IMG/VR virus record: IMGVR_UViG_3300021479_000015
Span: 1 to 64,000 of that record
DNA length: 64,000 nucleotides
From: a virus
Reading direction: 5' to 3' (one strand)
Part shown: positions 1 to 64,000 of the stretch, piece by piece
Numbering within the stretch: the stretch's first letter is position 1
Layout of the letters: the number at the start of each line of letters is the position of its first letter
The notes under the pieces: model-generated
The model's database searches: none
The model's input: the letters and a program-made list of their open reading frames with translations, nothing else
What the model was told of the DNA's origin: nothing
Program-made: the position numbers and the translations under genes

Positions 1-852
1 AATGGGCGCAATCAAGATATCCGGCTCGACAAACTGAATGGTCGTGTAATCCTCCTCGTCCTTCACCCACAACTCGTGAAACTCGACCGTCTCGGCACCG
101 ATCACCGGCCCCATCACCGAATAGTTCGCATCGTTGCCGATCTGCACGATGCCGCCCGGCAACGTATTCTGGTTCACGCCAGTCTGAAGCTGGGAGGTGG
201 ACAAGACCTGATGGAACATGCTGGCAGGATCGGACACGACCGCACCCTTGCGCGAATGTGTCTTGATCCGCTCGTAAAGCTTCTTCTTGTCGTCCAGATG
301 CCAGATGCGCCGCCAGATTTCCGGCATCGTCAGGACGGACGTTTCGCAAAGCGCCTCCTGCTTGGCAAGATCGTTCTCATCCTCGCGGTACACCCCGAAA
401 TTCCACGGCATGACCAGCTTGCGCTCATAGCTGATCTTCTCGTTCTTCGGCTCCCCGCTCACTTCCGGCCACTGCTTGAGGATCGCCACGCCGTACTTGA
501 GCGAGTCGAACACGCCGCGACCGAACGTCGTGTCGGTACTGGACAGTTCCCAGCTTCTCGTCAAATGCCCAGCCACTATCTTAGCCTTCTCCAGAAAATG
601 TGGCGGCACGGGCTTCTCAAAATCGATCGCGAAGCGCAACTCCACCGGGCTAAACAGGTGCGCGGCCGTGCGATCGAGAATCTTGTAGAGAAGGTTGATG
701 AGAGATTTCTGGTTATCGTAGCGCCCCGTCTCTGCCAGAATGCTCATCAGGCGGTAATAAGCAGAACGCGGCCCCGCGCTCACGCGGCACTGCTCCACCA
801 GCTCCTTCGCGAGATCGATGATCTCATTCTTGTTGGTGGGCACGGGAATCAT
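1..852 (-). CDS. Portal protein, N-terminal part (runs off left edge)
   Basis: The reading frame opens with ATG at 852 and stays open to base 1, about 284 residues. Its order (terminase, HTH, zinc ribbon, then this gene) fits a portal, the dodecameric ring through which DNA is packaged and ejected. Visible features are an N-terminal helical segment rich in Leu/Arg, the stretch FHELWVKDEEDYTTIQF near the cut end, and alternating charged/beta segments as in podoviral portals. The start codon overlaps the stop of the upstream zinc-ribbon gene as ATGA, supporting translational coupling. The C-terminal half is outside the window. The identification rests on overall look and synteny, not on a catalytic motif. 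Confidence 0.7.
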   Translation of the reverse strand, partial: MIPVPTNKNEIIDLAKELVEQCRVSAGPRSAYYRLMSILAETGRYDNQKSLINLLYKILDRTAAHLFSPVELRFAIDFEKPVPPHFLEKAKIVAGHLTRSWELSSTDTTFGRGVFDSLKYGVAILKQWPEVSGEPKNEKISYERKLVMPWNFGVYREDENDLAKQEALCETSVLTMPEIWRRIWHLDDKKKLYERIKTHSRKGAVVSDPASMFHQVLSTSQLQTGVNQNTLPGGIVQIGNDANYSVMGPVIGAETVEFHELWVKDEEDYTTIQFVEPDILIAPI

Positions 853-1355
853 TTACCAAACGCTCTCTGAATCATGCTTTGTGCTTGCATGCCCGCCCGC
901 GGCACGATACCTCTTTGCGTATGGCCGTTGACCGTCACTTCGCCCGACGCAATGCCAGCGCCAAGCTCGGCACCGTTGGACTTGAAAGGAGCGTCAAGCG
1001 AGGCAAGTCCAAGCCGTGCCGCCGCCGCCCGCGCTTCGGTGTCCTTGGCAGAAATCTCGGCATCGCGCCGATCGTTCAAGTCGGTGATCTTCAACCCCGC
1101 CATCTCCGATACTGGCACGCCGGCCGTCTCCGCTGCCAGTTGCGCCCTGACCTCTGACCCCCGCTCCATGTCCCGGTAAAGCTTGTCGTTGGCTTTGGAA
1201 GCGGCAGAAAGGAAAGCGGGAAGCACGATGGCAGTCGCATCCTCCGCGATCGAAGTGTCGAACCCGCACAACGGGCACGCCTTGGGGTAACCCTTCGTGG
1301 GCTCCCACGGAAACTTGTCGCCGCACTCAGGACACTTTGCGGAAAACTTTGCCAT
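849..1355 (-). CDS. Zinc-ribbon protein between terminase and portal
   Basis: A 168-residue protein with an N-terminal zinc ribbon, CPECGDKF followed by CPLCGFD about 16 residues later (four Cys at about residues 8, 11, 28, 31). The rest is alanine-rich and probably helical (residues 45-130). It overlaps the HTH gene by 29 bases and the portal start by an ATGA. The function is unknown; the place next to packaging genes suggests a head-assembly or packaging accessory role. The antisense and other-frame ORFs here are shadows. Confidence 0.75.
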   Translation of the reverse strand: MAKFSAKCPECGDKFPWEPTKGYPKACPLCGFDTSIAEDATAIVLPAFLSAASKANDKLYRDMERGSEVRAQLAAETAGVPVSEMAGLKITDLNDRRDAEISAKDTEARAAAARLGLASLDAPFKSNGAELGAGIASGEVTVNGHTQRGIVPRAGMQAQSMIQRAFGK

Positions 1356-1533
1356 ACCGTCTCGTCTTGGTTCGCAGCTTGAAGTGTTGATTTACCTTGC
1401 ACAAGTAGTCGTACAACGATCCATGACCGACGCCACATTTTCGTTCAATCTCAATCGTCTTCATTCCTAGCAGGTAATCCGCAATAGCGCCAACAATCAA
1501 GGTTCGGTCAATAGCTGGAAGGCTACCTGCCAT
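1327..1533 (-). CDS. Small helix-turn-helix protein, possible small terminase-like factor
   Basis: A 68-residue protein starting 10 bases inside the end of the large terminase gene. It contains a helix-turn-helix-like stretch, MKTIEIERKCGVGHGSLYDY, at about residues 24-43, then a basic tail (KLRTKTRRYGK). Its size and place next to the large terminase make it a candidate DNA-recognition subunit or a regulator of packaging. It is much shorter than most small terminases (over 120 residues), so this is inference. Confidence 0.6.
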   Translation of the reverse strand: MAGSLPAIDRTLIVGAIADYLLGMKTIEIERKCGVGHGSLYDYLCKVNQHFKLRTKTRRYGKVFRKVS

Positions 1534-3430
1534 AGCGCCACCGTTGCCGGCTTACATTGCGTGCCGCCATCACGCGTTCCATGCGCTTGCCGGCAAAGAA
1601 CTGCTCAAGATTGTTCTGGTTGAACAGCGTCACCTGGTCCACGATGCTCAGCCTTCGCCTCGCCGCTTCCGATTCGCGCGTCATCTTCCGCACGATGAGA
1701 TCGCGCCGTATCTTGGTCTCCCAATAATACGACGCCAAGGCGATCGCCACAACCCTGTCGTCTTTGACCCCCGGCGGCGCCCCGATCGAGTCGCCATCCC
1801 GGCTGACCCGCACCATCTCCTTGATCAATTCCATGGAACGAATGCGCAAGTTGCCGTTGGACGTGAAGTCCCGCAGCCGCTCCATAATGAGAATCTTGCG
1901 CTGCAAATCGGTCTTGAAGTGATAGTTGTGCCCCGTGCCGATCGCATCCACGCGCGAATAAATGTACTGCGTGACGTTGCGAAAGATGTCGCGCAAGCCC
2001 TTGGCGTCGAGCTTCTCGAACTGATAACCGTTCTCGACCTGGAATTTCAGGTCTTTGAGGGAGTTGAGAACCGCTTGGCCGGGGCCGTTGAGTTCCAGGA
2101 TATATCGCACCTGCCCTCGTCCTGCCCCGTACCAACCGAGTAAGGATGCAATCGCCCAAGAGAGCTGACGAGTGGTAACAAGCGGCCACGCATATTCTGC
2201 CACTTGGTCGATTCCATCGGCGTAGCACCGCAGCACCTGGATCGAACTCCGACAATTATGTTCGTTCTCACCGTATGCGGGATCGATTCCCACCACGTAT
2301 ACCCCGTCATGATCGGGTTCCTCCCATACTTTCAGCTCGACCGACTTCACGTTGTCGGCCTTGAAGATGCGCATGTCGGCAAACTCGGCACCGCAATGAT
2401 ACATATACGTCTGGAAATCATCCGAGACGAATCTGTTGGTGAGATCGGTGAGGTTCTCGGATGCAAAGAAAGCAGAGCCCGTCTGCTGGAACGCCTCGCT
2501 TTCCGTCCACGGCTGCTCCTGCACCGCCAGCGGGTCGGCGTCGAACTCGGGGTCTGAATCTCCCTGTGACTGCGCTGCCGGGTCCATCTTGCGGCGTATC
2601 CATGCGAGCTGCTCGACCGTCACGTCGTAGTCGTACAATTCCTTCACCTGCGCGATCTTCTTCGCTTCCTTCTCGGAAGGCGGGAAGGTGCCATAGAGCG
2701 CGAAGTCGGGATGTGTCTGCACTATTTTCTGGCTGTCCTTGCACCACCAGCCCAGAAAAATGCACTTGCAATGCGCGGTATCCTCGCGCGCCGTCTCCCA
2801 CATGTCCGACCACGCATTGAAGCCGCGAGCGGTGGACTCGTAGATGTACAGACGATCAGGATGAATTTCGCTGTATGCGTTTTCCAACGCTATGACACCT
2901 TGCGGATTGTCCCACGAGCAAAGCTCGCTAGCATGCACGACCGTCAAGTCGGTCGAACGCCCAAGCGTACCGCTGCCCTTGGACTGACGAACACCGGCCG
3001 ACATGAAAAGGATGCTGGACTCGTTCGCGAGGATCATGCCCTCGCGATTGTCCTTTTCTACCTTGGGAAATTTGAGATGCTTGGGCAGGTTGTCGATGAC
3101 CGACTTCAGCTCAACGTGCGCCTTGGACTTGTTGCTGTCGGTGTCAAAGACGATGGCGCCCTTGAGGCCGGGGAAGACGCCCTGCAGGAAAGCGATGAGC
3201 ACGCGGATGAGCGTGGAGATGCCGAGCTGGCGGGACTTGAGGATGTAGATGAAACGAATGTCGTCTTCGAGCGCGTCAAAAATCTCGGTGATCGCGTAGC
3301 GCTGCCCGTAGAACAGGTGCTCCCCAAGATTAATTTTCCCTAAGTCCTTGCTGTTGACGACGCACTGCGCGAGATACGCGTAAAAGGCGCGCTCCACAGT
3401 CTCACGCTTGTGGTGGGACCAACCTGTCAT
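1523..3430 (-). CDS. terL: Terminase large subunit
   Basis: A 635-residue packaging motor. The N-terminal ATPase shows a Walker A-type segment KSRQLGIST (residues 65-73), a Walker B-like strand LTVVHASEL (about 162-170, with His-Ala-Ser-Glu where many families have Asp-Glu) and the coupling motif YESTARG (about 198-204). The C-terminal RNase H-like nuclease starts at VYVVGIDPAYGENEH (about 377-391) and carries a late acidic motif in KDDRVVAIALA. The protein translocates DNA into the procapsid and cuts it at headful or cos sites. The gene starts at ATG 3430, downstream of a small membrane protein gene, and leads the terminase-portal operon. Confidence 0.95.
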   Translation of the reverse strand: MTGWSHHKRETVERAFYAYLAQCVVNSKDLGKINLGEHLFYGQRYAITEIFDALEDDIRFIYILKSRQLGISTLIRVLIAFLQGVFPGLKGAIVFDTDSNKSKAHVELKSVIDNLPKHLKFPKVEKDNREGMILANESSILFMSAGVRQSKGSGTLGRSTDLTVVHASELCSWDNPQGVIALENAYSEIHPDRLYIYESTARGFNAWSDMWETAREDTAHCKCIFLGWWCKDSQKIVQTHPDFALYGTFPPSEKEAKKIAQVKELYDYDVTVEQLAWIRRKMDPAAQSQGDSDPEFDADPLAVQEQPWTESEAFQQTGSAFFASENLTDLTNRFVSDDFQTYMYHCGAEFADMRIFKADNVKSVELKVWEEPDHDGVYVVGIDPAYGENEHNCRSSIQVLRCYADGIDQVAEYAWPLVTTRQLSWAIASLLGWYGAGRGQVRYILELNGPGQAVLNSLKDLKFQVENGYQFEKLDAKGLRDIFRNVTQYIYSRVDAIGTGHNYHFKTDLQRKILIMERLRDFTSNGNLRIRSMELIKEMVRVSRDGDSIGAPPGVKDDRVVAIALASYYWETKIRRDLIVRKMTRESEAARRRLSIVDQVTLFNQNNLEQFFAGKRMERVMAARNVSRQRWRYGR

Positions 3431-3469
3431 GCGAGCAAGCTACCCCGCTGGCGCAAGATAGGCAACCGG

Positions 3470-3634
3470 CTACGCGTGTATCACGAACCCAAAAGCGTGC
3501 CAGCCAAGCAGGAATAACAGAATGAACATGAGCAGTTCGCTGGCATACAGCCAAGGCCCGGTCATGCCACCCCAACGCGTTCCAGCCCACGAGAAGAACC
3601 ACAGGATCATCAGGACCCAGAACAGCAATCCAAT
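3470..3634 (-). CDS. Small membrane protein with non-canonical start
   Basis: A frame ending at TAG (3472-3470) encodes a strongly hydrophobic protein with two membrane segments, around LLFWVLMILWFFSW and LLMFILLFLLGWHAFGFV. It is preceded by a strong ribosome-binding site, AGGAGG, at about 3651-3646 and an in-frame stop. There is no ATG or GTG at the expected distance. The in-frame choices are ATT at 3634, TTG at 3628 or a late ATG at 3610 inside the first membrane helix. It resembles small two-helix proteins often found in phages, from memory. Its position directly upstream of the terminase is seen; any role in lysis or exclusion is a guess. Confidence 0.55.
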   Translation of the reverse strand: MGLLFWVLMILWFFSWAGTRWGGMTGPWLYASELLMFILLFLLGWHAFGFVIHA

Positions 3635-3688
3635 TGACCTGCGAACCTCCTACCTAGTTATGGACGCGGTCCGCCTCGACGGCTTACG

Positions 3689-3738
3689 AAGTGCCTAGAT
3701 GGACGCATGACCGCGAGCGAGGACGGTCCAAGGCACTT
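3689..3738. other. Imperfect stem-loop upstream of terminase operon
   Basis: AAGTGCCT at 3689-3696 is complementary to AGGCACTT at 3731-3738, and TGGAC at 3700-3704 to GTCCA at 3726-3730, so a long hairpin with a small bulge can form. No T-run follows on either strand. It lies between the accessory operon and the terminase operon. It could be an RNA element, a divergent operator or part of the packaging site. Confidence 0.5.
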
Positions 3739-3746
3739 ACCGCCAG

Positions 3747-3788
3747 AATCGGCTTGGGATTGCGTTTCCCCACAAATCCAAGCCGATT
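3747..3788 (-). terminator. Hairpin at end of accessory operon
   Basis: AATCGGCTTGG (3747-3757) and CCAAGCCGATT (3778-3788) form a perfect 11-bp stem with a 20-base loop. The right arm overlaps the stop codon of the leftward gene ending at 3787. No U-tract follows, so it is either a weak intrinsic terminator or an mRNA 3'-end stabiliser. Confidence 0.55.
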
Positions 3789-4266
3789 AAGTGACCTTCG
3801 TATTGATGACGACGGAAGTAAGCACTTGCGCCGCCGCCTGCACGGTGACCGATACCAGCGCCTTGAAGGCCACGCCGCCCACTGACAGCGCAAGGTCGAT
3901 CTCGTCCGAGCCCGCGGCTATCGCGGTCGCCACCGCCGTCAAGCCGTCAGGCGCAGCCACCAACGTCTCGGTCGCCGGGGTGGTGTTGGTCCAGGTTGGC
4001 GGCGCGTCCGGCGTGGGCGTAACCAGCATCGGGTTGCCGGCGGCGTCGAGGAAACCGATGCTGCACTCGATCTTGTGACCTACGGTGACGGTAACCATGA
4101 GATGTGCCCTTTCGCGGCATTCGTGGGGTTCAGGAAGCTCAAGGATGATGCCGACATTATCGACAGATAGCACGACGTAGCCATAAAGGCCATACCTGAA
4201 AATATGCTCGCGGCCTTCGTAAAAACGAAAGAGGTGCCAGCTTCGATGCCGTTCGTGCTTACGCAT
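3787..4266 (-). CDS. Ig-like domain protein, probably virion-associated
   Basis: The C-terminal 103 residues, from MVTVTVGHK (ATG 4098), alternate beta strands and short Gly/Ala/Pro turns: VTPTPDAPPTWTNT and then DEIDLALSVGGVAFKALVSV. This is the pattern of short bacterial Ig-like (Big_2-type) domains attached to phage virions. The frame is open upstream to ATG 4266, which has an AGAGG ribosome-binding site and adds 56 residues rich in aromatic and charged residues. The longer form (159 residues) is given here. Initiation at 4098, or a natural fusion of two small genes, is possible. Confidence 0.6.
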   Translation of the reverse strand: MRKHERHRSWHLFRFYEGREHIFRYGLYGYVVLSVDNVGIILELPEPHECRERAHLMVTVTVGHKIECSIGFLDAAGNPMLVTPTPDAPPTWTNTTPATETLVAAPDGLTAVATAIAAGSDEIDLALSVGGVAFKALVSVTVQAAAQVLTSVVINTKVT

Positions 4267-4271
4267 ACATG

Positions 4272-4541
4272 CTACCTCTGCCCAAAACCTTGTTGCCGCC
4301 GCTTCTCCGCTTCTGCGGAAGCGAGAAGGATGTCGATCTTGGTGCGGATCGTGCTCCAAAACATCGCCAGGTCCGAGTTGGGATCCAGCATCAGCATCTC
4401 GATCGGCGGGCTTGTGCCGGGCGGCACGATCACCACCGCTCCGCCGAAGGGGTGGTTGTGGTTGTCCGTCACCCGCTTCGCCATATCCTCGAAGTGCTTG
4501 GCGGGATCGTTGGTGCGAGATTCTACAAGGGGTTGGTTCAT
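4272..4541 (-). CDS. Conserved-looking phage protein, unknown function
   Basis: From ATG 4541 this encodes 89 residues, MNQPLVESRTNDPAKHFEDM onward. The centre is hydrophobic and proline-rich (GGAVVIVPPGTSPP) and the tail helical and charged (LLASAEAEKRRQQ). The start codon overlaps the preceding gene's stop as ATGA. No domain is recognised. The regular composition and coupling support a real gene. Confidence 0.65.
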   Translation of the reverse strand: MNQPLVESRTNDPAKHFEDMAKRVTDNHNHPFGGAVVIVPPGTSPPIEMLMLDPNSDLAMFWSTIRTKIDILLASAEAEKRRQQGFGQR

Positions 4542-4726
4542 ATTTTTATCTTCGGCCTTGCAACATATTCGACGCCAATCTGTTGCGGTCCATGCCACCC
4601 AAATGTACCAACCTTTGCCGGGTCGTCGGTGTAGACCCACGCAATGCGAACAACGTCGTTTTCCGCATAGTAGCTATCGCCTTCCCGCCAACGACGCACT
4701 GGTCCTAAAAAATCATCGTCAAACAT
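4538..4726 (-). CDS. Small phage protein, unknown function
   Basis: 62 residues from ATG 4726 (MFDDDFLGPVRRWREGDSYY). It is rich in aromatic residues and predicted beta strands (RIAWVYTDDPAKVGTFGWHG). It overlaps the KTSC gene by eight bases and the next gene by an ATGA. The longer ORF upstream is discounted because it lies inside the KTSC gene. Confidence 0.6.
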   Translation of the reverse strand: MFDDDFLGPVRRWREGDSYYAENDVVRIAWVYTDDPAKVGTFGWHGPQQIGVEYVARPKIKI

Positions 4727-4931
4727 AACGATGTCGGAAGTTCGATTTGATCTCGTCGTGCAACGCCCGTCCCACCGAAGGCGCATTCGCAACCTGATTG
4801 GCGGTCTGCTCATCCACCCCCTCGTAGGCGGATACGCGACCGTTTTTCCACGCCACGATCAGCTCCTGCTTGTCGGAATCGTACTCGATCGAATCGACGT
4901 GGGAAGAAAAGACGTTTTTTGTCCAACTCAT
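4719..4931 (-). CDS. KTSC-domain protein
   Basis: 70 residues that match the small KTSC domain: SSHVDSIEYDSDKQELIVAW, then NGRVSAYEGVDEQTANQVAN and a C-terminal GRALHDEIK. KTSC domains are small single-domain proteins or fusions to lysyl-tRNA synthetase, found widely in phages, and of unknown function. The start overlaps the stop of the Cys-rich gene as ATGA. Confidence 0.8.
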   Translation of the reverse strand: MSWTKNVFSSHVDSIEYDSDKQELIVAWKNGRVSAYEGVDEQTANQVANAPSVGRALHDEIKSNFRHRYV

Positions 4932-5092
4932 TTCGCTCTCCTCAACTTAAAAAGCCTGCACCACCCGTGCGGCAGGATCGAGCCTTGCACCGCAGTGCAG
5001 CCGGACGGCGACACGAACATGGTGCATTTCTCGCAACGCTGCAGCGCCTTAGGAAAGTTCTGGTAGGACACCTCGGTCTTGGTCTTCTTCAC
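4928..5092 (-). CDS. Small four-cysteine protein, HiPIP-like
   Basis: 54 residues starting at GTG 5092, which overlaps the previous stop as GTGA. The core is CEKCTMFVSPSGCTAV and GWCRLF. The four-Cys spacing, ending in a Gly-Trp-Cys motif, resembles high-potential iron-sulfur proteins and the phage homologues of that fold. Whether it binds a 4Fe-4S cluster or zinc cannot be told from the sequence. Confidence 0.6.
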   Translation of the reverse strand: MKKTKTEVSYQNFPKALQRCEKCTMFVSPSGCTAVQGSILPHGWCRLFKLRRAK

Positions 5093-5418
5093 CACACAAA
5101 CCCTTCCTTCGCGTCGCTCATCATCTCGTGCAGCATAGGAAGCAGAACGTCGTCCCGATCGGCGATCTCTTCGTCGCTGAAAGCGAGAAAGGGAATTTTC
5201 AGGAACGTTCGATCCGGCTTGTAGTGGGAATTGTCTTGCGGCACCCGCCACAACAGCACCCTGCGCCGATCGCGCTGATGCTCGCCCAGATGCCAGAACT
5301 CGCCCCGCATCTCGTTCCCGAAGGGCGCGCGAATATGCGCGTGCCGGTCAGGATGATCGAAGAAGAACCCCACGTCCTGCTTGTCGATCCAAACCTTGGG
5401 GATGTTGACGTTACTCAT
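5089..5418 (-). CDS. Phage protein of unknown function
   Basis: 109 residues, MSNVNIPKVWIDKQDVGFFF onward, rich in Trp, His and Arg, with acidic helices near the C-terminus (FSDEEIADRDDVLLPMLHEM). It overlaps both neighbours by a few bases. No family is recognised; coupling and codon pattern support expression. Confidence 0.6.
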   Translation of the reverse strand: MSNVNIPKVWIDKQDVGFFFDHPDRHAHIRAPFGNEMRGEFWHLGEHQRDRRRVLLWRVPQDNSHYKPDRTFLKIPFLAFSDEEIADRDDVLLPMLHEMMSDAKEGFVW

Positions 5419-5902
5419 CGCTCAAACGAAGCCCGTGAAGTTGCGTGGCTCGATTTTTTCGCATCCAGTGGTAGACCAAGGAGGCAGCCTCAAGTACATG
5501 CTTCGGCACATCAAAAACAGGGACGCGAGCAGGTACTGCTATATTGGGAACGTCCATGGCGTCCGAGATAGGCATCACATCAGTCATCGTAAGCGTGCGG
5601 AACCCCCCATCTGCAGATACTTGCTGCTTGATTTTATTCACTGCAGTCTTGAACGCGTTCATATCTTCCTGCTCGCGCTTCCCGCACGCCGCCCTGCCAG
5701 CGACCGTAATGCTGCAGTTGAAGTTGTCCCCGCCGCGCGACTGGAGAAAACCTTTCGCAACAAGGCTCTCGACCGGCTTCTGCCAGTGCCCGATCGCCAT
5801 CATGGATTCGCCCCGCGATGCAATCAGCAGAACCGTCAGCTCCTCCTCGGAAAGGTTCATTTCTGCCTCGTTGTCTACTAACTCGCCCATCTGCCAACCC
5901 AT
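5411..5902 (-). CDS. Phage protein, possible winged-helix fold
   Basis: 163 residues from ATG 5902, with a GGAGG ribosome-binding site just upstream. Residues about 15-75 (LSEEELTVLLIASRGESMMA, then VESLVAKGFLQSR and a beta pair) have the helix-helix-helix-wing order of a winged helix. The C-terminal part is helical. The DNA-binding idea is only structural inference from the residue pattern. Confidence 0.55.
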   Translation of the reverse strand: MGWQMGELVDNEAEMNLSEEELTVLLIASRGESMMAIGHWQKPVESLVAKGFLQSRGGDNFNCSITVAGRAACGKREQEDMNAFKTAVNKIKQQVSADGGFRTLTMTDVMPISDAMDVPNIAVPARVPVFDVPKHVLEAASLVYHWMRKNRATQLHGLRLSDE

Positions 5903-5906
5903 GATG

Positions 5907-6731
5907 CTACCTCCAGATGCTCGCTACGTCGCTCGGTGAAGAAAACAGGACGTTCCAGACGTGATCGACCACGACAGTCTTGCGCGGCGGCACCAGCTCG
6001 GGGTAGGCGCCATCCGGGTAGATCATGAAGGTATCATACCCTTGCACCCGCATGTAAGCCCGCAAGCTGTCGGGCGAGCACATCATCTGCGCGAGGCCAA
6101 ACTGGTTCACCTCCGCCACGACGAACGGCGGGTGCTGCACCGCCAGCACATTGTTGCCCCCCTGCAGCACGCGCTCCTCTGAACCTTCCACGTCGAGCTT
6201 GATCAGTCGCAAGGGGGACGGGGAGATGCGGTTGAGGGTCGTGGCTGGCATCTTATCTCGAACAGGAGATGTGCACTGCGTGTTAATATTTTCATGCCAG
6301 TGTTCAGGAGGCCACAATGCGTGGCCGCCGCTGCTATCGAAATTTTTATAAAACGTAACTTCCTCCGCCCGAGCGAACAGCGGCTGCTCCACGACAGTCA
6401 CCATCGACGCTGGAGAAACGTTAAGCTCAAGATTTTTCTTGAGCTTCGACAAATTATCTATCCCCGGCTCCACCGCCACCACTTCACCTGTTGGTCCCAC
6501 AAGCTGGGAGGCGAGTAAAGAAAAGAACCCCACACACGCGCCTGCATCCACCATCTTGTCGCCAGGACGCAGCGCCCGCATCATCACCCACGCCACCTCG
6601 GGCTCGTAGCACACCTGCTTGTTGCAGCAGTCGATGAGGTACTGGTCCGACACGAAGTCGGGATCGAGCAACATCTTGAAGCTGATCTGGCGGCCGTCGG
6701 GATGGCGGAGGGAAATTACTTGCTCGGTCAT
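5907..6731 (-). CDS. FkbM-family methyltransferase
   Basis: 274 residues with a class I SAM-dependent fold. Motif I is MVDAGACVGFFSLLAS (about residues 60-75), the acidic post-I strand is EVVAVEPG, and the FkbM signature is LIKLDVEGSEERVLQG (about 175-190). FkbM enzymes O-methylate sugars or small molecules. Its neighbours are a TPR glycosyltransferase, an NDP-sugar epimerase and further glycosyltransferases, so the likely substrate is a glycan made or modified by the phage. The stop of the next upstream gene overlaps its start as ATGA. Confidence 0.85.
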   Translation of the reverse strand: MTEQVISLRHPDGRQISFKMLLDPDFVSDQYLIDCCNKQVCYEPEVAWVMMRALRPGDKMVDAGACVGFFSLLASQLVGPTGEVVAVEPGIDNLSKLKKNLELNVSPASMVTVVEQPLFARAEEVTFYKNFDSSGGHALWPPEHWHENINTQCTSPVRDKMPATTLNRISPSPLRLIKLDVEGSEERVLQGGNNVLAVQHPPFVVAEVNQFGLAQMMCSPDSLRAYMRVQGYDTFMIYPDGAYPELVPPRKTVVVDHVWNVLFSSPSDVASIWR

Positions 6732-7015
6732 GTACGAATCACCTTATTCACGCTTCCACCGACTTCAAACCACATATTGAACCCTTCCGCGGTCGTCTCA
6801 AACATCACCTTTGGTACGCGTTCCTTCAAAATCAAAAAGCGCTTCGAACTCGCGTTCAAGTATTTCTCAGGGTTCTTGATCTTGACCGGCTTCAAGCCAG
6901 TAGCCCTCTTCAAAAACCGCGCCCAATTCTTCACGCCAGCATATAAGCCCGGTTCGAGTTCAATGCCGTTCGCACGCTGTCTCGCGTTCTGCGCCTGTCG
7001 ATAACGCTTACCCAT
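6728..7015 (-). CDS. Small basic phage protein
   Basis: 95 residues from ATG 7015 (MGKRYRQAQNARQRANGIEL), whose start overlaps the preceding stop as TGATG. The N-terminal half is very basic and the rest mixed (GFNMWFEVGGSVNKVI). No family is recognised. It sits between the methyltransferase and the glycosyltransferase in one operon. Confidence 0.6.
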   Translation of the reverse strand: MGKRYRQAQNARQRANGIELEPGLYAGVKNWARFLKRATGLKPVKIKNPEKYLNASSKRFLILKERVPKVMFETTAEGFNMWFEVGGSVNKVIRT

Positions 7016-7155
7016 CACTGCACCTCGATCCACCTACACTGCGCCCAAAACCATGTCCAAGACGAACGTGGGATGTGCGAAGGACGCTGGACTACCATGC
7101 CGCAAATCGTAACCGAATCGAGTTGCGGCAGGATATCCGGCCCCGAATAGGTCAC
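7015..7155 (-). CDS. Tiny Trp-rich protein
   Basis: 46 residues from GTG 7155, coupled by GTGA to the end of the TPR glycosyltransferase gene. The sequence is SVTICGMVVQRPS then SSWTWFWAQCRWIEVQ. The Trp and Cys content and tight coupling suggest a real small gene of unknown role. Confidence 0.5.
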   Translation of the reverse strand: MTYSGPDILPQLDSVTICGMVVQRPSHIPRSSWTWFWAQCRWIEVQ

Positions 7156-8582
7156 GACTTTGCGCGCACCTTCATCGCCAGCGCCTGCTCGATCCTTTCG
7201 AACACCGGCTCCCACCTTTGGTTTTTTCCTTGCGGGAAGATGCGATGATTGGGTGTCCATATCCTGTCCTTCTCCGGTTCATGCCCTAGGCGGTAGTCGC
7301 GCCCCAAAAATGAGTAAGGTATCCAGCACTCCTTACCGATCGTCGCGCAAATATGCCCGAGCGCCGATTCGCACGTGATCACAAGATCGAGATCGCGCAG
7401 CAACGACATCGTGTCCACCACGTCGCGCACATAGCTCGACAAATCGCGGATGAAGGCAGACGCACCAAGATCGTTCATCTCCTTGATCTTCGCCTGATCG
7501 ATCTGCAGCGAGTAGAGCTGCACGCCCTTCACCCGCGCCAGTTCGAAGAAGTGCGTGAGCGGGATCGAGCGATGGCGGTTGATCAGGTTCTGCTCGCTGC
7601 CCGCCCATGCGATGCCCACATGCAGCTTCTGATCCGCTACCTTCCAAGAATTTTTAGACATAGGCCAAGAATCTGAAGATGCGACGCGATATTCGTTAGG
7701 CGGAATTTGAATGGGCGGCGCAATCCTTATCTGCTCGTCCGTCAGCTTGAGCGCGAAAGGGAGGCTCACGAACGTCGTCCACGCATCCGCCTCGGGGTAG
7801 GGGCACTGCACCTGATAGGGGATGATGTTGACGTTCTTCAAGAACATGAAAGCGTGCTGGAAGAGGCGTACAAGTTCAGGCTGGACGTAGAGATGCAAGT
7901 ACTTGGCGGTGCTGGCGGCCAGAGGCACAAAACGAGCGAACGAGAGCGTATCTCCGAGTCCTTGGTCGGCAACAAGAAAGACAGTCTTGTCGGGCTCTCC
8001 CAACCACTTAGGGTAAGGATAGTGAAGGAAATTGTGTAGGGCGTAAGCATAGCGGCACTCGAACTCACGGAAGCCCTCCACAAACTGGCGGTTGAAGAGA
8101 AGCGCGAAAGAGAGCGACATCTGCCCTGCAAGGTTCTCAGGATCGAGTTGCTTCCCGATACGCGCCGATCCGACCGCTGCCGCAGGCGAACCAAGCTGCC
8201 CCTGGATGGTGGAGAGGTTCGTCCATGCTGCTGCATTCTTGGGGTTGAGCTTGGTCGCTTCCGTCAGTGCCGCGTAAGCAGCATCGATCTCACCAATCTG
8301 CGATAGGCCCCACCCGAAATTGGAGAGAACCTTGGCGCGATCATGCGGGTGCTCGATCTCGCAAGCGAGAGCGCGGCGCCAACAGGCAACCGCCGCGTGA
8401 AAGAGCTTGATGTCGTTGTGGTTATTGCCGTGCTGATACCACGTCAGCCACCATGAAGGGTCGGCGTAGCAGGCGGCCGAAAACAGCTCATACGAACGCT
8501 TGGCGTTAAGCGAATCGCTGTTGTCCTTGCGGACGACATCCGCCTGCTGGTAGAAGCGCGTAGCGGTGGCGCGGTCACCCAT
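7152..8582 (-). CDS. TPR-repeat glycosyltransferase (GT-B, OGT/GT9-like)
   Basis: About 476 residues from ATG 8582. The first ~170 residues are tetratricopeptide repeats (AYAALTEATKLNPKNAAAWT, then AVGSARIGKQLDPENLAG). The rest resembles the heptosyltransferase/O-GlcNAc-transferase-like C-domain: VFLVADQGLGDTLSFARFVP (~200-220), LHVGIAWAGSEQNLINRHRS (~325-345) and DLVITCESALGHICATIGKE (~410-430). Such proteins transfer a sugar to a glycan or protein bound by the TPR part. It shares domain order with the C-terminal part of the protein at 57413-59701. Acceptor and donor are unknown. Confidence 0.8.
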   Translation of the reverse strand: MGDRATATRFYQQADVVRKDNSDSLNAKRSYELFSAACYADPSWWLTWYQHGNNHNDIKLFHAAVACWRRALACEIEHPHDRAKVLSNFGWGLSQIGEIDAAYAALTEATKLNPKNAAAWTNLSTIQGQLGSPAAAVGSARIGKQLDPENLAGQMSLSFALLFNRQFVEGFREFECRYAYALHNFLHYPYPKWLGEPDKTVFLVADQGLGDTLSFARFVPLAASTAKYLHLYVQPELVRLFQHAFMFLKNVNIIPYQVQCPYPEADAWTTFVSLPFALKLTDEQIRIAPPIQIPPNEYRVASSDSWPMSKNSWKVADQKLHVGIAWAGSEQNLINRHRSIPLTHFFELARVKGVQLYSLQIDQAKIKEMNDLGASAFIRDLSSYVRDVVDTMSLLRDLDLVITCESALGHICATIGKECWIPYSFLGRDYRLGHEPEKDRIWTPNHRIFPQGKNQRWEPVFERIEQALAMKVRAKS

Positions 8583-8805
8583 CACTCGCCTCAACGCGAT
8601 GATAAAAATGCTTCTCCGCTTGCTGAACGCATTCCCTGATTGCAGCCTTTATCTGCCACGCGCCGTAACCATCCACGTCCTTAAATTTTTCAGCTGCTTC
8701 TTTCCAAAAGGAAACTGAAGCCGTCAAGGTAATCGTGGCGTTGATGCTGTCTACACTATCGAGTTTGAACCTAGCAGTGAGGCCGGAAAACTGTTGGTCT
8801 TTCAC
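8575..8805 (-). CDS. Small protein of unknown function
   Basis: 76 residues with a beta-rich N-terminus (FKLDSVDSINATITLTASVS) and a helical C-terminus (AAIRECVQQAEKHFYHRV). The start overlaps the recombinase stop as ATGA and the end overlaps the glycosyltransferase start. No family is recognised. Confidence 0.6.
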   Translation of the reverse strand: MKDQQFSGLTARFKLDSVDSINATITLTASVSFWKEAAEKFKDVDGYGAWQIKAAIRECVQQAEKHFYHRVEASDG

Positions 8806-9491
8806 GCTACCTTCTCCTTCACCAACGCAAACACCTGCCCGCGATTGAACGGGCGGCCATGGCGGTTATAGACGCCGCGGGAAGTCAGCTCGCGCACGAT
8901 CTCCTCATACCCCATCCCCTGCGCCTTGAGGTCGCGCATCTTGCCGATGTTGCGCTGCTCCATAACATTCTCTACCAGGAAGGCGTTCTTGCGGTAGCCG
9001 GTCTTGCGGTAACCGTAGGGGACCGCGCCCAAGCACCCCCCTGCTTGCCGCTTGGCCTCGCGCCCCGAAGCGGTGCGCTCGTTGATGCGGTCACGCTCGA
9101 ACTCCGCCACCAAGGCCAGCATGGAGAAGAACAGCTTGCTCGCGCCATTCTCCGTCACGACCGTATGTCCCATGTCGGCCAGAACGAGGCCAACCTGACG
9201 CGCCTGGAGGTCCTTGAGCATCTGCAACGCGTCCAACGCCGACCGGAACAAGCGGTCGAGCTTGGCCGCCACAATGATATCTCCCGGCTTCGCCGTTTCC
9301 AGCATCACGGCGCCCTGCGGGCGGTTCTGCAGCGACACCGAGCCCGAGACGGCAGGGTCGGAGTAGAACACGATGTCATACTGATCAACGCCGCGCATCA
9401 TCGCCACGCCGCGGATCATGCGCTCCTGCTCCGCGATGGTGGAACCATCCGCCTGGTCGGACGTGGAGCAGCGGGTGTAACCGAACAACAT
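8802..9491 (-). CDS. Serine recombinase (resolvase/invertase type)
   Basis: About 229 residues. The catalytic N-terminal domain has the nucleophile segment GYTRCSTSDQ, the KLDRLFRS motif (IVAAKLDRLFRSALDAL) and the conserved late motif EFERDRINERTASG. The C-terminal ~70 residues form a helical recombinase region with a DNA-binding tail. The length fits small resolvases and invertases, not the ~500-residue integrases. It could invert a segment, resolve multimers or catalyse integration. ATG 9491 has a GGAAAGG ribosome-binding site; TTG 9497 is a less likely start. Confidence 0.85.
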   Translation of the reverse strand: MLFGYTRCSTSDQADGSTIAEQERMIRGVAMMRGVDQYDIVFYSDPAVSGSVSLQNRPQGAVMLETAKPGDIIVAAKLDRLFRSALDALQMLKDLQARQVGLVLADMGHTVVTENGASKLFFSMLALVAEFERDRINERTASGREAKRQAGGCLGAVPYGYRKTGYRKNAFLVENVMEQRNIGKMRDLKAQGMGYEEIVRELTSRGVYNRHGRPFNRGQVFALVKEKVA

Positions 9492-9493
9492 AG

Positions 9494-9691
9494 TCAATAG
9501 CCTTTCCCATAATCGTAAATCGCCAATAGTTCATCGTTGGATAGTGGCGGCACAAATCCACGATCGGTATCGACCATTTCTTTCTTGCGCGGATTTACAA
9601 GGCGGCGATTAGACGGAGAAGTGGAATCCGTCCAAATCTCAAAGCTTTGACCACGGAGTTCAAAATCAGGACAAAGGCAGTGCTCGCTCAT
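9494..9691 (-). CDS. Small protein at head of recombinase operon
   Basis: 65 residues, MSEHCLCPDFELRGQSFEIW onward, of unknown function. ATG 9691 lies about 8 bases after the -10 box of the promoter at 9699-9726, so its mRNA is predicted to be leaderless. It is followed with overlap by the serine recombinase. Confidence 0.55.
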   Translation of the reverse strand: MSEHCLCPDFELRGQSFEIWTDSTSPSNRRLVNPRKKEMVDTDRGFVPPLSNDELLAIYDYGKGY

Positions 9692-9698
9692 AGACCGT

Positions 9699-9726
9699 AA
9701 TGTAGTGCCTTTGACTACGTTGTCAA
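9699..9726 (-). promoter_or_regulatory. Leftward promoter with 17-bp operator (copy 1)
   Basis: The minus strand reads TTGACA (9726-9721), 16 bases, then TACATT (9704-9699). The spacer holds GTAGTCAAAGGCACTAC at 9718-9702, which also occurs (differing only in the central three bases) at 14890-14906 and 16225-16241. ATG follows the -10 box by 8 bases. The inverted repeat GTAGT/ACTAC marks a likely repressor or activator site. Confidence 0.7.
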
Positions 9727-9745
9727 GGGTTATTTTTGGATAGCG

Positions 9746-10804
9746 TCAATCTGCTCCCTGATTAGGCTCGAAATACCGATCCTTGGTTTTATCGTATCCA
9801 AAAGCCTCTCCCGTCACCGGGAGAGGCTGCGTTTTATCTTCTCGGGGTGTCGAATTTCGCATCACCTCGCTTTCAATCCAATGGTAGAGCTTCTCCAGCC
9901 CCAGAACGAGCGGAGCGGAAGGCGACCAGTCGAGCTTTTCTTGGACAAAGGTATTGTCAGACGATCTCCCCCGCACGCCCTGTGGGCCATGAATGTGGTT
10001 GATCTCGATCCGCTTCCCCGCGATATCGGCAACCATGTGGACGAGCTGGTTGATGCTGACCATCTCGGAAGAGCCGATGTTCACAGGTACGGAAACCTCG
10101 GATCGCATGAGTCGGAGGATTCCTTCAATTGCTTCGTCGATGTAGAGGAAGCTTCTTGTCTGCTTGCCGTCGCCGAAGATGTCGATGGTCCCGCCGTCAA
10201 CCGCCTGTGCCACTTTTCGGCAGATCGCTGCTGGCGCCTTCTCTCTGCCGTGTTGCCACGTACAGAGTGGACCAAACACGTTATGCAGACGACCAACACG
10301 CACGCATAAACCGTAATTGCTACGATAAGCGTCATAAAGGCGCTCAGCATAAAGTTTCTCCCATCCGTAGTTACTATCGGGGCGCGCAGGATAGGCTTGC
10401 ACTTCCTTCAGCGAAGCGCTGTCGGGTCGCGATTGCACGAAGTCCGGGTAGATGCAGGCGGAGGAAGAGAAAAATACCTTGCCTACCTTCGCGCGGCGGC
10501 AAGCTTCGAGCACGTTGAGATTTATGAGCGTAGAGTTGCGCATGATCTCGGCATCGTTCTCGCCGGTGAAGATGTAAGACGCCCCGCCCATCTCAGCAGC
10601 AAACTGGTAGACTTCATCAATCCAAGGATTGAAATCCAGTGGCGCGTATCGCAAGTCTTTGATATCGAACTTGTCCGCACTCGAAGTGCCGAACTCGGGA
10701 AGCTTTCGATCAATGCCCCAGACAAAGTAACCTTCCTTCTTAAGACGATTGACAAGGTGGTACCCAATGAAGCCGCCCGCGCCGCATACGATTGCTGTTT
10801 TCAT
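9746..10804 (-). CDS. NAD-dependent sugar epimerase, GDP-mannose 3,5-epimerase-like
   Basis: 352 residues of the extended short-chain dehydrogenase type. The NAD-binding GAGGFIGYHL is at about residues 8-17, the catalytic Ser region is VFFSSSACIYPDF, and the Tyr-x-x-x-Lys is NYGWEKLYAERL. The Ser-Ser-Ala-Cys-Ile-Tyr-Pro stretch and DYxxxK context recall plant and bacterial GDP-mannose 3,5-epimerases, which make GDP-L-galactose or GDP-L-gulose. The exact substrate is inferred. It sits with two putative glycosyltransferases, giving a donor-plus-transfer set. The last ~25 codons contain a strong hairpin (9803-9828). Confidence 0.85.
   Translation of the reverse strand: MKTAIVCGAGGFIGYHLVNRLKKEGYFVWGIDRKLPEFGTSSADKFDIKDLRYAPLDFNPWIDEVYQFAAEMGGASYIFTGENDAEIMRNSTLINLNVLEACRRAKVGKVFFSSSACIYPDFVQSRPDSASLKEVQAYPARPDSNYGWEKLYAERLYDAYRSNYGLCVRVGRLHNVFGPLCTWQHGREKAPAAICRKVAQAVDGGTIDIFGDGKQTRSFLYIDEAIEGILRLMRSEVSVPVNIGSSEMVSINQLVHMVADIAGKRIEINHIHGPQGVRGRSSDNTFVQEKLDWSPSAPLVLGLEKLYHWIESEVMRNSTPREDKTQPLPVTGEAFGYDKTKDRYFEPNQGAD
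9803..9828 (-). terminator. Intragenic terminator-like hairpin in epimerase 3' end
   Basis: AGCCTCTCCCG and CGGGAGAGGCT form an 11-bp stem with a 4-base loop, followed on the minus strand by TTTT. It is translated as PLPVTGEA inside the epimerase. It may end some transcripts early or be a mobile palindrome. Confidence 0.55.
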
Positions 10805-10962
10805 GGATTATATCCTTGAACACACGCCCAAAGATGGCGAGGTCCTGTTAAAGTCGGCACAAAACCCTCACGGCAAATTGGCGGCGTCAACACCATAAAC
10901 TCGGCCACAATAAAAATAACTGCGCATACCGCCACAAGGACCGTCAAAAAACGCCCAATCAT
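10801..10962 (-). CDS. Small membrane protein
   Basis: 53 residues from ATG 10962, coupled by ATGA to the upstream glycosyltransferase stop and by ATGA to the epimerase. One N-terminal membrane helix (FLTVLVAVCAVIFIVAEFMV) is followed by a short domain with two Cys. Unknown function; inner-membrane location inferred. Confidence 0.6.
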   Translation of the reverse strand: MIGRFLTVLVAVCAVIFIVAEFMVLTPPICREGFVPTLTGPRHLWACVQGYNP

Positions 10963-12254
10963 TTTGATACTCCCGGCAAGCACGAATGATCGAAGCGATA
11001 CCCTGGCAACCACGGCTGCGGCTCACGCGTGCGAATGCCATAGAAGCCCACGCCGGGCGTGAGGGCTTCCACCCTGACAATGCGGTATGACACGCCGGAC
11101 GGAACGGCAACCTGCAGGATGTTGCTCGCCCCCGCGTCAGCGGGAGACGCAACGATGGAGTAGCCTGAGTGCGTATCGCTTACACGCGCCTTGCCTTCGC
11201 CGCCCAAAAGGATTTCGCAGGGACCGAGGATGGGGACTTCGAGCATGGGCACCTGCTTGGTCGTCACGCCATCCGAAGTGGTTACGTGAAAGGGGAACTC
11301 GCTCTCGTGTGCTTCCCACACAAACGGCCCAAACCCTTGGCACCACTTGAGTCGCCAGTCGCCGCTGTACTCCCCACCGATGTCGGGAATCTGGTGAGGG
11401 AAAATCGTATAAGTTCCACCCACACATTGAATGCGATAGTGCCCACCCGGTTTCCACCTACCGCTTCGAAAGTTGAACGAGCGATCAACAAAAGTCTTGA
11501 ACGCCTTCTCATTGCGTAGAAGGTCGTATTTCCCATCCGCCATCTTCAAACCCTGCGCGGCGATGTCCTGATCGAGCATGGTCGCAAGCGAAGGGGTAAG
11601 CGCAAGCGAGGCAAGCCCATGCCGTGCCAGCACGGCATCGAAGTTCCAGTCGGCGGTGATCGGGTTCTCCGAGCCGCGAAACGCCCACCACGCGCCAATA
11701 TCTAAGCCGGACAGCTGGCAGAAGATCAGGCGGTTGTCGGTGGACCAGCCGGTGCGGTAGTTGTCGAGAATGATGCGCGCAGCCTCGCGGGTAAAGATGA
11801 TCATGCCGGCGCCAAGGTTGTGGCAAAGAGCGTAGCCGTCGCGCTGAACGAGAATGCGATCCTCGTAGCAACGCGCGGACACGGCGCCCACTTCGAGGCC
11901 GTCGCTTGCCCCGCGCTCGAAGAGAGCGGTGGTCGGGCCAAGCCAGTTTTTATGAAGAAGAACGTCCTGCTCTATGATGCCGACGTGAGTATACGGTCCG
12001 ATGTTGGAATCGCAGCCTGCTATCAACATCTGGGTTAGCGCGTATACGATCGCTACATCAGGGCCACCGCGCACATCCTGAATAACCAGCTTGGCACTAT
12101 ACCCATCCAAGTTAAACGGAAGTCCTCTACCATCCTCCGTCACCGACCCATCAATCCAAAACAAGTCGAGCTTGTCCGGCTGCAACAGCGGCTCGATCGA
12201 GCACTTGGTCAGTTCGGGATGGTCTTTCGTCAAGAGGGCGAGCGCAAGCTTCAC
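10959..12254 (-). CDS. Putative glycosyltransferase (GT-A-like)
   Basis: About 431 residues from GTG 12254, coupled by GTGA to the preceding gene. The N-terminal ~230 residues look like a nucleotide-sugar transferase: LALALLTKDHPELTK, LFWIDGS, then THVGIIEQDVLLHKNWLGP with an acidic motif before a buried hydrophobic segment. The C-terminal ~180 residues are beta-rich and may bind carbohydrate. Family assignment is by pattern only. Its neighbours are the epimerase and the STELLO-like protein. Confidence 0.6.
   Translation of the reverse strand: MKLALALLTKDHPELTKCSIEPLLQPDKLDLFWIDGSVTEDGRGLPFNLDGYSAKLVIQDVRGGPDVAIVYALTQMLIAGCDSNIGPYTHVGIIEQDVLLHKNWLGPTTALFERGASDGLEVGAVSARCYEDRILVQRDGYALCHNLGAGMIIFTREAARIILDNYRTGWSTDNRLIFCQLSGLDIGAWWAFRGSENPITADWNFDAVLARHGLASLALTPSLATMLDQDIAAQGLKMADGKYDLLRNEKAFKTFVDRSFNFRSGRWKPGGHYRIQCVGGTYTIFPHQIPDIGGEYSGDWRLKWCQGFGPFVWEAHESEFPFHVTTSDGVTTKQVPMLEVPILGPCEILLGGEGKARVSDTHSGYSIVASPADAGASNILQVAVPSGVSYRIVRVEALTPGVGFYGIRTREPQPWLPGYRFDHSCLPGVSK
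11131..11144. repeat. GC palindrome inside glycosyltransferase gene
   Basis: CCCGC-GTCA-GCGGG; on the coding strand CCGCTGACGCGGGGG is translated SPADAGAS. A member of the scattered palindrome family. Confidence 0.6.
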
Positions 12255-13267
12255 AGCACCCCCTCCACATCCTCGCACCACGCCAGCCCGCACTTGCTCA
12301 CGACGGGCGGCATCCAGTCCAAGTACGCCATCTCGGTGAAAATGCGCCGCACGGTCGTCAGCACATCAGGCGACGCGGTGAAGTCGAAGCGATCCAGCCA
12401 CTGCGCAAACCTCACCACGTTCTCCATTCCGAACAGCTCGCCCGCCAAGTCGCGAGTCAAGCTATGCCGGTTGCGTTGCTGGTAGGTGAAGGGGCGGCCG
12501 AAGTGAACATAGCAGCCCCGCTCGCGCATCACCCGCTGACAGAGAAGCGAGGCGAAGATGTCATCGAAGCGCCCAACGCCCGGCCACATCATCATCGCTG
12601 GGGCTAAATCGCGAATGAACGCCGTATTCTGGCTGTTGAAAACCGTCCAGGTACCGGGGGCCACAACCACGCCTGCCTTCAATATCTCGTGAACCCCACT
12701 GACGTGAGGGCGTTTGGAAATGCGCTCCAAACTTGAAGTATCGGGATCGCCCAGCACCATGCCGGCCGCCACGCCGATCCTGGCGTCGGTGACGTGCGTG
12801 AAGGAAAACTCAGGCACGATCTGCACGGGGAAGCCGCGGTGGGTAGCGGGAGGAATGAGGAACTGGCCGGGATCAAACCAGCTGCCTTTGGCGGCAAGGC
12901 CGTCAAAACGCACGGGACGAGGCTCCCAGGAGGAAAACAGCGATTCGAACTGCTGGAAGTAGTTGGGATCGACGGGAATGTTGTCGTCGTCGACCGACAC
13001 AACGATATCTGCGCCCCACTTCAAAGCTTCCAAGAGGGCGAGGTTGCGACGCTGGATCGAGTTCCACCCGATGATGCCGTCGCACTTGTAATCAGTCTGG
13101 CTGACAATCTGGCAGTTGCCAAGCCCGTCCAGGAACGTGATGGCGGCAGGCGGGGTCTTATTGTCGATCGCCACGAAGAAGCGGACGTACCCGCTCGGAT
13201 CGAAGCGGCGGTAAAGCGCGAGCACGCTTGGGATGTTGACGGTGGTGGTGATGAGGGCGAGCTTCAT
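12251..13267 (-). CDS. STELLO/GT75-like glycosyltransferase
   Basis: 338 residues. The order of segments fits the STELLO (DUF288) and reversibly glycosylated polypeptide group: MKLALITTTVNIPSVL at the N-terminus, the metal-binding DxD motif in IVVSVDDDNIP (about 87-97), and later GVGRFDDIFASLLCQRVM (about 228-245). These are nucleotide-sugar binding transferases or mutases. It overlaps the next glycosyltransferase gene by a GTGA. Likely to act on the same glycan as its neighbours. Confidence 0.75.
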   Translation of the reverse strand: MKLALITTTVNIPSVLALYRRFDPSGYVRFFVAIDNKTPPAAITFLDGLGNCQIVSQTDYKCDGIIGWNSIQRRNLALLEALKWGADIVVSVDDDNIPVDPNYFQQFESLFSSWEPRPVRFDGLAAKGSWFDPGQFLIPPATHRGFPVQIVPEFSFTHVTDARIGVAAGMVLGDPDTSSLERISKRPHVSGVHEILKAGVVVAPGTWTVFNSQNTAFIRDLAPAMMMWPGVGRFDDIFASLLCQRVMRERGCYVHFGRPFTYQQRNRHSLTRDLAGELFGMENVVRFAQWLDRFDFTASPDVLTTVRRIFTEMAYLDWMPPVVSKCGLAWCEDVEGVL

Positions 13268-13521
13268 TCTGCCGGCTCATAGGTCGCTGCGAAGATGTCG
13301 GGCTTGCAAGGATAAATCTCACCCTTAACCCCTTGGATAATCCAGTCATCAGGATCGGCTCGCATGTTCCCTTCAAGCGTCTTGATGATAAGACAGTTGC
13401 CGGGGCCGACATCGTAATTGGTCGTGATGAACCAGTGCGGGATATAGCCGTCAGTTGATGCGTGACCCATCGGCTTCCATTGAAACGCCTCGATCACCAC
13501 TGGCTTCTTTCGGTACTTCAT
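13264..13521 (-). CDS. Conserved small phage protein (MKYRKKPVVIEA family)
   Basis: 85 residues. It begins MKYRKKPVVIEAFQW and ends DDWIIQGVKGEIYPCKPDIF, the hallmark of a very common phage protein of unknown function (recognised from memory). It overlaps its neighbours by ATGA on both sides. Confidence 0.8.
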   Translation of the reverse strand: MKYRKKPVVIEAFQWKPMGHASTDGYIPHWFITTNYDVGPGNCLIIKTLEGNMRADPDDWIIQGVKGEIYPCKPDIFAATYEPAE

Positions 13522-13736
13522 TTTAATTCCAAACTCCCAAGCAACGCAACTTTCGCCCTGTCCAGCAACCAGTTCGCTTGAGCTACCGTCATGCCGTCGT
13601 CCAGCAGCACGAGATTTCCATTCGCCAGCTCCGACAACACCAAAATATTCGGAAGCTCCATCAGCTTGGCGGCACCCAAAACCTCGTCAACCGAATGAAA
13701 CGTGCGCGGGATGCGCAAAAGTTGCGGGTCACTCAT
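13518..13736 (-). CDS. Small phage protein, unknown
   Basis: 72 residues, with ILVLSELANGNLVLLDDGMT in the middle and a helical C-terminus. It is coupled by ATGA to the next gene and overlaps the previous one. No family is recognised. Confidence 0.6.
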   Translation of the reverse strand: MSDPQLLRIPRTFHSVDEVLGAAKLMELPNILVLSELANGNLVLLDDGMTVAQANWLLDRAKVALLGSLELK

Positions 13737-13827
13737 CGGCTTGCCCCGCGTCAGCGGAGTTGAGCACCTGCTTTTCAGTCAGTTTTGCACGACCGTTATC
13801 AATACGGCGATCGGCGGGTGCTAGCAT
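13729..13827 (-). CDS. Tiny protein containing a palindromic insert
   Basis: 32 residues from ATG 13827, with GGAGG five bases upstream. The C-terminus SADAGQADE is encoded by a member of the GC palindrome family (13744-13757). Small and of unknown role; the start overlaps the stop of the membrane protein gene. Confidence 0.45.
   Translation of the reverse strand: MLAPADRRIDNGRAKLTEKQVLNSADAGQADE
13744..13757. repeat. GC palindrome in tiny gene
   Basis: CCGC-GTCA-GCGG core with flanking GGCTTG; read on the coding strand as CCGCTGACGCGGGG then CAAGCC, giving SADAGQA. The left arm has one mismatch (CTCCGC). Confidence 0.6.
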
Positions 13828-13949
13828 CCCCGCCTCCATAGTTCTCTGAAAGAAAGAACGGCGACTCCTAACAACATAGCGCAACACGCGCCTATGATGA
13901 AAATGACACCCCAATCAAAGAGAGAGAAAATGATTTCATCCCTGGTCAC
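13821..13949 (-). CDS. Small single-span membrane protein
   Basis: 42 residues from GTG 13949. One membrane helix (FIIGACCAMLLGVAVLSF) is preceded by an acidic start and followed by a basic tail (RELWRRGC). It overlaps the ribbon-helix-helix gene's end. Unknown role. Confidence 0.55.
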   Translation of the reverse strand: MTRDEIIFSLFDWGVIFIIGACCAMLLGVAVLSFRELWRRGC

Positions 13950-14133
13950 TTTGCGGCTCCTCCTTGCGCAAGGGTCTGCCACGCAGGAGCGCAACAAGCG
14001 CGGGGTCAACCTTGATCCACTCTTGAAGAACAAAGTTTATCTGTTGCGTCACCGTGCGGCGCTCCTTCTTGGCAACCTTGCGCAGCACGCGTTTCACATC
14101 CTCGGGGAGGCGGATGGTGGTGGGATAGGGCAT
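13936..14133 (-). CDS. Ribbon-helix-helix protein (Arc/CopG-like)
   Basis: 65 residues. The pattern TTIRLPEDVKRVLRKVAKKE then TVTQQINFVLQEWI is the strand-helix-helix of the MetJ/Arc/CopG fold, with a basic C-terminal tail. Such dimers bind short inverted repeats in DNA. It is the most evident dedicated DNA-binding protein in the accessory operon and a candidate to bind the GTAGTCNNNGGCACTAC site. Confidence 0.75.
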   Translation of the reverse strand: MPYPTTIRLPEDVKRVLRKVAKKERRTVTQQINFVLQEWIKVDPALVALLRGRPLRKEEPQSDQG

Positions 14134-14137
14134 CTAC

Positions 14138-14311
14138 TTAAACAAAGCCCTTCTCCTCCGCCAACCACTGCGGCATGGTGAACGTTCCGTCGCCGTTATC
14201 TTCCACCTGGCTCTTGGGCACCCACTCCTGCACGTTACCGTCGAACAGGAGGTAGGCAAGCTTCGTCTCCGCGCGTATCTCCGCAGCGAGATCGAACAGC
14301 TCGTTGCTCAT
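14138..14311 (-). CDS. Small phage protein, unknown
   Basis: 57 residues from ATG 14311 (MSNELFDLAAEIRAETKLAY). It ends with a beta-rich stretch (DGTFTMPQWLAEEKGFV). The start overlaps the preceding stop as ATGA. No family is recognised. Confidence 0.6.
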   Translation of the reverse strand: MSNELFDLAAEIRAETKLAYLLFDGNVQEWVPKSQVEDNGDGTFTMPQWLAEEKGFV

Positions 14312-14478
14312 CGCAGCGCCGCCCGAATGCACATCCAGCCCAACAGCAGCATCTCCTTGCGGCTCATGCGCCACTTCGTCTCGATCTGTGGATTGAGATC
14401 GGAAACGTGCAACATCCCATCCCGATAGGCGAGTTTGGGGCCGGCCGGATGCCAAAAAGGGTCATAGGCGCTTCTCAA
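14308..14478 (-). CDS. Small phage protein, TTG start
   Basis: 56 residues: DPFWHPAGPKLAYRDGMLHV, then SDLNPQIETKWRMSRKEM and a hydrophobic-basic end. It resembles a small protein family seen in many phages (from memory). The only usable start is TTG 14478, inside the previous gene's end. It couples to the next gene by ATGA. Confidence 0.55.
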   Translation of the reverse strand: MRSAYDPFWHPAGPKLAYRDGMLHVSDLNPQIETKWRMSRKEMLLLGWMCIRAALR

Positions 14479-14791
14479 TGATGTGCGCGACCGCGCGTAG
14501 TTGCGCCATCGACATCACGAACACCTGCGGAGCGCCCCAACTGTCGGCGTAGCCCGTCAGGATCGCCCCGACAGCATGCCCATGAGCGTCCTTGACCTGG
14601 TGGATGAAGCTGCGCAGCACCAGATCGTCGTCGTGCTTGAGCGCGGCGTCCTTCGCCTCGCGCGCTGCCTTTTCATGCTGCGTCACGACTGCGATTTCTG
14701 GCGCGTAAGACGGACGCAGCTTCACCACTTTCGCCTTGCGCGCTCTTTGCATCTTGGCAGCCAGTTGCCTGGAGGCATACACTTTTGGCAT
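14462..14791 (-). CDS. Phage protein, first gene of promoter-3 transcript
   Basis: 109 residues from ATG 14791, preceded by AAGGAG. The N-terminus is basic (QRARKAKVVKLRPSY). Residues 50-100 include DDDLVLRSFIHQVKDAHGHA and end in a helix. It follows the promoter at 14893-14921 by about 95 bases. Unknown function. Confidence 0.6.
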   Translation of the reverse strand: MPKVYASRQLAAKMQRARKAKVVKLRPSYAPEIAVVTQHEKAAREAKDAALKHDDDLVLRSFIHQVKDAHGHAVGAILTGYADSWGAPQVFVMSMAQLRAVAHIIEKRL

Positions 14792-14892
14792 GCGGGAACT
14801 CCTTGAAGGGCAACCCCGGTGGCGCGTCGGGGGGCTGGGGGGTGGCACCACCGGGGACGCGCCGATCGGGGATGGAGCGGCGCGCGGGTGTA

Positions 14893-14921
14893 GTCTTAGG
14901 CACTACGGTTGAGGGTGTCAA
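14893..14921 (-). promoter_or_regulatory. Leftward promoter with 17-bp operator (copy 2)
   Basis: TTGACA (14921-14916), a 17-base spacer, then TAAGAC (14898-14893) on the minus strand. The operator GTAGTCTTAGGCACTAC occupies 14890-14906 on the plus strand, so it covers the -10 box and part of the spacer. It lies just past the stop of the gene at 14896. Downstream is the gene starting at 14791. Confidence 0.6.
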
Positions 14922-15138
14922 GAGGCGGGCGAATTATTTCGCGCGTGTCGGGATCCCAGATGATATGCCCACGCCGCCAAAGGCGCTTCGCGAGCAGTAC
15001 TTCCGCGCGAGGACGCATGGCGCGATTGATAAGCGCTTCGAACTCCGCGGCTGAACGCAGAGGAGGGAGGCGGCGCTTCAACTCGCGACGCGCCAGGCGA
15101 TCCGCCGCCCACCAGAGGCGGTTGATATCAACCAACAC
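14896..15138 (-). CDS. Small basic phage protein
   Basis: 80 residues from GTG 15138. The sequence is Arg/Trp-rich and helical (ADRLARRELKRRLPPLRSAA) and ends DPDTREIIRPPLDTLNRSA. It resembles phage accessory proteins of unknown function and overlaps the upstream gene's end. Confidence 0.55.
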   Translation of the reverse strand: MLVDINRLWWAADRLARRELKRRLPPLRSAAEFEALINRAMRPRAEVLLAKRLWRRGHIIWDPDTREIIRPPLDTLNRSA

Positions 15139-15316
15139 TGCGATCTAGCCCCACTCTTCTCGAAAGGTTGCCGTGCTCGTCTTTTGTAAAAGGCAGCGAT
15201 AAGGGTGCAGGCTTGCGCGCACGCTTATGACGCGTCCTAAATCTCTCCACATGGAATTTCTGCGCGCGAAGCGCTGCCTGCCGCAACCGTTCCTCCATCG
15301 ACTGCCGGTGTTTCAT
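15128..15316 (-). CDS. Small basic protein
   Basis: 62 residues, MKHRQSMEERLRQAALRAQK onward, very rich in Arg and Lys (RTRHKRARKPA). The basic character suggests nucleic-acid or surface binding. The start overlaps the stop of the tiny membrane protein as ATGA. Confidence 0.55.
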   Translation of the reverse strand: MKHRQSMEERLRQAALRAQKFHVERFRTRHKRARKPAPLSLPFTKDEHGNLSRRVGLDRSVG

Positions 15317-15402
15317 TCTTCGTCATCCACTTGCCAGCAGAGAAACGCGAAGTACGCGAGCTGCAGGGCGCCGATGGCGAGGAGGAGATGGAGGAGGGTC
15401 AT
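15313..15402 (-). CDS. Tiny membrane protein (29 residues)
   Basis: MTLLHLLLAIGALQLAYFAF then LCWQVDDEE. One membrane helix with an acidic tail. ATG 15402 overlaps the Dcm stop as ATGA, and its stop overlaps the next ATG. Unknown role. Confidence 0.5.
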   Translation of the reverse strand: MTLLHLLLAIGALQLAYFAFLCWQVDDEE

Positions 15403-16214
15403 TTCAACGCTGACTTGATGAACTGCGCCGCGCATTGCGGGACGATGGCGTTACCGAAGGCGCCGACTTGAGCCACGCGATGGGATAACCCATGAACACC
15501 GCCGCCCAGGACGGGTTGATCAGTCCAGTCGTCCCTGGAAACGCAGCGCGCAACGTCGTGCTCAAATCCGTTCCTCGTTGCGACTCCTGACGCATTCGCG
15601 CCGTTCGTTCCGGCTTTGCGCCTCCACGATAATCGTGCTTGGTCAAAGTGGAAAGCAACCTTCGATGCCGCTTCCACTTCTGCATGCTCGGCATGAACAA
15701 ATTCATCTTGGCGGTGAGTGTCGGAAGCAACCCACCACCAGCGTTGCCGTTCGTGCTCAGCTCCGACACTGCAAGCAGGCAATACCGCCGCCGCAAAGGC
15801 GTAATCGATTCCTTCCACGTCAGTACACACGAGGTCGAGCCAAACTTTAGCGCGCGCAACCTGCTCTCCAAGGACGATTGCAGGGCGGCAGACGCTGATG
15901 AGGTGGAAATAGTGGGGCCACAGGTGCCGCTCGTCAGCAAACCCGCGGCGCTTGCCCGCCGCGCTGAAAGGCTGGCAAGGACACGATCCCGTCCATAACG
16001 GGAGATCATCAGGGATACTTGCAAGGCGTAAGGCGCGTGACCAACCGCCGATGCCAGCGAAGAAGTGGCATTGGGTGTAGGCGAGAAGCTCGTTAGGGGC
16101 GATGTCGCGGATGTCACGTTCGTCCACGTCTCCGGGAGCGATAAGCTTAGCAACGATGAGGTTGCGCAGCCACTGCGCGCAGTAGGGGTCGATCTCGTTG
16201 TAATAGGCGGGCAT
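15399..16214 (-). CDS. dcm: DNA (cytosine-5) methyltransferase, Dcm type
   Basis: 271 residues from ATG 16214. All core motifs are visible: motif I FFAGIGGWSRAL, motif IV with the catalytic Cys in GSCPCQPFSAAGKRRGF, motif VI VLGEQVA, motif VIII ERQRWWWVAS and motif X GAFGNAIVPQCAAQF. The target-recognition region is short. The enzyme methylates cytosine in DNA and probably protects phage DNA against host restriction. A longer in-frame start (16301) exists, but the promoter at 16222-16250 sets 16214 as the likely, leaderless start. A second long ORF overlaps it in another frame. Confidence 0.85.
   Translation of the reverse strand: MPAYYNEIDPYCAQWLRNLIVAKLIAPGDVDERDIRDIAPNELLAYTQCHFFAGIGGWSRALRLASIPDDLPLWTGSCPCQPFSAAGKRRGFADERHLWPHYFHLISVCRPAIVLGEQVARAKVWLDLVCTDVEGIDYAFAAAVLPACSVGAEHERQRWWWVASDTHRQDEFVHAEHAEVEAASKVAFHFDQARLSWRRKAGTNGANASGVATRNGFEHDVARCVSRDDWTDQPVLGGGVHGLSHRVAQVGAFGNAIVPQCAAQFIKSALK
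15404..16153 (-). CDS. Second long ORF overlapping the Dcm gene
   Basis: 249 codons in a different frame on the same strand as dcm, without stops. It is Ser/Thr/Arg/Leu-rich but shows segments that recur in phage proteins next to Dcm genes (from memory): TSGTCGPTISTSS, LTWKESITPLRRR, LLPTLTAK, and INPSWAAVFMGYPIAWLKS near the end. The last segment is like the C-terminal part of some phage methyltransferases. Whether both frames are translated, or this is an old frameshift copy of the target domain, is open. Confidence 0.4.
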   Translation of the reverse strand: MLSLSLPETWTNVTSATSPLTSFSPTPNATSSLASAVGHAPYALQVSLMISRYGRDRVLASLSARRASAAGLLTSGTCGPTISTSSASAALQSSLESRLRALKFGSTSCVLTWKESITPLRRRYCLLAVSELSTNGNAGGGLLPTLTAKMNLFMPSMQKWKRHRRLLSTLTKHDYRGGAKPERTARMRQESQRGTDLSTTLRAAFPGTTGLINPSWAAVFMGYPIAWLKSAPSVTPSSRNARRSSSSQR

Positions 16215-16221
16215 TTGAAAG

Positions 16222-16250
16222 AGCGTAGTGCCAGTGACTACGTTTTTCAA
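16222..16250 (-). promoter_or_regulatory. Leftward promoter with 17-bp operator (copy 3)
   Basis: TTGAAA (16250-16245), 17 bases, then TACGCT (16227-16222). The operator GTAGTCACTGGCACTAC is at 16241-16225. ATG 16214 follows the -10 box by 8 bases and the operator by 10, exactly as at copy 1, so the dcm transcript should be leaderless. Confidence 0.65.
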
Positions 16251-16596
16251 GCTTTTTATTTTTCCTGGGGGAGCGTGGGGGTTGGCGTACTCAAAAAACA
16301 ACCGGAGCGCGTCCCGGTCGGTTGATTAAACCGGCCGAAATAGCCTGAAAACACTTAGGTTCGATCGAGTGCCTGGTAGGTCACATATGGGCTCGAGCGG
16401 TTCACGTAAAGTTGATATTAGTTGATACTACGTGATACGCGACGCTGAATTGCAAAGCAAATCAAGGCGATAAGTAGTTTCGAACTTGTAAGTGTCGAAC
16501 GTCGTGATGGGCGTTGGGCGCCTGGCGGGAGGTGTTGGGTGCTCGACGTCGAGCGCGAGCGGCTAAAATTCGCGCGTTCAACGCGACGGAGAAAAC
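16251..16596. promoter_or_regulatory. Divergent control region
   Basis: About 345 bases without a supported gene between the leftward dcm operon and the rightward gene at 16597. It includes the three 10-bp repeats at 16411-16440 and a degenerate operator-like GAGTGCC sequence near 16360. A likely rightward promoter is not clear; the stretch before 16597 is CG-rich with TTCAACG and CGGAGAA just upstream of the start. Confidence 0.5.
16411..16440. repeat. Three 10-bp direct repeats
   Basis: GTTGATATTA, GTTGATACTA and CGTGATACGC follow each other without gap. The core (T)TGATA recurs at exactly 10 bases. Such tandem sites are typical of head-to-tail binding by OmpR/PhoB-type proteins or repressors, and two such domains are encoded in this window. 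Confidence 0.6.
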
Positions 16597-16926
16597 GTGC
16601 AACCAAAATATGCGCCAGATGCTCGCCGGCACATTGTAACGGATGCGTTTGAAATGCTCGGGCTAACAAATAGCGCCGCGCGCAAGCGCCTGGACAATCG
16701 CGCGAGCCCGACAGCTGTTAGCCTCTGGCGATCGGGCAAACGCGCAATACCGCAATGGGCGGCCGAGCTATTGGCGAACGATATGTGCTGGAAAGCCAAT
16801 CGGCTCTACGAAAGCGCTAAAATGCTCAAAAGCATTGCCACCAATGGCAAACGCGGCGGATCCCACCGCGCCCTAATGGCTTGGCAAGCTCGCAGGCTCG
16901 CCCAAAAAGAAAAGGCAGCCGACTAA
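16597..16926 (+). CDS. HTH-like regulator candidate
   Basis: 109 residues and the first rightward gene. A helix-turn-helix-like part (DAFEMLGLTNSAARKRLDNR then PTAVSLWRSGKRAIPQWAAE) is followed by a very basic helical C-terminus (RLAQKEKAAD). It stands alone, facing a leftward block. It could be the regulator of the control region beside it. Confidence 0.6.
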   Translation: MQPKYAPDARRHIVTDAFEMLGLTNSAARKRLDNRASPTAVSLWRSGKRAIPQWAAELLANDMCWKANRLYESAKMLKSIATNGKRGGSHRALMAWQARRLAQKEKAAD

Positions 16927-16971
16927 GGTTGCCCTCCTCAAAACGCATAGGCGACGTTAACGCACGGAGAG

Positions 16972-17349
16972 TCAATCCTCTCCGTAAGCCGATTCGATTT
17001 GCTCGCCGCAATGCTCGCAACGCAAGTCGTCATCTTCGTAGTTAATGTCGCACACGAGCACGCGCCATCCCGATCCGTCCTTGCGATCGATCGCGCTCAT
17101 AACGTTGCGCGCTTCACTCTCGCCGCATCCAAAGCATAACGGCGCGCCATCCGAGCAAATCAAGTACATTGGATACCCGCCAGGCCACGCGAATCGCCCG
17201 GCGCGCAACGTCGCCTTGAACTCTGCGACCGTTCGTATCTCCGCATAGGTACGCTTGTAGTTCGGCCGCAGCGGCTTTCTTGCCCAATTCGCATCGCGCG
17301 TATCGTGCAAAGCACCGTCACAGTCACTCACGAAAAAATGATCTAGCAT
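16972..17349 (-). CDS. Conserved phage/plasmid protein with C-terminal zinc motif
   Basis: 125 residues: LHDTRDANWARKPLRPNYKR, then AWPGGYPMYLICSDG, and a CEHCGEQIESAY end. The DTRDxNW and AWPGGYP motifs are familiar from a mobile-element protein family of unknown function (from memory). A CxxC pair at the C-terminus may bind zinc with CFGC. Confidence 0.7.
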   Translation of the reverse strand: MLDHFFVSDCDGALHDTRDANWARKPLRPNYKRTYAEIRTVAEFKATLRAGRFAWPGGYPMYLICSDGAPLCFGCGESEARNVMSAIDRKDGSGWRVLVCDINYEDDDLRCEHCGEQIESAYGED

Positions 17350-17350
17350 G

Positions 17351-17515
17351 TCACTCCCCTTTCGTTGGATAGTTCACTTCCGGCAGCAAGTAGCGCGACA
17401 TTTCCAGCTGCGGCGCCCGAGGAAGCTTGCGCACGATGTCCGCTATGCCACGCTCCATCTCCGCAATCGCGCGCCCTTCGCGCGACCATGGTTTGACCTC
17501 TTTGCGTTTGCTCAT
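17351..17515 (-). CDS. Small protein, unknown
   Basis: 54 residues, MSKRKEVKPWSREGRAIAEM onward, ending RYLLPEVNYPTKGE. Basic N-terminus, then a helix. The start overlaps the previous stop (ATGA) and its stop lies seven bases before the next start. Real by coupling; no family recognised. Confidence 0.55.
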   Translation of the reverse strand: MSKRKEVKPWSREGRAIAEMERGIADIVRKLPRAPQLEMSRYLLPEVNYPTKGE

Positions 17516-17685
17516 TGACTAAACCCCACTGCGGCAAATGCCCACTCGGCAGCAGTCTCTTTGTTTTGCCCACTTCCCAAAGCAAGCTGATAGAATTGGA
17601 GCCAGTGGCGAAACTTAACGTCGCTAAGACGTTTCAATTTCTCGACCTTGGTCGCCACACCAGCCTCCTCTAATTCCCCTTCCAC
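17512..17685 (-). CDS. Small helical protein
   Basis: 57 residues in a frame open for 60 codons: VEGELEEAGVATKVEKLKRL, then RHWLQFYQLALGSGQNKETA. Helical and amphipathic. The first plausible start is GTG 17685, without a clear ribosome-binding site, so the start is uncertain. Confidence 0.5.
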   Translation of the reverse strand: MEGELEEAGVATKVEKLKRLSDVKFRHWLQFYQLALGSGQNKETAAEWAFAAVGFSQ

Positions 17686-17708
17686 CCAATCGCGAGCACT
17701 CCCCTTAT

Positions 17709-17894
17709 TTACTCTTTACTGCTCTCAGAGTCAAGCGCGCTATTCTGCGCGCTTAACGCTTCGCACCATTTGCGCTCAAGCCAATTCTCGTTATCAGGCG
17801 AATTGAGAGCCAAAATCATCGGCTGCAAGCATCGCCAAGCAGCATGGCACTTAGCCTGCGTCGGGCATTGAGCATGAATGCAGCCAATATACAT
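17709..17894 (-). CDS. Small Cys-rich protein
   Basis: 61 residues beginning MYIGCIHAQCPTQAKCHAAW; four Cys in the first 22 residues and one later. A zinc or redox site is possible. It follows the next upstream gene's stop by three bases. Confidence 0.5.
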   Translation of the reverse strand: MYIGCIHAQCPTQAKCHAAWRCLQPMILALNSPDNENWLERKWCEALSAQNSALDSESSKE

Positions 17895-17897
17895 TGC

Positions 17898-18074
17898 TTA
17901 ACCCCTCGGTAACCGAATCACGCGCAATACGTTGCCTTCCTGCAACACTGCCCTAGGACGCCCACAAACCGTTGCCCATGCGCGTAGCTCGGGCGCTATC
18001 AATTCCACCTGCCTTGCCGTGATAGGCCACTGTGCGACCTTCTGGCGCCCTTCGTAGAGGGTTAGGAGGGTCAT
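17898..18074 (-). CDS. Small protein of unknown function
   Basis: 58 residues: MTLLTLYEGRQKVAQWPITA, then a basic, Val/Leu-rich C-terminus (GNVLRVIRLPRG). The frame starts three bases after the upstream gene's stop (18078). No family recognised. Confidence 0.55.
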   Translation of the reverse strand: MTLLTLYEGRQKVAQWPITARQVELIAPELRAWATVCGRPRAVLQEGNVLRVIRLPRG

Positions 18075-18077
18075 GGC

Positions 18078-18557
18078 TTACTCCCCGAACCAGAAGCATT
18101 GCGCGTAGGCGAGCAGGATTTGCTCAGAATCGTAATCGTCTGCGATTGGCGCAACCGATTTGCGAACAAGCGGCCGAATCGCTGTCCAAGGCTGAAACCA
18201 GTCTTGAACCTCCAGGCGCGCGGTCTGCGGCTCGCAATGCTCGCTCAGCTCGCCCACAATGCGGCACGCGGGACCGCCCGTGCAAAGCAGTATCTCGTAT
18301 TCGGCCGGCGCTTCGCTTGCGGCGCCCGGCGCATACCACCCCGATCGCACTTGCACCGAAAGCGCGTCCTCTTCGATCGCGCGCTGCGCCTCTTCGCGCT
18401 TACGATCCCACTCGCGCGAGCCTTCAAGGTCCGTGCGATCCGTGGCGCGCAACGCCTCGACCATTTCCTTGATCGACTCGAATTGCGCTTGGCCTTGGCG
18501 CTTCGCGTCCGCTAGTTTGTCCTCGCGCTCAGTCTGTATCGTGGTAATCTCGCGCAT
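18078..18557 (-). CDS. Conserved mobile-element protein
   Basis: 159 residues. An N-terminal coiled coil (about 1-65) leads to AIEEDALSVQVRSGWYAPG and EILLCTGGPACRIVGEL, and it ends AYAQCFWFGE. This signature recurs in phages and integrative elements (from memory); function unknown. It heads the leftward small-gene block with a promoter at 18604-18632. Confidence 0.7.
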   Translation of the reverse strand: MREITTIQTEREDKLADAKRQGQAQFESIKEMVEALRATDRTDLEGSREWDRKREEAQRAIEEDALSVQVRSGWYAPGAASEAPAEYEILLCTGGPACRIVGELSEHCEPQTARLEVQDWFQPWTAIRPLVRKSVAPIADDYDSEQILLAYAQCFWFGE

Positions 18558-18603
18558 CGTCCTTCCCCTATCTTCCCACCCGCACCATCGCGGGATAGCT
18601 ATC

Positions 18604-18632
18604 CTTATAAAGAGTAATCAGCTTAAATCCAA
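18604..18632 (-). promoter_or_regulatory. Leftward promoter for the small-gene block
   Basis: TTGGAT (18632-18627), 17 bases, TATAAG (18609-18604; 5 of 6 to TATAAT). It lies 47 bases upstream of ATG 18557. Confidence 0.5.
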
Positions 18633-18639
18633 TCACAAT

Positions 18640-18850
18640 TTCGTGAGGCTGAAGGGATGAAGGCTGAAGGGTTTTTTTCACATCGCGATTCTGAGTCGTT
18701 CATCTACATTACCCTTTGGTAATGTTCGACGTATCCTAAATTAGCCTACAAGTGTGTAGCCACGTAAGGACTCTTATTAACTATTCATACTATTCAACTA
18801 TTCAGTAGTATAATAAAAACAGAGGCTTATGGCTGAAGGATTCCTGAAAG
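18640..18850. other. AT-rich repeat region, candidate replication origin
   Basis: No gene is supported in this 210-base stretch. It holds three copies of ACTATTCA (18780-18787, 18789-18796, 18797-18804), three copies of GGCTGAAGG (18647, 18662, 18831, with a fourth at 19021 inside the primase gene), a perfect stem-loop CATTACC-CTTT-GGTAATG (18707-18724) and a run of A/T. It lies at the 3' end of the primase-helicase gene. Origin function is inference. Confidence 0.45.
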
Positions 18851-18861
18851 CATGAAGGGTT

Positions 18862-21099
18862 TTAGCCTGTTTTCCACTCTTCAAGGCTATTTTCCCAATT
18901 CCAACCACCATATCGCTTTTCCCAAATTTGGCGACACTTGGGTAAATTTGTCAACTTCCAAACGTTCCCACGCTCGGTATGAAGCCTTAAACTGCTATTT
19001 TGTCGTAAAAACCGGCCCAAGGCTGAAGGATTTATGTCGCTCGGACGGCTCGCGTGCTCCCTGGCGCTCTCTAAAAGCCATGCTGCCGATACCTGCCCAG
19101 GCTTATCTTTGGCTAAGGCTGCCGGCAGGACGCCGCGTTGCAAGAACTCTTCCCACCATGCCGCGATCGGGTTAAGCGACATTTCCTTTTGATGGCGGAG
19201 CGCGGTGCTCTGTATAATGTGCCGGGGGTGCCAATCCCTTAAGTTCACCCGCAGGAGGTCGAACAACATGGCGCCCAGCCCGCCAGCGTTCAACTCTTCG
19301 TGAAGCGAGTCGAAATACGCGCGATCGCCTACGCGATCGTTGCTCACGTCGAACATGGCGAAGCGCCGCTCATCATGCGAAGCTGGAATCACCCATTCGG
19401 CGTTGGCGGCCATGATGACGTGCAGGCGGTTTTCCCACAGCACCGCGTCCACGCCCTTCTGCTCTATGACGAGCGCCCTTTCTGTGAGCATTCCCTTGAG
19501 CACCGACTCGCCTTGCTTGTCGCCGGCCCAGAAGGCTTCGTCCGCGAACAAGAGGAGGCAATTGCGCAAGTGCCCGTTGAACGCGCCCACCAGATGCTTG
19601 GAATTGAACACTTGCAACCCGTGCGCCCCGAAGATTCGCACCAGCGCGTTGGCGAAGGTCCCCTTGCCCGAGCCCTTGCCACCTCTGAAGACCAGGGCGA
19701 CCTCTGCCCGCTCGCCGGGGTGCTGCACCGCCCATGCGGCGAACTTGATGATATACCCTGCGGCCGCGGGATCGCCGGCTGCCAGCACCTCGGTTATGTG
19801 GCGCTTCATCAGCGCCCATTCACCCTGCGCAGCATGGGCCGCGAAGCCGGCCCAGAGGTTCAGGGCGCCGTTCTCCAAGACCTTCGGCCCATTAGGTATG
19901 AGATCAATACCTTCGTAGGACTCCCTACCGGGCCACTTGAGCCAATGGGCGCCCAGCGGCTTATGCTCGTCCGCGATCTTCACATATCTATTACCATAGC
20001 GTTCGGCAAAGCTCTTAAAGGATTGAAATGATGGGACTTTAAGGGCACGGTCGATCTTGCTGGGCACCCACGACAGGACAAGGCATTTTCCCCCTACGTC
20101 GCCGATGACGGAGTATCTTTCATTCAATTGAATCAGGGGGTTGTTGCTTCTTTGTTTAGTCAAGGCTTCAGGCAGAGCAGGGACGCCGTTCATCCTTGGC
20201 GGCATCCATCCCGGCTGGGCGGCGCGCGCTTCGTGCACGAGTGTTCCGTAGCCGATTTGGGTCGGGGGCGAGGTGGCGAAGTGCTGCCAGCGGCCAGCGG
20301 TCGAATTTAATCCGTTATCTGGGTTGTGTTTGCGGGAGCGCGCCCCCCACTGTTGCGCCAATTCTAGCCCTTCGGGCGAGCCCGCGGTGCTTGCCCATGC
20401 CGCCATCATGATGCGGTTCCAGTCCTCCCACTCGCGGTCGGGATTGGGGATGACTTCAAGCGCCGCGGCCACGTCCTCGATCGGAGGTAATTCCTCGACG
20501 CTGGCGGCTTCGCTGATGCGCCTAGTGGCTGGCAGCACAGGCAGCCATGCGGGCCGATCCGTCTCGCGCGCGCGGGGCCGCCTAGCGCCTCCTTGTGCCA
20601 GCACCCACTCCGCGAACCACGTGGGCAGTTCTGCGATCGGCTCGCTATTGAGCCATTCGTAGCGCCCCCCCTTGGCGCTCACGCTGGGAGGCAGAAGCAC
20701 GTAGCCGCCGGCCGTCTTGATGTCTATGCCGTCGTCGCCCTTGTGGGCGCGCGGCATGGCCCAGCACTTGAGCACCACCCCCGGCGGAGCGTGGTAGTAT
20801 AAGTGGAGGCCGCCGCGCGGCGTGCGCGCTGCCAGCGTCAAGGGCATCCCGCCGTGTTCAGCCGCCATTTGAGCAAGTTGCGCCATGGCGTTCGGCCCGT
20901 CAGGATCCACGATCACGATGTCTTGACCGGGGGCGAACCCAATATTCGCCCGCGGGCGTTTAGCCCACATGGCGCGGATTGCATCGGAATCAGTGGTGGC
21001 GTCGAGGTGGCCGTGCGACCCTTTGAAGGGGATCTTGTAGCCCGACAGCGAAAAGACGGGCCAGCCTTGCGCGGCGTAAGCGAGAGCGTGATCGAGCAT
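18862..21099 (-). CDS. Primase-helicase (PrimPol plus D5/SF3-like helicase)
   Basis: About 745 residues from ATG 21099, which has an AGAGG ribosome-binding site. The N-terminal ~220 residues are an archaeo-eukaryotic type primase/polymerase: LAYAAQGWPVFSLSG, IVIVDPDGPNAM, TPRGGLHLYYHAP and GIDIKTAGGYVLLPPS. The C-terminal part is a superfamily 3-type helicase with Walker A FRGGKGSGKGTF, Walker B LLLFADEAFW and the sensor VIMAANAEWVIPAS. It makes primers and unwinds DNA at the replication fork. It faces leftward, opposite to the polymerase operon, sharing the divergent region 21100-21331. Confidence 0.9.
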   Translation of the reverse strand: MLDHALAYAAQGWPVFSLSGYKIPFKGSHGHLDATTDSDAIRAMWAKRPRANIGFAPGQDIVIVDPDGPNAMAQLAQMAAEHGGMPLTLAARTPRGGLHLYYHAPPGVVLKCWAMPRAHKGDDGIDIKTAGGYVLLPPSVSAKGGRYEWLNSEPIAELPTWFAEWVLAQGGARRPRARETDRPAWLPVLPATRRISEAASVEELPPIEDVAAALEVIPNPDREWEDWNRIMMAAWASTAGSPEGLELAQQWGARSRKHNPDNGLNSTAGRWQHFATSPPTQIGYGTLVHEARAAQPGWMPPRMNGVPALPEALTKQRSNNPLIQLNERYSVIGDVGGKCLVLSWVPSKIDRALKVPSFQSFKSFAERYGNRYVKIADEHKPLGAHWLKWPGRESYEGIDLIPNGPKVLENGALNLWAGFAAHAAQGEWALMKRHITEVLAAGDPAAAGYIIKFAAWAVQHPGERAEVALVFRGGKGSGKGTFANALVRIFGAHGLQVFNSKHLVGAFNGHLRNCLLLFADEAFWAGDKQGESVLKGMLTERALVIEQKGVDAVLWENRLHVIMAANAEWVIPASHDERRFAMFDVSNDRVGDRAYFDSLHEELNAGGLGAMLFDLLRVNLRDWHPRHIIQSTALRHQKEMSLNPIAAWWEEFLQRGVLPAALAKDKPGQVSAAWLLESAREHASRPSDINPSALGRFLRQNSSLRLHTERGNVWKLTNLPKCRQIWEKRYGGWNWENSLEEWKTG

Positions 21100-21123
21100 G
21101 CGCAACCTCTTGCGTTTCTTGAT

Positions 21124-21180
21124 GAGGTGCGCTACATCGGGTGGGTCCTCCCTGGACGTTGCCCTGTTTTGGCGCACCTC
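21124..21180. promoter_or_regulatory. Inverted repeat in primase leader
   Basis: GAGGTGCGC (21124-21132) and GCGCACCTC (21172-21180) are perfect 9-base complements 39 bases apart, upstream of the primase start. They could form an operator pair or a hairpin in the primase mRNA. Confidence 0.45.
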
Positions 21181-21203
21181 GACCCCGGCTCATAACCGGG
21201 GTC
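21181..21203. terminator. Perfect GC hairpin in divergent region
   Basis: GACCCCGG (21181-21188), 7-base loop, CCGGGGTC (21196-21203). No T-run follows on either strand. It may insulate the two divergent units. Confidence 0.4.
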
Positions 21204-21259
21204 GCTTGCTTTCGAGGCTACCCCCGAACCTTTGCCTTGCCCATCACATTTTTGTGTTT

Positions 21260-21277
21260 ACCCCGCGTCAGCGGGGT
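21260..21277. repeat. GC palindrome, intergenic copy
   Basis: ACCCCGC-GTCA-GCGGGGT, the intergenic member of the palindrome family; its right arm runs into the TTGACT of the rightward promoter. Confidence 0.6.
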
Positions 21278-21305
21278 TGACTTACTCTTTGCGTTGGAGT
21301 AGAGA
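21277..21305 (+). promoter_or_regulatory. Rightward promoter of the replication operon
   Basis: TTGACT (21277-21282), 17 bases, TAGAGA (21300-21305). A 12-base word GTAGAGAGTAGT at 21299-21310 recurs just before the pentapeptide gene (about 21646-21657). A GGGAGG ribosome-binding site precedes ATG 21332. Confidence 0.5.
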
Positions 21306-21331
21306 GTAGTAGTCAGCAACGGGAGGCTTTC

Positions 21332-21658
21332 ATGTTTCAGCAGGATATCGAAGAGACTCCGGTCATCTTTCGAATCGAGCGGCGCAAAGGTGGCGAGGTC
21401 ACTGCCGTATTTCCGTGCGAGCCGAACGATATAAATGGGCGCACCATGACGTGTTACGCGCATGTCGGGCAGCACGGCGGATGCTCGCATCAATTCGCGT
21501 GGAGCGGTCGGCGCGCAAAGCCGGAAGAATACGCCGCGCTCAAGGCAGAGTTGGAAGGCGCCCCTTACGGTTACCGCTTGAAGGTGTACAAGCGCATCCA
21601 ACCTTCACACCGCAAGGCGTTCGACGCCGAAGTGCGCCGGCTGCAGAGTAGAGAGTAG
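21332..21658 (+). CDS. Conserved phage protein, first of the replication operon
   Basis: 108 residues. Beta-rich core [17 protein letters not shown], then [20 protein letters not shown] and a basic helical tail. The [10 protein letters not shown] motif with two Cys and three His is typical of a phage and plasmid protein family of unknown function (from memory). Ribosome-binding site GGGAGG. Confidence 0.7.
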
Positions 21659-21684
21659 TGCTCAAACCGCCAAAGGGGAGAAAG

Positions 21685-22497
21685 ATGATCAAATTTGACA
21701 TATTGAACCGTTGGACTGCGAAAGTTCAATTCACTGCTGAGATTGATTGCTCGGAAGACACTAAGCCTTCAATCAGACTTGGTTTGGCCGTAAAACGGGC
21801 GATCAACACAGACGCCGACCTCGCGGGCGCCTACCTCGCGGGCGCCGACCTCTCGGGCGCCAACCTCTCGGGCGCCGACCTCGCGGGCGCCAACCTCGCG
21901 CTCGCCAACCTCGCGGACGCTGACCTCGCGCGCGCCAACCTCGCGGGCGCCAACCTCGCGGGCGCCAACCTCGCGCGCGCCAACCTCGCGGGCGCCGACC
22001 TCGCGGGCGCCGACCTCGCGGGCGCCGACCTCGCGGGCGCCACCCTCACGAGCGCCAACCTCACGAGCGCCAACCTCGCGGGCGCCGACCTCGCGGGCGC
22101 CGACCTCGCGGGCGCCGACCTCGCGGGCGCCGACCTCGCGCGCGCCAACCTCGCGGGCACTGTCAAAATCGAAGAAAAAGATATCCCGGTTATCCCCAAT
22201 ATCGACGACACGATCTTGGCCGCGATCGAGGCTGGCGGTGAACTGGACATGTCGAGCTGGCATGGCTCCGGCGGCTGGTGTGGCACAACGCACTGCCGTG
22301 CCGGTTGGGCGATTCATCTCGCGGGTGAGTCCGGCAAGGCGCTTGAGGACAAAGTGGGGCCTTACATTGCTGGCGCGATGATCTATCGCGCTTCGCGTCC
22401 CGATCAACCTGCACCGTGGTTCTTCGCACCACAAGAAAAAGCGATGGCCGACATTCGTAAATGTGCTGCCGAGCAAAACCCTGCTCGAAATCAATGA
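21685..22497 (+). CDS. Pentapeptide-repeat protein
   Basis: 270 residues from ATG 21685, with AAAGGGGAG just before. Twenty-three back-to-back pentapeptides of the A(D/N)LAG type run from 21814 to 22158, forming a right-handed quadrilateral helix like MfpA and Qnr. The unit is 15 bases (GACCTCGCGGGCGCC) and repeats almost without change, so it can expand or contract by slippage. The C-terminal ~100 residues form a second domain ([20 protein letters not shown] then [10 protein letters not shown]) seen with pentapeptide repeats in other phages. The role is unknown; DNA mimicry is possible. Confidence 0.85.
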
Positions 22498-22751
22498 CCG
22501 AGAACGAAAAGGCAAAAGCGTGGCGGGAGGCGCACAGCCTCTCGGTTGCCGAGTTGGGGGCGATGATCGGCTACTCGTCTGCCTCCATCTGGTTTTTCGA
22601 AGCTGGCAAGACCCCGCCGCGCACCTACAAGGGCAGGCGCACACCGGAAAGAAAAGGGCGAGCCATCCACCCGAAGGTGTGGCTGCGCTACAAGGCCGCG
22701 TGCGCGGGGATAGATGCGTATCTTGTAGATAAGAGGAGGTTCGATTGGTGA
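22494..22751 (+). CDS. Small HTH (Xre-like) protein
   Basis: 85 residues from ATG 22494, coupled by ATGA to the pentapeptide gene. Residues 10-35, [20 protein letters not shown], then [11 protein letters not shown], are a helix-turn-helix of the Xre/Cro type. The tail is basic. Probable DNA-binding regulator. Confidence 0.7.
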
Positions 22752-22918
22752 TTTTCAAAAAGGTTTATTTCGGAGTGCAAGTTCATGTTCTTATTTGGAC
22801 CACTCGTTACGGTTTACATTTTCAACCATTTTGGTGGGAGGTATCAGCAAACATCAGGCCGCAGTATTCAATAATTATGTCGGGGCCTTTTATGGTCACC
22901 GTGGAAAAAGAGGCGTAA
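22748..22918 (+). CDS. Small protein, unknown
   Basis: 56 residues from GTG 22748, whose start overlaps the previous stop. Aromatic and beta-rich (FGVQVHVLIWTTRYGLHFQP). An AGGAGGTTCGATTG sequence occurs before it and again at its 3' end. Confidence 0.5.
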   Translation: MIFKKVYFGVQVHVLIWTTRYGLHFQPFWWEVSANIRPQYSIIMSGPFMVTVEKEA

Positions 22919-22959
22919 ACAAAGGAGGTTCGATTGCGAAGCTTTGGTGAGATACTGAA

Positions 22960-23103
22960 ATGATAACGCGCGCATGGCTCTTTCTCTGCGTCATTGCCGG
23001 TCAAGGGCTGGGCTTCCTCACGCTCACGCCGCCCGAGGAGGCGTTTGAGAACTTGCAGAAATGGTGGATCTTCGCAAAAGGGTTTTTGCCGTGGGCACAA
23101 TGA
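22960..23103 (+). CDS. Small membrane or exported protein
   Basis: 47 residues, MITRAWLFLCVIAGQGLGFL, then PPEEAFENLQKWWIFAKGFL. One N-terminal hydrophobic segment. The end overlaps the next start as ATGA. Confidence 0.5.
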   Translation: MITRAWLFLCVIAGQGLGFLTLTPPEEAFENLQKWWIFAKGFLPWAQ

Positions 23104-23270
23104 CCGAGGAGCAGCTCAAAACAGAATTAGATAAGCATCTGTCACATTTTACCGAGCAGATGTTTTTACTGGCTTGTGCAGGATTATCGATTGGAATAGA
23201 CGAAGAAAACTTCAAGGAGTTAGCAAAAAAGTCGATAGCCCGCGCGATTGAGTGGAGTAATATCGAATGA
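23100..23270 (+). CDS. Small acidic helical protein
   Basis: 56 residues (MTEEQLKTELDKHLSHFTEQ then EENFKELAKKSIARAIEWSN), mostly helical and acidic. Coupled by ATGA to the genes on both sides. Unknown function. Confidence 0.55.
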   Translation: MTEEQLKTELDKHLSHFTEQMFLLACAGLSIGIDEENFKELAKKSIARAIEWSNIE

Positions 23271-23368
23271 CGCACTTCCTCCTCGCGCACGCCCTCGCCA
23301 TGGGCTTCTGGGTGCCCGTCGCGTGGGGGTTGGTGAAGCTCAAGAGGAAGATCGATGGCTCACCCTAG
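23267..23368 (+). CDS. Tiny membrane protein (33 residues)
   Basis: MTHFLLAHALAMGFWVPVAW followed by a short basic end (KLKRKIDGSP). A single hydrophobic helix. Coupled by overlaps to both neighbours. Confidence 0.5.
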   Translation: MTHFLLAHALAMGFWVPVAWGLVKLKRKIDGSP

Positions 23369-23678
23369 GTGCTGCTGCTGCGGGCAACTGCTGCCGGTGA
23401 AGTCCCGCGTCGCGGGATTTCTCAAGCCTTCGGTTCTGTACACCATCTACGACTTTGTATCCAGGCATCCCGAAGGTGTAACTCGCAAGCAGATATTCGA
23501 GCATGTGTACGGCCATCGCCCGAGTGGCGGCCCGAGCGTGGGGCTCAACATCGTCAACGTTCATATGTGCCGCATGAACGAGTTGCTGGCGGCGAGGGAT
23601 ATGATGATAAAAAGGGCGGGCGCCGTTTATAACCTTCGCCGCCAAAGCACCGGCAACATATGGCTGCCACGCGCATGA
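23355..23678 (+). CDS. Orphan OmpR/PhoB-type winged helix with N-terminal Cys cluster
   Basis: 107 residues. An N-terminal CCCCGQ cluster and a helical segment precede a winged-helix of the transcriptional-regulator C-terminal type: VLYTIYDFVSRHPEGVTRKQ, IFEHVYGHRPSGGPS, VNVHMCRMNELLA, then GAVYNLRR. There is no receiver domain. A GC palindrome (23403-23417) encodes SRVAGFLKP between the two parts. It probably binds DNA. Confidence 0.65.
   Translation: MAHPRCCCCGQLLPVKSRVAGFLKPSVLYTIYDFVSRHPEGVTRKQIFEHVYGHRPSGGPSVGLNIVNVHMCRMNELLAARDMMIKRAGAVYNLRRQSTGNIWLPRA
23403..23417. repeat. GC palindrome inside wHTH gene
   Basis: TCCCGCG-T-CGCGGGA; read in frame as SRVAG. Weaker member of the palindrome family. 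Confidence 0.45.
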
Positions 23679-25495
23679 TTCCGATTATAATCGACATAGA
23701 ATCTTTTTACTCCGACGAATTTACTTTATCAAAGCTTAGTACAGAGCACTATGTACGCGACAAGCGCTTCGAGGCGCATGGCGCCGCCATTAAGTGGTCG
23801 CCCAATCACAATGCGAAGTGGTACGACGAGAAGGAGTTGCGGCATGTCCTGGCTGAACATGATTTTAGCGATTCTTTTGTCATTTGCCATCACCATCAAT
23901 TTGATGGCCTCATCTTATCTCATCGCTATGGCGTATTCCCAAAAAAACGGGGCTGCACTCTTTCGATGGCTAGGCTTATGCTCGGCAACCATATTGGCGT
24001 GTCTCTCGATAGCGTGCGCACTCACTTTGGCATGCCGCTGAAGAAGACGCCCTACAATCTCTTTAAGGGCAAGCACTGGCACGAGCTTGACTCCGCTGCG
24101 CGGGGCTTGGTGGCGGAAGGGTGCTGCGATGAGGTGGAGTCGATATGGACGGTCTTTTGCGCTCTGATGGCGCACTGCTTTCCAGTAGAGGAGCTGGAAG
24201 TCATCGACATCACGATGCGGATGTTCTGCGAGCCTCTACTTCGGGCAAACGTAGACCTGCTGGCGCGCATCTGGGAGCGCGAGGCAGCCCAGAAGGCCGA
24301 TCGCATCAAGATGCTCGATATCGACCCCGCGGAATTGCAATCGACCGACAAGTTCAAGGCGCTGCTGGAAGCCGAGGGTGTGGAGATTCAGTATAAGGAT
24401 GGCACCAACGGGCCGATCCCGCAGTTCGCCAAGAACGACCCGTTCATGCAGGAGCTTTTGGAAGATGAGGATGATCGCATACGAGGACTGGCTGAAGCGC
24501 GCATCGGGGCGAAGTCCACTCTGCTACAGACCCGAGCGGAGACTCTGGGCTGGATGGCGAGTAGGGGACCTTTGTGCGTTTACCTCAAAATGTACGCAGC
24601 TCACACCACCCGCTGGGGAGGAGGTGACAAGTCTAACTTTCAGAATTTTAAGAAGTCGGATCCTGACTTCCCCGTAGATGACGAGCCGCTCAAGATCGTT
24701 GACGCCATCCTGCCGCCGGAAGGCTATTATTTGGCGAAGCCTGATATGTCGCAAATCGAGTGCCGCCTGGTCAACTTCCTGGCAGGGCAGCAGGACAAGA
24801 TCGAGGACTTCCGGCAAGGCCGCAATCCTTATGTTGGCGTAGCTTCGCAATTTTACGGCTATCCCGTGAACAAGAAAGATCATCCAATTGAGTACTTAGC
24901 CGGCAAGGTGATCGAGCTTCAATGCGGCTTTGGCTCGGGGGCTGAGAAGATACGCGCAACGTTGCGCACGAAGGCCAAGATTTTCATTACGGCAGAAGAA
25001 GGCGTGAAGGCGCGCGACGCTTATCGCGACACCCATCCCGCCGTTTGCGATTATTGGAAGGCCGGCAACGGCATGCTGAAGGTGTTGGCGTATGGCTCTA
25101 CGACGAATTGGGGACCGATGCTGCTCAAGGATTATCGCATCTGGCTTCCCAATGGCGCACCGCTTATCTACGATACGCTGGAGTGGTACGTCGATCCCGA
25201 GACGGGCGAAAAGTATTGGCGCATGCGTTCGCGCAAGGGGTGGGTCAAGACCTACGGCGCGAAGCTGGTGGAGAACGTGGTGCAGGCCTTGGCGCGCGTC
25301 ATCATCTCGCAAGCCATGATTCGCATCGCGCGGATGGGCTACCGGATTGTCTCAACCGAGCACGACTCACTGTGGATCCTCATCCCCAAGGATGGCCGCG
25401 AGCAGGAACACCTGGAGCGCTGCAAGACCGAGATGGTACGCCCATTACCTTGGTTGCCGGGGTTGCCGTTGGCGTGTGAAGGGGAATTACGGTGA
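23660..25495 (+). CDS. Family A DNA polymerase with 3'-5' exonuclease
   Basis: 611 residues. The N-terminal exonuclease region starts IPIIIDIESFYSDEF (DxE). Polymerase motif A is LAKPDMSQIECRLVNF, motif B (finger helix) is KVIELQCGFGSGAEKI and motif C is VSTEHDSLWI, where the usual His-Asp-Glu is His-Asp-Ser. The gene replicates phage DNA with the primase-helicase. It overlaps the wHTH gene by 19 bases and ends with TGA overlapping the next GTG. Confidence 0.9.
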   Translation: MAATRMIPIIIDIESFYSDEFTLSKLSTEHYVRDKRFEAHGAAIKWSPNHNAKWYDEKELRHVLAEHDFSDSFVICHHHQFDGLILSHRYGVFPKKRGCTLSMARLMLGNHIGVSLDSVRTHFGMPLKKTPYNLFKGKHWHELDSAARGLVAEGCCDEVESIWTVFCALMAHCFPVEELEVIDITMRMFCEPLLRANVDLLARIWEREAAQKADRIKMLDIDPAELQSTDKFKALLEAEGVEIQYKDGTNGPIPQFAKNDPFMQELLEDEDDRIRGLAEARIGAKSTLLQTRAETLGWMASRGPLCVYLKMYAAHTTRWGGGDKSNFQNFKKSDPDFPVDDEPLKIVDAILPPEGYYLAKPDMSQIECRLVNFLAGQQDKIEDFRQGRNPYVGVASQFYGYPVNKKDHPIEYLAGKVIELQCGFGSGAEKIRATLRTKAKIFITAEEGVKARDAYRDTHPAVCDYWKAGNGMLKVLAYGSTTNWGPMLLKDYRIWLPNGAPLIYDTLEWYVDPETGEKYWRMRSRKGWVKTYGAKLVENVVQALARVIISQAMIRIARMGYRIVSTEHDSLWILIPKDGREQEHLERCKTEMVRPLPWLPGLPLACEGELR

Positions 25496-25824
25496 GAATA
25501 TCGACCCACTATATTACATTTTATTACGCCGACGGTCGCGTGGAAGAATTTGACCTCACCGACTCCAAAATTCCACTACCCGCCTTTAGAGCGCTTGTGC
25601 GACAAGAATCTATTTTTCGTTTCGTCGCTCACGAAAATGTGCAAGATCATCTCGACTGCGGCTGGCACATTGCAAATGTTGACCTTGCTCACCATGGTGA
25701 ATATAGCGTACTTCTTGAGTGGCTGTGCTCTTGCCCCATAACTCAACCGAGGACATCTCATGAACGACACTCCCACATTTTCGCCGTTCGCGACGACGCA
25801 ACCAGCTCCGATGTTCGATGGTGA
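25492..25824 (+). CDS. Phage protein, unknown
   Basis: 110 residues from GTG 25492. Beta-rich first half (THYITFYYADGRVEEFDL, then FRFVAHENVQDHLDC). It overlaps the next gene by 65 bases, so its true 3' end may be less important. No family recognised. Confidence 0.5.
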   Translation: MRISTHYITFYYADGRVEEFDLTDSKIPLPAFRALVRQESIFRFVAHENVQDHLDCGWHIANVDLAHHGEYSVLLEWLCSCPITQPRTSHERHSHIFAVRDDATSSDVRW

Positions 25825-26131
25825 AACCGCACCCAAGAGGGGGCGTCGTAAGGGTACGAAGCCGGGGCGCAAGCCGAGGCACGATATCGCAGAGCAGGTG
25901 AGAGTACTAGGCGCCGACAGCCTGCTTCCACCCGGGCACACAAAAGTGCCTACCAAGCGCAAGACGCGCGTTGCCCGTCCCGTCAAGTTTGAGCTTGACA
26001 TGCTGATGGCTTTTCAAGGGCTAAAGGCCGACGACTTCAAGCTTACCATGCAGTTGGTGCAAGCGCTGCAAGGTGTCAACAAGAAGTCTCGCGCCAAGAT
26101 CGTGGCGGCACTTGCGAAGGTGTTTGCGTGA
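25760..26131 (+). CDS. Basic disordered protein
   Basis: 123 residues. The N-terminal half is Pro, Thr and Lys/Arg rich (PKRGRRKGTKPGRKPRHDIA) and the C-terminal half helical (LTMQLVQALQGVNKKSRAKI). It may bind nucleic acid or a partner. It ends with GTG overlap (TGA/GTG) into the nuclease gene. Confidence 0.6.
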   Translation: MNDTPTFSPFATTQPAPMFDGETAPKRGRRKGTKPGRKPRHDIAEQVRVLGADSLLPPGHTKVPTKRKTRVARPVKFELDMLMAFQGLKADDFKLTMQLVQALQGVNKKSRAKIVAALAKVFA

Positions 26132-26826
26132 ATTACGATCCCGGTCCCATCCCGGCAGCGCTCGACCGGCGCAAAGCGAAGCCGCTCGTCTTCAGCTACA
26201 CGCTCCTCAACACTTACGCCAACACCTGCCCCCACCAAGCGTACCGCCGCTACGTCAAGAAGGACGTGAAATTCACCGGCAGCGACGCGAGTCGCTGGGG
26301 CGACAAGGTGCACGAGGCGATGGAGTATCGTCTTGGCGGCAAGCTGCTGCCGCCCGAGATGCAGCAATGGGAGCCTATCGTGGCAGCGTTCGACGGCCGC
26401 GGCGCCAAGGCAGAGCAGAAATTAGGCATCACGCGCGAGGGCAAGCCGTGCGGCTTCTTCGATGACGGGGTGTGGTTTCGAGGCAAGATTGACGTGACGC
26501 TCATGGAAGGAAACACCGCCGTCATCGCGGACTACAAGACGGGATCTTCCAACTACGAGTCCTCGTTCGAGCTGGAAACCAACGCGCTCTTGCTCAACTG
26601 CCTGCACCCGCACCTGACACGCATAGCCGGATTCTACATCTGGCTCAAAGAAGGACGCATCGGGCAGAAGTACGACCTGTCCGACACCGCCGCTGCGTGG
26701 CAGAAAGTAAGTAAGCTTGTAGCGCAATTCGAAGCGGATAATGCGTGGGAAAAGCGTAAGAGCGCCCTCTGTGGCTGGTGCGACGTTGAAGATTGCGAGC
26801 ATCGTTTCTTGGCGAGGGGAAAATGA
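26128..26826 (+). CDS. PD-(D/E)XK nuclease, Cas4/RecB-like
   Basis: 232 residues from GTG 26128. The fold shows RWGDKVHEAMEYRL (motif II region), the catalytic acid in FRGKIDVTLM and the ADYKTGS motif (Asp-Tyr-Lys). A C-terminal Cys pair set, CGWCDVEDCEHRF, resembles the iron-sulfur cluster of Cas4 nucleases. It probably trims DNA in replication or recombination. Sits between the basic protein and the VRR-NUC gene. Confidence 0.8.
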   Translation: MNYDPGPIPAALDRRKAKPLVFSYTLLNTYANTCPHQAYRRYVKKDVKFTGSDASRWGDKVHEAMEYRLGGKLLPPEMQQWEPIVAAFDGRGAKAEQKLGITREGKPCGFFDDGVWFRGKIDVTLMEGNTAVIADYKTGSSNYESSFELETNALLLNCLHPHLTRIAGFYIWLKEGRIGQKYDLSDTAAAWQKVSKLVAQFEADNAWEKRKSALCGWCDVEDCEHRFLARGK

Positions 26827-26921
26827 CAAAAACCGATCAGGTCATACTGAGGGTTATTGTGGCAATAGAGCTTGGAAGATTGTTCGGACAAGCTCTTAGT
26901 CTATTTATAGGCTGGCTATGA
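26823..26921 (+). CDS. Tiny hydrophobic protein (32 residues)
   Basis: MTKTDQVILRVIVAIELGRL then LFGQALSLFIGWL. Mostly hydrophobic. Coupled by ATGA to both neighbours. Confidence 0.5.
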   Translation: MTKTDQVILRVIVAIELGRLFGQALSLFIGWL

Positions 26922-27220
26922 CTACCGACGAAGGTAGGCTCAAGAAGCGCTGCCGCGCCTATCTCAAAAATCTTGGCGCCTACCGTTTCGCACCTGTGCA
27001 ACAGGGCTACGGGATGCAGTCGCTGGACGACCTTTGCTGCATCAAGGGCAGGTTCGTAGGCATCGAATACAAGGCGCCTGGCAAGTACCCGACACCTCGC
27101 CAGCAGGCGACCATGTGCGCCATGAAGGAAGCGGGAGGAGTGGCGTTCTGGTGCGATTCGTTTGACGGCTTTCTGCTTGCTCTGTCCGCATGGGGCCTCG
27201 CGCCTCACAGTTCAAAATGA
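26918..27220 (+). CDS. VRR-NUC domain nuclease
   Basis: 100 residues. Features are a helical start (KKRCRAYLKNLGAYRF), the substrate region GYGMQSLDDLCCIKGRF and the PD-(D/E)XK-type acid-lysine strand FVGIEYKAPGKYPTPRQQAT. VRR-NUC proteins are Holliday-junction or flap nucleases and in phages often pair with an SNF2 helicase, as here. Starts by ATGA overlap. Confidence 0.85.
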   Translation: MTTDEGRLKKRCRAYLKNLGAYRFAPVQQGYGMQSLDDLCCIKGRFVGIEYKAPGKYPTPRQQATMCAMKEAGGVAFWCDSFDGFLLALSAWGLAPHSSK

Positions 27221-28806
27221 TCTTCGACCAAACCCATAACATTCTCATCTACCCCGCGTTACCACGCGGGGCAAGCCAGCAGATTTTGCAGCACATCCCG
27301 GAGGCACGTGAGTTCAACAGCTCGTCGGTGGGCGTACCGCGCACCTTGCGCAACAGCCAGGTCTTACGCTGGTTGGGGCATCCCGTTCTTCCCGTCATGG
27401 ACGGCTACGACTGGCCTCACGCTCCCGGCATCAAGCCTTATGAATCACAAAAAACTACCGCTAATTTCATGGTGCTTCACCCTAGATGCTTCAATTTATC
27501 GGACATGGGGACTGGCAAAACGCTGGCGACGTTGTGGGCCGCCGATTGGTTGATGACCCGCGAGCGCGGGTTGAAGGCGCTCATCGTTTGTCCTCTTTCC
27601 ATCATGCAGCGAGTGTGGGCCGATGCGGTCTTCAAGAACTTCCTTAATCGCCGCACGTTTGCCATCCTCCACGGTAGCGCAGATAAACGATCTAAAGCAT
27701 TGGGAGAAGATGTTGACTTTTACATTGTCAACTTCGACGGTGTTGGAGTGGGAGCCCACACCCATAAGCGCTTCGATGTGGATGGATTTAGTAAGGAACT
27801 CGCCGAACGCAAAGACATTAAACTTGTTATTGCTGACGAGGCAAGCGCTTATAAGGATGCGCAAACCAAGCGTCACCGCCTCGCGCGCCAGATCATCGGC
27901 AAGCGCGACTACCTTTGGCTGTTGACGGGCACGCCTACCCCGAACGCTCCTACAGACGCCTACGGCTTGGCCAAGCTGGTGAACAACGCATTCGGCAAAT
28001 CTTTCCAGACGTTCCAGCAGGAAACGATGATGAAGGTTTCTCAATTCGTCTGGAAACCGCAGCGCGATGGCTACGAGAAAGCGCGCAAACTGCTCACCCC
28101 TTCTATTCGTTATGACATTCGCGAGGTGTGGGACGCGCCTGAGATGACCGTGCAGCAGCGGCAGGTGGAATTGACTGCCGAGCAGAAACACCACATGGCC
28201 GCGCTCAAGCGCGACCTGCAGGTGGTGGTCAAGTCCGGCCAGCCCATCACGGCCGTCAACGAGGCGGCGGTGCGCACTAAGTTCATCCAGATCAGCTTGG
28301 GCGCCATATACGATGCGCAACACGCCTCGCACACCATCGACGCCAAGCCTAGGATGGACGAGTTGAAGGCGGTCATCCGGGAAGCACCGGGAAAAATATT
28401 GTGCTTCGTGGGCTTGACGAACGTGGTGAACCTCGTTAACAGGGAGTTGCGCAAGGCATTTTCATGCGAGGTGGTGAACGGTGATGTCAGCCAGAAGGAT
28501 CGAAGCGCTACATTTCAACGATTCCAAGAATCCGTGGATCCGCGTATCATTATTGCCGACCCAGGAACAATGGCTCACGGACTGGATTTGTTCGCTGCTC
28601 AAACCGTCATCTGGTACGGACCAACCGATAAATGTGAACTTTACATGCAGGCTAACAAGAGAGCGCACCGCCCCGGACAAAAGTACCCCGTGACGGTGGT
28701 GCAGATCGTGGCAACGAAGCTGGAGCAGGAAATCTTCAGGCGACTTGAGAACAACATCTCGTTGCAGGGTGCCCTACTTGATGCGGTGACAAGGGGAGAG
28801 CTATGA
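27217..28806 (+). CDS. SNF2-family DNA helicase
   Basis: 529 residues from ATG 27217, overlapping the nuclease stop. Motif I is LSDMGTGKTLATLW, motif II VIADEASAYKDAQT (Asp-Glu-Ala-Ser), motif III LTGTPTPNAPTDAYG and motif VI ANKRAHRPGQKYPV. It remodels or unwinds DNA in partnership with the VRR-NUC enzyme. Two GC palindromes lie in its gene (27251-27277 and 27556-27571); the first inserts YPALPRGASQ near the N-terminus. Confidence 0.9.
   Translation: MIFDQTHNILIYPALPRGASQQILQHIPEAREFNSSSVGVPRTLRNSQVLRWLGHPVLPVMDGYDWPHAPGIKPYESQKTTANFMVLHPRCFNLSDMGTGKTLATLWAADWLMTRERGLKALIVCPLSIMQRVWADAVFKNFLNRRTFAILHGSADKRSKALGEDVDFYIVNFDGVGVGAHTHKRFDVDGFSKELAERKDIKLVIADEASAYKDAQTKRHRLARQIIGKRDYLWLLTGTPTPNAPTDAYGLAKLVNNAFGKSFQTFQQETMMKVSQFVWKPQRDGYEKARKLLTPSIRYDIREVWDAPEMTVQQRQVELTAEQKHHMAALKRDLQVVVKSGQPITAVNEAAVRTKFIQISLGAIYDAQHASHTIDAKPRMDELKAVIREAPGKILCFVGLTNVVNLVNRELRKAFSCEVVNGDVSQKDRSATFQRFQESVDPRIIIADPGTMAHGLDLFAAQTVIWYGPTDKCELYMQANKRAHRPGQKYPVTVVQIVATKLEQEIFRRLENNISLQGALLDAVTRGEL
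27251..27277. repeat. GC palindrome near 5' end of SNF2 gene
   Basis: ACCCCGCG-TTACCA-CGCGGGG then CAAGCC; translated in another frame from most copies (PALPRGAS), which shows that the element is not tied to one peptide. Confidence 0.6.
27556..27571. repeat. GC palindrome, second copy in SNF2 gene
   Basis: ACCCGCG-AG-CGCGGGT, translated TRERGLKA. Confidence 0.4.
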
Positions 28807-28967
28807 AGTACTTGTTGATAGTCTGGGTTTTTAATTACGCATCGGTAACGAAACTGTTACCGCTATCGTATTCCGACTTGGAAAGTTGTCAGACAGCACT
28901 GCACGCTTTTGTTGTTGGCGCTGGCAGCCACGGAGTTTGTATCCCGTATGAGGGTCCTGTCAGATGA
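28803..28967 (+). CDS. Small exported-like protein
   Basis: 54 residues with a hydrophobic N-terminus (MKYLLIVWVFNYASVT) and two Cys (SCQTALHAF and GVCIPYEG). Coupled by ATGA to both neighbours. Possibly a short secreted or membrane-tethered protein. Confidence 0.5.
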   Translation: MKYLLIVWVFNYASVTKLLPLSYSDLESCQTALHAFVVGAGSHGVCIPYEGPVR

Positions 28968-29374
28968 ACGACCTTCCTTCCGACCCCGCCGCCCTCATCG
29001 CCGCCCGCGTGCAGCTCGACACGTGGCTCAAGAGCGAGGGCAAGCGGCTGCAGGACTACTTTGCCCCTTACAGGGCGCGACTCCAGCAGATGGACGAGAA
29101 ACTTCTCTCCCTTTCGCTCGACCAGAAGTGGGAGAACTTCAAGACCAAGCACGGCACCGCTTACCGGCAGACGACGCTCACGCCCAAGATCGAGGACCGA
29201 GACAGGTTCCTTGATTTCTGCCTTGAGAATTGGGATGCGGTGGGCAATGCTCTCTTGCAGCTGCGCGCTCCTGCGATCGAGCCCTTTAGAGAGTTCATGG
29301 ACGCCAACAGCAAGCAGTTCCCGCCCGGCACCACTGCGAATTTTGACACCCACATCAACATAAGGAAGTCCTAA
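28964..29374 (+). CDS. Phage protein, probable replication accessory
   Basis: 136 residues, strongly helical and charged (RVQLDTWLKSEGKRLQDYFA, KTKHGTAYRQTT, then ENWDAVGNALLQLRAPAIEP). The overall pattern is that of a phage helper protein often next to a single-stranded-DNA-binding protein. Overlap with the next start is ATG/TAA. Function uncertain. Confidence 0.55.
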   Translation: MNDLPSDPAALIAARVQLDTWLKSEGKRLQDYFAPYRARLQQMDEKLLSLSLDQKWENFKTKHGTAYRQTTLTPKIEDRDRFLDFCLENWDAVGNALLQLRAPAIEPFREFMDANSKQFPPGTTANFDTHINIRKS

Positions 29375-30420
29375 TGAACGTCCCCGCACTTCCCGCCTAC
29401 CTGCAAAATCGTAAATCCCAGCGCGTCGCCGAAGGCGCTGCCGAAGGCATCGGCGGCGCATTGCCGCCGCACATCTCCATCCGCGGCAACGAGTTCACCC
29501 TCGTGGACGCTGCCGGCAACAAGGCGGAGGTGCCTGACAAGTACCTTGATGTCTGCTTCGTGGACCGCTCCGAGGTAGTGTGCAAGCTCTACTATGAGAA
29601 TGAGTACGAGCCGGGGGCGAATGACCCGCCCACCTGCTGGTCGGCCAACGGCGTGGCGCCATCGGTCGAAGCGTCGCAACCGCAATCGGCCACCTGCGCC
29701 ACCTGCCAGTGGAACGTGCGCGGTTCGGACGTGTCCAAGCTCTCGGGCAAGGCGATCAAGGCGTGCCGCGACGAGAAGTGGACGGCCGTGATCGCGGTCA
29801 AGTACCCCGCGATGATCTTCCAGTTCCGGGTGACGCCCGGCAGCTTCAAGGCATGGAAGGGCTATACCGACAAGTTCAAGGGGCAGCAGACCGACCTGTC
29901 GGACGTGGTGACACGCATTGCCTTCGAGAAGCAGAAGAACGGCGTCCTCACGTTCGAGGCGGTATCGTACATCGACCAGCCCTTGTACGAAGCGCGCGAG
30001 CGCGCGGCAGTCGAGAAGAAGACCGACATCCTGGTAGGAAGAAATGACCGGCCAATCCAGGCTGTGATAGCGGCACGCTCCGCACAAGAACCAAATTGCC
30101 AAACGCCTACTCACGATTCAATCGGTGGAATTGGGGGGCCACTTCCTGATCAAGCTCCAACGGGGCGCCGCAAGCGTCGCACCAAGGCGGAGATCGAAGC
30201 TGATCAGGCGAAAATGACCCCGGCAACCGGATTTCCGACTAACGTTCAGCCGGCAGGTTCTTTTGGGGGGCAGACTGCCGGTCCCGCGCCATTCCGCCCT
30301 GTTGACCCCCCCGCTAACGCGGGGCAAGCCGCACCCTTCGGAATCGCGACCACTGCGGTCGCCCCAGATCCCGCCATGAAGGGCATGCTTGACGGCATCT
30401 TCGGCAAGTCTACGGTGTAA
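29374..30420 (+). CDS. Putative ssDNA-binding or replication protein
   Basis: 348 residues. A beta-rich part (residues ~30-90, KYLDVCFVDRSEVVCKLYYE) with a CATCQWNVRG zinc-like motif and CRDEKW leads to an OB-like segment (PAMIFQFRVTPGSFKAWKGY), followed by a long flexible basic and Pro/Gly-rich tail. A palindrome element adds PPANAGQAAP near the tail. The single-stranded-DNA-binding idea is an inference from layout and neighbours. Gene order places it with polymerase, nuclease and helicase. Confidence 0.5.
   Translation: MNVPALPAYLQNRKSQRVAEGAAEGIGGALPPHISIRGNEFTLVDAAGNKAEVPDKYLDVCFVDRSEVVCKLYYENEYEPGANDPPTCWSANGVAPSVEASQPQSATCATCQWNVRGSDVSKLSGKAIKACRDEKWTAVIAVKYPAMIFQFRVTPGSFKAWKGYTDKFKGQQTDLSDVVTRIAFEKQKNGVLTFEAVSYIDQPLYEARERAAVEKKTDILVGRNDRPIQAVIAARSAQEPNCQTPTHDSIGGIGGPLPDQAPTGRRKRRTKAEIEADQAKMTPATGFPTNVQPAGSFGGQTAGPAPFRPVDPPANAGQAAPFGIATTAVAPDPAMKGMLDGIFGKSTV
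30309..30330. repeat. GC palindrome in 29374 gene
   Basis: CCCCGC-TAAC-GCGGGG followed by CAAGCC, in frame as PPANAGQAAP. One of the clearest copies, close to those at 13744 and 42655. Confidence 0.65.
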
Positions 30421-30430
30421 GGAGAGAACC

Positions 30431-30859
30431 ATGAAAATAGCTGATATTGACGGCCTTACGGTTATTAACGCCAAAAAGCCCGTCACTCTCCACATCAACC
30501 GAAATGACGTTGCCAAGGCGGACCGTAAGGAACCTGAAGACTGTGTGGTTGCTCGCGCCTGTCGCCGGGAAATGCACGCCAAAGAGGTTCGAGTGCATCT
30601 TGGGCGCATCTACGTTCGTACTAACGAGGGGAATTGGACCCGTTATATGACATCGAAATCGATGCGTGATGAAATCATCGCTTTTGATCGCGGCGGCCAG
30701 TTTGAACCTGGCGTTTTTACCTTGAAGGAGCCGCCACCGACCCGACAAACTGGGCGCCACCAAGGAGGTCCAATGAAACCCCGCCGCTTGCGCAAATCGA
30801 CCGGCAAGAAACGCAGCCCCCCGCATGTCGTAACTAATGTGAGGATGGGACCAGCATGA
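30431..30859 (+). CDS. Phage protein, unknown
   Basis: 142 residues from ATG 30431, preceded by AAGGAGAG. The centre is beta/alpha mixed (LHINRNDVAKADRKEPEDCV, then YVRTNEGNWTRYMTSKSMRD) and the C-terminus very basic (RRLRKSTGKKRSPPH). Nucleic-acid binding is possible; no family recognised. Confidence 0.55.
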   Translation: MKIADIDGLTVINAKKPVTLHINRNDVAKADRKEPEDCVVARACRREMHAKEVRVHLGRIYVRTNEGNWTRYMTSKSMRDEIIAFDRGGQFEPGVFTLKEPPPTRQTGRHQGGPMKPRRLRKSTGKKRSPPHVVTNVRMGPA

Positions 30860-31134
30860 CCATCCAGCGGCGCTTGCAGGCGTGCATGAAGCAGGGCAAC
30901 CTGCGGGTGGCCGACTTGGCGCGCTGGTTCGATCGCCCGCATCCCACCATGCGGGGCTGGGTGCTGAAAGGCAGCCGCCCCGGTGGCGGGCCGCATGACA
31001 TCGAGCATGTAAGCGAGCTGCTTGGATTGTTGGAGACGCTGATCCAAAAGAAAAAAGGATTTCCGCTGCCGAGACTGTCGCCGCGAGACCGCAAAAAGCA
31101 TATCGTCGATATTAGGGCGCGGCTGCTCGCGTGA
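30856..31134 (+). CDS. Small HTH protein
   Basis: 92 residues from ATGA overlap at 30856. Residues 10-35 (KQGNLRVADLARWFDRPHPT, then MRGWVLKGSRP) form a helix-turn-helix, followed by LLETLIQKKKGFP and a basic tail. Probably a small DNA-binding regulator. Confidence 0.6.
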   Translation: MTIQRRLQACMKQGNLRVADLARWFDRPHPTMRGWVLKGSRPGGGPHDIEHVSELLGLLETLIQKKKGFPLPRLSPRDRKKHIVDIRARLLA

Positions 31135-31150
31135 AAGGGAGCAATGCGGA

Positions 31151-31324
31151 ATGGCTAACAAAGACGATTTGGCAAGAACAATCACCACGATGAGTTACGG
31201 AGAGTTGAAATCTGTCGCCGCCGCGCTGGTCGCGATGATTGACAAGGAAGTGCGACCGAAGCTCGAAACGGCTGAAGAATTTGCCGATCTGCTTTATGAT
31301 TGGGCCGAAGCTCAAAGTGAGTGA
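31151..31324 (+). CDS. Small acidic helical protein
   Basis: 57 residues, MANKDDLARTITTMSYGELK onward, ending LLYDWAEAQSE, with a GGGAG ribosome-binding site. Helical throughout. The last gene of the rightward block. Confidence 0.55.
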   Translation: MANKDDLARTITTMSYGELKSVAAALVAMIDKEVRPKLETAEEFADLLYDWAEAQSE

Positions 31325-31427
31325 GGATTACGATTTCGTCGCGCAGATGAAAACCAACACGATAAACAGTAAGACGAGGGTTTCAAACATGCATGTTTAT
31401 CCTGTATCCACCGCCCCAAACCGATAG
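31317..31427 (+). CDS. Possible tiny ORF at end of rightward block
   Basis: 36 residues from a GTG that overlaps the preceding stop, ending against the convergent gene at 31383. It has few features beyond a basic stretch, and the overlap with the opposite gene makes it doubtful. Confidence 0.25.
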   Translation: MSEDYDFVAQMKTNTINSKTRVSNMHVYPVSTAPNR

Positions 31428-31715
31428 TATACGAAGTTCGCTATTTATCGCTTGGAGTTTTTTTCTCATCCGGCCGATCATGACACGAATGGTATTACGA
31501 GTCATGCCGCCGCCGGCATCCGCGGGGTCATCGGTAAGGATGATATTGATGTCGGCAAGCGACAGCGCTTCACACGTCATCAAGGCGCTAAGAAGCCGTG
31601 CCTCTCGCGCCGTCAACCCCCATCCTTGATAGCGCACCGCATCGCCGCAAATTATGTCTTCAAGCTCAGTTATTCGCTGGCGTAGCGCCGCGCACTCTAC
31701 TTCCAAAGAATCCAC
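31383..31715 (-). CDS. Orphan OmpR/PhoB-type winged helix protein
   Basis: About 110 residues from GTG 31715. A coiled N-terminus (ECAALRQRITELEDIICG) leads to a winged helix: WGLTAREARLLSALMTCEAL, NTIRVMIGRMRKKLQ and a final ILSVWGGGYRI. The GGGYRI end is characteristic of the transcriptional-regulator C-terminal domain. No receiver domain. A second such domain is at 23355. Confidence 0.65.
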   Translation of the reverse strand: MDSLEVECAALRQRITELEDIICGDAVRYQGWGLTAREARLLSALMTCEALSLADINIILTDDPADAGGGMTRNTIRVMIGRMRKKLQAINSELRILSVWGGGYRINMHV

Positions 31716-31834
31716 GTCAGAGCGAGAATCAGCGCGGCCGACACTACGATGAGCGCAATCGGCTGGACGCCTATTTTTTTCTGCTCCGTGACGTGGCGGT
31801 CCAACCATCGCAACAACCTTTCGAGATCGTCCAT
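31697..31834 (-). CDS. Small membrane protein
   Basis: 45 residues. MDDLERLLRWLDRHVTEQKK, then one membrane helix (IALIVVSAALILALTWILW). Overlaps the wHTH gene by a few codons. Possibly part of the lysis cassette, by position. Confidence 0.55.
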   Translation of the reverse strand: MDDLERLLRWLDRHVTEQKKIGVQPIALIVVSAALILALTWILWK

Positions 31835-31837
31835 CTA

Positions 31838-32419
31838 CTAATGTCCTAAAATTCGGATAAAGACATCAATAGCCACAGCTCCCACGGCAAACAGCGCGCT
31901 CACCGCCCAAATGCGCCCTTGGATGTTGGCGTTGGAATTTTCCAGCTTTCCAATACGGTCTTCCAACGCTTTTTGTGACGTATTTATCTCCCGGCGCAGC
32001 GACTCGACCGTTGCCGTGCCTTCCTTGATGGTCCACATCAGCCCCGAAAGGTCGGACAGCGACTTGCGGAACTCATTCTGCGCCTCGTTGCGCAGTTGCT
32101 GCGCACCTTCGGCCTTATCGACCGCCTTTTCGGCGGCGATCAAGGCAGCGTTGACCGCCTTCTCGGCAGCCGCAAGGGCGGCGGTTACCCCGGTTTGCTG
32201 AGCCTCGTAGCGTTCGCGAAGTTGCAGCGATAAATCGTTGAATCGCTGACCTATGTACTTCTCGAAAGTCGTAAAATTCCAGCCGGACGCCTCGGATGGC
32301 AGCGCAACCGAGGCCGGCATTTGCCATGTGTCACGAAGATTTTTTACGTAGCTAACCGCGTCCTGCAGCTCCCTGACGGCGAGCTTCAGCTCGGATATAC
32401 TTTCGTCTTCCTTGACCAT
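31838..32419 (-). CDS. Coiled-coil membrane protein
   Basis: 193 residues. A long coiled coil (residues ~10-170: ELQDAVSYVKNLRDTW, then LIAAEKAVDKAEGAQQLRNE and LRREINTSQKALEDRIGKLE) ends in one C-terminal membrane helix (IWAVSALFAVGAVAIDVFIR). This layout is common in phage lysis or immunity proteins. Confidence 0.6.
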   Translation of the reverse strand: MVKEDESISELKLAVRELQDAVSYVKNLRDTWQMPASVALPSEASGWNFTTFEKYIGQRFNDLSLQLRERYEAQQTGVTAALAAAEKAVNAALIAAEKAVDKAEGAQQLRNEAQNEFRKSLSDLSGLMWTIKEGTATVESLRREINTSQKALEDRIGKLENSNANIQGRIWAVSALFAVGAVAIDVFIRILGH

Positions 32420-32436
32420 GGACCATCATAGCACCG

Positions 32437-32853
32437 CTATGTTCGGTATCCAAGTATTGGAGCGCCATTTCGCAAGCGTCCAATCAGGACGGGCGTTCCA
32501 GGGTCGGCCACACTGAGCTTGCTGCTGAGCCTGGAGGCTGCTGCCAGGGACAAGGTGCCCACGACGCCGACCAGAGCGTTGATCACGGTGTTCACCGCAG
32601 CCGAGCCAAACTGAACGGTCGCGACATAGCCGGGACCGAACAGGCTGGCTGCCGCGGTCGCGATGCTGTTGATGGTCGGGATGTACTTCGCTGCTGTCGC
32701 CACCGCGTTCTGGATGAAGGTGACGACACTCGCATCGAGCGTCACAGCACCTGTCGTCGGGTTGGTCGCACAAGCGGCAAGCGCCGCGGGGGCAACGGCT
32801 GCCAGGAGCAGTGTCCTGCTCTGGCTTTTGAAAAACTCGCGTCGGTTCATCAT
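32437..32853 (-). CDS. Lipoprotein with Tat-like signal
   Basis: 138 residues. The start MMNRREFFKSQSRTLLLAAV has two Arg and a hydrophobic run before a lipobox-like ALAAC. The mature part is Ala/Val/Gly-rich and contains a second hydrophobic stretch (ALVGVVGTLSLAAASRL). Likely anchored in the envelope, perhaps a spanin- or exclusion-related protein. The first codons overlap the upstream gene as ATGA. Confidence 0.6.
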   Translation of the reverse strand: MMNRREFFKSQSRTLLLAAVAPAALAACATNPTTGAVTLDASVVTFIQNAVATAAKYIPTINSIATAAASLFGPGYVATVQFGSAAVNTVINALVGVVGTLSLAAASRLSSKLSVADPGTPVLIGRLRNGAPILGYRT

Positions 32854-33833
32854 TTCTTCAACACCTTTGCATTTTGAGGAAACCCCCCGCTTCGGTACGC
32901 GTCGTCGTCGGTGAGCATCGCTATCGCCAGCGATCTCAGTTCATCATCGGTGATCTCGCCGGCCACCCACCCCGGCGCATTGGCATTCAGCCATGTGCGG
33001 GCAGCAGCTATTGCAATGGTCTGCCGGGTGGCGTCATCTGCAGCGGGCACAGTCATGGCAACTCCTGTTGTCGGTTGCGGTCCTGCCTTCAGCAAGGCCA
33101 GGTCAGCCTGTAGTGTAGCAGCATCAAATCCCTGTGGCGATAGGGTTCCGTGCAGCCTTTCCAAGCTCAATGCGGCTATCCCCTCATCCATATACTGGAC
33201 GAGAAAATCGGGGTAAATCCCGATCAAACACCCCCACGACACCCCTAGCAACAACCCTTTGCTGTTGCGCCCAACGATTGTGACGCAATGCCCTCCTGTC
33301 AGGCTGGATTTTGCAACCGGCGACCACGGCTGGGACCGATAAAACTGGTCGAAAGCGCTGTTAGGAAACTCGATTCCGACGCTGACGGCGCCAAAAAGAT
33401 AGGTTGCCAGCACGAGCTGGTCGATGTTTCCAGGCATCAGCGCCACGTAGGCATCGATCTTGTGCCGCGCACCTGATGCATCCAGCACGCCGGTTTTGAG
33501 GCGATAGGAAGCCGCCTGCTGCAAGTCGGTGCCTTGATCCGTGCTCGGATCGTTCGAATCGTACCCGGTCACCGCCGAATAATCGGAAAGCACCGCCTGA
33601 TCGGAAAAGGTGACCGATGCGTTCTGCTCGGCACGCCACAACATCACGGAATGAGCGGCGTCAGCCCACACGCAATCCCCGGCGATATCGTTGGCAAGCA
33701 TGCCCCAATTTGGGATGAGCCACGGACGGCCTATGACAAGCGGAGGCGTCGGAAACGCGCTGGCGTCGAAGTAGGTCGAAAACTTGAAGCTGACCGCATC
33801 GCGGGCAGATTTCTTACCAAGCAAGAGCATCAC
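32850..33833 (-). CDS. Papain-like (C39/C1) cysteine peptidase-like protein
   Basis: 327 residues. An N-terminal Cys in GDCVWADAAHSVML is placed like the catalytic Cys of C39/C1 folds, and a later His in SLTGGHCVTIVG and Trp-Gly in VSWGCLIG fit the second and third catalytic positions. C39-like folds in phages may cleave proteins or peptides at the virion or envelope. The activity is inferred. The gene overlaps its neighbour by ATGA. Confidence 0.65.
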   Translation of the reverse strand: MMLLLGKKSARDAVSFKFSTYFDASAFPTPPLVIGRPWLIPNWGMLANDIAGDCVWADAAHSVMLWRAEQNASVTFSDQAVLSDYSAVTGYDSNDPSTDQGTDLQQAASYRLKTGVLDASGARHKIDAYVALMPGNIDQLVLATYLFGAVSVGIEFPNSAFDQFYRSQPWSPVAKSSLTGGHCVTIVGRNSKGLLLGVSWGCLIGIYPDFLVQYMDEGIAALSLERLHGTLSPQGFDAATLQADLALLKAGPQPTTGVAMTVPAADDATRQTIAIAAARTWLNANAPGWVAGEITDDELRSLAIAMLTDDDAYRSGGFPQNAKVLKK

Positions 33834-34129
33834 ATCTGCCCAGCCGTAATCCTCTGCATCACCTTGTTATGCAGCCAGATGTTTTCATCGGCGGTGCCGG
33901 TGTAGGTGCCGGAAAAGCCAAGCTCGTTCGCCAAATGGGCACGCGCTTCCAGGCTGGAGTCCAGATTCAAAAGTTTGAGCAAATCGACGATCGAGTTTTG
34001 CCAATCGAGATGCTCGGGGTTTTGCGCGGCGCGCTTGGTCAGGATCGCATTGGCATCCACATTGGCGGTGCCCAGCATCTCTTTGTTCCAAGCTACCAGT
34101 ACGTTCCAGATGTCACGGAGAATGCTCAT
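33830..34129 (-). CDS. DUF3597 protein
   Basis: 99 residues. The segment VDANAILTKRAAQNPEHLDW, SIVDLLKLLNLDSS and the end ENIWLHNKVMQRI are characteristic of DUF3597, a small domain also known as the peptidoglycan-binding-like unit of some lysis or conjugation proteins. Cellular role not known. Confidence 0.75.
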   Translation of the reverse strand: MSILRDIWNVLVAWNKEMLGTANVDANAILTKRAAQNPEHLDWQNSIVDLLKLLNLDSSLEARAHLANELGFSGTYTGTADENIWLHNKVMQRITAGQM

Positions 34130-34536
34130 GGGAGGCCCTTCTTGGTGAGCGGAGGAATGTCATCCTGCGCTATTGATCCCGCCAAAGCGGTGGTCGCAGG
34201 AGCGACGGTAGGCTGCGGGATCGACAAGGCCAACTGATTCCCTGCCGGGTCGTTGGTCGTCACCACGCCGACCACGCTGGATTTCGGATCGGCCGCGATT
34301 TGCGCAACGGTCGCCACCGCAGCCTGATGGGTATGCGCCAGCAAGGTCAAGAGAGATGTCACGCCCGATATGACAACCCCGATCAGCTCTGGGCTTTGCA
34401 AAAGATCGAGAAGGCTTTTTTGCTCGTCCGATGAGAGTGTGAAGCCTCTGGCGGCGAACCAACCTATGATGGCACCGCCAAGCGTTCCGAATGCCAAGCG
34501 GATCAATGCTGCAATCTGTTGTTGGTTGGGAATCAT
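34126..34536 (-). CDS. Holin-like membrane protein
   Basis: 136 residues. Membrane segments at about 12-32 (RLAFGTLGGAIIGWFAARGF) and 50-70 (GVVISGVTSLLTLLAHTH), followed by a flexible polar tail (DPAGNQLALSIPQPTVAPAT). Position beside the endolysin makes it a holin candidate. The start codon is the ATG at 34536. Confidence 0.6.
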   Translation of the reverse strand: MIPNQQQIAALIRLAFGTLGGAIIGWFAARGFTLSSDEQKSLLDLLQSPELIGVVISGVTSLLTLLAHTHQAAVATVAQIAADPKSSVVGVVTTNDPAGNQLALSIPQPTVAPATTALAGSIAQDDIPPLTKKGLP

Positions 34537-34548
34537 GGAACAATTCCT

Positions 34549-34845
34549 TTAGTTAACGTGTTTCGGAAGCGGGGTGATATCAACCTCAATGATGAACGTG
34601 TTCGGTCCCTTGGTTCTAGCTTCGATCCGAGTCAGCGCGTAGCGATCATCGTCATCGGCGAATATCTTTCCGACATTGATGCCCATCGAAGACACCAGCA
34701 GACGCGCTCGCACCAGGCTCAGCGGCGGCGAGCGGGTGGTATCGCCCAGCGCCAAATCTACGGCGGCGAAAAAAACGGCCGCAGCCGCAGCGGCGCAAGC
34801 GAACAATACTAAGCCGATGAACATCCACCGTAGCAAGGTTATCAT
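34549..34845 (-). CDS. Membrane protein of the lysis region
   Basis: About 98 residues from ATG 34845. One N-terminal membrane helix (FIGLVLFACAAAAAAVFFAA) precedes a soluble part (RARLLVSSMGINVGKIFADD, then ITPLPKHVN). Coupled by ATGA to the small hydrophobic gene. Confidence 0.55.
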   Translation of the reverse strand: MITLLRWMFIGLVLFACAAAAAAVFFAAVDLALGDTTRSPPLSLVRARLLVSSMGINVGKIFADDDDRYALTRIEARTKGPNTFIIEVDITPLPKHVN

Positions 34846-34955
34846 CCGATGCGCTCGTACTTCGTTCCATTGAGATAGCAGGTGACGTTGCGCTTCAAGA
34901 ACATCAGAAGGAACGGCAACAAGATCAGCTCGCACATCATATCAGCCTTCGCCAT
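34842..34955 (-). CDS. Tiny membrane protein
   Basis: 37 residues from ATG 34955, MAKADMMCELILLPFLLMFL, then a basic end. It overlaps the 3' end of the exported protein gene and is coupled by ATGA downstream. Confidence 0.45.
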   Translation of the reverse strand: MAKADMMCELILLPFLLMFLKRNVTCYLNGTKYERIG

Positions 34956-35293
34956 GCGATGACACCGGCTGTTGCACGCGCGCGAGTGCGCACCGCACCT
35001 CCATCGTTTCCGCTGACTGCCAGTACCTGCCCCGGCGCCAGAACTTGAATAACTTGGAAGACGTGATGGGCCATTACGCCGATTATACCGGGCGCGGGAC
35101 CGCTGGCCGGTTGCCCGACACGGCGCCACTCGATCGCACGCGCGAGATTGCCGGGACCATGGATGCCGGTGTGTGATTCCATCCACATTCCGCACCATGG
35201 CAGCCCATGGCCGCGATGGTGGTGCCGCGGCGAAGCATCTGCCGCCAGCATGAGGGCGAGAAGGATCGCAACGACGATGGCGAAGGTCTTCAT
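34937..35293 (-). CDS. Exported CHAP/NlpC-like protein
   Basis: About 118 residues from ATG 35293. Signal peptide MKTFAIVVAILLALMLAADA precedes the catalytic-type Trp-Cys-Gly (LPWCGMWME), a conserved AIEWRRVGQPASGPAPG segment, and a His within GVMAHHVFQVIQVLA. This matches the TIGR02594-like group of small CHAP-type enzymes. It may cut peptidoglycan cross-bridges, acting with the GH25 enzyme. Coupled by ATGA. Confidence 0.65.
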   Translation of the reverse strand: MKTFAIVVAILLALMLAADASPRHHHRGHGLPWCGMWMESHTGIHGPGNLARAIEWRRVGQPASGPAPGIIGVMAHHVFQVIQVLAPGQVLAVSGNDGGAVRTRARATAGVIAWRRLI

Positions 35294-36018
35294 GCGCTGG
35301 CCCATGAATTGTAGAGCTGCAAGACCGTCATGCCGCCCACGACGGTGGAATTGTCCACGTTGCCGATGAGACCTGGGATCCTGTGCACGCCGGGTCCGAA
35401 GGAATCTCCGTCATCTTGCCACATATGCCCTTTGTTCCGCCATGGCAGCGGCACCTCGCTGGGATTGTAGGCTCCGTACTGGCATACCCACGCCCGCCGC
35501 ACGGCGAAACGATCCAGCACGTCGTTGGATGAAACCGTGGTGATCTGCTCGCGTGGCGCGTCGCCGCCATAGACCTTGAGCGGAAAGCCGCACCACTGCT
35601 CCACCCGTTGGCAGAACTCGTCTGCCCATCCCGCTGACTGCTGATAGCCGGACGCGCCGATGTCCTCCCAATCGAGGCAGAGATCGTCACCTGGCTCGTA
35701 GCCGCATGCCTTGACGCAAGCCATGAAGTGATCAGCTTCGTCCGCTGCGGTACCAATGCCGTTGAAGTGGTAGAAACCGAACTTCGGCTTGAGATCGAGC
35801 ACCGTCCCATCGATGTCCGTCACCGCTATATCGATATCGTCCATCCAGGCTGAACGGCGAAACGCGCAGCGGCTGTCGGGAGGTCCTTCCGCGCCCTGGC
35901 TTGCCTTGTGATCGAGAAAGGCAATGCCAGCCGCCTTGACGAGGGCGAATCCCTCATCGTGCGCGCCGGACACGTCGTCGCCGTGATAGAGATCGATGCA
36001 GTAGGCTGGATTGACCAT
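35290..36018 (-). CDS. GH25 lysozyme (endolysin)
   Basis: About 242 residues from ATG 36018. The glycoside hydrolase 25 fold is visible: CIDLYHGDDVSGAHDEGFAL at the N-terminus, KFGFYHFNGIG, LCLDWEDIGASGYQQ (acidic catalytic pair), and WVCQYGAYNPSEV near the end. It cleaves the beta-1,4 bond in peptidoglycan for release of progeny. Sits inside the lysis cassette. Confidence 0.9.
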   Translation of the reverse strand: MVNPAYCIDLYHGDDVSGAHDEGFALVKAAGIAFLDHKASQGAEGPPDSRCAFRRSAWMDDIDIAVTDIDGTVLDLKPKFGFYHFNGIGTAADEADHFMACVKACGYEPGDDLCLDWEDIGASGYQQSAGWADEFCQRVEQWCGFPLKVYGGDAPREQITTVSSNDVLDRFAVRRAWVCQYGAYNPSEVPLPWRNKGHMWQDDGDSFGPGVHRIPGLIGNVDNSTVVGGMTVLQLYNSWASA

Positions 36019-36062
36019 GCGGCCTGCAGGGTAATGCAAGCCGATAAATAACGCAACCGCCG

Positions 36063-36299
36063 CTATTTAGGCGTTTCCTGCGCCTTTTGAGCTTTGCGCT
36101 GAGCCGCCTGCTGCTCGACACCCTGCATGATCTGTTGAATCTGCTGATGGGCTTGCAGCGGCATGGAGACATTGGCGAACGCTTGCTGCATGGCCTGCCA
36201 GAGGTCGCGATCAATGGGCGGCATCTCTTGCGCGCGTGCAGCGACCCACATCATGCCAAGCCACCACACTAGTAAAATAACGAAAGTCAAACGCTTCAT
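36063..36299 (-). CDS. Secreted or membrane-tethered protein, spanin-like candidate
   Basis: About 78 residues from ATG 36299. Hydrophobic N-terminus (LTFVILLVWWLGMMWVAARA) then an amphipathic helix rich in Gln (QQIQQIMQGVEQQAAQRKAQ). A spanin-like arrangement is possible but unproven. Confidence 0.5.
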   Translation of the reverse strand: MKRLTFVILLVWWLGMMWVAARAQEMPPIDRDLWQAMQQAFANVSMPLQAHQQIQQIMQGVEQQAAQRKAQKAQETPK

Positions 36300-36312
36300 G
36301 TAGCTTAACGCC

Positions 36313-38322
36313 TCATGTTGTCGAGTACGAAAAAGAGCAGTTGAGGATTTGCCCACTCATATTGGTGTTTGTCACCGCAGCTCCGGTCACCGCATTGAGC
36401 AAGCTGAACGTTGTCGTATTCTTGGTTGGTTGTGGTGATACGCTGATGGTTCCGTTGCTGTTGCAACTTCCCGGAGACGACGCGTAATTTTGGTTTGCCG
36501 ATGCCACCGGCAACCCGCCGATGGACACGTTTGCGCCGCTGCCAGTTGCCGGAAATGAGAATCGGCCATAAACAAAAACCATATTGCCGATCTTGGTGTA
36601 GCTTACGCTCACGCCGGTAAACGTGAGGCTGGCACCGCTTTGATCGGAAGGCGTCCATGATCCCGCCGCTGTCACATCAGAAAGATCGGTAGTGGCAAGC
36701 GCGGCAAATACCGCTTTGGTGCCGTCGCTGCGAAGGACGTTGCCCGCGCTGCCGGCTGCCGCCCCGATCGAATAGCCGGTAACAGCGTCAAAGATGCCGC
36801 TGGATTGGAAACTGGCTGAACGACTATAGCCGCCGGCATTTATTTGGTAGCTGACGACGAGGCTCGTGGTCGGATTGGCGGCGCCTTGCCCCGGCAAGTT
36901 GGTCACTATCCAATCGACGGTCTGAGATGCTGCTGTGGCGTTTGTTTTCCAGCCTTGACCGATCCAGTGCAGACTCGGGCTTTCTTGCTGCGCACCAGCA
37001 GCAGCCGCGGTCTGGTTTTGTAAAACGATGCCGTCAGCTACAGTTGTTCCTACTGCATTGAGCGTCTGTGTGATGGTGCCGCCGACCAGGCCGGCAGCGT
37101 TTGCAACGAATGACACGGCAGGCGTCCCCAGCCCACCGCCTCCGTTCAGGATCGAGTTCACAGGCGTTAAAAGAAAATCGATGTTGCTCGCCCAATTGGA
37201 CGATGTAAAATTGCCGACAGTGCTGGCTCGAATGACGGCGGAAGCGTTCGTAGGCGTGATGGTTCCGGCATTCGAGTACCAGCCCGACCAAATGAGAAAA
37301 CCCAGGTATTGCCCGGCCAGCGTTGGTGTCGGCGTTGCTGGATTATCGTTCGTCAGGATCGTAGAGCCGCCTGCAACAGTGCCGCTTTGGCTGAGATTGT
37401 AAGTGCCGTTGCCGCCCGCGCCTGTCCCCAGCGATGCGATCGTTGTGCCTGTAGGTACGCCCGTCACCAGCACGACTTGCCCTACCGCAACGGTGCCGTT
37501 CGAGCAGCCGCCGGTGACCGTGTAAACCGTACCGACGACATTGCCGATGCAGGTCGATCCACCGCCGCTCTTGGACATCAAAAGCGTAAAGTTCGAATTG
37601 GCGCCGATCGCTTCACCCAGCAGAATTGTCTCGCCTTGCGTGTTGGCGTTTTGCGCGCCTGAAAGCGTGAGGTTGGGAGTTTCGCCAAACACGAGCGTTC
37701 GAGGAAGGGCGAATCCGCTGGCATTGAGCGTCAACGGCGCGCCGTTGAGAATGGCTGTCGAGCCTGCCGTGGTCGAGCATTGCGCTACGGACCCGGTTCC
37801 GACCGGAAAAGCGCCAGCCCCCAAACACGCTATACCGCTGCTGTTCGCCACTACGAACGCCGTCGTCGCTACGTTGGTCGTATTGTCGCCAAGGCTACGG
37901 GTTGGTGCGGTGGCTCCACCGCTGAAATTCTGCAGGGCAGTCCAAGTATTGGCGGCGCCAAAAATAGCGGTGACGAACGCCGTGTTGGCGAGGTTGGTCG
38001 TGTTGTCGCCGGGGTTGCGCGTTGGCGCCGTCGCACCGCCGTTGAAATTCTGCAGCCCGGTCCAAGCACTAGTGCTGACACCGGAGATGCCGCAATCGAT
38101 GAGCGTGTTGCTTGCGCCCACGCAGGCGAAATCGTTGACTGTCGTGCTGCCGGTGAAGATCGTCGTCCCCGGCGTGCCGCCGTCACCGATCACGCCGTTG
38201 GTCAACCATTGTGCAATGTGACCCGGCGTTACTTGTCCTCCCTGAATAACCGGAGGATTTTGAGCGTTGACCGAAGAAGCGCAGAGCAGCGCGCCAAGCA
38301 GGGCTATGAACAGTTTTCTCAT
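36313..38322 (-). CDS. Tail fibre or receptor-binding protein with signal-like N-terminus
   Basis: 669 residues. The start MRKLFIALLGALLCASSVNA looks like a signal peptide, unusual for a virion protein. The rest is beta-rich and Gly/Thr/Ser-rich, with a ~45-residue repeat (WTALQNFSGGATAPTR then LGDNTTNVATTAFV) twice near residues 90 and 135. The end (FVYGRFSFPATGSGANVSIG) resembles a C-terminal fibre tip. It shares the opening TPGHIAQWLTNGVIGDGG with the next gene (TPSHAAVWVTDGVIKDGG). Confidence 0.65.
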   Translation of the reverse strand: MRKLFIALLGALLCASSVNAQNPPVIQGGQVTPGHIAQWLTNGVIGDGGTPGTTIFTGSTTVNDFACVGASNTLIDCGISGVSTSAWTGLQNFNGGATAPTRNPGDNTTNLANTAFVTAIFGAANTWTALQNFSGGATAPTRSLGDNTTNVATTAFVVANSSGIACLGAGAFPVGTGSVAQCSTTAGSTAILNGAPLTLNASGFALPRTLVFGETPNLTLSGAQNANTQGETILLGEAIGANSNFTLLMSKSGGGSTCIGNVVGTVYTVTGGCSNGTVAVGQVVLVTGVPTGTTIASLGTGAGGNGTYNLSQSGTVAGGSTILTNDNPATPTPTLAGQYLGFLIWSGWYSNAGTITPTNASAVIRASTVGNFTSSNWASNIDFLLTPVNSILNGGGGLGTPAVSFVANAAGLVGGTITQTLNAVGTTVADGIVLQNQTAAAAGAQQESPSLHWIGQGWKTNATAASQTVDWIVTNLPGQGAANPTTSLVVSYQINAGGYSRSASFQSSGIFDAVTGYSIGAAAGSAGNVLRSDGTKAVFAALATTDLSDVTAAGSWTPSDQSGASLTFTGVSVSYTKIGNMVFVYGRFSFPATGSGANVSIGGLPVASANQNYASSPGSCNSNGTISVSPQPTKNTTTFSLLNAVTGAAVTNTNMSGQILNCSFSYSTT

Positions 38323-38813
38323 GAGAGATCGGTTCCCGTTAGATACACGTCCGCCAAAGCCGGTGCACCTTGGGGCGTGGTAAGCGACAGCCAGATCATC
38401 AAAAATCCGCCAATGCTCCCAAGGTTGGCAGCCGAGAAGCGCGTGTTGGCACCGAACGCCGCCAGCGTGACGGCCAGCAACGAGGCCGGCGTTGTGAGCG
38501 CGGAGTAAGCTTGCGCCGCCGATACGATCGGCGTCCCTGCCTTGGCTGGTTGCGGGTAGAACCCGCCTACCGCGCTCGTCAAGCTGATCGAGGCGTTCGT
38601 GATGATGATCCCATTCAGCTGAAACGCGGTGAAGTTGAGCGGAATGGCGATCGGCTGGTCGTTCGTTGTGTTAAAATTTGCGCCCCGTAAACTTGCAAGC
38701 ACGCGCTGCGATGCGGGTGTTGCGCCGCCATCCTTGATAACACCGTCCGTCACCCATACCGCCGCGTGGCTAGGAGTGATTTGCCCGCTTTGCAGGACCG
38801 ATTGGGAACTCAC
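38319..38813 (-). CDS. Tail-fibre-like protein
   Basis: 164 residues. The N-terminus LQSGQITPSHAAVWVTDGVI matches the opening of the 669-residue fibre, so both probably attach to the same tail part. Beta-rich, with IAIPLNFTAFQLNGIIITNA. Coupled by ATGA to the fibre gene. Confidence 0.6.
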   Translation of the reverse strand: MSSQSVLQSGQITPSHAAVWVTDGVIKDGGATPASQRVLASLRGANFNTTNDQPIAIPLNFTAFQLNGIIITNASISLTSAVGGFYPQPAKAGTPIVSAAQAYSALTTPASLLAVTLAAFGANTRFSAANLGSIGGFLMIWLSLTTPQGAPALADVYLTGTDLS

Positions 38814-39092
38814 TCACATCCTCCGCACGATGGCGTTGGCGGCCAGCACGAACACCGCGTAGATGGTTACAGAGACGATCTGGAAGGCGTCGGGGGCAGG
38901 AATGACCCGGTAAAACAGTACGAAGACCGAGCCGACCGTCAATAGGCAGAACAGGTTGCTGAGCGCGACAACGGTGCGCTTCGAAAGTGCCTGCAAGCTG
39001 AGAAAGAGAAGGTCGGTCGCGCGATCAGGTGTCTCCGACGCTGTGGTGGTCGACTCGTCTTCTTGCACCAGCTCGAACCTTCGGGCTTCCAT
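38814..39092 (-). CDS. Two-span membrane protein
   Basis: 92 residues. A charged N-terminus, then membrane segments around LSNLFCLLTVGSVFVLFYRV and AFQIVSVTIYAVFVLAANAI. A second holin-like candidate next to the virion genes. Overlaps its upstream neighbour by 68 bases. Confidence 0.55.
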   Translation of the reverse strand: MEARRFELVQEDESTTTASETPDRATDLLFLSLQALSKRTVVALSNLFCLLTVGSVFVLFYRVIPAPDAFQIVSVTIYAVFVLAANAIVRRM

Positions 39093-39309
39093 TCGGTTGC
39101 TCCTTGCTGCTTACGGCCTCGCTGAAGTCCAGGAACGAAGGGCCTTGACCCGCGATCGCGGGTTCATCCAATTCCTTGTGCTTCAGCAGCAAACCGTAAA
39201 GCGTCGTTCCCGCCTTCAAGGCATCCACCCGCTGCTCGAAAGGCGTAGTGGACTTTATCGCTTCTGCGATGATGAGGGAAGCAAGACTTTTCAGGTCGGT
39301 TTCGAACAC
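39025..39309 (-). CDS. Small protein with palindromic insert
   Basis: 94 residues: FETDLKSLASLIIAEAIKST onward. A GC palindrome (39148-39163) is read as EPAIAGQG. The C-terminus is basic. Unknown function; it lies between internal virion genes and the membrane protein. Confidence 0.55.
   Translation of the reverse strand: MFETDLKSLASLIIAEAIKSTTPFEQRVDALKAGTTLYGLLLKHKELDEPAIAGQGPSFLDFSEAVSSKEQPNGSPKVRAGARRRVDHHSVGDT
39148..39163. repeat. GC palindrome in 39025 gene
   Basis: ACCCGCGATCGCGGGT, a perfect 16-base palindrome, coding strand followed by CAAGGCC, read as PAIAGQG. Confidence 0.55.
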
Positions 39310-39312
39310 GGT

Positions 39313-42300
39313 TTATTGCCCCTCGAAGGTATTGTGCTCAATTGTCTTGGGAGGCAGCGATTCAGAAGGATGAGGTTCAAATGTGTCAAGCATATGTTTT
39401 GCCATTTTCTCAGCCATGGGACCGCCCCGCATCATGATCCTAATATTTGTGAGTAGGGCAGGCTGTTCGTGTCCTTCCCCGTATTTTTCCTTTTCTTTGA
39501 TCCAAGCATTAACCCGAGTTATTGCCTTGGCGACGTTTTTAGAAGGCGGAGCCAAAAATTCAGGACTTCCCGCCATTCCGAATGCCGTATTAGCTTCGGA
39601 ACTTTGCAAAACATTTGCAATGCGCTCACTCCACGCGGGCTGCTGCATTCCTTGTTCTTTTGCCAAACCTGTCAACCCGCCCTTGGCGAAAGCCGCAATC
39701 GGAGGCCCCGCCATTGACGCAATGTTCAACACGTTCTCGGCAACATTCCCCTTTGGGGGTTCGCCATGCACGTTCTCAAATGGATCATCCTCGTGTGATA
39801 TACCCGCAGATAGTTTCTTTGGTTGGGGCGTACCGGGAGACATAGGCTGCGTCAAAGCCGACTGAATGAGCGGAATCTGCATCGAAGCCCAATAAGGCTC
39901 GAACACCTGGATGGCTTTCGCCATTTCCTTTTCATCGTTGATGCTCTTGACCAATGCCTTGAACAGCTTGGGATCGGTCATCGCCTCGCCCAGGATGCGA
40001 ATGGCGTCGTCCGGCTTGAGCGCTGCCGCCCACTTCTTGAACGCCTGCGAGCCGATCGAAGCGATCTGGATGGATGAGCCGCCATGCCCTCCGAACAAAC
40101 GGGTGAACACCTTGGCGCCCGTGATGCGCGCCACAATATCGTTCAACGCCAGCGTCGCCGCCTTCTCGGATACGCCGGGTATCTTTGGGCTGAGACGGTG
40201 TAACTCATTCTTGCGGGCGGTTTCGGCGATGCGCTTGAAGCGTGCCGCCACTCCCGGCCGCGCAGTGTCGAGCGCCTTGATCACACCATCGTTGCGCTCA
40301 AACCAGTCATGAGCCGCCTTGCCGTTCACGTGTTGCATTTCGGGCGTGAGATGATCCTGCACGATCGAATCCTTGATCATTCGGTCGAAGGCCATCTGCA
40401 CCAAGCCGTCCGTTGCCTTGCCGGTCGAATCACCTTCAGTCAAATCGAGCAGCTTACGGGTCTCACTGAATTGCTCGGTGCTGTGCAAGGCATTGCCGAA
40501 CAGCCGGCCGGGGTCGTTCAGAAACAAGCTGACGGCATGCTGCTTCAATTTCGTGGTGCTGAGCGTTTCCGCCTTGGCGGCAGCAACCGACTCTCCCTGC
40601 GACTTGATGGCATCTTCCACCTCGCGGCGAAGGTTCTCGAAGCCTGGATGCGCAAGCGGCCCGGTGTTGTTGCGCAGCCACTGCTGGGCGCGACTGCGAT
40701 TGAACTGCCCTTGCGGCATGGCGGCGGTGTAGAAATCCTGTCGTAGATACTTTTCTAAAAATGCAGGTGCGTTGCCTTCTCCCGCCTTCTGCGAAACTGC
40801 CCGCATGAAGGCCCCGAACGCGTCGATACCCCCAGAGCCTTGACTGATCACATGGTCGATCGTCTCGCCGGGTGTGACGCGCGGATAACCGGGCTCATCG
40901 TGGCCTAAGATGTTACCCACTGGCCCGCGGCTGAACGTCTGGTGAAACTCCTTGGTGGCGGCGTTTGCTTCCTTGAGCGTCTCGCCACCAGGAGCCGCCG
41001 ATTTCACTCCCTGCAGGGCTTTCGAGATGCGCGTGAGATAAGCGAGGCGCACACGATCGGGCGCAAAGTCGGAGGTGACCTGCCTGATCTCCTGCTGAAT
41101 TTCGCTGTCGAGATCGATGGCATCCTGCAAGCGCGCGCCGGGGCCGAAGCGCTTGGTCTCCTCTCCGCCAGCAACCTTTTTCTCGTGAAGCGGCTTCATA
41201 CCAGCGCGTTGCCGCATTTCATCTGTACGAGCGTTAAGTTCGGCCAGATTCATCTCGTGCGGTAATTTCTTCGGTTTAGATGCTGGCGTTTCTTCTTCGA
41301 TCTCCGCATTTTCAAAGAACCGATCCACCACATCGCCGGGGAATCGCGCGTCGCTTTCACCCGGCCGCTCCTTGTGCTCCTTCCTGATGGAGTTCAACTC
41401 GTCGTAAACCGGGTCCATGGAGACCGGCACCGCCTTGTCCACCTTCGCCCACTTGGCCTCGGTGACCGCGTGCATGTCGTCGCGCGCTTCCAGCAGGTAC
41501 TGACGTGCCAAGGTGCTTTGCAGGTTCTTGAACTTCGTCGCGTCCACCTCGCTGGGAATGGCGTTGCCCACTGCCGTATCAAACGCCCGCTTGGCTTCTT
41601 CTACCGCCTGCTGCGCGCGACGCTGCACGAGTTGCGACCACTGCGCCGTCTTGGCGCGCAAGTAGGTGGCGGTATCCGGGAAGCTCGCACGACTGAATTG
41701 TTTGTCGGCCAGGATAGCGTCTTCGGTCGCCTGGTACTGCTGGTCGTACAACCCCGCCAAGTCGCGATCCTTATCCCGCACCGTGCGCACCAGTGCGATC
41801 AAGCCGGGATCCTCGGTCTGAATGTCTACCGGCACTTCTGCTCCCGGAGACAGCTCAGGCTGCTTGTCGAGCTGCTCGACGGCTTTGGGCAAATCGCTTG
41901 CCGCCTCGGAAATGTTCCGAGCTACGCGCGGCTCTGCCGAGTAGAGCGACTTTACCCAATCCTTGGCGGAACGCACGCCGCTGAACGCCGCCTTGACAGC
42001 GGAAAGACGCAGCAAGCCGGCTACCGCCCCGATGGTCTTGCCTTCATCGCCGGGAATGACTTCCTCGCCGATGAACGCTCCCGAGCCGATGGATACGGCA
42101 GGCACAGCCTCGTGATAGAACACGTTCCACGCCTTGCGGGCAAGTGATGTACCTACACTGGTAGCTTCCTTTGCAACTCCCAAAGCAGCAAACGGAAGAT
42201 TTGCCCCGGCAAATTCACCTATGTTGGCGCCAAGCGAGGCCGCCCAATCTGTCACACCTTCTTGCTCCGGGGTTGATGTCGGCAAGCCGGCGCGCTCAGC

Positions 42301-42717
42301 GATGTTCTTGAAGTGCGCGGTTGATCCCGTATAGATCGGCTTGTCATCGCCCTTGATTGCTTGCGCAGCTTGCGCACCCATAAGAAGCGGTCCAACAAAG
42401 GGATTCCGCTCCAAGTGGCTGGCTACTGCCGGATAGTTCTTGATGAAGTCGTTCGCGGAATTGATCGTATCGATTGGAAGTCCAAGGTCTTCTACCAACC
42501 CGGAAACGATGCCGTGCCCGCTGAACTTCGCCCAATTGCTTAGGTGATCGGCAACAGCCGGATTCTGCTGCAGAGTGTCATCGATCGACAACTCGTTCTT
42601 GACCTTGGTATAGGGATTGGGCGCGTAATCTCCTCCCGCCGAAGTAGGTGTAGGGGCTTGCCCCGCTTCTTCAGCGGGGTCCATTTTCAAAGACGAATAT
42701 GGATTTTCATCCATCAT
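39313..42717 (-). CDS. Large internal virion (ejection) protein
   Basis: 1134 residues. Low-complexity N-terminus holding a palindrome-encoded MDPAEEAGQAPTP (42655-42679), then a mostly helical body with hydrophobic patches (WAASLGANIGEFAGANLPFA) and long coiled regions. This size and helix content, between a 599-residue protein and the tail genes, fit the large internal proteins that podoviruses eject with their DNA. No enzymatic motif (lysozyme-type) is clear. Confidence 0.6.
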   Translation of the reverse strand: MMDENPYSSLKMDPAEEAGQAPTPTSAGGDYAPNPYTKVKNELSIDDTLQQNPAVADHLSNWAKFSGHGIVSGLVEDLGLPIDTINSANDFIKNYPAVASHLERNPFVGPLLMGAQAAQAIKGDDKPIYTGSTAHFKNIAERAGLPTSTPEQEGVTDWAASLGANIGEFAGANLPFAALGVAKEATSVGTSLARKAWNVFYHEAVPAVSIGSGAFIGEEVIPGDEGKTIGAVAGLLRLSAVKAAFSGVRSAKDWVKSLYSAEPRVARNISEAASDLPKAVEQLDKQPELSPGAEVPVDIQTEDPGLIALVRTVRDKDRDLAGLYDQQYQATEDAILADKQFSRASFPDTATYLRAKTAQWSQLVQRRAQQAVEEAKRAFDTAVGNAIPSEVDATKFKNLQSTLARQYLLEARDDMHAVTEAKWAKVDKAVPVSMDPVYDELNSIRKEHKERPGESDARFPGDVVDRFFENAEIEEETPASKPKKLPHEMNLAELNARTDEMRQRAGMKPLHEKKVAGGEETKRFGPGARLQDAIDLDSEIQQEIRQVTSDFAPDRVRLAYLTRISKALQGVKSAAPGGETLKEANAATKEFHQTFSRGPVGNILGHDEPGYPRVTPGETIDHVISQGSGGIDAFGAFMRAVSQKAGEGNAPAFLEKYLRQDFYTAAMPQGQFNRSRAQQWLRNNTGPLAHPGFENLRREVEDAIKSQGESVAAAKAETLSTTKLKQHAVSLFLNDPGRLFGNALHSTEQFSETRKLLDLTEGDSTGKATDGLVQMAFDRMIKDSIVQDHLTPEMQHVNGKAAHDWFERNDGVIKALDTARPGVAARFKRIAETARKNELHRLSPKIPGVSEKAATLALNDIVARITGAKVFTRLFGGHGGSSIQIASIGSQAFKKWAAALKPDDAIRILGEAMTDPKLFKALVKSINDEKEMAKAIQVFEPYWASMQIPLIQSALTQPMSPGTPQPKKLSAGISHEDDPFENVHGEPPKGNVAENVLNIASMAGPPIAAFAKGGLTGLAKEQGMQQPAWSERIANVLQSSEANTAFGMAGSPEFLAPPSKNVAKAITRVNAWIKEKEKYGEGHEQPALLTNIRIMMRGGPMAEKMAKHMLDTFEPHPSESLPPKTIEHNTFEGQ
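42655..42679. repeat. GC palindrome in internal virion protein gene
   Basis: GGCTTG then CCCCGC-TTCTTCA-GCGGGG; coding strand ends CAAGCC and gives DPAEEAGQAP. Strong copy. Confidence 0.65.
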
Positions 42718-44513
42718 TGCCCCACAGCAGGCTTATGCGCGTCGCTCCACTCTTTTTCTTTTTGTGCGATCACGGCTGCAAGCGCCTTCTTGTCCTCGGG
42801 CGTCAACTGGCGGGAACGACTACGCAACGTTTGTATCTGCTCCAGCGAAAGCGCGGTCGGATCCTTGCGCAAAATCTGCACCGGATCGCGCTTCGCTTGA
42901 CTCTCCGGGAAGATGCCTATTTTATTTATCCGATCAAGATTTTCCTCATCCAACAATTTACCAGATTGTTGCATTAAGTTGATATCCGATTGAATATTTC
43001 CAGTAAACGACTGCAAAGAATCGGCAATAACCTTACGGTTAAATCCTTCCGATTTATAAACTTTTGGAATTCGATCCAGCACCGCGCCTATTGTTTTAGC
43101 GTTAGTCTTACCGCTACCCTCATACAGCGAAAGCGCAGATTCTGCTTTAATATGCGCAGCTTCCCAGATCGCCGCGGGCTCGTTCACAGTCGCGTATTCG
43201 GCCGCCAGCGTCGAAAGCTTGCCGGTTGTCAGCCCTGCTACATCACCCATGTCGTAAAGAGTGTTCATCGCTGATATCAAATCGGTTGAATTTACGACGG
43301 TAGCGATATCTTGCCGATTAAAACTCTTGCTCCCTGTTACTGATTCAAGCCGTGCTTGCGCTTGCGCAGACTGCTTGGACATCCCAGGATTTTCAGCCAA
43401 AATTTCTTTCGCGCGATCCGCAATACGCCCTTCCTTGGTGGCGCTCGCTTGCGCAGCCTTAAACTCGCGTTCCGATTCCAGTTTTGCACTAGAAAGCGTA
43501 TAGTTTTTATCGTCCTTGTGCAATTCCATAAGCTCAGGTACGCGAGTCAGTTCGTAATCCCCGGCCGTGCCTAAACCACCAAGCCGTCCCACTCCTGCGA
43601 TTGCAAACTTCTTGTGGAGGTCTTCCAATCCCTTGTTGTACTGCTCCAACTCCTGCTCGCTCGTCGGCGGCTTGGTCACTTGCACATAGTTCTGCACAGC
43701 GGTCTGCTCGGCAGTCGTCGCCTGCTTGCCAAACGCCTGGTTCCACGCCGCTAGTATCTGCTGTGGATCGCCGCTTGCCACGCGCTGGTCTGTTTTGAAC
43801 GCGTTGAGACGCAGGTTGCGATCCATGCTCTCGTCAGTAACTTTTCGCAACTCGCCAACCGCTTTAGCCCGGCTGTCCATCAGCTTTATTACGTCTTCGT
43901 CCATGCCGTTTTCCGCCAGAAACTTCACCTTGTTGTCCTGATACTTGGTTGCGGCAAGACCCAGCTGCAGCTTGCCGGCTGTCGCATCTGTCTCCATGAG
44001 TTTGACCGCATCCGCGTACTCCTGCCGCATCATGTCGTGGCGCTTGAGCGCGAGTTCGGTGTTATCCTTCCAGGCGGTGTAGGCGTGCTTATAGGCTTCC
44101 TCGTCGCCCGCCCGGATGGCGTCCATCGCAGCGGAAGAACCCTGCAGCGCGTTGATCATGGGGCGATGCGTGAACGCAGCAGCGATCATGGCGAACACGC
44201 TGCCCACCGAGCCGAACGCTTTCACGGGATCGGTGGCAAATTTCTGCTTCTGCTGGTCTTCGTTCCACGAAGGGATGTCGTGCGAGGTGGCGGCTTCGGC
44301 GTTGAACGCCTGGTGCGCGCGAACTCGCGATTCTTCGACATTAGCGGAAGTGGACGTGATGATGGATTTGTCGTCCGCGGCCTTCACGTCGGCAAGATTG
44401 CCGAGCCCCTTGGATACCTTGCCGATGTCGCCCGCGCCCGTATCGGACGGCGCGAAGATGGGATCGGCCGATTCAGGCAGGATCGTCTCGCCTTCGGCAA
44501 AAGCGTTGGCCAT
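42714..44513 (-). CDS. Internal virion protein
   Basis: 599 residues, nearly all helical and charged (QQKQKFATDPVKAFGSVGSV, SAAMDAIRAGDEEAYKHAYT, ALKRHDMMRQEYADAVKLME). Overlaps the larger internal protein by ATGA. Probably one of the ejected core proteins. Assignment by size, composition and position. Confidence 0.6.
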   Translation of the reverse strand: MANAFAEGETILPESADPIFAPSDTGAGDIGKVSKGLGNLADVKAADDKSIITSTSANVEESRVRAHQAFNAEAATSHDIPSWNEDQQKQKFATDPVKAFGSVGSVFAMIAAAFTHRPMINALQGSSAAMDAIRAGDEEAYKHAYTAWKDNTELALKRHDMMRQEYADAVKLMETDATAGKLQLGLAATKYQDNKVKFLAENGMDEDVIKLMDSRAKAVGELRKVTDESMDRNLRLNAFKTDQRVASGDPQQILAAWNQAFGKQATTAEQTAVQNYVQVTKPPTSEQELEQYNKGLEDLHKKFAIAGVGRLGGLGTAGDYELTRVPELMELHKDDKNYTLSSAKLESEREFKAAQASATKEGRIADRAKEILAENPGMSKQSAQAQARLESVTGSKSFNRQDIATVVNSTDLISAMNTLYDMGDVAGLTTGKLSTLAAEYATVNEPAAIWEAAHIKAESALSLYEGSGKTNAKTIGAVLDRIPKVYKSEGFNRKVIADSLQSFTGNIQSDINLMQQSGKLLDEENLDRINKIGIFPESQAKRDPVQILRKDPTALSLEQIQTLRSRSRQLTPEDKKALAAVIAQKEKEWSDAHKPAVGQ

Positions 44514-44521
44514 ACCTCATG

Positions 44522-45211
44522 CTATACCGCAGCCAGCGGCGCGAGAGAAGCCAAGGATGACCCGATCTTGCCCCAATCCATGCTGCCGAGCGACTTGGCG
44601 AAGCCCATGATGGCGTTGGTGGTGTCTTGCTGCTGCTGGGCATCGATCGCCGCGAGCTTCTCCTGGATGCCCACTTCCATCCCTAATGCCTGATTACCTT
44701 GCGTGATGAGCTGGTTGCCGGCGTCGAACAACTGCTTCTCCAAGGCGCCCCGCTCTACTTCCGTTTGCAGCCCAAGCGAGTTTATATCCTGAGTGAGGCC
44801 GCTGTTGCCCATCGGGTTGGTATTCTGCCCTCGCGAGCCCGCTCCCTGAATCAGACGAGCCTTAGCGGCGTTCTGGGCCAGTTCCAGTTGAGCCTGCTGG
44901 GCGGGGGGTAAAGTGCCCTGCTCCAGGTACGACTGCAACCCTTGCCCTTCCGCGGTCAAATGCGAGCCCAAGGCGCCCAACTGCCCCGCTTCCCCGGTCA
45001 AGGCGTTGACCGGAGCCGAGTTCGGGTCGCCCTTGAAGATATCGTAGGCCCCCACCCCCAAGGCGAGCCCCGGTCCTGCCACATTCCCGATATTGCCCAG
45101 GAGGCCGCCCGCGCCGGCAGCCCCGGAACTTGCGATGTTCGGAAACGGCGACTGGCTGCCGCCGGTCGGATCCTGGTAGTCGTTGCCGGTCAGGTTGAAG
45201 TTCGGGTCCAT
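44522..45211 (-). CDS. Small internal virion or tail protein
   Basis: About 229 residues from ATG 45211. Gly/Ala-rich N-terminal half with a hydrophobic run (SGAAGAGGLLGNIGNVAGPG), then helical Gln-rich segments (ALGMEVGIQEKLAAIDAQQQ). It precedes the two larger internal proteins in the same operon. Likely a third ejected protein. Confidence 0.6.
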   Translation of the reverse strand: MDPNFNLTGNDYQDPTGGSQSPFPNIASSGAAGAGGLLGNIGNVAGPGLALGVGAYDIFKGDPNSAPVNALTGEAGQLGALGSHLTAEGQGLQSYLEQGTLPPAQQAQLELAQNAAKARLIQGAGSRGQNTNPMGNSGLTQDINSLGLQTEVERGALEKQLFDAGNQLITQGNQALGMEVGIQEKLAAIDAQQQQDTTNAIMGFAKSLGSMDWGKIGSSLASLAPLAAV

Positions 45212-45212
45212 C

Positions 45213-45704
45213 TTACACCCTTGCGAATATCTGCTTGCGCTCGAACAGCCGCCCAAGTTTCTCCTTGATAAGGTCGTGCGGCACGTCCGTCATCTCCTCC
45301 ACCACGATGATGGCCACCCCCTGGTTCTTGGCCCATTGCAGGAAGTGGTCGTAGAAATCGGCCGCGCCTTCGACATGCCCTTCCTCCGCAAGCACGAAGC
45401 GCTCGCGCACTACCGGGCGGCCATCCAGCGTTTCCTCGCGCATCGTCTGCGCGAGCGCACAACCATGCTCCTGGTAGAGGAAGAGGTGCTCGTTAGAGTA
45501 GATCAGGCTCTTGAGCCACTGCATGATCTGCGGCTCGCTCAAGGTCGGCCGCGCCTTCTGCAGGCGGCGCATGATCCAGCCACCATGCTTTTGCAAGTCG
45601 GCAACCTCGAAGCGGCGCGTGACGGGCGGCGGCGCGATCGCGTTACCCTCCACTGCGGCGACGTTGGGCATCTTGGTCGTTTGACGAATAGCCTCAACCG
45701 TCAT
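45213..45704 (-). CDS. GNAT-like acetyltransferase-fold protein
   Basis: 163 residues. Segments LQKARPTLSEPQIMQWLKSL, LYQEHGCALAQTMREETL and WAKNQGVAIIVVEEMTDVPH are arranged as in phage GNAT-like proteins found next to internal virion genes (such as T7 gp13-type). An acetyl-CoA P-loop (Q/RxxGxA) is not clear. Likely a virion assembly factor, not a proven enzyme. Confidence 0.5.
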   Translation of the reverse strand: MTVEAIRQTTKMPNVAAVEGNAIAPPPVTRRFEVADLQKHGGWIMRRLQKARPTLSEPQIMQWLKSLIYSNEHLFLYQEHGCALAQTMREETLDGRPVVRERFVLAEEGHVEGAADFYDHFLQWAKNQGVAIIVVEEMTDVPHDLIKEKLGRLFERKQIFARV

Positions 45705-45919
45705 GCTGGTCGCTCCCTAATCTCGGCCTTCAACCCAATTTTATCAAGAGCACGTTTTATTTTCTGCGCTTCCCAAGAATTTTTGCAAACCCATCCTAAA
45801 TCGCGTTCGCCAAATCCAGCGCCGCTGAAGTCTGAAACTCGCCCGGCCGCGTTGTGAGCAACGCTGTCCATATGAAACTCGCCATTCCAAGCGTATTTTG
45901 TCACTACCTCAACACCCAT
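45701..45919 (-). CDS. Small phage protein, unknown
   Basis: 72 residues: VVTKYAWNGEFHMDSVAHNA, then LGWVCKNSWEAQKIKRALDK. Aromatic and charged. It overlaps the next gene by ATGA. No family recognised. Confidence 0.55.
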   Translation of the reverse strand: MGVEVVTKYAWNGEFHMDSVAHNAAGRVSDFSGAGFGERDLGWVCKNSWEAQKIKRALDKIGLKAEIRERPA

Positions 45920-45920
45920 A

Positions 45921-46268
45921 TCAAGAAACTCCTAGAAGAGAACTGGCGGCTTGGTGCTCGATGTAGTGCTGGCCGATCCATTGCGCCAAAGCGGCCTCGT
46001 CTTGCCAGTCTACCTCCGAGAGGTTGTAAGACGCAAGACCAAGCGCCTTGTCCATCGCCTGGTGCATATCCTGATGCGAATTGAGAAACCCCGCCAGACT
46101 GGCGGGGTCTTCGGGGTCAAACGGCTCCAGCGGGTATTCTACCAAGATGATGCCCTTGGTGGCTTCCACGAGGCGGATGATATCGCGATGCGAGGCAGCA
46201 TTCGCGAACTGCCACCCTGCCAGATCGGTGGACGTGCGGGGAACGGCGCTGAGTTGGGCGAGAGGCAT
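45921..46268 (-). CDS. Virion-associated protein with palindromic insert
   Basis: 115 residues, acidic and helical (LAQLSAVPRTSTDLAGWQFA, then GIILVEYPLEPFDP). A GC palindrome (46088-46108) encodes PASLAGFLNSH. Coupled to the tail-protein gene by an overlapping start. Function unknown. Confidence 0.55.
   Translation of the reverse strand: MPLAQLSAVPRTSTDLAGWQFANAASHRDIIRLVEATKGIILVEYPLEPFDPEDPASLAGFLNSHQDMHQAMDKALGLASYNLSEVDWQDEAALAQWIGQHYIEHQAASSLLGVS
46088..46108. repeat. GC palindrome in 45921 gene
   Basis: ACCCCGCCAG-A-CTGGCGGGGT, a perfect 10-base stem, in frame as DPASLAGFL. Confidence 0.55.
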
Positions 46269-48586
46269 TAGCCGCGGAACCCCACGATTTCATCCTGCAG
46301 CGCTACGCTGATCAGGTTCATATCTGCCGCTTGCGTCGTGATGGTCAACCCCGTCATGACGCCTTGCTGTCCGATCGCTTGCGGCGGCACTTCGAAATAC
46401 CCCGCGACCGCGGGGGTGATCACATACGGGTTGTTCGTGAACGGGGCTGCGGTATTCTCGTTATCGACGTTCACCGTAAAGCTCGGGCTTGAATTATTAT
46501 AGACGTAGGCTACCCCGAACAGCCGCGTGGATGTCTTGAGATGCGTGTACCCTCCAGGCGCATCCCACAAGCGCGACTGCACCACTTTGCTAAATCCGTT
46601 CGTCGGCACTTGAAACAGCGGGTAAATGTTGAAGTTGTCCATCCCGTAGACGGTCAAGACGGAATTGATCTCGGAGCTTGCCACGAAAGTGAGCGATAAA
46701 TCCTGCGTGGATGCCCACCACACTTTGCCGTCCCACATGAACAGCTTGCGCACCGACCCGCCGCTTATGGGATCGATGATGGGAACCAGCACCATCCACA
46801 CTTTTCGATTAAAGACCGTCGCCTTGGCCGCGCTCAACTGCCGCCCCCCAAAATTAGCGACCGAGTTCCACAAACCGTTGGGAATGCCTGAGCCGTCGAG
46901 ATCGTCGCTCACCTTGGCGAACGTCGAGCCGGCAAGCTGGTAGACCCCGATCGAGTTGGCGAGCATCGGCAGGTTGCCAAAGGTTAGCACGGATGCCGGA
47001 TAGGGTGTCCCAATCTCGGGATCGGCGTTGAGGTAACTGTAGGTCGTGGTAGGCGGTGTGCCGCTGGTGGTCACACCCGAGATGTAATCGGTCGCCGAAT
47101 CCCCGATCAGGAAGAGGAAGCCGTTGCTCGCCAACAGCTGCGTATAGCCTACGCGAAGCTTGCTGTTCGACGCGGTGAATGACACCCCACCGGCACTGGT
47201 GGCGAAATTAACCACGCTGCCGGGCGCGCTGGCGTTGATCTGGTTGCCGTTGGCGACCCACACGTGCCCGGCATAGGTCTCAACCGCGGTGCCCTGAATG
47301 CCGAACGGCATCAGCTCGACGGTTGCCGAAGCGTTCACAGGCGCATCCGCTACCGTCAAAGTAGGCGGCGTGTTGCTGCCGTAGAGGCCGCCGCTGGCTA
47401 TCGTCACTCCTGTAATGACGCCGGCTGTGATGATAGGCTGAAACGTCGCTTGTTGAACGGGCGACCCACCACCGGAAGCTACGATCGTAGTAGAGGCACT
47501 ATAATTGGTGCCCGTAGGAGTGCCGGTCACGCTGGTGACCGTGAAATTGCCGGTGTCCGATGTCGTCAACGTCGCAGTCGGTGCTCCACCTCCACGTTGA
47601 TAATCACCTTTGTTGACTATCGTAACGCTCGTTATGACTCCTCCCGAAATAACCGGACTGAGAACCGCTCCCGTGAAAGTGGCTGTGCCACTCGATGTAA
47701 TCGTTAAATTTAGCGTAGTAAATCGTGAATATCCACTTCCACCATTAGTAACTACGATCGAACTGATTCCCCAATCTGGGCTCCCTGGTATGTTGTTGGC
47801 AAATGTCACCGTGAACGTCGCACCACTACCGCCGCCCGTAGACGAAAGCACCGCAGTCAAAGAAGCGCCGCTGCCACCCGAATTGCCCCCTGAAAACGCA
47901 AGCGTGACCGTCTGCCCCGGCAGATATCCCGCGCCGGGATTGGTCTCGGTCACGTTCGTCACCACACCGTTATTGATCGTCGCTACGAACGTGGCACCGA
48001 AGCCGCTGCCGCCGGTCGCCACTACGATGGGGTTGGTCTTGTAGCCGGCGCCGACATTGGTGAGGGTGACGATCGGCCCGAGCGAGCCCGCCTGGTAAAG
48101 GATCGCTCCATCCCAGACCCAATAGCCGTTGAAGCTCGTATTGCCGGGGGCTGACGCGACGATGATCAGGTACTGGCTGGCCCACTGCGTAATGCCGATG
48201 TTGATCGTGGCCGCACCGGGGGCGGAACCGGGCGGCAGGATTTGCGTCGTTGCGCCATCAGACAAACGCACCTGCTGTAGGCTGCCGTCCGACAGCTCCA
48301 CTGCGGCGTAGGCAGTGGATCCCAGATTATAGAAAGCAAACCAGACGATCGAAAGCGCGCCGGGGGCTGTGAACAGCTTCGTTCCTTTGCCGGGGAGCGT
48401 GCGCAGATTGCGCTTCTTGAGCGGCATGAAACCGTCGCACCACGCCATCTTGCGCTCGTCCACTCCCAAGCGAGGAACGGACGTATCGATGCCTTGAAAC
48501 TCCTCGAACAGGAGAGGTTGCGGCCCCGGCGGGTAGTAAGGGTTTTCCTGCTCGGCAGTAGGGGGCGAGGGCTTCTCCAGGCTCAT
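46268..48586 (-). CDS. Tail/neck structural protein with beta-repeat insert
   Basis: About 772 residues from ATG 48586. The N-terminus FEEFQGIDTSVPRLGVDERK, with CDGFMPLKKRNLRTLPGKGT, is typical of phage stabilisation or tail-tube-tip proteins. The middle (about 190-440) is a run of ~40-residue beta units (TNVGAGYKTNPIVVATGGSG; TNPGAGYLPGQTVTLAFSGG). The last part is beta-rich with WASTQDLSLTFVASS. A palindrome near 46400 encodes TPAVAGYF. Confidence 0.65.
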   Translation of the reverse strand: MSLEKPSPPTAEQENPYYPPGPQPLLFEEFQGIDTSVPRLGVDERKMAWCDGFMPLKKRNLRTLPGKGTKLFTAPGALSIVWFAFYNLGSTAYAAVELSDGSLQQVRLSDGATTQILPPGSAPGAATINIGITQWASQYLIIVASAPGNTSFNGYWVWDGAILYQAGSLGPIVTLTNVGAGYKTNPIVVATGGSGFGATFVATINNGVVTNVTETNPGAGYLPGQTVTLAFSGGNSGGSGASLTAVLSSTGGGSGATFTVTFANNIPGSPDWGISSIVVTNGGSGYSRFTTLNLTITSSGTATFTGAVLSPVISGGVITSVTIVNKGDYQRGGGAPTATLTTSDTGNFTVTSVTGTPTGTNYSASTTIVASGGGSPVQQATFQPIITAGVITGVTIASGGLYGSNTPPTLTVADAPVNASATVELMPFGIQGTAVETYAGHVWVANGNQINASAPGSVVNFATSAGGVSFTASNSKLRVGYTQLLASNGFLFLIGDSATDYISGVTTSGTPPTTTYSYLNADPEIGTPYPASVLTFGNLPMLANSIGVYQLAGSTFAKVSDDLDGSGIPNGLWNSVANFGGRQLSAAKATVFNRKVWMVLVPIIDPISGGSVRKLFMWDGKVWWASTQDLSLTFVASSEINSVLTVYGMDNFNIYPLFQVPTNGFSKVVQSRLWDAPGGYTHLKTSTRLFGVAYVYNNSSPSFTVNVDNENTAAPFTNNPYVITPAVAGYFEVPPQAIGQQGVMTGLTITTQAADMNLISVALQDEIVGFRG
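46400..46415. repeat. GC palindrome in tail/neck gene
   Basis: CCCCGCG-AC-CGCGGGG, coding strand reads TPAVAGYF. Shorter member. Confidence 0.5.
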
Positions 48587-48792
48587 GGCTTCCACTGAGC
48601 ATTAGCAAGACCACAGCATCCCTTGCGCGCGGCACCAAGCGGCTCCGTAATGGGCTGCCCTGCCGGCACCGAAGGCGCTGCAGGCCCCCACTGCCACATC
48701 ATGCACTGCGATCCGATGCAGCGCGCGGCCGTCGAGCGTGCAACGTCGAACGGGCACCACTTGGTCGCAGCTTCGTCTTCTGTGAACATCAA
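48583..48792 (-). CDS. Small Cys-rich phage protein
   Basis: 69 residues: WCPFDVARSTAARCIGSQCM then a C-terminal GCCGLAN, with five Cys. The CPF...CIGSQC pattern occurs in many phage genomes (from memory). May bind zinc. Coupled by ATGA. Confidence 0.65.
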   Translation of the reverse strand: MMFTEDEAATKWCPFDVARSTAARCIGSQCMMWQWGPAAPSVPAGQPITEPLGAARKGCCGLANAQWKP

Positions 48793-49715
48793 TAGCGGCC
48801 GTAGGGATTGACGGCCCTCCCTACCCGCGCATAGTTAGACTTGCGCAGCGTCATCTCGTCAAACAGCCCGAGATAAAATTTAGCGGCGTTGAAATTCTGC
48901 AGCTCAAGATAGCCCATGTAGGCGGCCCAATACGGGACCACATCGTCCCACGGCTTGGGGATCACATCTACGCTCTGATTGTCGGTCAAGTCCTGCGGCA
49001 CGCAGAAGCAATCGAACTCCCACTGGAAAACCTGACTGGCGATCGGGTAGGCGTAGAACGATCCTTGGTTGCCCTGCCCGTACTGGGAAGCGAAGCAAGG
49101 GACGAACTGGTACTGGAACGGGTACTGCCTGATCTTCGCCTGATAGACGCTGAACGCGTACATCGGCAGCGAATAACGAAAGTTCGCATAGATGACCGAC
49201 ACCGACTTGATCGCGTAGACTGAATCGATGCCAGGGAACATGCTGACATCGATATCCGAGAAATTGTAGCTCTCCTGCCCCGGATTGAGCTTGTTGACTC
49301 CCACCACCGTTAAGCTGGCGGTCGCCCCCGAGCCGGTCGGATCGGAGATCGTCACTTGCGGCTGGAAATAGCCGTCGCCGCCGAAGTTGATGTTGACCGC
49401 CGTGATGATGCCGCCCGACTGCGTTGCCGAGGCTTGCGCCTGCGCACCGTTAGGGAATATCGTGGCACCGCTCGGAAAGTCGGGCGCGCTGATCGCCACA
49501 ACCGGAGCCGTGTAACCCGTCCCTCCCGTCAGCACTTTGGCGGTCGTGATCTTGCCGGCGATCGGCGTCAAGCGCCGCACGCATTGCGTACGCTCCGCGA
49601 TCTCGCGGCGTCCCTGGTTGATGTAGTCGATCAGGTCGCGCGGATTGATTTCCTCCTGCCGCTTCTCGTGCAGAAACTTGGTCGCCTGCTTCAGATACTC
49701 GTTGAGCGTTGCCAT
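48789..49715 (-). CDS. Tail-tubular/adaptor-like protein A
   Basis: 308 residues. An N-terminal helical part (FLHEKRQEEINPRDLIDYIN then QGRREIAERTQCVR), an inserted beta unit of the same TxxGTGYxAPVV type as in the gene at 46268, and a C-terminal WAAYMGYLELQNFNAAKFYL helical tail. The domain order resembles head-to-tail adaptors that join portal to tail. Similar end to the gene at 49875. Confidence 0.6.
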   Translation of the reverse strand: MATLNEYLKQATKFLHEKRQEEINPRDLIDYINQGRREIAERTQCVRRLTPIAGKITTAKVLTGGTGYTAPVVAISAPDFPSGATIFPNGAQAQASATQSGGIITAVNINFGGDGYFQPQVTISDPTGSGATASLTVVGVNKLNPGQESYNFSDIDVSMFPGIDSVYAIKSVSVIYANFRYSLPMYAFSVYQAKIRQYPFQYQFVPCFASQYGQGNQGSFYAYPIASQVFQWEFDCFCVPQDLTDNQSVDVIPKPWDDVVPYWAAYMGYLELQNFNAAKFYLGLFDEMTLRKSNYARVGRAVNPYGRY

Positions 49716-49719
49716 CGTA

Positions 49720-49878
49720 CTATTTTTTCGGGTAGCACTCGGCTAAAACGATAAGCGGGCTGTCCTTGATGTAATCGCGCAAGCCGGTGCAGGAACCAAG
49801 GTCGTACATTTGGTAAGTGTATGTTTCCGGCATTGGTCCGCCCCGCAACATCACCACGACCAAGATAGCTGTAATCAT
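49720..49878 (-). CDS. Small exported-like protein
   Basis: 52 residues. Hydrophobic start MITAILVVVMLRGGPMPETY, then a short part with two Cys (GSCTGLRDYIKDS). The start overlaps the preceding stop as ATGA. Confidence 0.5.
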   Translation of the reverse strand: MITAILVVVMLRGGPMPETYTYQMYDLGSCTGLRDYIKDSPLIVLAECYPKK

Positions 49879-50645
49879 TGCCCGCTCGCTTTCTGCAAAC
49901 CGAGCTTGTTTGCGGTCGTAGAGTCAGGACTTTGCTGGTACTGCCCACGCAGCAGCGATGGATTCGAGAAGCGGCGGGCGCGTTGCACGAACGTCTGGTA
50001 GTAGCCAAACAAGCGCTCGGCATCCGCCTGCCGCGCAGAAGTCTGCGCCGACAGCAACGCCAGGTACGCGGCAAAGTAGGGTACGGCATCGGTGAAGATG
50101 TATGGTATCGCTTCCACGTCGGCATCAGCCGCCAGTGCGATCGGGTAGCACACACAATCGCAGTTCAAGGTGTAGACGAGATCGGGCGGCGGATCGAGGT
50201 AGAAGCTGCCGCTCGACATCGTGCCCGCACCGATACCCGTGATCGAACCTTGCCCCGACGCGCCTTGCCCGTATTGCGACCACTCGGACGGAAAACTGTT
50301 CTGCGGCACCGGATTGTTCAGGAAAAACGTGTCGAAATACTCCCACCCGCGCGGCCACAGCATCTTCTGACCGGACGCCACGTTGTAGGTTATGCGCCGG
50401 ACGTGGATGACGCCTTGCGCCCCGGTTGCGGACGGCGTTCCGATGTTGATGGACGAGAAGCTGTAGTTCCTGATGCCGATCTGGGTCTGGATCGTACCGA
50501 TGATGCGGATGCACTCGGTTTCACCCGCGAGTTGCCCGCGTGCCGAGTTGATCCAGGAGTCGATGTCCGCTGTCACATAGAGCGACAAAGGTGCTTTCGG
50601 GTTTTGAAGCAGCCTTTGAGTAGCGGTTTCGTAAGCGGTAAGAAT
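49875..50645 (-). CDS. Tail-tubular/adaptor-like protein B, ATT start
   Basis: 256 residues from ATT 50645; ATT is preceded by AGGAG at the usual six-base distance, and the frame is closed by TAG just upstream. The added N-terminus LTAYETATQRLLQNPKAPL is like the expected start of this fold. The body is beta-rich (SINIGTPSATGAQGVIHVRR). The end YFAAYLALLSAQTSARQADA matches the end of the gene at 48789, so the two are probably paralogues. Tail-tube assembly role inferred. Confidence 0.6.
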   Translation of the reverse strand: MLTAYETATQRLLQNPKAPLSLYVTADIDSWINSARGQLAGETECIRIIGTIQTQIGIRNYSFSSINIGTPSATGAQGVIHVRRITYNVASGQKMLWPRGWEYFDTFFLNNPVPQNSFPSEWSQYGQGASGQGSITGIGAGTMSSGSFYLDPPPDLVYTLNCDCVCYPIALAADADVEAIPYIFTDAVPYFAAYLALLSAQTSARQADAERLFGYYQTFVQRARRFSNPSLLRGQYQQSPDSTTANKLGLQKASGQ

Positions 50646-50654
50646 ATCACGCTC

Positions 50655-52874
50655 CTACGACGGCTGAACGAAGAACGTTCCCAAGGCCGTATCGACCGGC
50701 GACTTCACCACCTGCACCGACCACAAGCCCGCCTGATCCAAGAATACACCACCCAGCAGGTAAGTGCCACCCATGAAAAGGCCCACATCCGTCATGATAT
50801 CGCGGGTTCCTATGAAGGCGTCGGGGTAGGACAATCTGATCACCGTGCCGTCCGGCTTGGTGATGACCATCGTCTGCCCCGGCGTGTTGGGCGGTAGGTA
50901 GTTGCCGGTCGATGCCATGAGTTCGAGCGTCATGCCTACGATGACGGGATCGAACACACTCGTCAAAGATGTGACCGCCACGTTGGTGTTGTCTTGCGCG
51001 CAGTTGACCGCGAACACCTTGCGGAACTGGATGGGAACGAGGCCGGGTATTGGGGGCGGCGGAGGCGGAACGAAGACGAAGACGGCGTTGATATCGAACC
51101 CGCCGAACAACGCGCCTGCCATGGCGGCTGAAGTCGGGCGCCGGTAGAAGGTAGAAGCCTGCACACTGTCGAAGCCAAACAGGAAAACCGGCGGCGCTAC
51201 GAAAACGAAGGGCGCCTGGTTGCCGGCATTGCCGAACATCCACGAGGCGGCTTTTTCCGGTCGCGGGTGCGGCGGCTGGACGTGCTGCACTGCCCATCCG
51301 TCCACGTACCAATTGACGAAGGGACCTTCGATGCCGGTATCACCAAGCAGGATCGCGCCCGCGCGTCGTTCCGAAGCAGGATGCGGTGGTTGCACCGGCT
51401 GCACTGCCCAGCCATCAACCAACCAGTTGACAAAACCTCCTTCGATTCCGTCATCACCACGCATGACGGCGCCAGCGCGTCGTTCTGGGACAGGATGCGG
51501 CGGCTGTACGGGTTGAATTGCCCACCCATCCACGTACCAGTTGATAAATTGCGCCTGTATGCCGTCGTCGCTGCGGGCGATCGTAGCACCCTTATACGTC
51601 TTGCGCGCTGGAAGCGGCTGGAAGTCGAAGCCTTCCAAGATGGGCACCGGCGAGACAAAAACGAAAACACCTTCGTTGCCCTCATCACCTCGAAGGATGG
51701 CACCAGAACGTTCTGGCCGCGGATGCGGAGGCTGCCACGATTGAACCTCGTAGAACGCGTCAAGCTGGAACGCCGCGAACACGCTCTCTCCGCCCGCACC
51801 ATTAGCCCGCTGATAAATATTGGGCTTGAACGGAAGCGGTGGATGCTGGAACTCCCAGCCCCAAAGTGGAGTCGCTACGGCCGTAAAGACAAACGGAGCT
51901 TCGATCCCGATATCCCCACCAATAAGCACACCTGGTTTAGAGCGATAAGCATACGGCGATTGCTGGAACTCCCAGCCCCAAAGTGGAGTCGCTACGGCCG
52001 TAAAGACAAACGGCAATTCGATCCCGGTATCCCCACCTACAAATGCGCCCGACGAGTTCGGCTTTGGCTGTCGAATGTGGAAGTAGGTATCCCACACCAT
52101 CGGTACAGGAGCCGGGAACCCCAAAAATTCCGACTTGCCCTTCGTACCGGGATAACGCTGACGAATTGTCGGATAGAACGGTGGTTGAACCGATTGTACC
52201 TCCCAGCCAGCATTGAGCCAGTTGACAAACGGTCCTTGCGTGCCGGTATCACCCAACGCAACAGCACCCGAGCGCTCCGGTCGCGGATGCGGAGGCTGTA
52301 CGGGCTGCACTTCCCAGCCGGTGTTGAGCCAGTTGATGAGCGGTGCGAAAGCGTCGTCCTGCACCGTCCGAAGCACGGTGATAGGACGCAACATCCGCCG
52401 TGCTGTAGGCTGCTGTTCGAAACCCCAGGAAATTGTCACGACAGGCGAGATAAACGGCAATTCTATTCCGCTGTCGCCTGCAGCAAGTGCTCCCGACTTC
52501 TCGCTTCTAGGATGCGGCGGCTGTAGAGGCTGAACTTCCTCTCCAACATTGAACCATTGGACAAACCTCGCTTCGATTCCGTCATCGCCACGTGCAATAG
52601 CTGCGCTTTTGACTTCGGGCGCGCGATGCGGCGGCTGCACCGGCTGCACTTCCCAGCCGGTGTTGAGCCATGGCGTATCAGAGGCATCTTGTGCGCTCGG
52701 TGCAAGAACAAGAAATAGCCCCGTTGCCGCCATCGCGGCAGCCTTGCGCAACGGCTGAGCAGGCGGCTGCACCGGCTGCACTTCCCAACCCGTGCTACGC
52801 CAAGGCGTATCCGATGCCGCTTGCCGGGGATCGACCGGCACAAAGAAATAAGTCTGGATAGGAAGAACGATCAT
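50655..52874 (-). CDS. Tandem-repeat virion protein (GWEVQPVQPPHP type)
   Basis: 739 residues. About fifteen repeats of 35-45 residues, each with a hydrophobic Trp segment (WLNTGWEVQPVQPPHPRPER) and a spacer like GAVALGDTGTQGPFV, run from residue ~25 to ~580. Some units are reduced (GWEFQQSP, GFDFQPLP). The last ~130 residues (GLVPIQFRKVFAVNCAQDNT, VGMTLELMASTGNYLPPN) form a separate beta domain. Its place between tail proteins suggests a fibre or decoration scaffold. No known family is recognised. Confidence 0.6.
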   Translation of the reverse strand: MIVLPIQTYFFVPVDPRQAASDTPWRSTGWEVQPVQPPAQPLRKAAAMAATGLFLVLAPSAQDASDTPWLNTGWEVQPVQPPHRAPEVKSAAIARGDDGIEARFVQWFNVGEEVQPLQPPHPRSEKSGALAAGDSGIELPFISPVVTISWGFEQQPTARRMLRPITVLRTVQDDAFAPLINWLNTGWEVQPVQPPHPRPERSGAVALGDTGTQGPFVNWLNAGWEVQSVQPPFYPTIRQRYPGTKGKSEFLGFPAPVPMVWDTYFHIRQPKPNSSGAFVGGDTGIELPFVFTAVATPLWGWEFQQSPYAYRSKPGVLIGGDIGIEAPFVFTAVATPLWGWEFQHPPLPFKPNIYQRANGAGGESVFAAFQLDAFYEVQSWQPPHPRPERSGAILRGDEGNEGVFVFVSPVPILEGFDFQPLPARKTYKGATIARSDDGIQAQFINWYVDGWAIQPVQPPHPVPERRAGAVMRGDDGIEGGFVNWLVDGWAVQPVQPPHPASERRAGAILLGDTGIEGPFVNWYVDGWAVQHVQPPHPRPEKAASWMFGNAGNQAPFVFVAPPVFLFGFDSVQASTFYRRPTSAAMAGALFGGFDINAVFVFVPPPPPPIPGLVPIQFRKVFAVNCAQDNTNVAVTSLTSVFDPVIVGMTLELMASTGNYLPPNTPGQTMVITKPDGTVIRLSYPDAFIGTRDIMTDVGLFMGGTYLLGGVFLDQAGLWSVQVVKSPVDTALGTFFVQPS

Positions 52875-53911
52875 GTGGGCGAACCTGCGAAGCCTCTAAA
52901 ACTTTGCCGCATCACAATTGCCCCGATACTGCAGTAATCCAAATACAGCGGAGTACCTGCACCAGCAGGTGTATAAATGAGAACAAGGACACCGGCACCG
53001 CCATTTTTTCCAGCTGTAGCCGTGCCGCCGGTCGCATTCGCGCCGCCAGCGCCGCCACCACCATAACTTCCACCGACAGTGCCGGCACCGGCAGTTGCCG
53101 TTGAGGTTGCGCCACCGCCAGCGCCACCGCTTCCAGGGCCAGCAGCACCGACAAGATATCCCGTCCCGGATACACCGCCGGTCCAAATCGCATCCTGACT
53201 TGCGGCACCTCCAGCCCCACCATTCACGCCAAGGCCTTTGGAACCGCCACCACCACCACCACCGCTTGAGCCTGCCCCGCCTGCCCCGCCACTCGTTCCC
53301 GTCCCGGCAGTTCCCGCTCCACTTCCCAAGCGATTCGTACCGCCTACCCCGCCATCGGTTAGGTTGGAGTTGGCGTCACCACCAGCACCGCCGTTATTGG
53401 CTCCGCCGCCACCCGAGCCTCCGAAGGTAGTTGCACCGGCGCCAGCGCCACCACCGGCGCCACCGGGACCTGTCGGACCGCCTGCACCGCCACCGCCTGC
53501 ACCACCATCGCCACCGGCGGTGGAACCTGCACCGCCATCGTTATGGGCTGATGCTCCAGTCCCTCCGGTTCCTCCCGCTCCTCCTGTGCCGCCATGAGTT
53601 CCAGGACCGCCCCCAACGGCAATCACAGTGTTTGTGTTGAACGTCGTATTGGTTCCGGCGGTGCCGTCATTCCCGTTTACTGTGGAACCAGTACCGGCGG
53701 CGCCGATGACGTAATTGAAAGCGGTCGTTCCAGGAGTAGCTACACTGAAATTGACGGCCTTGCGGTATTCCCCCCCGCCGCCAGATGCCCCGGAGTTGCC
53801 GAACGCGCCACCGCCGCCGGCCCCGATGCCCTCAATCGAATTGTTGGCGTTGGCCCAATCGGCGGGGCTGGTCGACGAGGTGCCCGATATGATGACAATC
53901 GTCGTGGCCAC
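52871..53911 (-). CDS. Glycine-rich tail protein
   Basis: 346 residues. A short beta start (TIVIISGTSSTSPADWANAN) and then a long Gly/Ala/Thr-rich region with runs such as GGTGGAGGTGG and GGGGSKG, ending VLVLIYTPAGAG. Glycine-rich domains of this kind form tail-tip or spike sheets. The DNA is low-complexity and easily gains or loses units. Confidence 0.7.
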   Translation of the reverse strand: MATTIVIISGTSSTSPADWANANNSIEGIGAGGGGAFGNSGASGGGGEYRKAVNFSVATPGTTAFNYVIGAAGTGSTVNGNDGTAGTNTTFNTNTVIAVGGGPGTHGGTGGAGGTGGTGASAHNDGGAGSTAGGDGGAGGGGAGGPTGPGGAGGGAGAGATTFGGSGGGGANNGGAGGDANSNLTDGGVGGTNRLGSGAGTAGTGTSGGAGGAGSSGGGGGGGSKGLGVNGGAGGAASQDAIWTGGVSGTGYLVGAAGPGSGGAGGGATSTATAGAGTVGGSYGGGGAGGANATGGTATAGKNGGAGVLVLIYTPAGAGTPLYLDYCSIGAIVMRQSFRGFAGSPT

Positions 53912-53912
53912 A

Positions 53913-54203
53913 TCAATAAATCCGCAGCTTACCGCCGTTCATGCCACGTGAAATCTTGTCGTGAGCGTGAACAAGGTCCATCGAAGGCGGATGGCGACCG
54001 GTCTTATGCGCAATCGCGAGCATCGCTGCGTCCGTGGTGCTTATGCCGGTAATGAACGAGTTTGGAATGATCGCCATCGCCTCTCCAGCTTGAAGATGAT
54101 GCACGCCACTGGACAGATGCGAATCGTCGTGCGGGAAGATCACACGACGCGGCGCGAGCGTATGAGTATCATAGACAACGGCGGTCAAAGTCTGCGGCAT
54201 CAA
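53913..54203 (-). CDS. Small virion-associated protein
   Basis: 96 residues: LTAVVYDTHTLAPRRVIFPH, with a His-rich end (MDLVHAHDKISRGMNGGK). Coupled by ATGA to the next gene. Unknown function. Confidence 0.55.
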   Translation of the reverse strand: MMPQTLTAVVYDTHTLAPRRVIFPHDDSHLSSGVHHLQAGEAMAIIPNSFITGISTTDAAMLAIAHKTGRHPPSMDLVHAHDKISRGMNGGKLRIY

Positions 54204-54559
54204 TTTGCTGGCGTGCGGAAGAACGAGTTGAAGTCGCCAGAGATTGCGGTGTCGATATGTACGTCGGTCACCAAAGCAGCCTGCGCTGCGGCATTGGCAG
54301 CCGATAGCACGACAGTTCCCGCTGCCGTCGCGTCCGCAATAACAGATGCGTTTGCCGCTACTGCCTGCGCGAAGATAAGCTTGAAGCTATCCGGCGAGTT
54401 CATCACAGCAGCCACGTATGTCTCACGCTCGCGGTGAAACGCCACAGTAACGGCTTCTGACTTTATATTGATGCACTGCGCCACGAGCGACTGCCGCACG
54501 CGGTTTTGGAACGTCGGGTCAGCAGCAAGGAATTGCTGGTCGCTGTATGAAGCCGCCAT
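54200..54559 (-). CDS. Small virion protein
   Basis: 119 residues: YSDQQFLAADPTFQNRVRQS, CINIKSEAVTVAFHRERETY and a long Ala-rich helix (VAANASVIADATAAGTVVLS). This helical pattern is seen in small phage head or tail proteins. Assignment is weak. Confidence 0.55.
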   Translation of the reverse strand: MAASYSDQQFLAADPTFQNRVRQSLVAQCINIKSEAVTVAFHRERETYVAAVMNSPDSFKLIFAQAVAANASVIADATAAGTVVLSAANAAAQAALVTDVHIDTAISGDFNSFFRTPAN

Positions 54560-54571
54560 CTTATACTCCTA

Positions 54572-55843
54572 TCATGGGGTGTAGCATCCAGGCGGAGTCG
54601 GGATGACGGCGCCAGTTACAGAGTCCGTGTTGTTCTGCCAGAGGCAGCCAGGCGCAGCTTGGTTCTCGATGTCGGTGTACCCGTAGTATCCCTGCTGCAT
54701 CACGTTGTTGGTGACTTGACAGCCCTTGGTTGGTGTGCCGCCGGTGTTGAGCACATAGATCGTGTACGATGTCGAGTGCAGCCCCGAGACGGGGACCGGC
54801 GTCTGCTGGAGCATCTGGTTGCCGTCAACAATCATCCCATCGATCGAGCCGTAGTCGGTCTTGATGAAGACGACAGCCGTGTCGAAGGAAACCATCGTGT
54901 TGTGCCGGATGGTATCGGCTCCACCACCTCCGCCAATGTAGATGCACTCGTAATGGCCACTCGGCGGGCCGCGCATGTCGTGCATGTAATTGTCTTGGTA
55001 GAGGTTACCGCCGTCAGAGGCGATGCAATGCGTCATCCCAGACATATCGCAGCGCAGAACCTGAGACCCGGAACACTGGAGATTGGTACCGCCAATTCCA
55101 GGAACGCTGTTGAGCAGCGTGCAGTCCTCGATCAGAAGCCCTGTCGTACCACTGGCATCGACGCAGGTGAAGACCTGTCCGGCCGAATCTACCCAGCAGT
55201 TCTTGATCGTCACATTGGGAGCGGTGACCCTGATCTGACCGCCGACGATCTTGAGATTCTGAACGACAGCCCCCGCCGTGGACACAGTGATGCCGCCGGA
55301 AGCCGTCAGCACAGTCCCGACTGGAACACCCGTGTTCGTCGCATTGGGAAATCCGGTCAGCGGGGGTGGGGGAGGAGGTGGAGGAGGTGGAGGAGGTGGA
55401 GGAGGTGGCGGGGGATTGACTGCTGCCTGCAACGTCAGGCTGATCAACGCAGCCGGACCGGTTCCGTTGGCATTTTTCCCGGTGACACTGATGCTGTACG
55501 TCCCAGGAGGAACCACAACCGTTTGGCTCGTGCGCAAGTGCATCGTTGCCACGTAAGCCGCAAAGTAGTTGTTCGGATCGCCGGAAATCACCAAGCTGGT
55601 GCACGGAATGTCTGATGCCAACGTTCCGATGAGCGTGTCAAGAACATATCCCGCCGGCACCGTGAAACTCGCAGGCTGGACGTGAGGTGTAGCGCCGCCA
55701 ACGTTGCCGCGCTGCTTTTCCCACAACTTTGCAGCGTTATAGAATGTGATGTCCTGGGCGCTCGTTGAGCCTGCTGGGCCTGCCGCCAGCCACGCATTGA
55801 GAGCGGCGATGAAGGTCGCGTCTTGTGCGGGTGTAGTGGACAT
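54572..55843 (-). CDS. Right-handed beta-helix virion protein with polyproline linker
   Basis: About 423 residues from ATG 55843. The N-terminal ~130 residues are helical and beta (STSAQDITFYNAAKLWEKQR), then a run of 18 Pro, then a parallel beta-helix: VQNLKIVGGQIRVTAPNVTI, LIEDCTLLNSVPGIGGTNLQ, YQDNYMHDM. The linker and helix are typical of spike or depolymerase proteins. The end (APGCLWQNNTDSVTG) matches the next gene. Confidence 0.75.
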   Translation of the reverse strand: MSTTPAQDATFIAALNAWLAAGPAGSTSAQDITFYNAAKLWEKQRGNVGGATPHVQPASFTVPAGYVLDTLIGTLASDIPCTSLVISGDPNNYFAAYVATMHLRTSQTVVVPPGTYSISVTGKNANGTGPAALISLTLQAAVNPPPPPPPPPPPPPPPPPPLTGFPNATNTGVPVGTVLTASGGITVSTAGAVVQNLKIVGGQIRVTAPNVTIKNCWVDSAGQVFTCVDASGTTGLLIEDCTLLNSVPGIGGTNLQCSGSQVLRCDMSGMTHCIASDGGNLYQDNYMHDMRGPPSGHYECIYIGGGGGADTIRHNTMVSFDTAVVFIKTDYGSIDGMIVDGNQMLQQTPVPVSGLHSTSYTIYVLNTGGTPTKGCQVTNNVMQQGYYGYTDIENQAAPGCLWQNNTDSVTGAVIPTPPGCYTP

Positions 55844-55854
55844 CTTGTTTCTCC

Positions 55855-56745
55855 TTAAGGGGTAAAGCAGTTGGCTGGAGGTGGTTGCACGGTGCCTGTA
55901 AAGTAATCGCGGTTGTTCTGCCAGAGGCAACCAGGAGCGGCGTGGTTGGATACGCTTCCGTAAACGCCAAGGCCCAACTCAATTATGTTGTTGGTGATCT
56001 GACAGCCAGTCGTGGTCACCAGGGCCTCGATCTGGATCACGGTTTGTGTTGGCCCTAAGGTTCCAAAAGGAGTTCCCTGACGGCACAAATTATTGTCGAT
56101 GATCGTGCCGGAAACATCCCCGGAAGTATTTTGAACAAAAATATCGGCCGTATCGAAGCCAAAAAACGTATTGTGCCTGATAACAACAGATGGAGGTGGA
56201 GTGTCTCCACCCCAGTATATGTTTTCAAAGTGTGCACTGTTACCACCAGCCATGTCGTGCATATAATTGTCCTGGACCAATGGCGTTGTGCCACTGTCTA
56301 CGGCAACAGAATGCGTTGAACCGGAAATGTTGCATCGGAGAATAGTAGCGCCTGCAGCTAGTATCGCTTCAGGCTGGCCAGTGAGCTTCGGGTTGCTATC
56401 GAAAATAGTGCAGTCCTGAATCGTGACGCCATTTATATTATCCGAACCAGCAGCACTAATACCGAAGAAGCTCCCATTCATATCGATCATGCAATTTTTG
56501 ATTATGCAACCAGAGGCCCCAGCTTTTATCAAAATACCGGGCCCTCCACCCGTGGCCACGATATTCAGACTGTCAATAATCGTATTTGGTGTCGTGATCG
56601 TTACATTTCCCGAGTTCGTCAGCACGGTCCCGGGTGGAACGCCAGTGTTGCCTGGCCCGGGGAAACACCGGCCTTGCACGAGGATGCCGGGGCAATTTAC
56701 CGCTCCCAGCGGATAGTTTAATGGGGTGACTCTCCACATCACCAT
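55855..56745 (-). CDS. Right-handed beta-helix virion protein
   Basis: 296 residues. The whole protein is a parallel beta-helix: IIDSLNIVATGGGPGILIKA, IKNCMIDMNGSFFGISAAGS, VQDNYMHDMAGGNS and APGCLWQNNRDYFTG at the end. It is a paralogue of the gene at 54572 (same order of rungs and end), lacking the linker and the N-terminal part. Probably a receptor- or glycan-binding spike. Confidence 0.75.
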   Translation of the reverse strand: MVMWRVTPLNYPLGAVNCPGILVQGRCFPGPGNTGVPPGTVLTNSGNVTITTPNTIIDSLNIVATGGGPGILIKAGASGCIIKNCMIDMNGSFFGISAAGSDNINGVTIQDCTIFDSNPKLTGQPEAILAAGATILRCNISGSTHSVAVDSGTTPLVQDNYMHDMAGGNSAHFENIYWGGDTPPPSVVIRHNTFFGFDTADIFVQNTSGDVSGTIIDNNLCRQGTPFGTLGPTQTVIQIEALVTTTGCQITNNIIELGLGVYGSVSNHAAPGCLWQNNRDYFTGTVQPPPANCFTP

Positions 56746-57413
56746 TCACTCGCTGCAAGGCTGGGAGTTATAATGGGAGACGCTACTAGCGGTTTAAACG
56801 CCATGATTCCCGTCAAGAAATCATTCGTGCCGGGCGACGTAAATGTTGCCGCGACTGCACCGGCTGAACCTTGAATTTTGAACTCCGTAATGAAGGTAGC
56901 AGAAACAGCGGGAGATTGAGCGCCGGTGAATCCAGTTCCAATCGATATTCCTTCGCTGTTGATGCTGACCGAAGAACCGTAGATCAGATCTCCGTTCGAA
57001 GTCGTCGTCACGTTGCCCGAAGTAACTGCATCAGTTCCAGCCCCCGGCGCAACCTGGTTGCTCATCGCCGAAATCTCAAAAGCGCCGACGTTAGAAAATT
57101 CATCGGCCATAATAGTCTGATGCGTTCGCGCGACATTCAGCGTAGCTGTAATGGTCTGCGGAGCATTGACTGCGTTGAGAAAAAACGCCGTCCACCATGA
57201 AAAGGTATCTGCGGAATCTCTTTTCAAGTCTCGAACCGTGTAAACGTTTCCTTTATCGTCTTGAACAGTTACAGTTTCCGTGCCGTCGCTACCCCCGATG
57301 CCACCGCTTACAATGACTGAATCGCCAACACCAACTGAACTAGCCAACGTAACCGCAACAGTCAGCGATGACGCCGCTCCATTCTGATGTGTGTTGCCTT
57401 GGATATATACCAT
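56739..57413 (-). CDS. Beta-rich virion protein
   Basis: 224 residues: SLTVAVTLASSVGVGDSVIV, FSWWTAFFLNAVNAPQTITA and a long Ser/Thr/Gly-rich part. Likely a jelly-roll or Ig-like surface protein. It precedes the beta-helix genes in the operon. Confidence 0.6.
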   Translation of the reverse strand: MVYIQGNTHQNGAASSLTVAVTLASSVGVGDSVIVSGGIGGSDGTETVTVQDDKGNVYTVRDLKRDSADTFSWWTAFFLNAVNAPQTITATLNVARTHQTIMADEFSNVGAFEISAMSNQVAPGAGTDAVTSGNVTTTSNGDLIYGSSVSINSEGISIGTGFTGAQSPAVSATFITEFKIQGSAGAVAATFTSPGTNDFLTGIMAFKPLVASPIITPSLAASEW

Positions 57414-59701
57414 TAGACAACTCGTCTAACCTTCTTCGGCTCCGCCAGATCATCTGCAATGCGCGCGATCACATCGCCCCACTCCTTGGCCGTCTTCTGT
57501 CGATAGATGCGCACCGAAGGGTACCACGGGCTGCGGGTGTTCCACGGGGAACCTGGGCGCTCCGCCATCCAGTGCCACGAGCCTTCCGTGTGCATCATGA
57601 GCCACGTCGGCTTGCCCATGGCGCCAGCCAGATGCGCGATCGAAGTATCAACCGTGATGACGAGATCGAGGCACTCGATCAAAGCGGCAGTGTCGTCCCA
57701 GGAGGGATTCTCAGGAAGCATGTCAAGTTCAGACCACGCATACGGAATCTGTTCTCGCTCAGGACCTACCTGCAAAGAGACAAAAAAGTCTCTAGGGCAG
57801 CTCTGGGCGATTGGAACCAAAGTATCGAAATGCATAGATTTACGCCGGCCATATTCAGCAATCCATATTCCGGTATCGCGAATGCCGGATGACCAGCACA
57901 GCCCGATCTTTCGTCGATCTTTTGGAAGATCGTAACATTCACCGAGTTTCGAATCAGCCTTCAGGTACGCCCCAAACCACGGAACCGTGTTCACGTCCGT
58001 CTCGAACACCGCCGGCAACGATCCGATCGGCAGATGGTAGTCGAACATCGGCAGTCCGATAGCCCCCGGATAATCCGCCGCCTTCGGGACCACCTTCACC
58101 TCGGGGAAGCTGCGCTGCACAAGATCGACCATGCCTTCATGCGCCTCGTAGCGCACATCGTACCCCCGATCCGCCATCAGCTTGAGGTATCGCACCATCG
58201 CGATCTGGTCGCCCAACCCGGCTTCGCAGTGGACGTGCACACTGGCAGGCGGCAATTCCTTGCCCGTCCACAACGGCTTGACGAATCGCTTGAGCGGCAT
58301 GGAAAGCGCGGGGCTGTGCTTCTGATCCTTGCGATACTCGTGCTCGATCCAGCCCTCCCGGTAACGCCCAAGCGCATGCAGCGCCAGCGATCGATTCCAA
58401 TGCGCGCTCGCCTGATCGAAGCAACCGCCGTCTATCGCCTTCTGGTAAAGATCAGCCGCGATCTCGTGGTTTCCCTGCCGGTACGCCACCATCGCCAGAA
58501 CGTGCGTTGCATCCGCAGCGCGATCGGTCTTCAATACCTCCTCGCACAACCGTCCCACCAACTCGTAGTCTTCCACGTCCATCGCGATCGTCATGCGATC
58601 GAGCATCGCATCAGGACTTTCAGGCGCCAATTCCAACTGCCGGTCATAAGCCGCGATGCACGCCTTCGCGTTGCCGTTCTCCATCTCGGTCATGCCGAGA
58701 ATCTTCCACGCCTGCGGATAATCCGGCTCGATGCGCGTCGCCTTGGCGGCTTCCTGCTGCGCCAACCTGAGACTGCCCATCGGCATGTAGGCGCGCAGCG
58801 CCATCTCCAGCCGGTAATCGACCGCCAACGGGTCCGCCACCAGCGACTCGCGGTACCAGTCGGACGCGGTGCCATATTTGCCCTTGGTCAAGGCGAGACG
58901 TGCGTAGAACAAGCACGCCTCACCGTAAGCGATACGCGCCGCGCCACTGCCGGGCGGCGTGCAGCGCCCCAGAATCAGCCGGTAACAGGTGTCGGCATCC
59001 ACGTTCCGGCTGGCTTCGACATACGCCCTCGCCCGTTCGATCAGATCGGCCAGCGCCTGCGATGGCTCCTTCTCGGGCGCCACCATCTTGATCCACCCGA
59101 CTTGCCATCGGGAAAACAGCAACTCGGCACCCACCTCCTGCGCGTACTGCGAGATGAACATCCCCTTGCCGGTGATCTCATTGCGCGGCATCAGCGTGTC
59201 GTCGTACATGGTCGGCGAATCATCCACAACCACGAGCGTGTCGGCACGAATAGCGGGAAGAATAGCCATCAGCTCGTTAATGTGGTGCGTGGCAGCCTTG
59301 ATCGGCTGAGTGCGCAAGAGGTCGAAGCTGTCGAGATAGACCAAATCGATATCCGTGCGAGAAGGGTCTACCGATATAGCAAGCTGTTTCAGCCAGGCTA
59401 CGCTATCGCCGGTATGGATTGTCACCCTACCACTTACTAAATTCGTACACAGTTTCGTAGCTTCTGGGTCAATATCCACGCTGAAAACAAACCCTCCAAC
59501 CGCCTGCACATAGCGATCAAACATAATTGTGCTGCATCCATCGCCGCTCCAATTGCCGGGCTCGCGCACGCAACCAGTCTCGACGATGCGAACCGAGCGC
59601 TTGAAGGTGTCAAGATACGAAAACATCGCGGCGAACGTCTCCGCGCGATCGGCAAGCTTGGGACGGGCCTCCGCGTCGAACCACTTCCAAAATGCGTTCA
59701 A
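57413..59701 (-). CDS. SAM-methyltransferase/TPR/glycosyltransferase fusion
   Basis: 762 residues in three parts. Residues ~30-210 look like a class I SAM-methyltransferase (VRIVETGCVREPGNWSGDGC, FVFSVDIDPEATKLC, DLVYLDSFDLLRT). Residues ~255-460 are tetratricopeptide repeats (YPQAWKILGMTEMENGNAKA, NHEIAADLYQKAIDGGCFDQ). The last ~300 residues are a GT-B type glycosyltransferase (HVHCEAGLGDQIAMVRYLKL, KIGLCWSSGIRDTG, DLVITVDTSIAHLAGAMGKP). The TPR and transferase parts match the protein at 7152-8582. It lies inside the virion operon, suggesting modification of virion or host surface. Confidence 0.8.
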   Translation of the reverse strand: MNAFWKWFDAEARPKLADRAETFAAMFSYLDTFKRSVRIVETGCVREPGNWSGDGCSTIMFDRYVQAVGGFVFSVDIDPEATKLCTNLVSGRVTIHTGDSVAWLKQLAISVDPSRTDIDLVYLDSFDLLRTQPIKAATHHINELMAILPAIRADTLVVVDDSPTMYDDTLMPRNEITGKGMFISQYAQEVGAELLFSRWQVGWIKMVAPEKEPSQALADLIERARAYVEASRNVDADTCYRLILGRCTPPGSGAARIAYGEACLFYARLALTKGKYGTASDWYRESLVADPLAVDYRLEMALRAYMPMGSLRLAQQEAAKATRIEPDYPQAWKILGMTEMENGNAKACIAAYDRQLELAPESPDAMLDRMTIAMDVEDYELVGRLCEEVLKTDRAADATHVLAMVAYRQGNHEIAADLYQKAIDGGCFDQASAHWNRSLALHALGRYREGWIEHEYRKDQKHSPALSMPLKRFVKPLWTGKELPPASVHVHCEAGLGDQIAMVRYLKLMADRGYDVRYEAHEGMVDLVQRSFPEVKVVPKAADYPGAIGLPMFDYHLPIGSLPAVFETDVNTVPWFGAYLKADSKLGECYDLPKDRRKIGLCWSSGIRDTGIWIAEYGRRKSMHFDTLVPIAQSCPRDFFVSLQVGPEREQIPYAWSELDMLPENPSWDDTAALIECLDLVITVDTSIAHLAGAMGKPTWLMMHTEGSWHWMAERPGSPWNTRSPWYPSVRIYRQKTAKEWGDVIARIADDLAEPKKVRRVV

Positions 59702-60189
59702 ATCAGGTCTCCAATCGGGTTCGATCGAACAGGCTGCAAAACGGTGGGATCGAGCGGAGGTGCGGGAGGAGGAAGCCCGTCAAGGATCGCTTGCGCCGCC
59801 TTGCGCCGCCGCTCGATCTCGAACGCCTTCTCGCCCTCCACCTCCAGCGGGTGCTTGCGGGTACGCTCGTCCCCCACATAGCCGTCATCGTACTTGCGCA
59901 CGTTTCCAGTGCCCGCGCAACGGCGGCAGCCAAAGCCGGGCTTCTCAGTGCAATCCGGGCACGCCGTCATCACCCAGCGAGTCCATGGCTCGCCCTGTAC
60001 GCGCTCGGTAAACACGTGCTCGGTCCCCGCTTCGAACTTGTTGCAGCCGAAGTCGGAAGGCGTCCTGAAACCAAGAAACTCGCAGTGGCCGAAGCCGGGC
60101 TCCGACTCAAAAACCGGGATCGTAACGCCGCTATCGTAAAGACGCTGGCGTTTAATCGTCCACGAGCCGCAGCCGGCGCAATTGCCCAT
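59698..60189 (-). CDS. Zinc-finger protein (DnaJ-type Cys motifs)
   Basis: About 163 residues from ATG 60189. Pairs of Cys (NCAGCGSW; TACPDCTEK; FGCRRCAGTG) form several zinc-binding knuckles as in DnaJ central domains. The tail is Pro-rich (PPPAPPLDPTVLQPVR). Coupled to the fusion gene by ATGA. Possibly a chaperone-like assembly factor. Confidence 0.65.
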   Translation of the reverse strand: MGNCAGCGSWTIKRQRLYDSGVTIPVFESEPGFGHCEFLGFRTPSDFGCNKFEAGTEHVFTERVQGEPWTRWVMTACPDCTEKPGFGCRRCAGTGNVRKYDDGYVGDERTRKHPLEVEGEKAFEIERRRKAAQAILDGLPPPAPPLDPTVLQPVRSNPIGDLI

Positions 60190-60488
60190 CAGTAGCACTC
60201 CCACCCCGCCATCTCGACGCGCCGCCGAAGACGGCCCTCCATCTCCTGTCGTTCACACTCCTTCTCCCAAGGCCTACATGGCTTGCCGGCACATTCGAGG
60301 CAAATGAGCTTCATGCAACCCCGGCAGATTTCGACGTAATTCATCATCTCCTTCATGGATGGAAACTCGGTCCCTGTCTGGCAATGCGCGCAGCTACTAT
60401 GATGGACTTCCTTGAGGTTACCGCTCCAGCAGCAACCTTCGAAGTACTGGCCGATCGAGCCGGGCTTAAAGCGCAGGAGGGTGGGCAT
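60189..60488 (-). CDS. Small Cys-rich zinc protein
   Basis: 99 residues with Cys pairs CC, SCAHC, ICRGC, ICLECAGKPC and a final C. The pattern resembles phage zinc-finger proteins between head and tail genes. It couples to the next gene by TGATG. Function unknown. Confidence 0.65.
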   Translation of the reverse strand: MPTLLRFKPGSIGQYFEGCCWSGNLKEVHHSSCAHCQTGTEFPSMKEMMNYVEICRGCMKLICLECAGKPCRPWEKECERQEMEGRLRRRVEMAGWECY

Positions 60489-61191
60489 CGACTAGTTTCG
60501 CTCCTTTACGAAAGTTGTCCGGCTGCCACAAGGGTTGCAAATTTGTAAAGTGAAAACAAGCCCGTTGCTGTTCTGGCTTAGTCAAATCAAACGCCGCACA
60601 AGGACGGATATGATCGCAATGCCAACACTCTTGTCCTAAGCCATAATTATCCCAAGTCATACCGGGAGTAAATTTATGTTCGAGATACCCCATCAGATGC
60701 TCAATCGAACATCCAACCAGCTCCATCGTACCGGCAGATTTATTACCAACCGCGTTGCGAATTGCCATAGCTAAGCGGCTAGCAAGATTCGCTCGAATCG
60801 CAAAAGCTGGATATTTTTGTCGCTTATTCTTACGATATGCTTGAATTTTGTCACGATTACGTCGCTGATAAGCGCCATTCAACGCAACATGTTTCTCTGG
60901 AAACTTTTCCCGATAGCGCCGCGTAGCAGCTTTATGAACTTCGGGATTTTGTTTGCGGTACTCTTTAGTGTAGCTAGGATTTTCTTTGTGGAATCGCCGC
61001 TGCCTAGCCAAAGCTAGATCAGGATGACTACTGTGCCAATTTCGATTGTGCTGCTTATCACATTCGTAACACGAATAGCTTCTAACCCGACGAAAACCAA
61101 CATGCCCGAAACGCCGACAAGGCGTATTTGACCAAAAATAAGCGAGGCCCTTCGCCAGAGCCTCGGCCCGCGTGACAACCTCAAATGCCAT
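60466..61191 (-). CDS. HNH endonuclease
   Basis: About 241 residues from ATG 61191. A Cys pair (YSCYECDKQHN), a basic helical linker (RYREKFPEKHVALNGAYQRR), and an HNH-like region at the C-terminus: ECWHCDHIRPCAAFDLTKPE, then FTNLQPLWQPDNFRKG. The tail matches free-standing homing-type HNH enzymes. It is AT-richer than its neighbours and interrupts the virion operon, so probably a recent mobile gene. Confidence 0.8.
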   Translation of the reverse strand: MAFEVVTRAEALAKGLAYFWSNTPCRRFGHVGFRRVRSYSCYECDKQHNRNWHSSHPDLALARQRRFHKENPSYTKEYRKQNPEVHKAATRRYREKFPEKHVALNGAYQRRNRDKIQAYRKNKRQKYPAFAIRANLASRLAMAIRNAVGNKSAGTMELVGCSIEHLMGYLEHKFTPGMTWDNYGLGQECWHCDHIRPCAAFDLTKPEQQRACFHFTNLQPLWQPDNFRKGAKLVDAHPPAL

Positions 61192-61216
61192 GAGATCGTC
61201 ACTAGCACGGAAAAAG

Positions 61217-61702
61217 CTATCTTTCAAGAAAGGAAATATTCCCGACCACGCTCTGAGTGTATCCGCCCGATTGAGCGCGAATACCAACGCCGACGATAGT
61301 AGTCGCAGGTATAACTATGTTATCGCCGTCGTCCAATGCGCGCCAGCGATAGCTTCCACGCTGATTCACGCTCCAATTTTTCAGCGAAAGTCCGTTGCCC
61401 GCCGTAGTATACGTCAGCTCACCTGTGTTGTTATTGAAGAACAGGCAAAGCGGCGAAGCATCCGCCGTGTCAAGCAGGTTGGGGACAACGCTGGTAGCGG
61501 TCAGGATGGCGGTGGACGAGAAGCGCGAAACATCCCACTGCACGTTGATATCGGTCGAAGCGAGCGCGCCATAATGCCCAAACTCGATCTCGTAGAGCTG
61601 GATGCGCCGCGCCTGAACCGCCGACGTAGCGTACAGCACGCCCGCCGTCCGATAAGTGGTCGTCATCGTCGATTGGGCGATGGGAGCTTCAAGGTTCGCC
61701 AT
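61217..61702 (-). CDS. Virion protein, probable head decoration or fibre
   Basis: 161 residues, beta-rich throughout: YRTAGVLYATSAVQARRIQL, FGHYGALASTDINVQWDVSR, CLFFNNNTGELTYTTAGNGL. A jelly-roll-like outer protein is likely. It lies between the capsid and HNH genes. Confidence 0.6.
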   Translation of the reverse strand: MANLEAPIAQSTMTTTYRTAGVLYATSAVQARRIQLYEIEFGHYGALASTDINVQWDVSRFSSTAILTATSVVPNLLDTADASPLCLFFNNNTGELTYTTAGNGLSLKNWSVNQRGSYRWRALDDGDNIVIPATTIVGVGIRAQSGGYTQSVVGNISFLER

Positions 61703-61713
61703 TTAACGCTCCT

Positions 61714-61947
61714 TTAGGGAAACAGCGCCCGCAAGACCGGCGGCTGTCCTGGTATCGATCGCTCGGCATCGATCTGATAAAGCCCTTGCGCGCCATCAGG
61801 GCCTTGCACCAAAAACGCCAAGCCCTGCTGCATCGCGAGTTGCTGCGAGCCCACCTGGGCTTGCGCGTCATTCAGCACGTACAGCTCGTCCACCTCGAAC
61901 AACGTCGAGTTCAATCCTGAAGTCGTCTGGCTGTACGTCGCTGCCAT
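61714..61947 (-). CDS. Small virion protein
   Basis: 77 residues: SGLNSTLFEVDELYVLNDAQ, then FLVQGPDGAQGLYQIDAERS. Mixed beta; follows the head-fibre gene. Unknown. Confidence 0.55.
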   Translation of the reverse strand: MAATYSQTTSGLNSTLFEVDELYVLNDAQAQVGSQQLAMQQGLAFLVQGPDGAQGLYQIDAERSIPGQPPVLRALFP

Positions 61948-61948
61948 A

Positions 61949-63151
61949 TCACGGCGCCGGTTGCAGAACTGCGATATCGGGACGGCTGCCCATCACCAAC
62001 GCAAGCGTCGCGAGCGTGCTGGGAGCCGTGCCGGAAAGCGGCAAAAGAACGATGGACGGAGCACCTTCAAACAAGCCGCCGTCGAAGATGGTCGCCGCCT
62101 GCGCCGAAGTCAGCGTGGTCGTGGCGGTGCCGGCCACCTGGATGCCGGCTTGCAGCGGGCGCGGCTTCCACGCGAGCCCAAACGATTCGGACGTAGCCGA
62201 GATGGCGCCAGCCGGCGGCACGCCGCCCGCCGAAGTGATGCCTGCAAACGTGGTCGAGCTGTACCCAACGCCCACGCCCGATACCGTTGCCGATACGACC
62301 GTCTGCATGACAATCGCGGTCAGCGAGGCCGCCGAGCCCGCGCCGCCCACCGTTAAGGTGATGTTGGCAAGCGAAGCGTTGGCCAACGGAGCGCCGTTGT
62401 TGGTCACGAGCACGCCCGTGAGCGACCCCGAAGCCGTCAAGGTCACAACCAGCGAGGCGAGCGTGATGCTGGATCCTGCTAGCAGGTTCGGATCGAACGG
62501 GCTGGGGAGAAGAACGATCGGCGGCGCCGAAGGATATCCCGCGCCCTGATTGGTGAACGTGAAGCCCGTCAAGGTACCGCTCGACAGGACCGGGTAGCCG
62601 TTGGCAGCGATGCCGCCCACGCCGTTGGCGTTGTTCGAAGCCGGCGGCGGAGCGGGGATGAACGCGATCGGGGCGATGCCGTAGCCGGCACCATTCGCCG
62701 CCAGCGTGCCACCCGAAGCCACGAGCGCACCGCCGATGATCGGCAAGAAGCTTGGAGGCGAATTGCCCGCTAGCGCCACCGAGGTGACCGTGATGGTAGT
62801 AGTTGCTTGCGCGTAGCCCGAGCCCGCAGCCGTGATGCTGGCTCCCACCACGCACCCGGTCAAATTGGCGAGGCGGCAGTTGAAACCATCAGAGCTGAGG
62901 TGCATCAGCCCGTTTTCCCAGCCGCCGGACGCCGCCACATACCAGGCGTTGGTAACGGGATCGAGAAATTCGAGAACGAGGTACATCCCGAGAGAAACGT
63001 ACCAGTCGCCGGCGGGCACCTGCAGGCAGGTTCCAGGCGCCAACGTCACGCGGTTGTTGGAAAAATCATAAGGCGCGTTCTGCAGTTCCGTAGGGTAGAG
63101 GTTCTGCGGAAGCGGCAGGCCAAGACCGGGACCGGAAAGGAAAGGCGGCAT
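61949..63151 (-). CDS. Head-fibre-like virion protein
   Basis: 400 residues. The N-terminal ~90 residues have a hydrophobic/beta start (LPQNLYPTELQNAPYDFSNN, AGDWYVSLGMYLVLEFLDPV). The rest is Gly/Ser/Ala-rich beta units with GSGYAQATTTITVT, GAGYGIAPIAF and GAGYPSAPPIVLL (the same GxGY unit as in the genes at 46268 and 48789). Located directly after the capsid gene, so probably a head decoration protein. Confidence 0.6.
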   Translation of the reverse strand: MPPFLSGPGLGLPLPQNLYPTELQNAPYDFSNNRVTLAPGTCLQVPAGDWYVSLGMYLVLEFLDPVTNAWYVAASGGWENGLMHLSSDGFNCRLANLTGCVVGASITAAGSGYAQATTTITVTSVALAGNSPPSFLPIIGGALVASGGTLAANGAGYGIAPIAFIPAPPPASNNANGVGGIAANGYPVLSSGTLTGFTFTNQGAGYPSAPPIVLLPSPFDPNLLAGSSITLASLVVTLTASGSLTGVLVTNNGAPLANASLANITLTVGGAGSAASLTAIVMQTVVSATVSGVGVGYSSTTFAGITSAGGVPPAGAISATSESFGLAWKPRPLQAGIQVAGTATTTLTSAQAATIFDGGLFEGAPSIVLLPLSGTAPSTLATLALVMGSRPDIAVLQPAP

Positions 63152-63163
63152 CGTGCGTGCTCC

Positions 63164-64000
63164 TCAGAACTGCGCGCTTGAAATGTTGTAAATCCAGGCG
63201 CCTGAACTCGACTTGGCCGAAACAATATCGTAGCCGACCACGACCACACCTTGCTGCCCGACCTGCCCCAACGGCACCAGCGAGTAGAACCCGCTGAAGT
63301 CGAACGCGGCATCCTCCGAGAGGTACATCGCGGTGTACTTGACGTTCGGGAAGAAGGCATTCCCCTTTGGACAGAAGTGGTCGGCGAAAATCGGTATGCC
63401 AGAAATGTTGATGTTCGGGAAGCTCGACCGCACCGCGGTATCCATATTGTAGGAACCGCCCGGATTGACAAACTGCGTCTCCTGCGCGGTCAAACTTAAA
63501 CTCAGCGTAGCGAGATCGCCGGGCGCCATGACCCCAAAGGTCGGCGCTTCGCCGCCGGCCGCATCCGTGATCTGCGCCAGGGCAACCGCCATGCTCTTGT
63601 TCGTAAAGCCGACCGTCGCGGGCGAAGTGGTGGCGCCCGTCGTGATCGAGTTCGCATTGATATACTGACCCTGAAATGCGGAGTTGCCGGGCGCGAGGCG
63701 GTTGATACCGCCGTAAGTCGGGAAGTTCGTACCGTTGTCGAATGCGCCCTGGAAGCTGTCGGGCAGCAGCGGGTTCGCGGAGTTGTTAGTAAACTGCAAA
63801 CGTCCCATATTCTGGCGCGTCACCGCGAACACGTCGTTCATGCGCGCCTTGAGAATCGATATTTCCCGATCGGTCGCCTGCAGCACCGTCTCGCCAAAAG
63901 GAAGCGGAACCGGCACCACCCAATAGGCGAGGTTCCACTGGCCGTTCTGAATGCCAGGCGTGATGACGGGCGAGTTGAAGCCGCCGCCGTAGCCGGTAAA
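63164..64000 (-). CDS. Major capsid protein, C-terminal part (runs off right edge)
   Basis: The frame is open from 63164 to base 64000, at least 278 residues. Segments GAFDNGTNFPTYGGINRLAP, YINANSITTGATTSPATVGF, FTNKSMAVALAQITDAAGG and ISGIPIFADHFCPKGNAFF are laid out as the P and A domains of HK97-fold capsid proteins. The true N-terminus lies beyond the window. The portal on the left edge reads toward it, consistent with a circular map. Confidence 0.75.
   Translation of the reverse strand, partial: FTGYGGGFNSPVITPGIQNGQWNLAYWVVPVPLPFGETVLQATDREISILKARMNDVFAVTRQNMGRLQFTNNSANPLLPDSFQGAFDNGTNFPTYGGINRLAPGNSAFQGQYINANSITTGATTSPATVGFTNKSMAVALAQITDAAGGEAPTFGVMAPGDLATLSLSLTAQETQFVNPGGSYNMDTAVRSSFPNINISGIPIFADHFCPKGNAFFPNVKYTAMYLSEDAAFDFSGFYSLVPLGQVGQQGVVVVGYDIVSAKSSSGAWIYNISSAQF

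What the first reader, a model, noticed from the sequence alone, without database searches (positions are those of the whole stretch)
15399..16214. Two long overlapping frames across the Dcm methylase gene
Besides the clear Dcm frame (motifs I, IV, VI, VIII, X all present), a second stop-free frame of 249 codons runs from 16153 to 15404 on the same strand. It carries segments such as LTWKESITPLRRR and INPSWAAVFMGYPIAW that I recall from phage proteins encoded next to methylases, and a repeated Pro-Thr-Leu-Thr pattern. Dual coding over nearly the whole gene is unusual. It may be a true overprinted gene or the remains of a target-recognition domain in another frame.
Basis: partly seen in the sequence, partly recalled or inferred. 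Interest (0 to 1): 0.65.

Follow-up and report, generated by a model that had tools for sequence, protein, structure and literature searches.

The report
Overprinted second subunit of phage methyltransferase
The second reading frame lying across this phage's DNA-methylating gene is a real, conserved protein: it carries the piece of a cytosine methyltransferase that the first frame lacks, so one stretch of DNA most likely encodes both halves of a two-part enzyme, and hundreds of related phage genes are built the same way but are usually annotated with only one of the two proteins.

Summary
Frame A (15399-16214, -) is a C5-cytosine methyltransferase (PF00145; phrog_363). Frame B (15404-~16117, -, +1 phase) is a separate known protein family (phrog_1008, E=3e-15) with no Pfam model.

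In this window alone an open B frame is only weakly significant (P about 0.01-0.03). Comparison is decisive. In 172 of 176 related loci A and B overlap in the same +1 phase. B-frame stops are 6 observed against 203 expected. Synonymous third positions of A freeze inside the overlap. In the middle region B is under purifying selection (pN/pS 0.59) and A is not (1.25). Most homologues start B at an embedded ATG with a GGAG ribosome site.

Function: A holds motifs IV-VIII and X. B holds the target-recognition region and a motif-IX-like LNPxxxxWLMGxP. That motif lies in +1 in phage enzymes lacking it in frame A, and in frame A in ordinary bacterial enzymes, whose +1 frame is full of stops. Best explanation: a split two-subunit methyltransferase whose second subunit is overprinted, working like M.EcoHK31I. 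Activity of the pair is inferred, not shown. The window copy lacks the usual start of B. I found no published description of this wide distribution.

The parts
15399..16214 (-). Frame A: catalytic subunit, C5-cytosine methyltransferase (Dcm-like), ATG at 16214
   Evidence: PF00145 E=2e-16; phrog_363 E=2e-74; predicted fold matches M.HhaI, Z=13.9
15404..16117 (-). Frame B: overprinted second subunit in +1 phase.
   Evidence: phrog_1008 E=3e-15; family-wide selection on this frame. Start codon uncertain in this copy
15969..15980 (-). Frame A motif IV (PCQP), catalytic cysteine
   Evidence: sequence; alignment
15858..15869 (-). Frame A motif VI (GEQV)
   Evidence: sequence; alignment
15741..15749 (-). 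Frame A motif VIII (RQR)
   Evidence: sequence; alignment
15435..15455 (-). Frame A motif X (GNAIVPQ)
   Evidence: sequence; motif X region modelled as confident helix near the C-terminus
15459..15674 (-). Target-recognition region: modelled as disordered in A (residues 181-252); in the family the B frame is the selected one in most of it
   Evidence: pLDDT under 50 in A; pN/pS A 1.25, B 0.59 in the middle region
15785..15823 (-). Frame B signature LTWKESITPLRRR (part of a predicted beta hairpin)
   Evidence: strands at B residues 97-105 and 111-119 with pLDDT about 90; conserved LTWKxxxTP
15473..15520 (-). Frame B motif-IX-like segment INPSWAAVFMGYPIAW
   Evidence: conserved as LNPxxxxWLMGxPxxW; in the +1 frame in about 258 loci

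Best explanation
One DNA stretch encodes a two-subunit C5-cytosine DNA methyltransferase. Frame A gives the catalytic large domain (cofactor fold, motifs IV, VI, VIII and X). Frame B, in +1, gives a separately translated protein that contributes the target-recognition region and the motif-IX-like segment, that is, the small domain A lacks. The two products most likely assemble into one enzyme that methylates phage DNA, probably against host restriction. Shown: B is a conserved, selected protein; the position of the motif-IX-like segment is complementary between frames; A lacks a small domain in the model; most relatives have an internal start site for B. Inferred: assembly, activity, target specificity and the anti-restriction role.
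For: (1) A and B overlap in the same +1 phase in 172/176 loci, and in 79/80 loci fetched with the B proteins of a second group. (2) B-frame stops 6 vs 203 expected; 5 vs 182 and 53 vs 314 in two phage groups, 782 vs 745 in bacterial controls. (3) Four-fold sites of A fall from about 1.5-1.9 bits (A residues 1-78) to mostly 0.1-1.4 (79-249), e.g. V116 ends in T in 140/141. (4) Codon-position rates invert in the middle region, A3/A1 0.5-0.7 against 5 before and 2.5-2.8 after the overlap; pN/pS middle A 1.25 and B 0.59, C-terminal part A 0.63 and B 0.51, outside the overlap B 2-3. (5) B start: ATG in 110/145, with GAT in 85% of Asp-34 codons, and a GGAG-like site about 8 nt upstream in most, partly through rare Arg codons AGG/CGG. 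(6) The motif-IX-like segment is in +1 only in 142/158, 66/76 and 50/73 phage loci, but in frame A in 68/80 bacterial loci. (7) A model: confident large domain, disordered 181-252, confident C-terminal helix, best PDB match M.HhaI Z 13.9. (8) In L202 and L266 the B frame runs recognition region, motif IX and motif X in one chain, the canonical order.
Against: No biochemical evidence for the pair. Profile comparison of B's motif-IX-like segment with canonical motif IX is not significant on its own (hhalign probability 0.6%), and B lacks the R-E of canonical motif IX. The B model is poor (pLDDT 60) with no fold match. The window copy lacks the usual ATG and Shine-Dalgarno; its GTG has GGAG 12 nt away. 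In the catalytic part of the overlap B is only weakly constrained (pN/pS 0.96).
Confidence: 0.8

Rival explanations
1. B is a real overprinted protein but not a methyltransferase subunit, for example a separate phage protein that happens to share the gene.
For: No Pfam family and no fold match for B; similarity of its C-terminal segment to canonical motif IX is not statistically significant by itself.
Against: B is present where A lacks in-frame motif IX and absent where A has it; A has no small domain in the model; two loci join B directly to motif X; in all loci checked by profile, B accompanied a C5 methyltransferase.
Confidence: 0.13
2. B is not a protein: its open frame and apparent conservation are a shadow of frame A's conserved sequence, composition and codon bias.
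For: In this window alone P(no stop) is 0.013-0.026; the first 40 or so B residues look largely like a shadow of A (four-fold entropy near neutral; pN/pS 1.93).
Against: Stop depletion against synonymous shuffles, frozen four-fold sites, inverted codon-position rates, pN/pS of B below 1 exactly where A is unconstrained, an embedded start site.
Confidence: 0.03
3. A and B are one polypeptide joined by programmed frameshifting or by sequencing errors, not two proteins.
For: Four loci show A and B exchanged by an indel.
Against: The same +1 overlap over hundreds of codons in 172/176 and 79/80 loci; frame A continues intact to motif X across the overlap; most relatives have their own Shine-Dalgarno and ATG for B.
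Confidence: 0.04

Closest known systems
M.EcoHK31I (YGGCCR), two-polypeptide C5 methyltransferase (Lee, Kam and Shaw 1995, NAR 23:103; described in PMC3404938)
   Same: Large polypeptide with motifs I-VIII and X, motif IX in a smaller polypeptide. From memory, not verified here, the two genes overlap in different frames.
   Different: There the target-recognition domain was assigned to the large polypeptide; here selection in that region acts on frame B. Here the pair is in phages, with no restriction enzyme recognised among the window genes scanned (only part of them were scanned). Sequence homology to M.EcoHK31I was not testable.
M.AquI (CYCGRG), split C5 methyltransferase (PMC3404938)
   Same: Naturally split C5 enzyme; two relatives (L202, L266) have a similar division, motifs to VIII in one chain and recognition region, IX and X in the other.
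   Different: In this window and most relatives motif X stays in the large subunit and the frames overlap over nearly the whole second gene.
Overlapping gene pairs of Escherichia phages K1G, K1H and K1ind1 ('C-specific methylase' and 'Mte8-like protein')
   Same: The same +1 overlapping pair, both annotated.
   Different: Annotated without a stated relation between the two products; many other records name only one of the frames.
Single-chain C5 methyltransferases (E. coli Dcm, M.HhaI)
   Same: Catalytic fold and motifs of frame A.
   Different: Motif IX and recognition domain are in the same chain, and the +1 frame has the stops expected by chance.

Membership tests
C5-cytosine DNA methyltransferase (frame A) | PF00145 match above the gathering score | tested here: met
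   60.7 bits against cut-off 22
C5-cytosine DNA methyltransferase (frame A) | Motif IV PCQ, motif VI, motif VIII and motif X | tested here: met
   Conserved in the alignment; motif I-like FAGIGG also present, at an unusual place
C5-cytosine DNA methyltransferase (frame A) | In-frame motif IX and small domain (so A alone is not a complete single-chain enzyme) | tested here: not met
   No motif-IX-like match in frame A of nearly all relatives; residues 181-252 disordered in the model
phrog_1008 (frame B) | Profile match | tested here: met
   E=3e-15, residues 24-207
M.EcoHK31I-type two-subunit C5 methyltransferase | Large subunit with motifs to VIII and X, second polypeptide with motif IX | tested here: inconclusive
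   Arrangement matches, but B's segment is motif-IX-like by position and pattern, not by significant profile score
M.EcoHK31I-type two-subunit C5 methyltransferase | Both polypeptides needed for activity | not testable with these tools
   Needs biochemistry
M.EcoHK31I-type two-subunit C5 methyltransferase | Sequence homology to the M.EcoHK31I polypeptides | not tested

The most novel reading that the evidence does not exclude
A large, old and mostly unrecognised class of phage C5 methyltransferases is split between two overlapping frames, with target recognition (the part that decides which sequence is methylated) carried by the overprinted frame, so that specificity evolves in B while A is merely kept open beneath it.
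Probability: 0.6. Interest if true: 0.75.

Novelty: new variant of a known kind. Interest (0 to 1): 0.62.

Why it matters
To my knowledge, long, old, same-strand overlapping genes with strong support are uncommon in dsDNA phages. Here the overlap has a plausible functional reason (two parts of one enzyme), can be tested statistically on hundreds of sequences, and shows by region which frame is selected. Practically, many phage methyltransferase records annotate only one of the two products, so cloning or testing 'the' methyltransferase alone may give an inactive or misassigned enzyme. It also gives a direct way to ask how target specificity evolves in an overprinted frame.

Tried and rejected
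tblastn of window B against phages at E 1e-5 found nothing, and at E 10 only weak hits; a relative's B protein (L001) found 202 phage records. Fold search with the B model gave no useful match, because the model is poor. A PDB sequence search with the B profile found nothing. Profile comparison of isolated motif-IX segments was not significant. A simple chance frame was rejected by stop depletion and codon-position tests. Expression of B only by frameshift was judged unlikely because of the embedded start site. Literature searches for overlapping phage cytosine methyltransferases found no description of this pair in the held open-access library; that does not exclude one elsewhere. Searches by taxonomic kin were not possible for a virus record.

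Full report
Observation. The window is part of a 68,222-base IMG/VR virus record. On the minus strand two long frames overlap: A, 15399-16301 as listed, with an ATG at 16214, and B, 15404-16153, in +1 phase. A is a C5-cytosine methyltransferase (PF00145 E=2e-16; phrog_363 E=2e-74). B has no Pfam match but belongs to phrog_1008 (E=3e-15), a family labelled 'DNA methyltransferase'. For this sequence alone, keeping A's protein and redrawing synonymous codons leaves B open in 1.3-2.6% of trials, which is suggestive only.

B is a real protein family. I collected relatives from IMG/VR with either frame as query and from annotated phages. In 172 of 176 loci both frames are recognisable and overlap in the same +1 phase; the four exceptions have the frames exchanged by an indel. 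Among 69 loci found through A, only 6 B-frame stops occur between the QCHFF and GNA motifs, against 203 expected from synonymous shuffles. B-frame stops are common before A residue 35 and rare from 36 to about 247 (A residues counted from the first Tyr of YYNE). Four-fold degenerate sites of A are near neutral up to residue 78 and largely frozen from 79 to 249.

Which frame is selected where. In 30 independent pairs the ratio of third- to first-position changes (read in A) is 5.0 before B, 1.55 in the catalytic overlap, 0.71 in the middle region and 2.8 after B. pN/pS for A and B is 0.12 and 2.96 before the overlap, 0.34 and 0.96 in the catalytic part, 1.25 and 0.59 in the middle, 0.63 and 0.51 in the C-terminal overlap, and 0.30 and 2.09 after it. 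So in the middle region, where a C5 methyltransferase has its target-recognition domain, B is the constrained frame and A is simply kept open.

Start of B. In 110 of 145 relatives the B codon over Asp-34 of A is ATG, because Asp-34 is written GAT in 85% of cases; a GGAG-like site stands about 8 nt upstream in most, made partly from rare Arg codons AGG and CGG. The window copy lacks this ATG; its best candidate is GTG 16117 with GGAG 12 nt upstream.

What B does. The A model is confident for residues 1-178 and the C-terminal helix of motif X but disordered from 181 to 252, and its best PDB matches are M.HhaI structures (Z about 13.9, 164 residues aligned). B ends in a conserved LNPxxxxWLMGxPxxW, similar in pattern to motif IX of C5 enzymes. 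I searched for a motif-IX-like pattern in all three frames of several sets. In phage sets it lies only in +1 in 142/158, 66/76 and 50/73 loci. In a bacterial set it lies in frame A in 68/80. Where it lies in +1, the +1 frame is open across the region in 94-99% of the phage loci; where it lies in A, in 3-8% of the two general sets. In bacterial controls +1 stops are not depleted (782 vs 745), while in the phage groups they are (5 vs 182; 53 vs 314). The phage groups include enzymes in the canonical motif order, and their B proteins are homologous to the first group's (hhalign 99.8%, E 3e-29). Of 80 loci fetched with those B proteins, 79 overlap a methyltransferase in +1. In L202 and L266 the B frame carries recognition region, motif IX and motif X in one chain, the canonical order. 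B-type frames also occur on plasmid records of Lacticaseibacillus, Halotia and Nostoc and in Paenibacillus phage Harrison.

Limits. The motif-IX identification rests on pattern, position and complementarity between frames; a direct profile comparison was not significant. The B model is poor. Nothing here shows that A and B assemble or methylate DNA. The motif-IX counts come from a regular expression, with a few false matches visible in the output. The loci are the best-scoring ones returned by each scan, not a random sample, so the fractions are not estimates for all phages.

Comparison with the known. Two-polypeptide C5 enzymes exist: M.EcoHK31I, with only motif IX in the small polypeptide, and M.AquI (PMC3404938). 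The present pair resembles the former in arrangement. It differs in that the recognition region is selected in the second frame. Homology to M.EcoHK31I could not be tested. GenBank records of phage K1G and relatives already annotate both frames, and PHROGs holds both families, so the proteins are not unknown; the general overprinted arrangement was not found described in the library searched.

Noticed in passing
L202 (2498-3007 and its +1 frame), L266 (2480-3019 and its +1 frame): A stops after motif VIII while the +1 frame carries the recognition region, motif IX and motif X in one chain: an AquI-like division in the same family.
   Followed up: partly
L080, L114, L120, L161: A and B are exchanged part-way by an indel; sequencing error, pseudogene or real variant not resolved.
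   Followed up: no
L185 1270-2241 (Streptomyces plasmid): Pro-Thr-Pro repeats lie in the +1 frame but the motif-IX-like LSPLFVEWMMGLP is in frame A, possibly an intermediate arrangement.
   Followed up: no
window 15969-16202 (frame A): The FAGIGG segment (motif I-like) follows a YYNEIDP...GDVDER segment resembling motifs II-III, so the catalytic subunit looks locally permuted; the model aligns to M.HhaI from its residue 34 on.
   Followed up: partly
window 16597-16926 (+): Divergent 109-aa ORF that looks like a DNA-binding regulator by eye; no PHROG or Pfam match.
   Followed up: partly
window 1523-28806: Tailed-phage gene content with a serine resolvase (8802-9497), a nucleotide-sugar epimerase (9746-10804) and an FkbM methyltransferase (5907-6731) besides terminase, primase, polymerase and helicase.
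   Followed up: no
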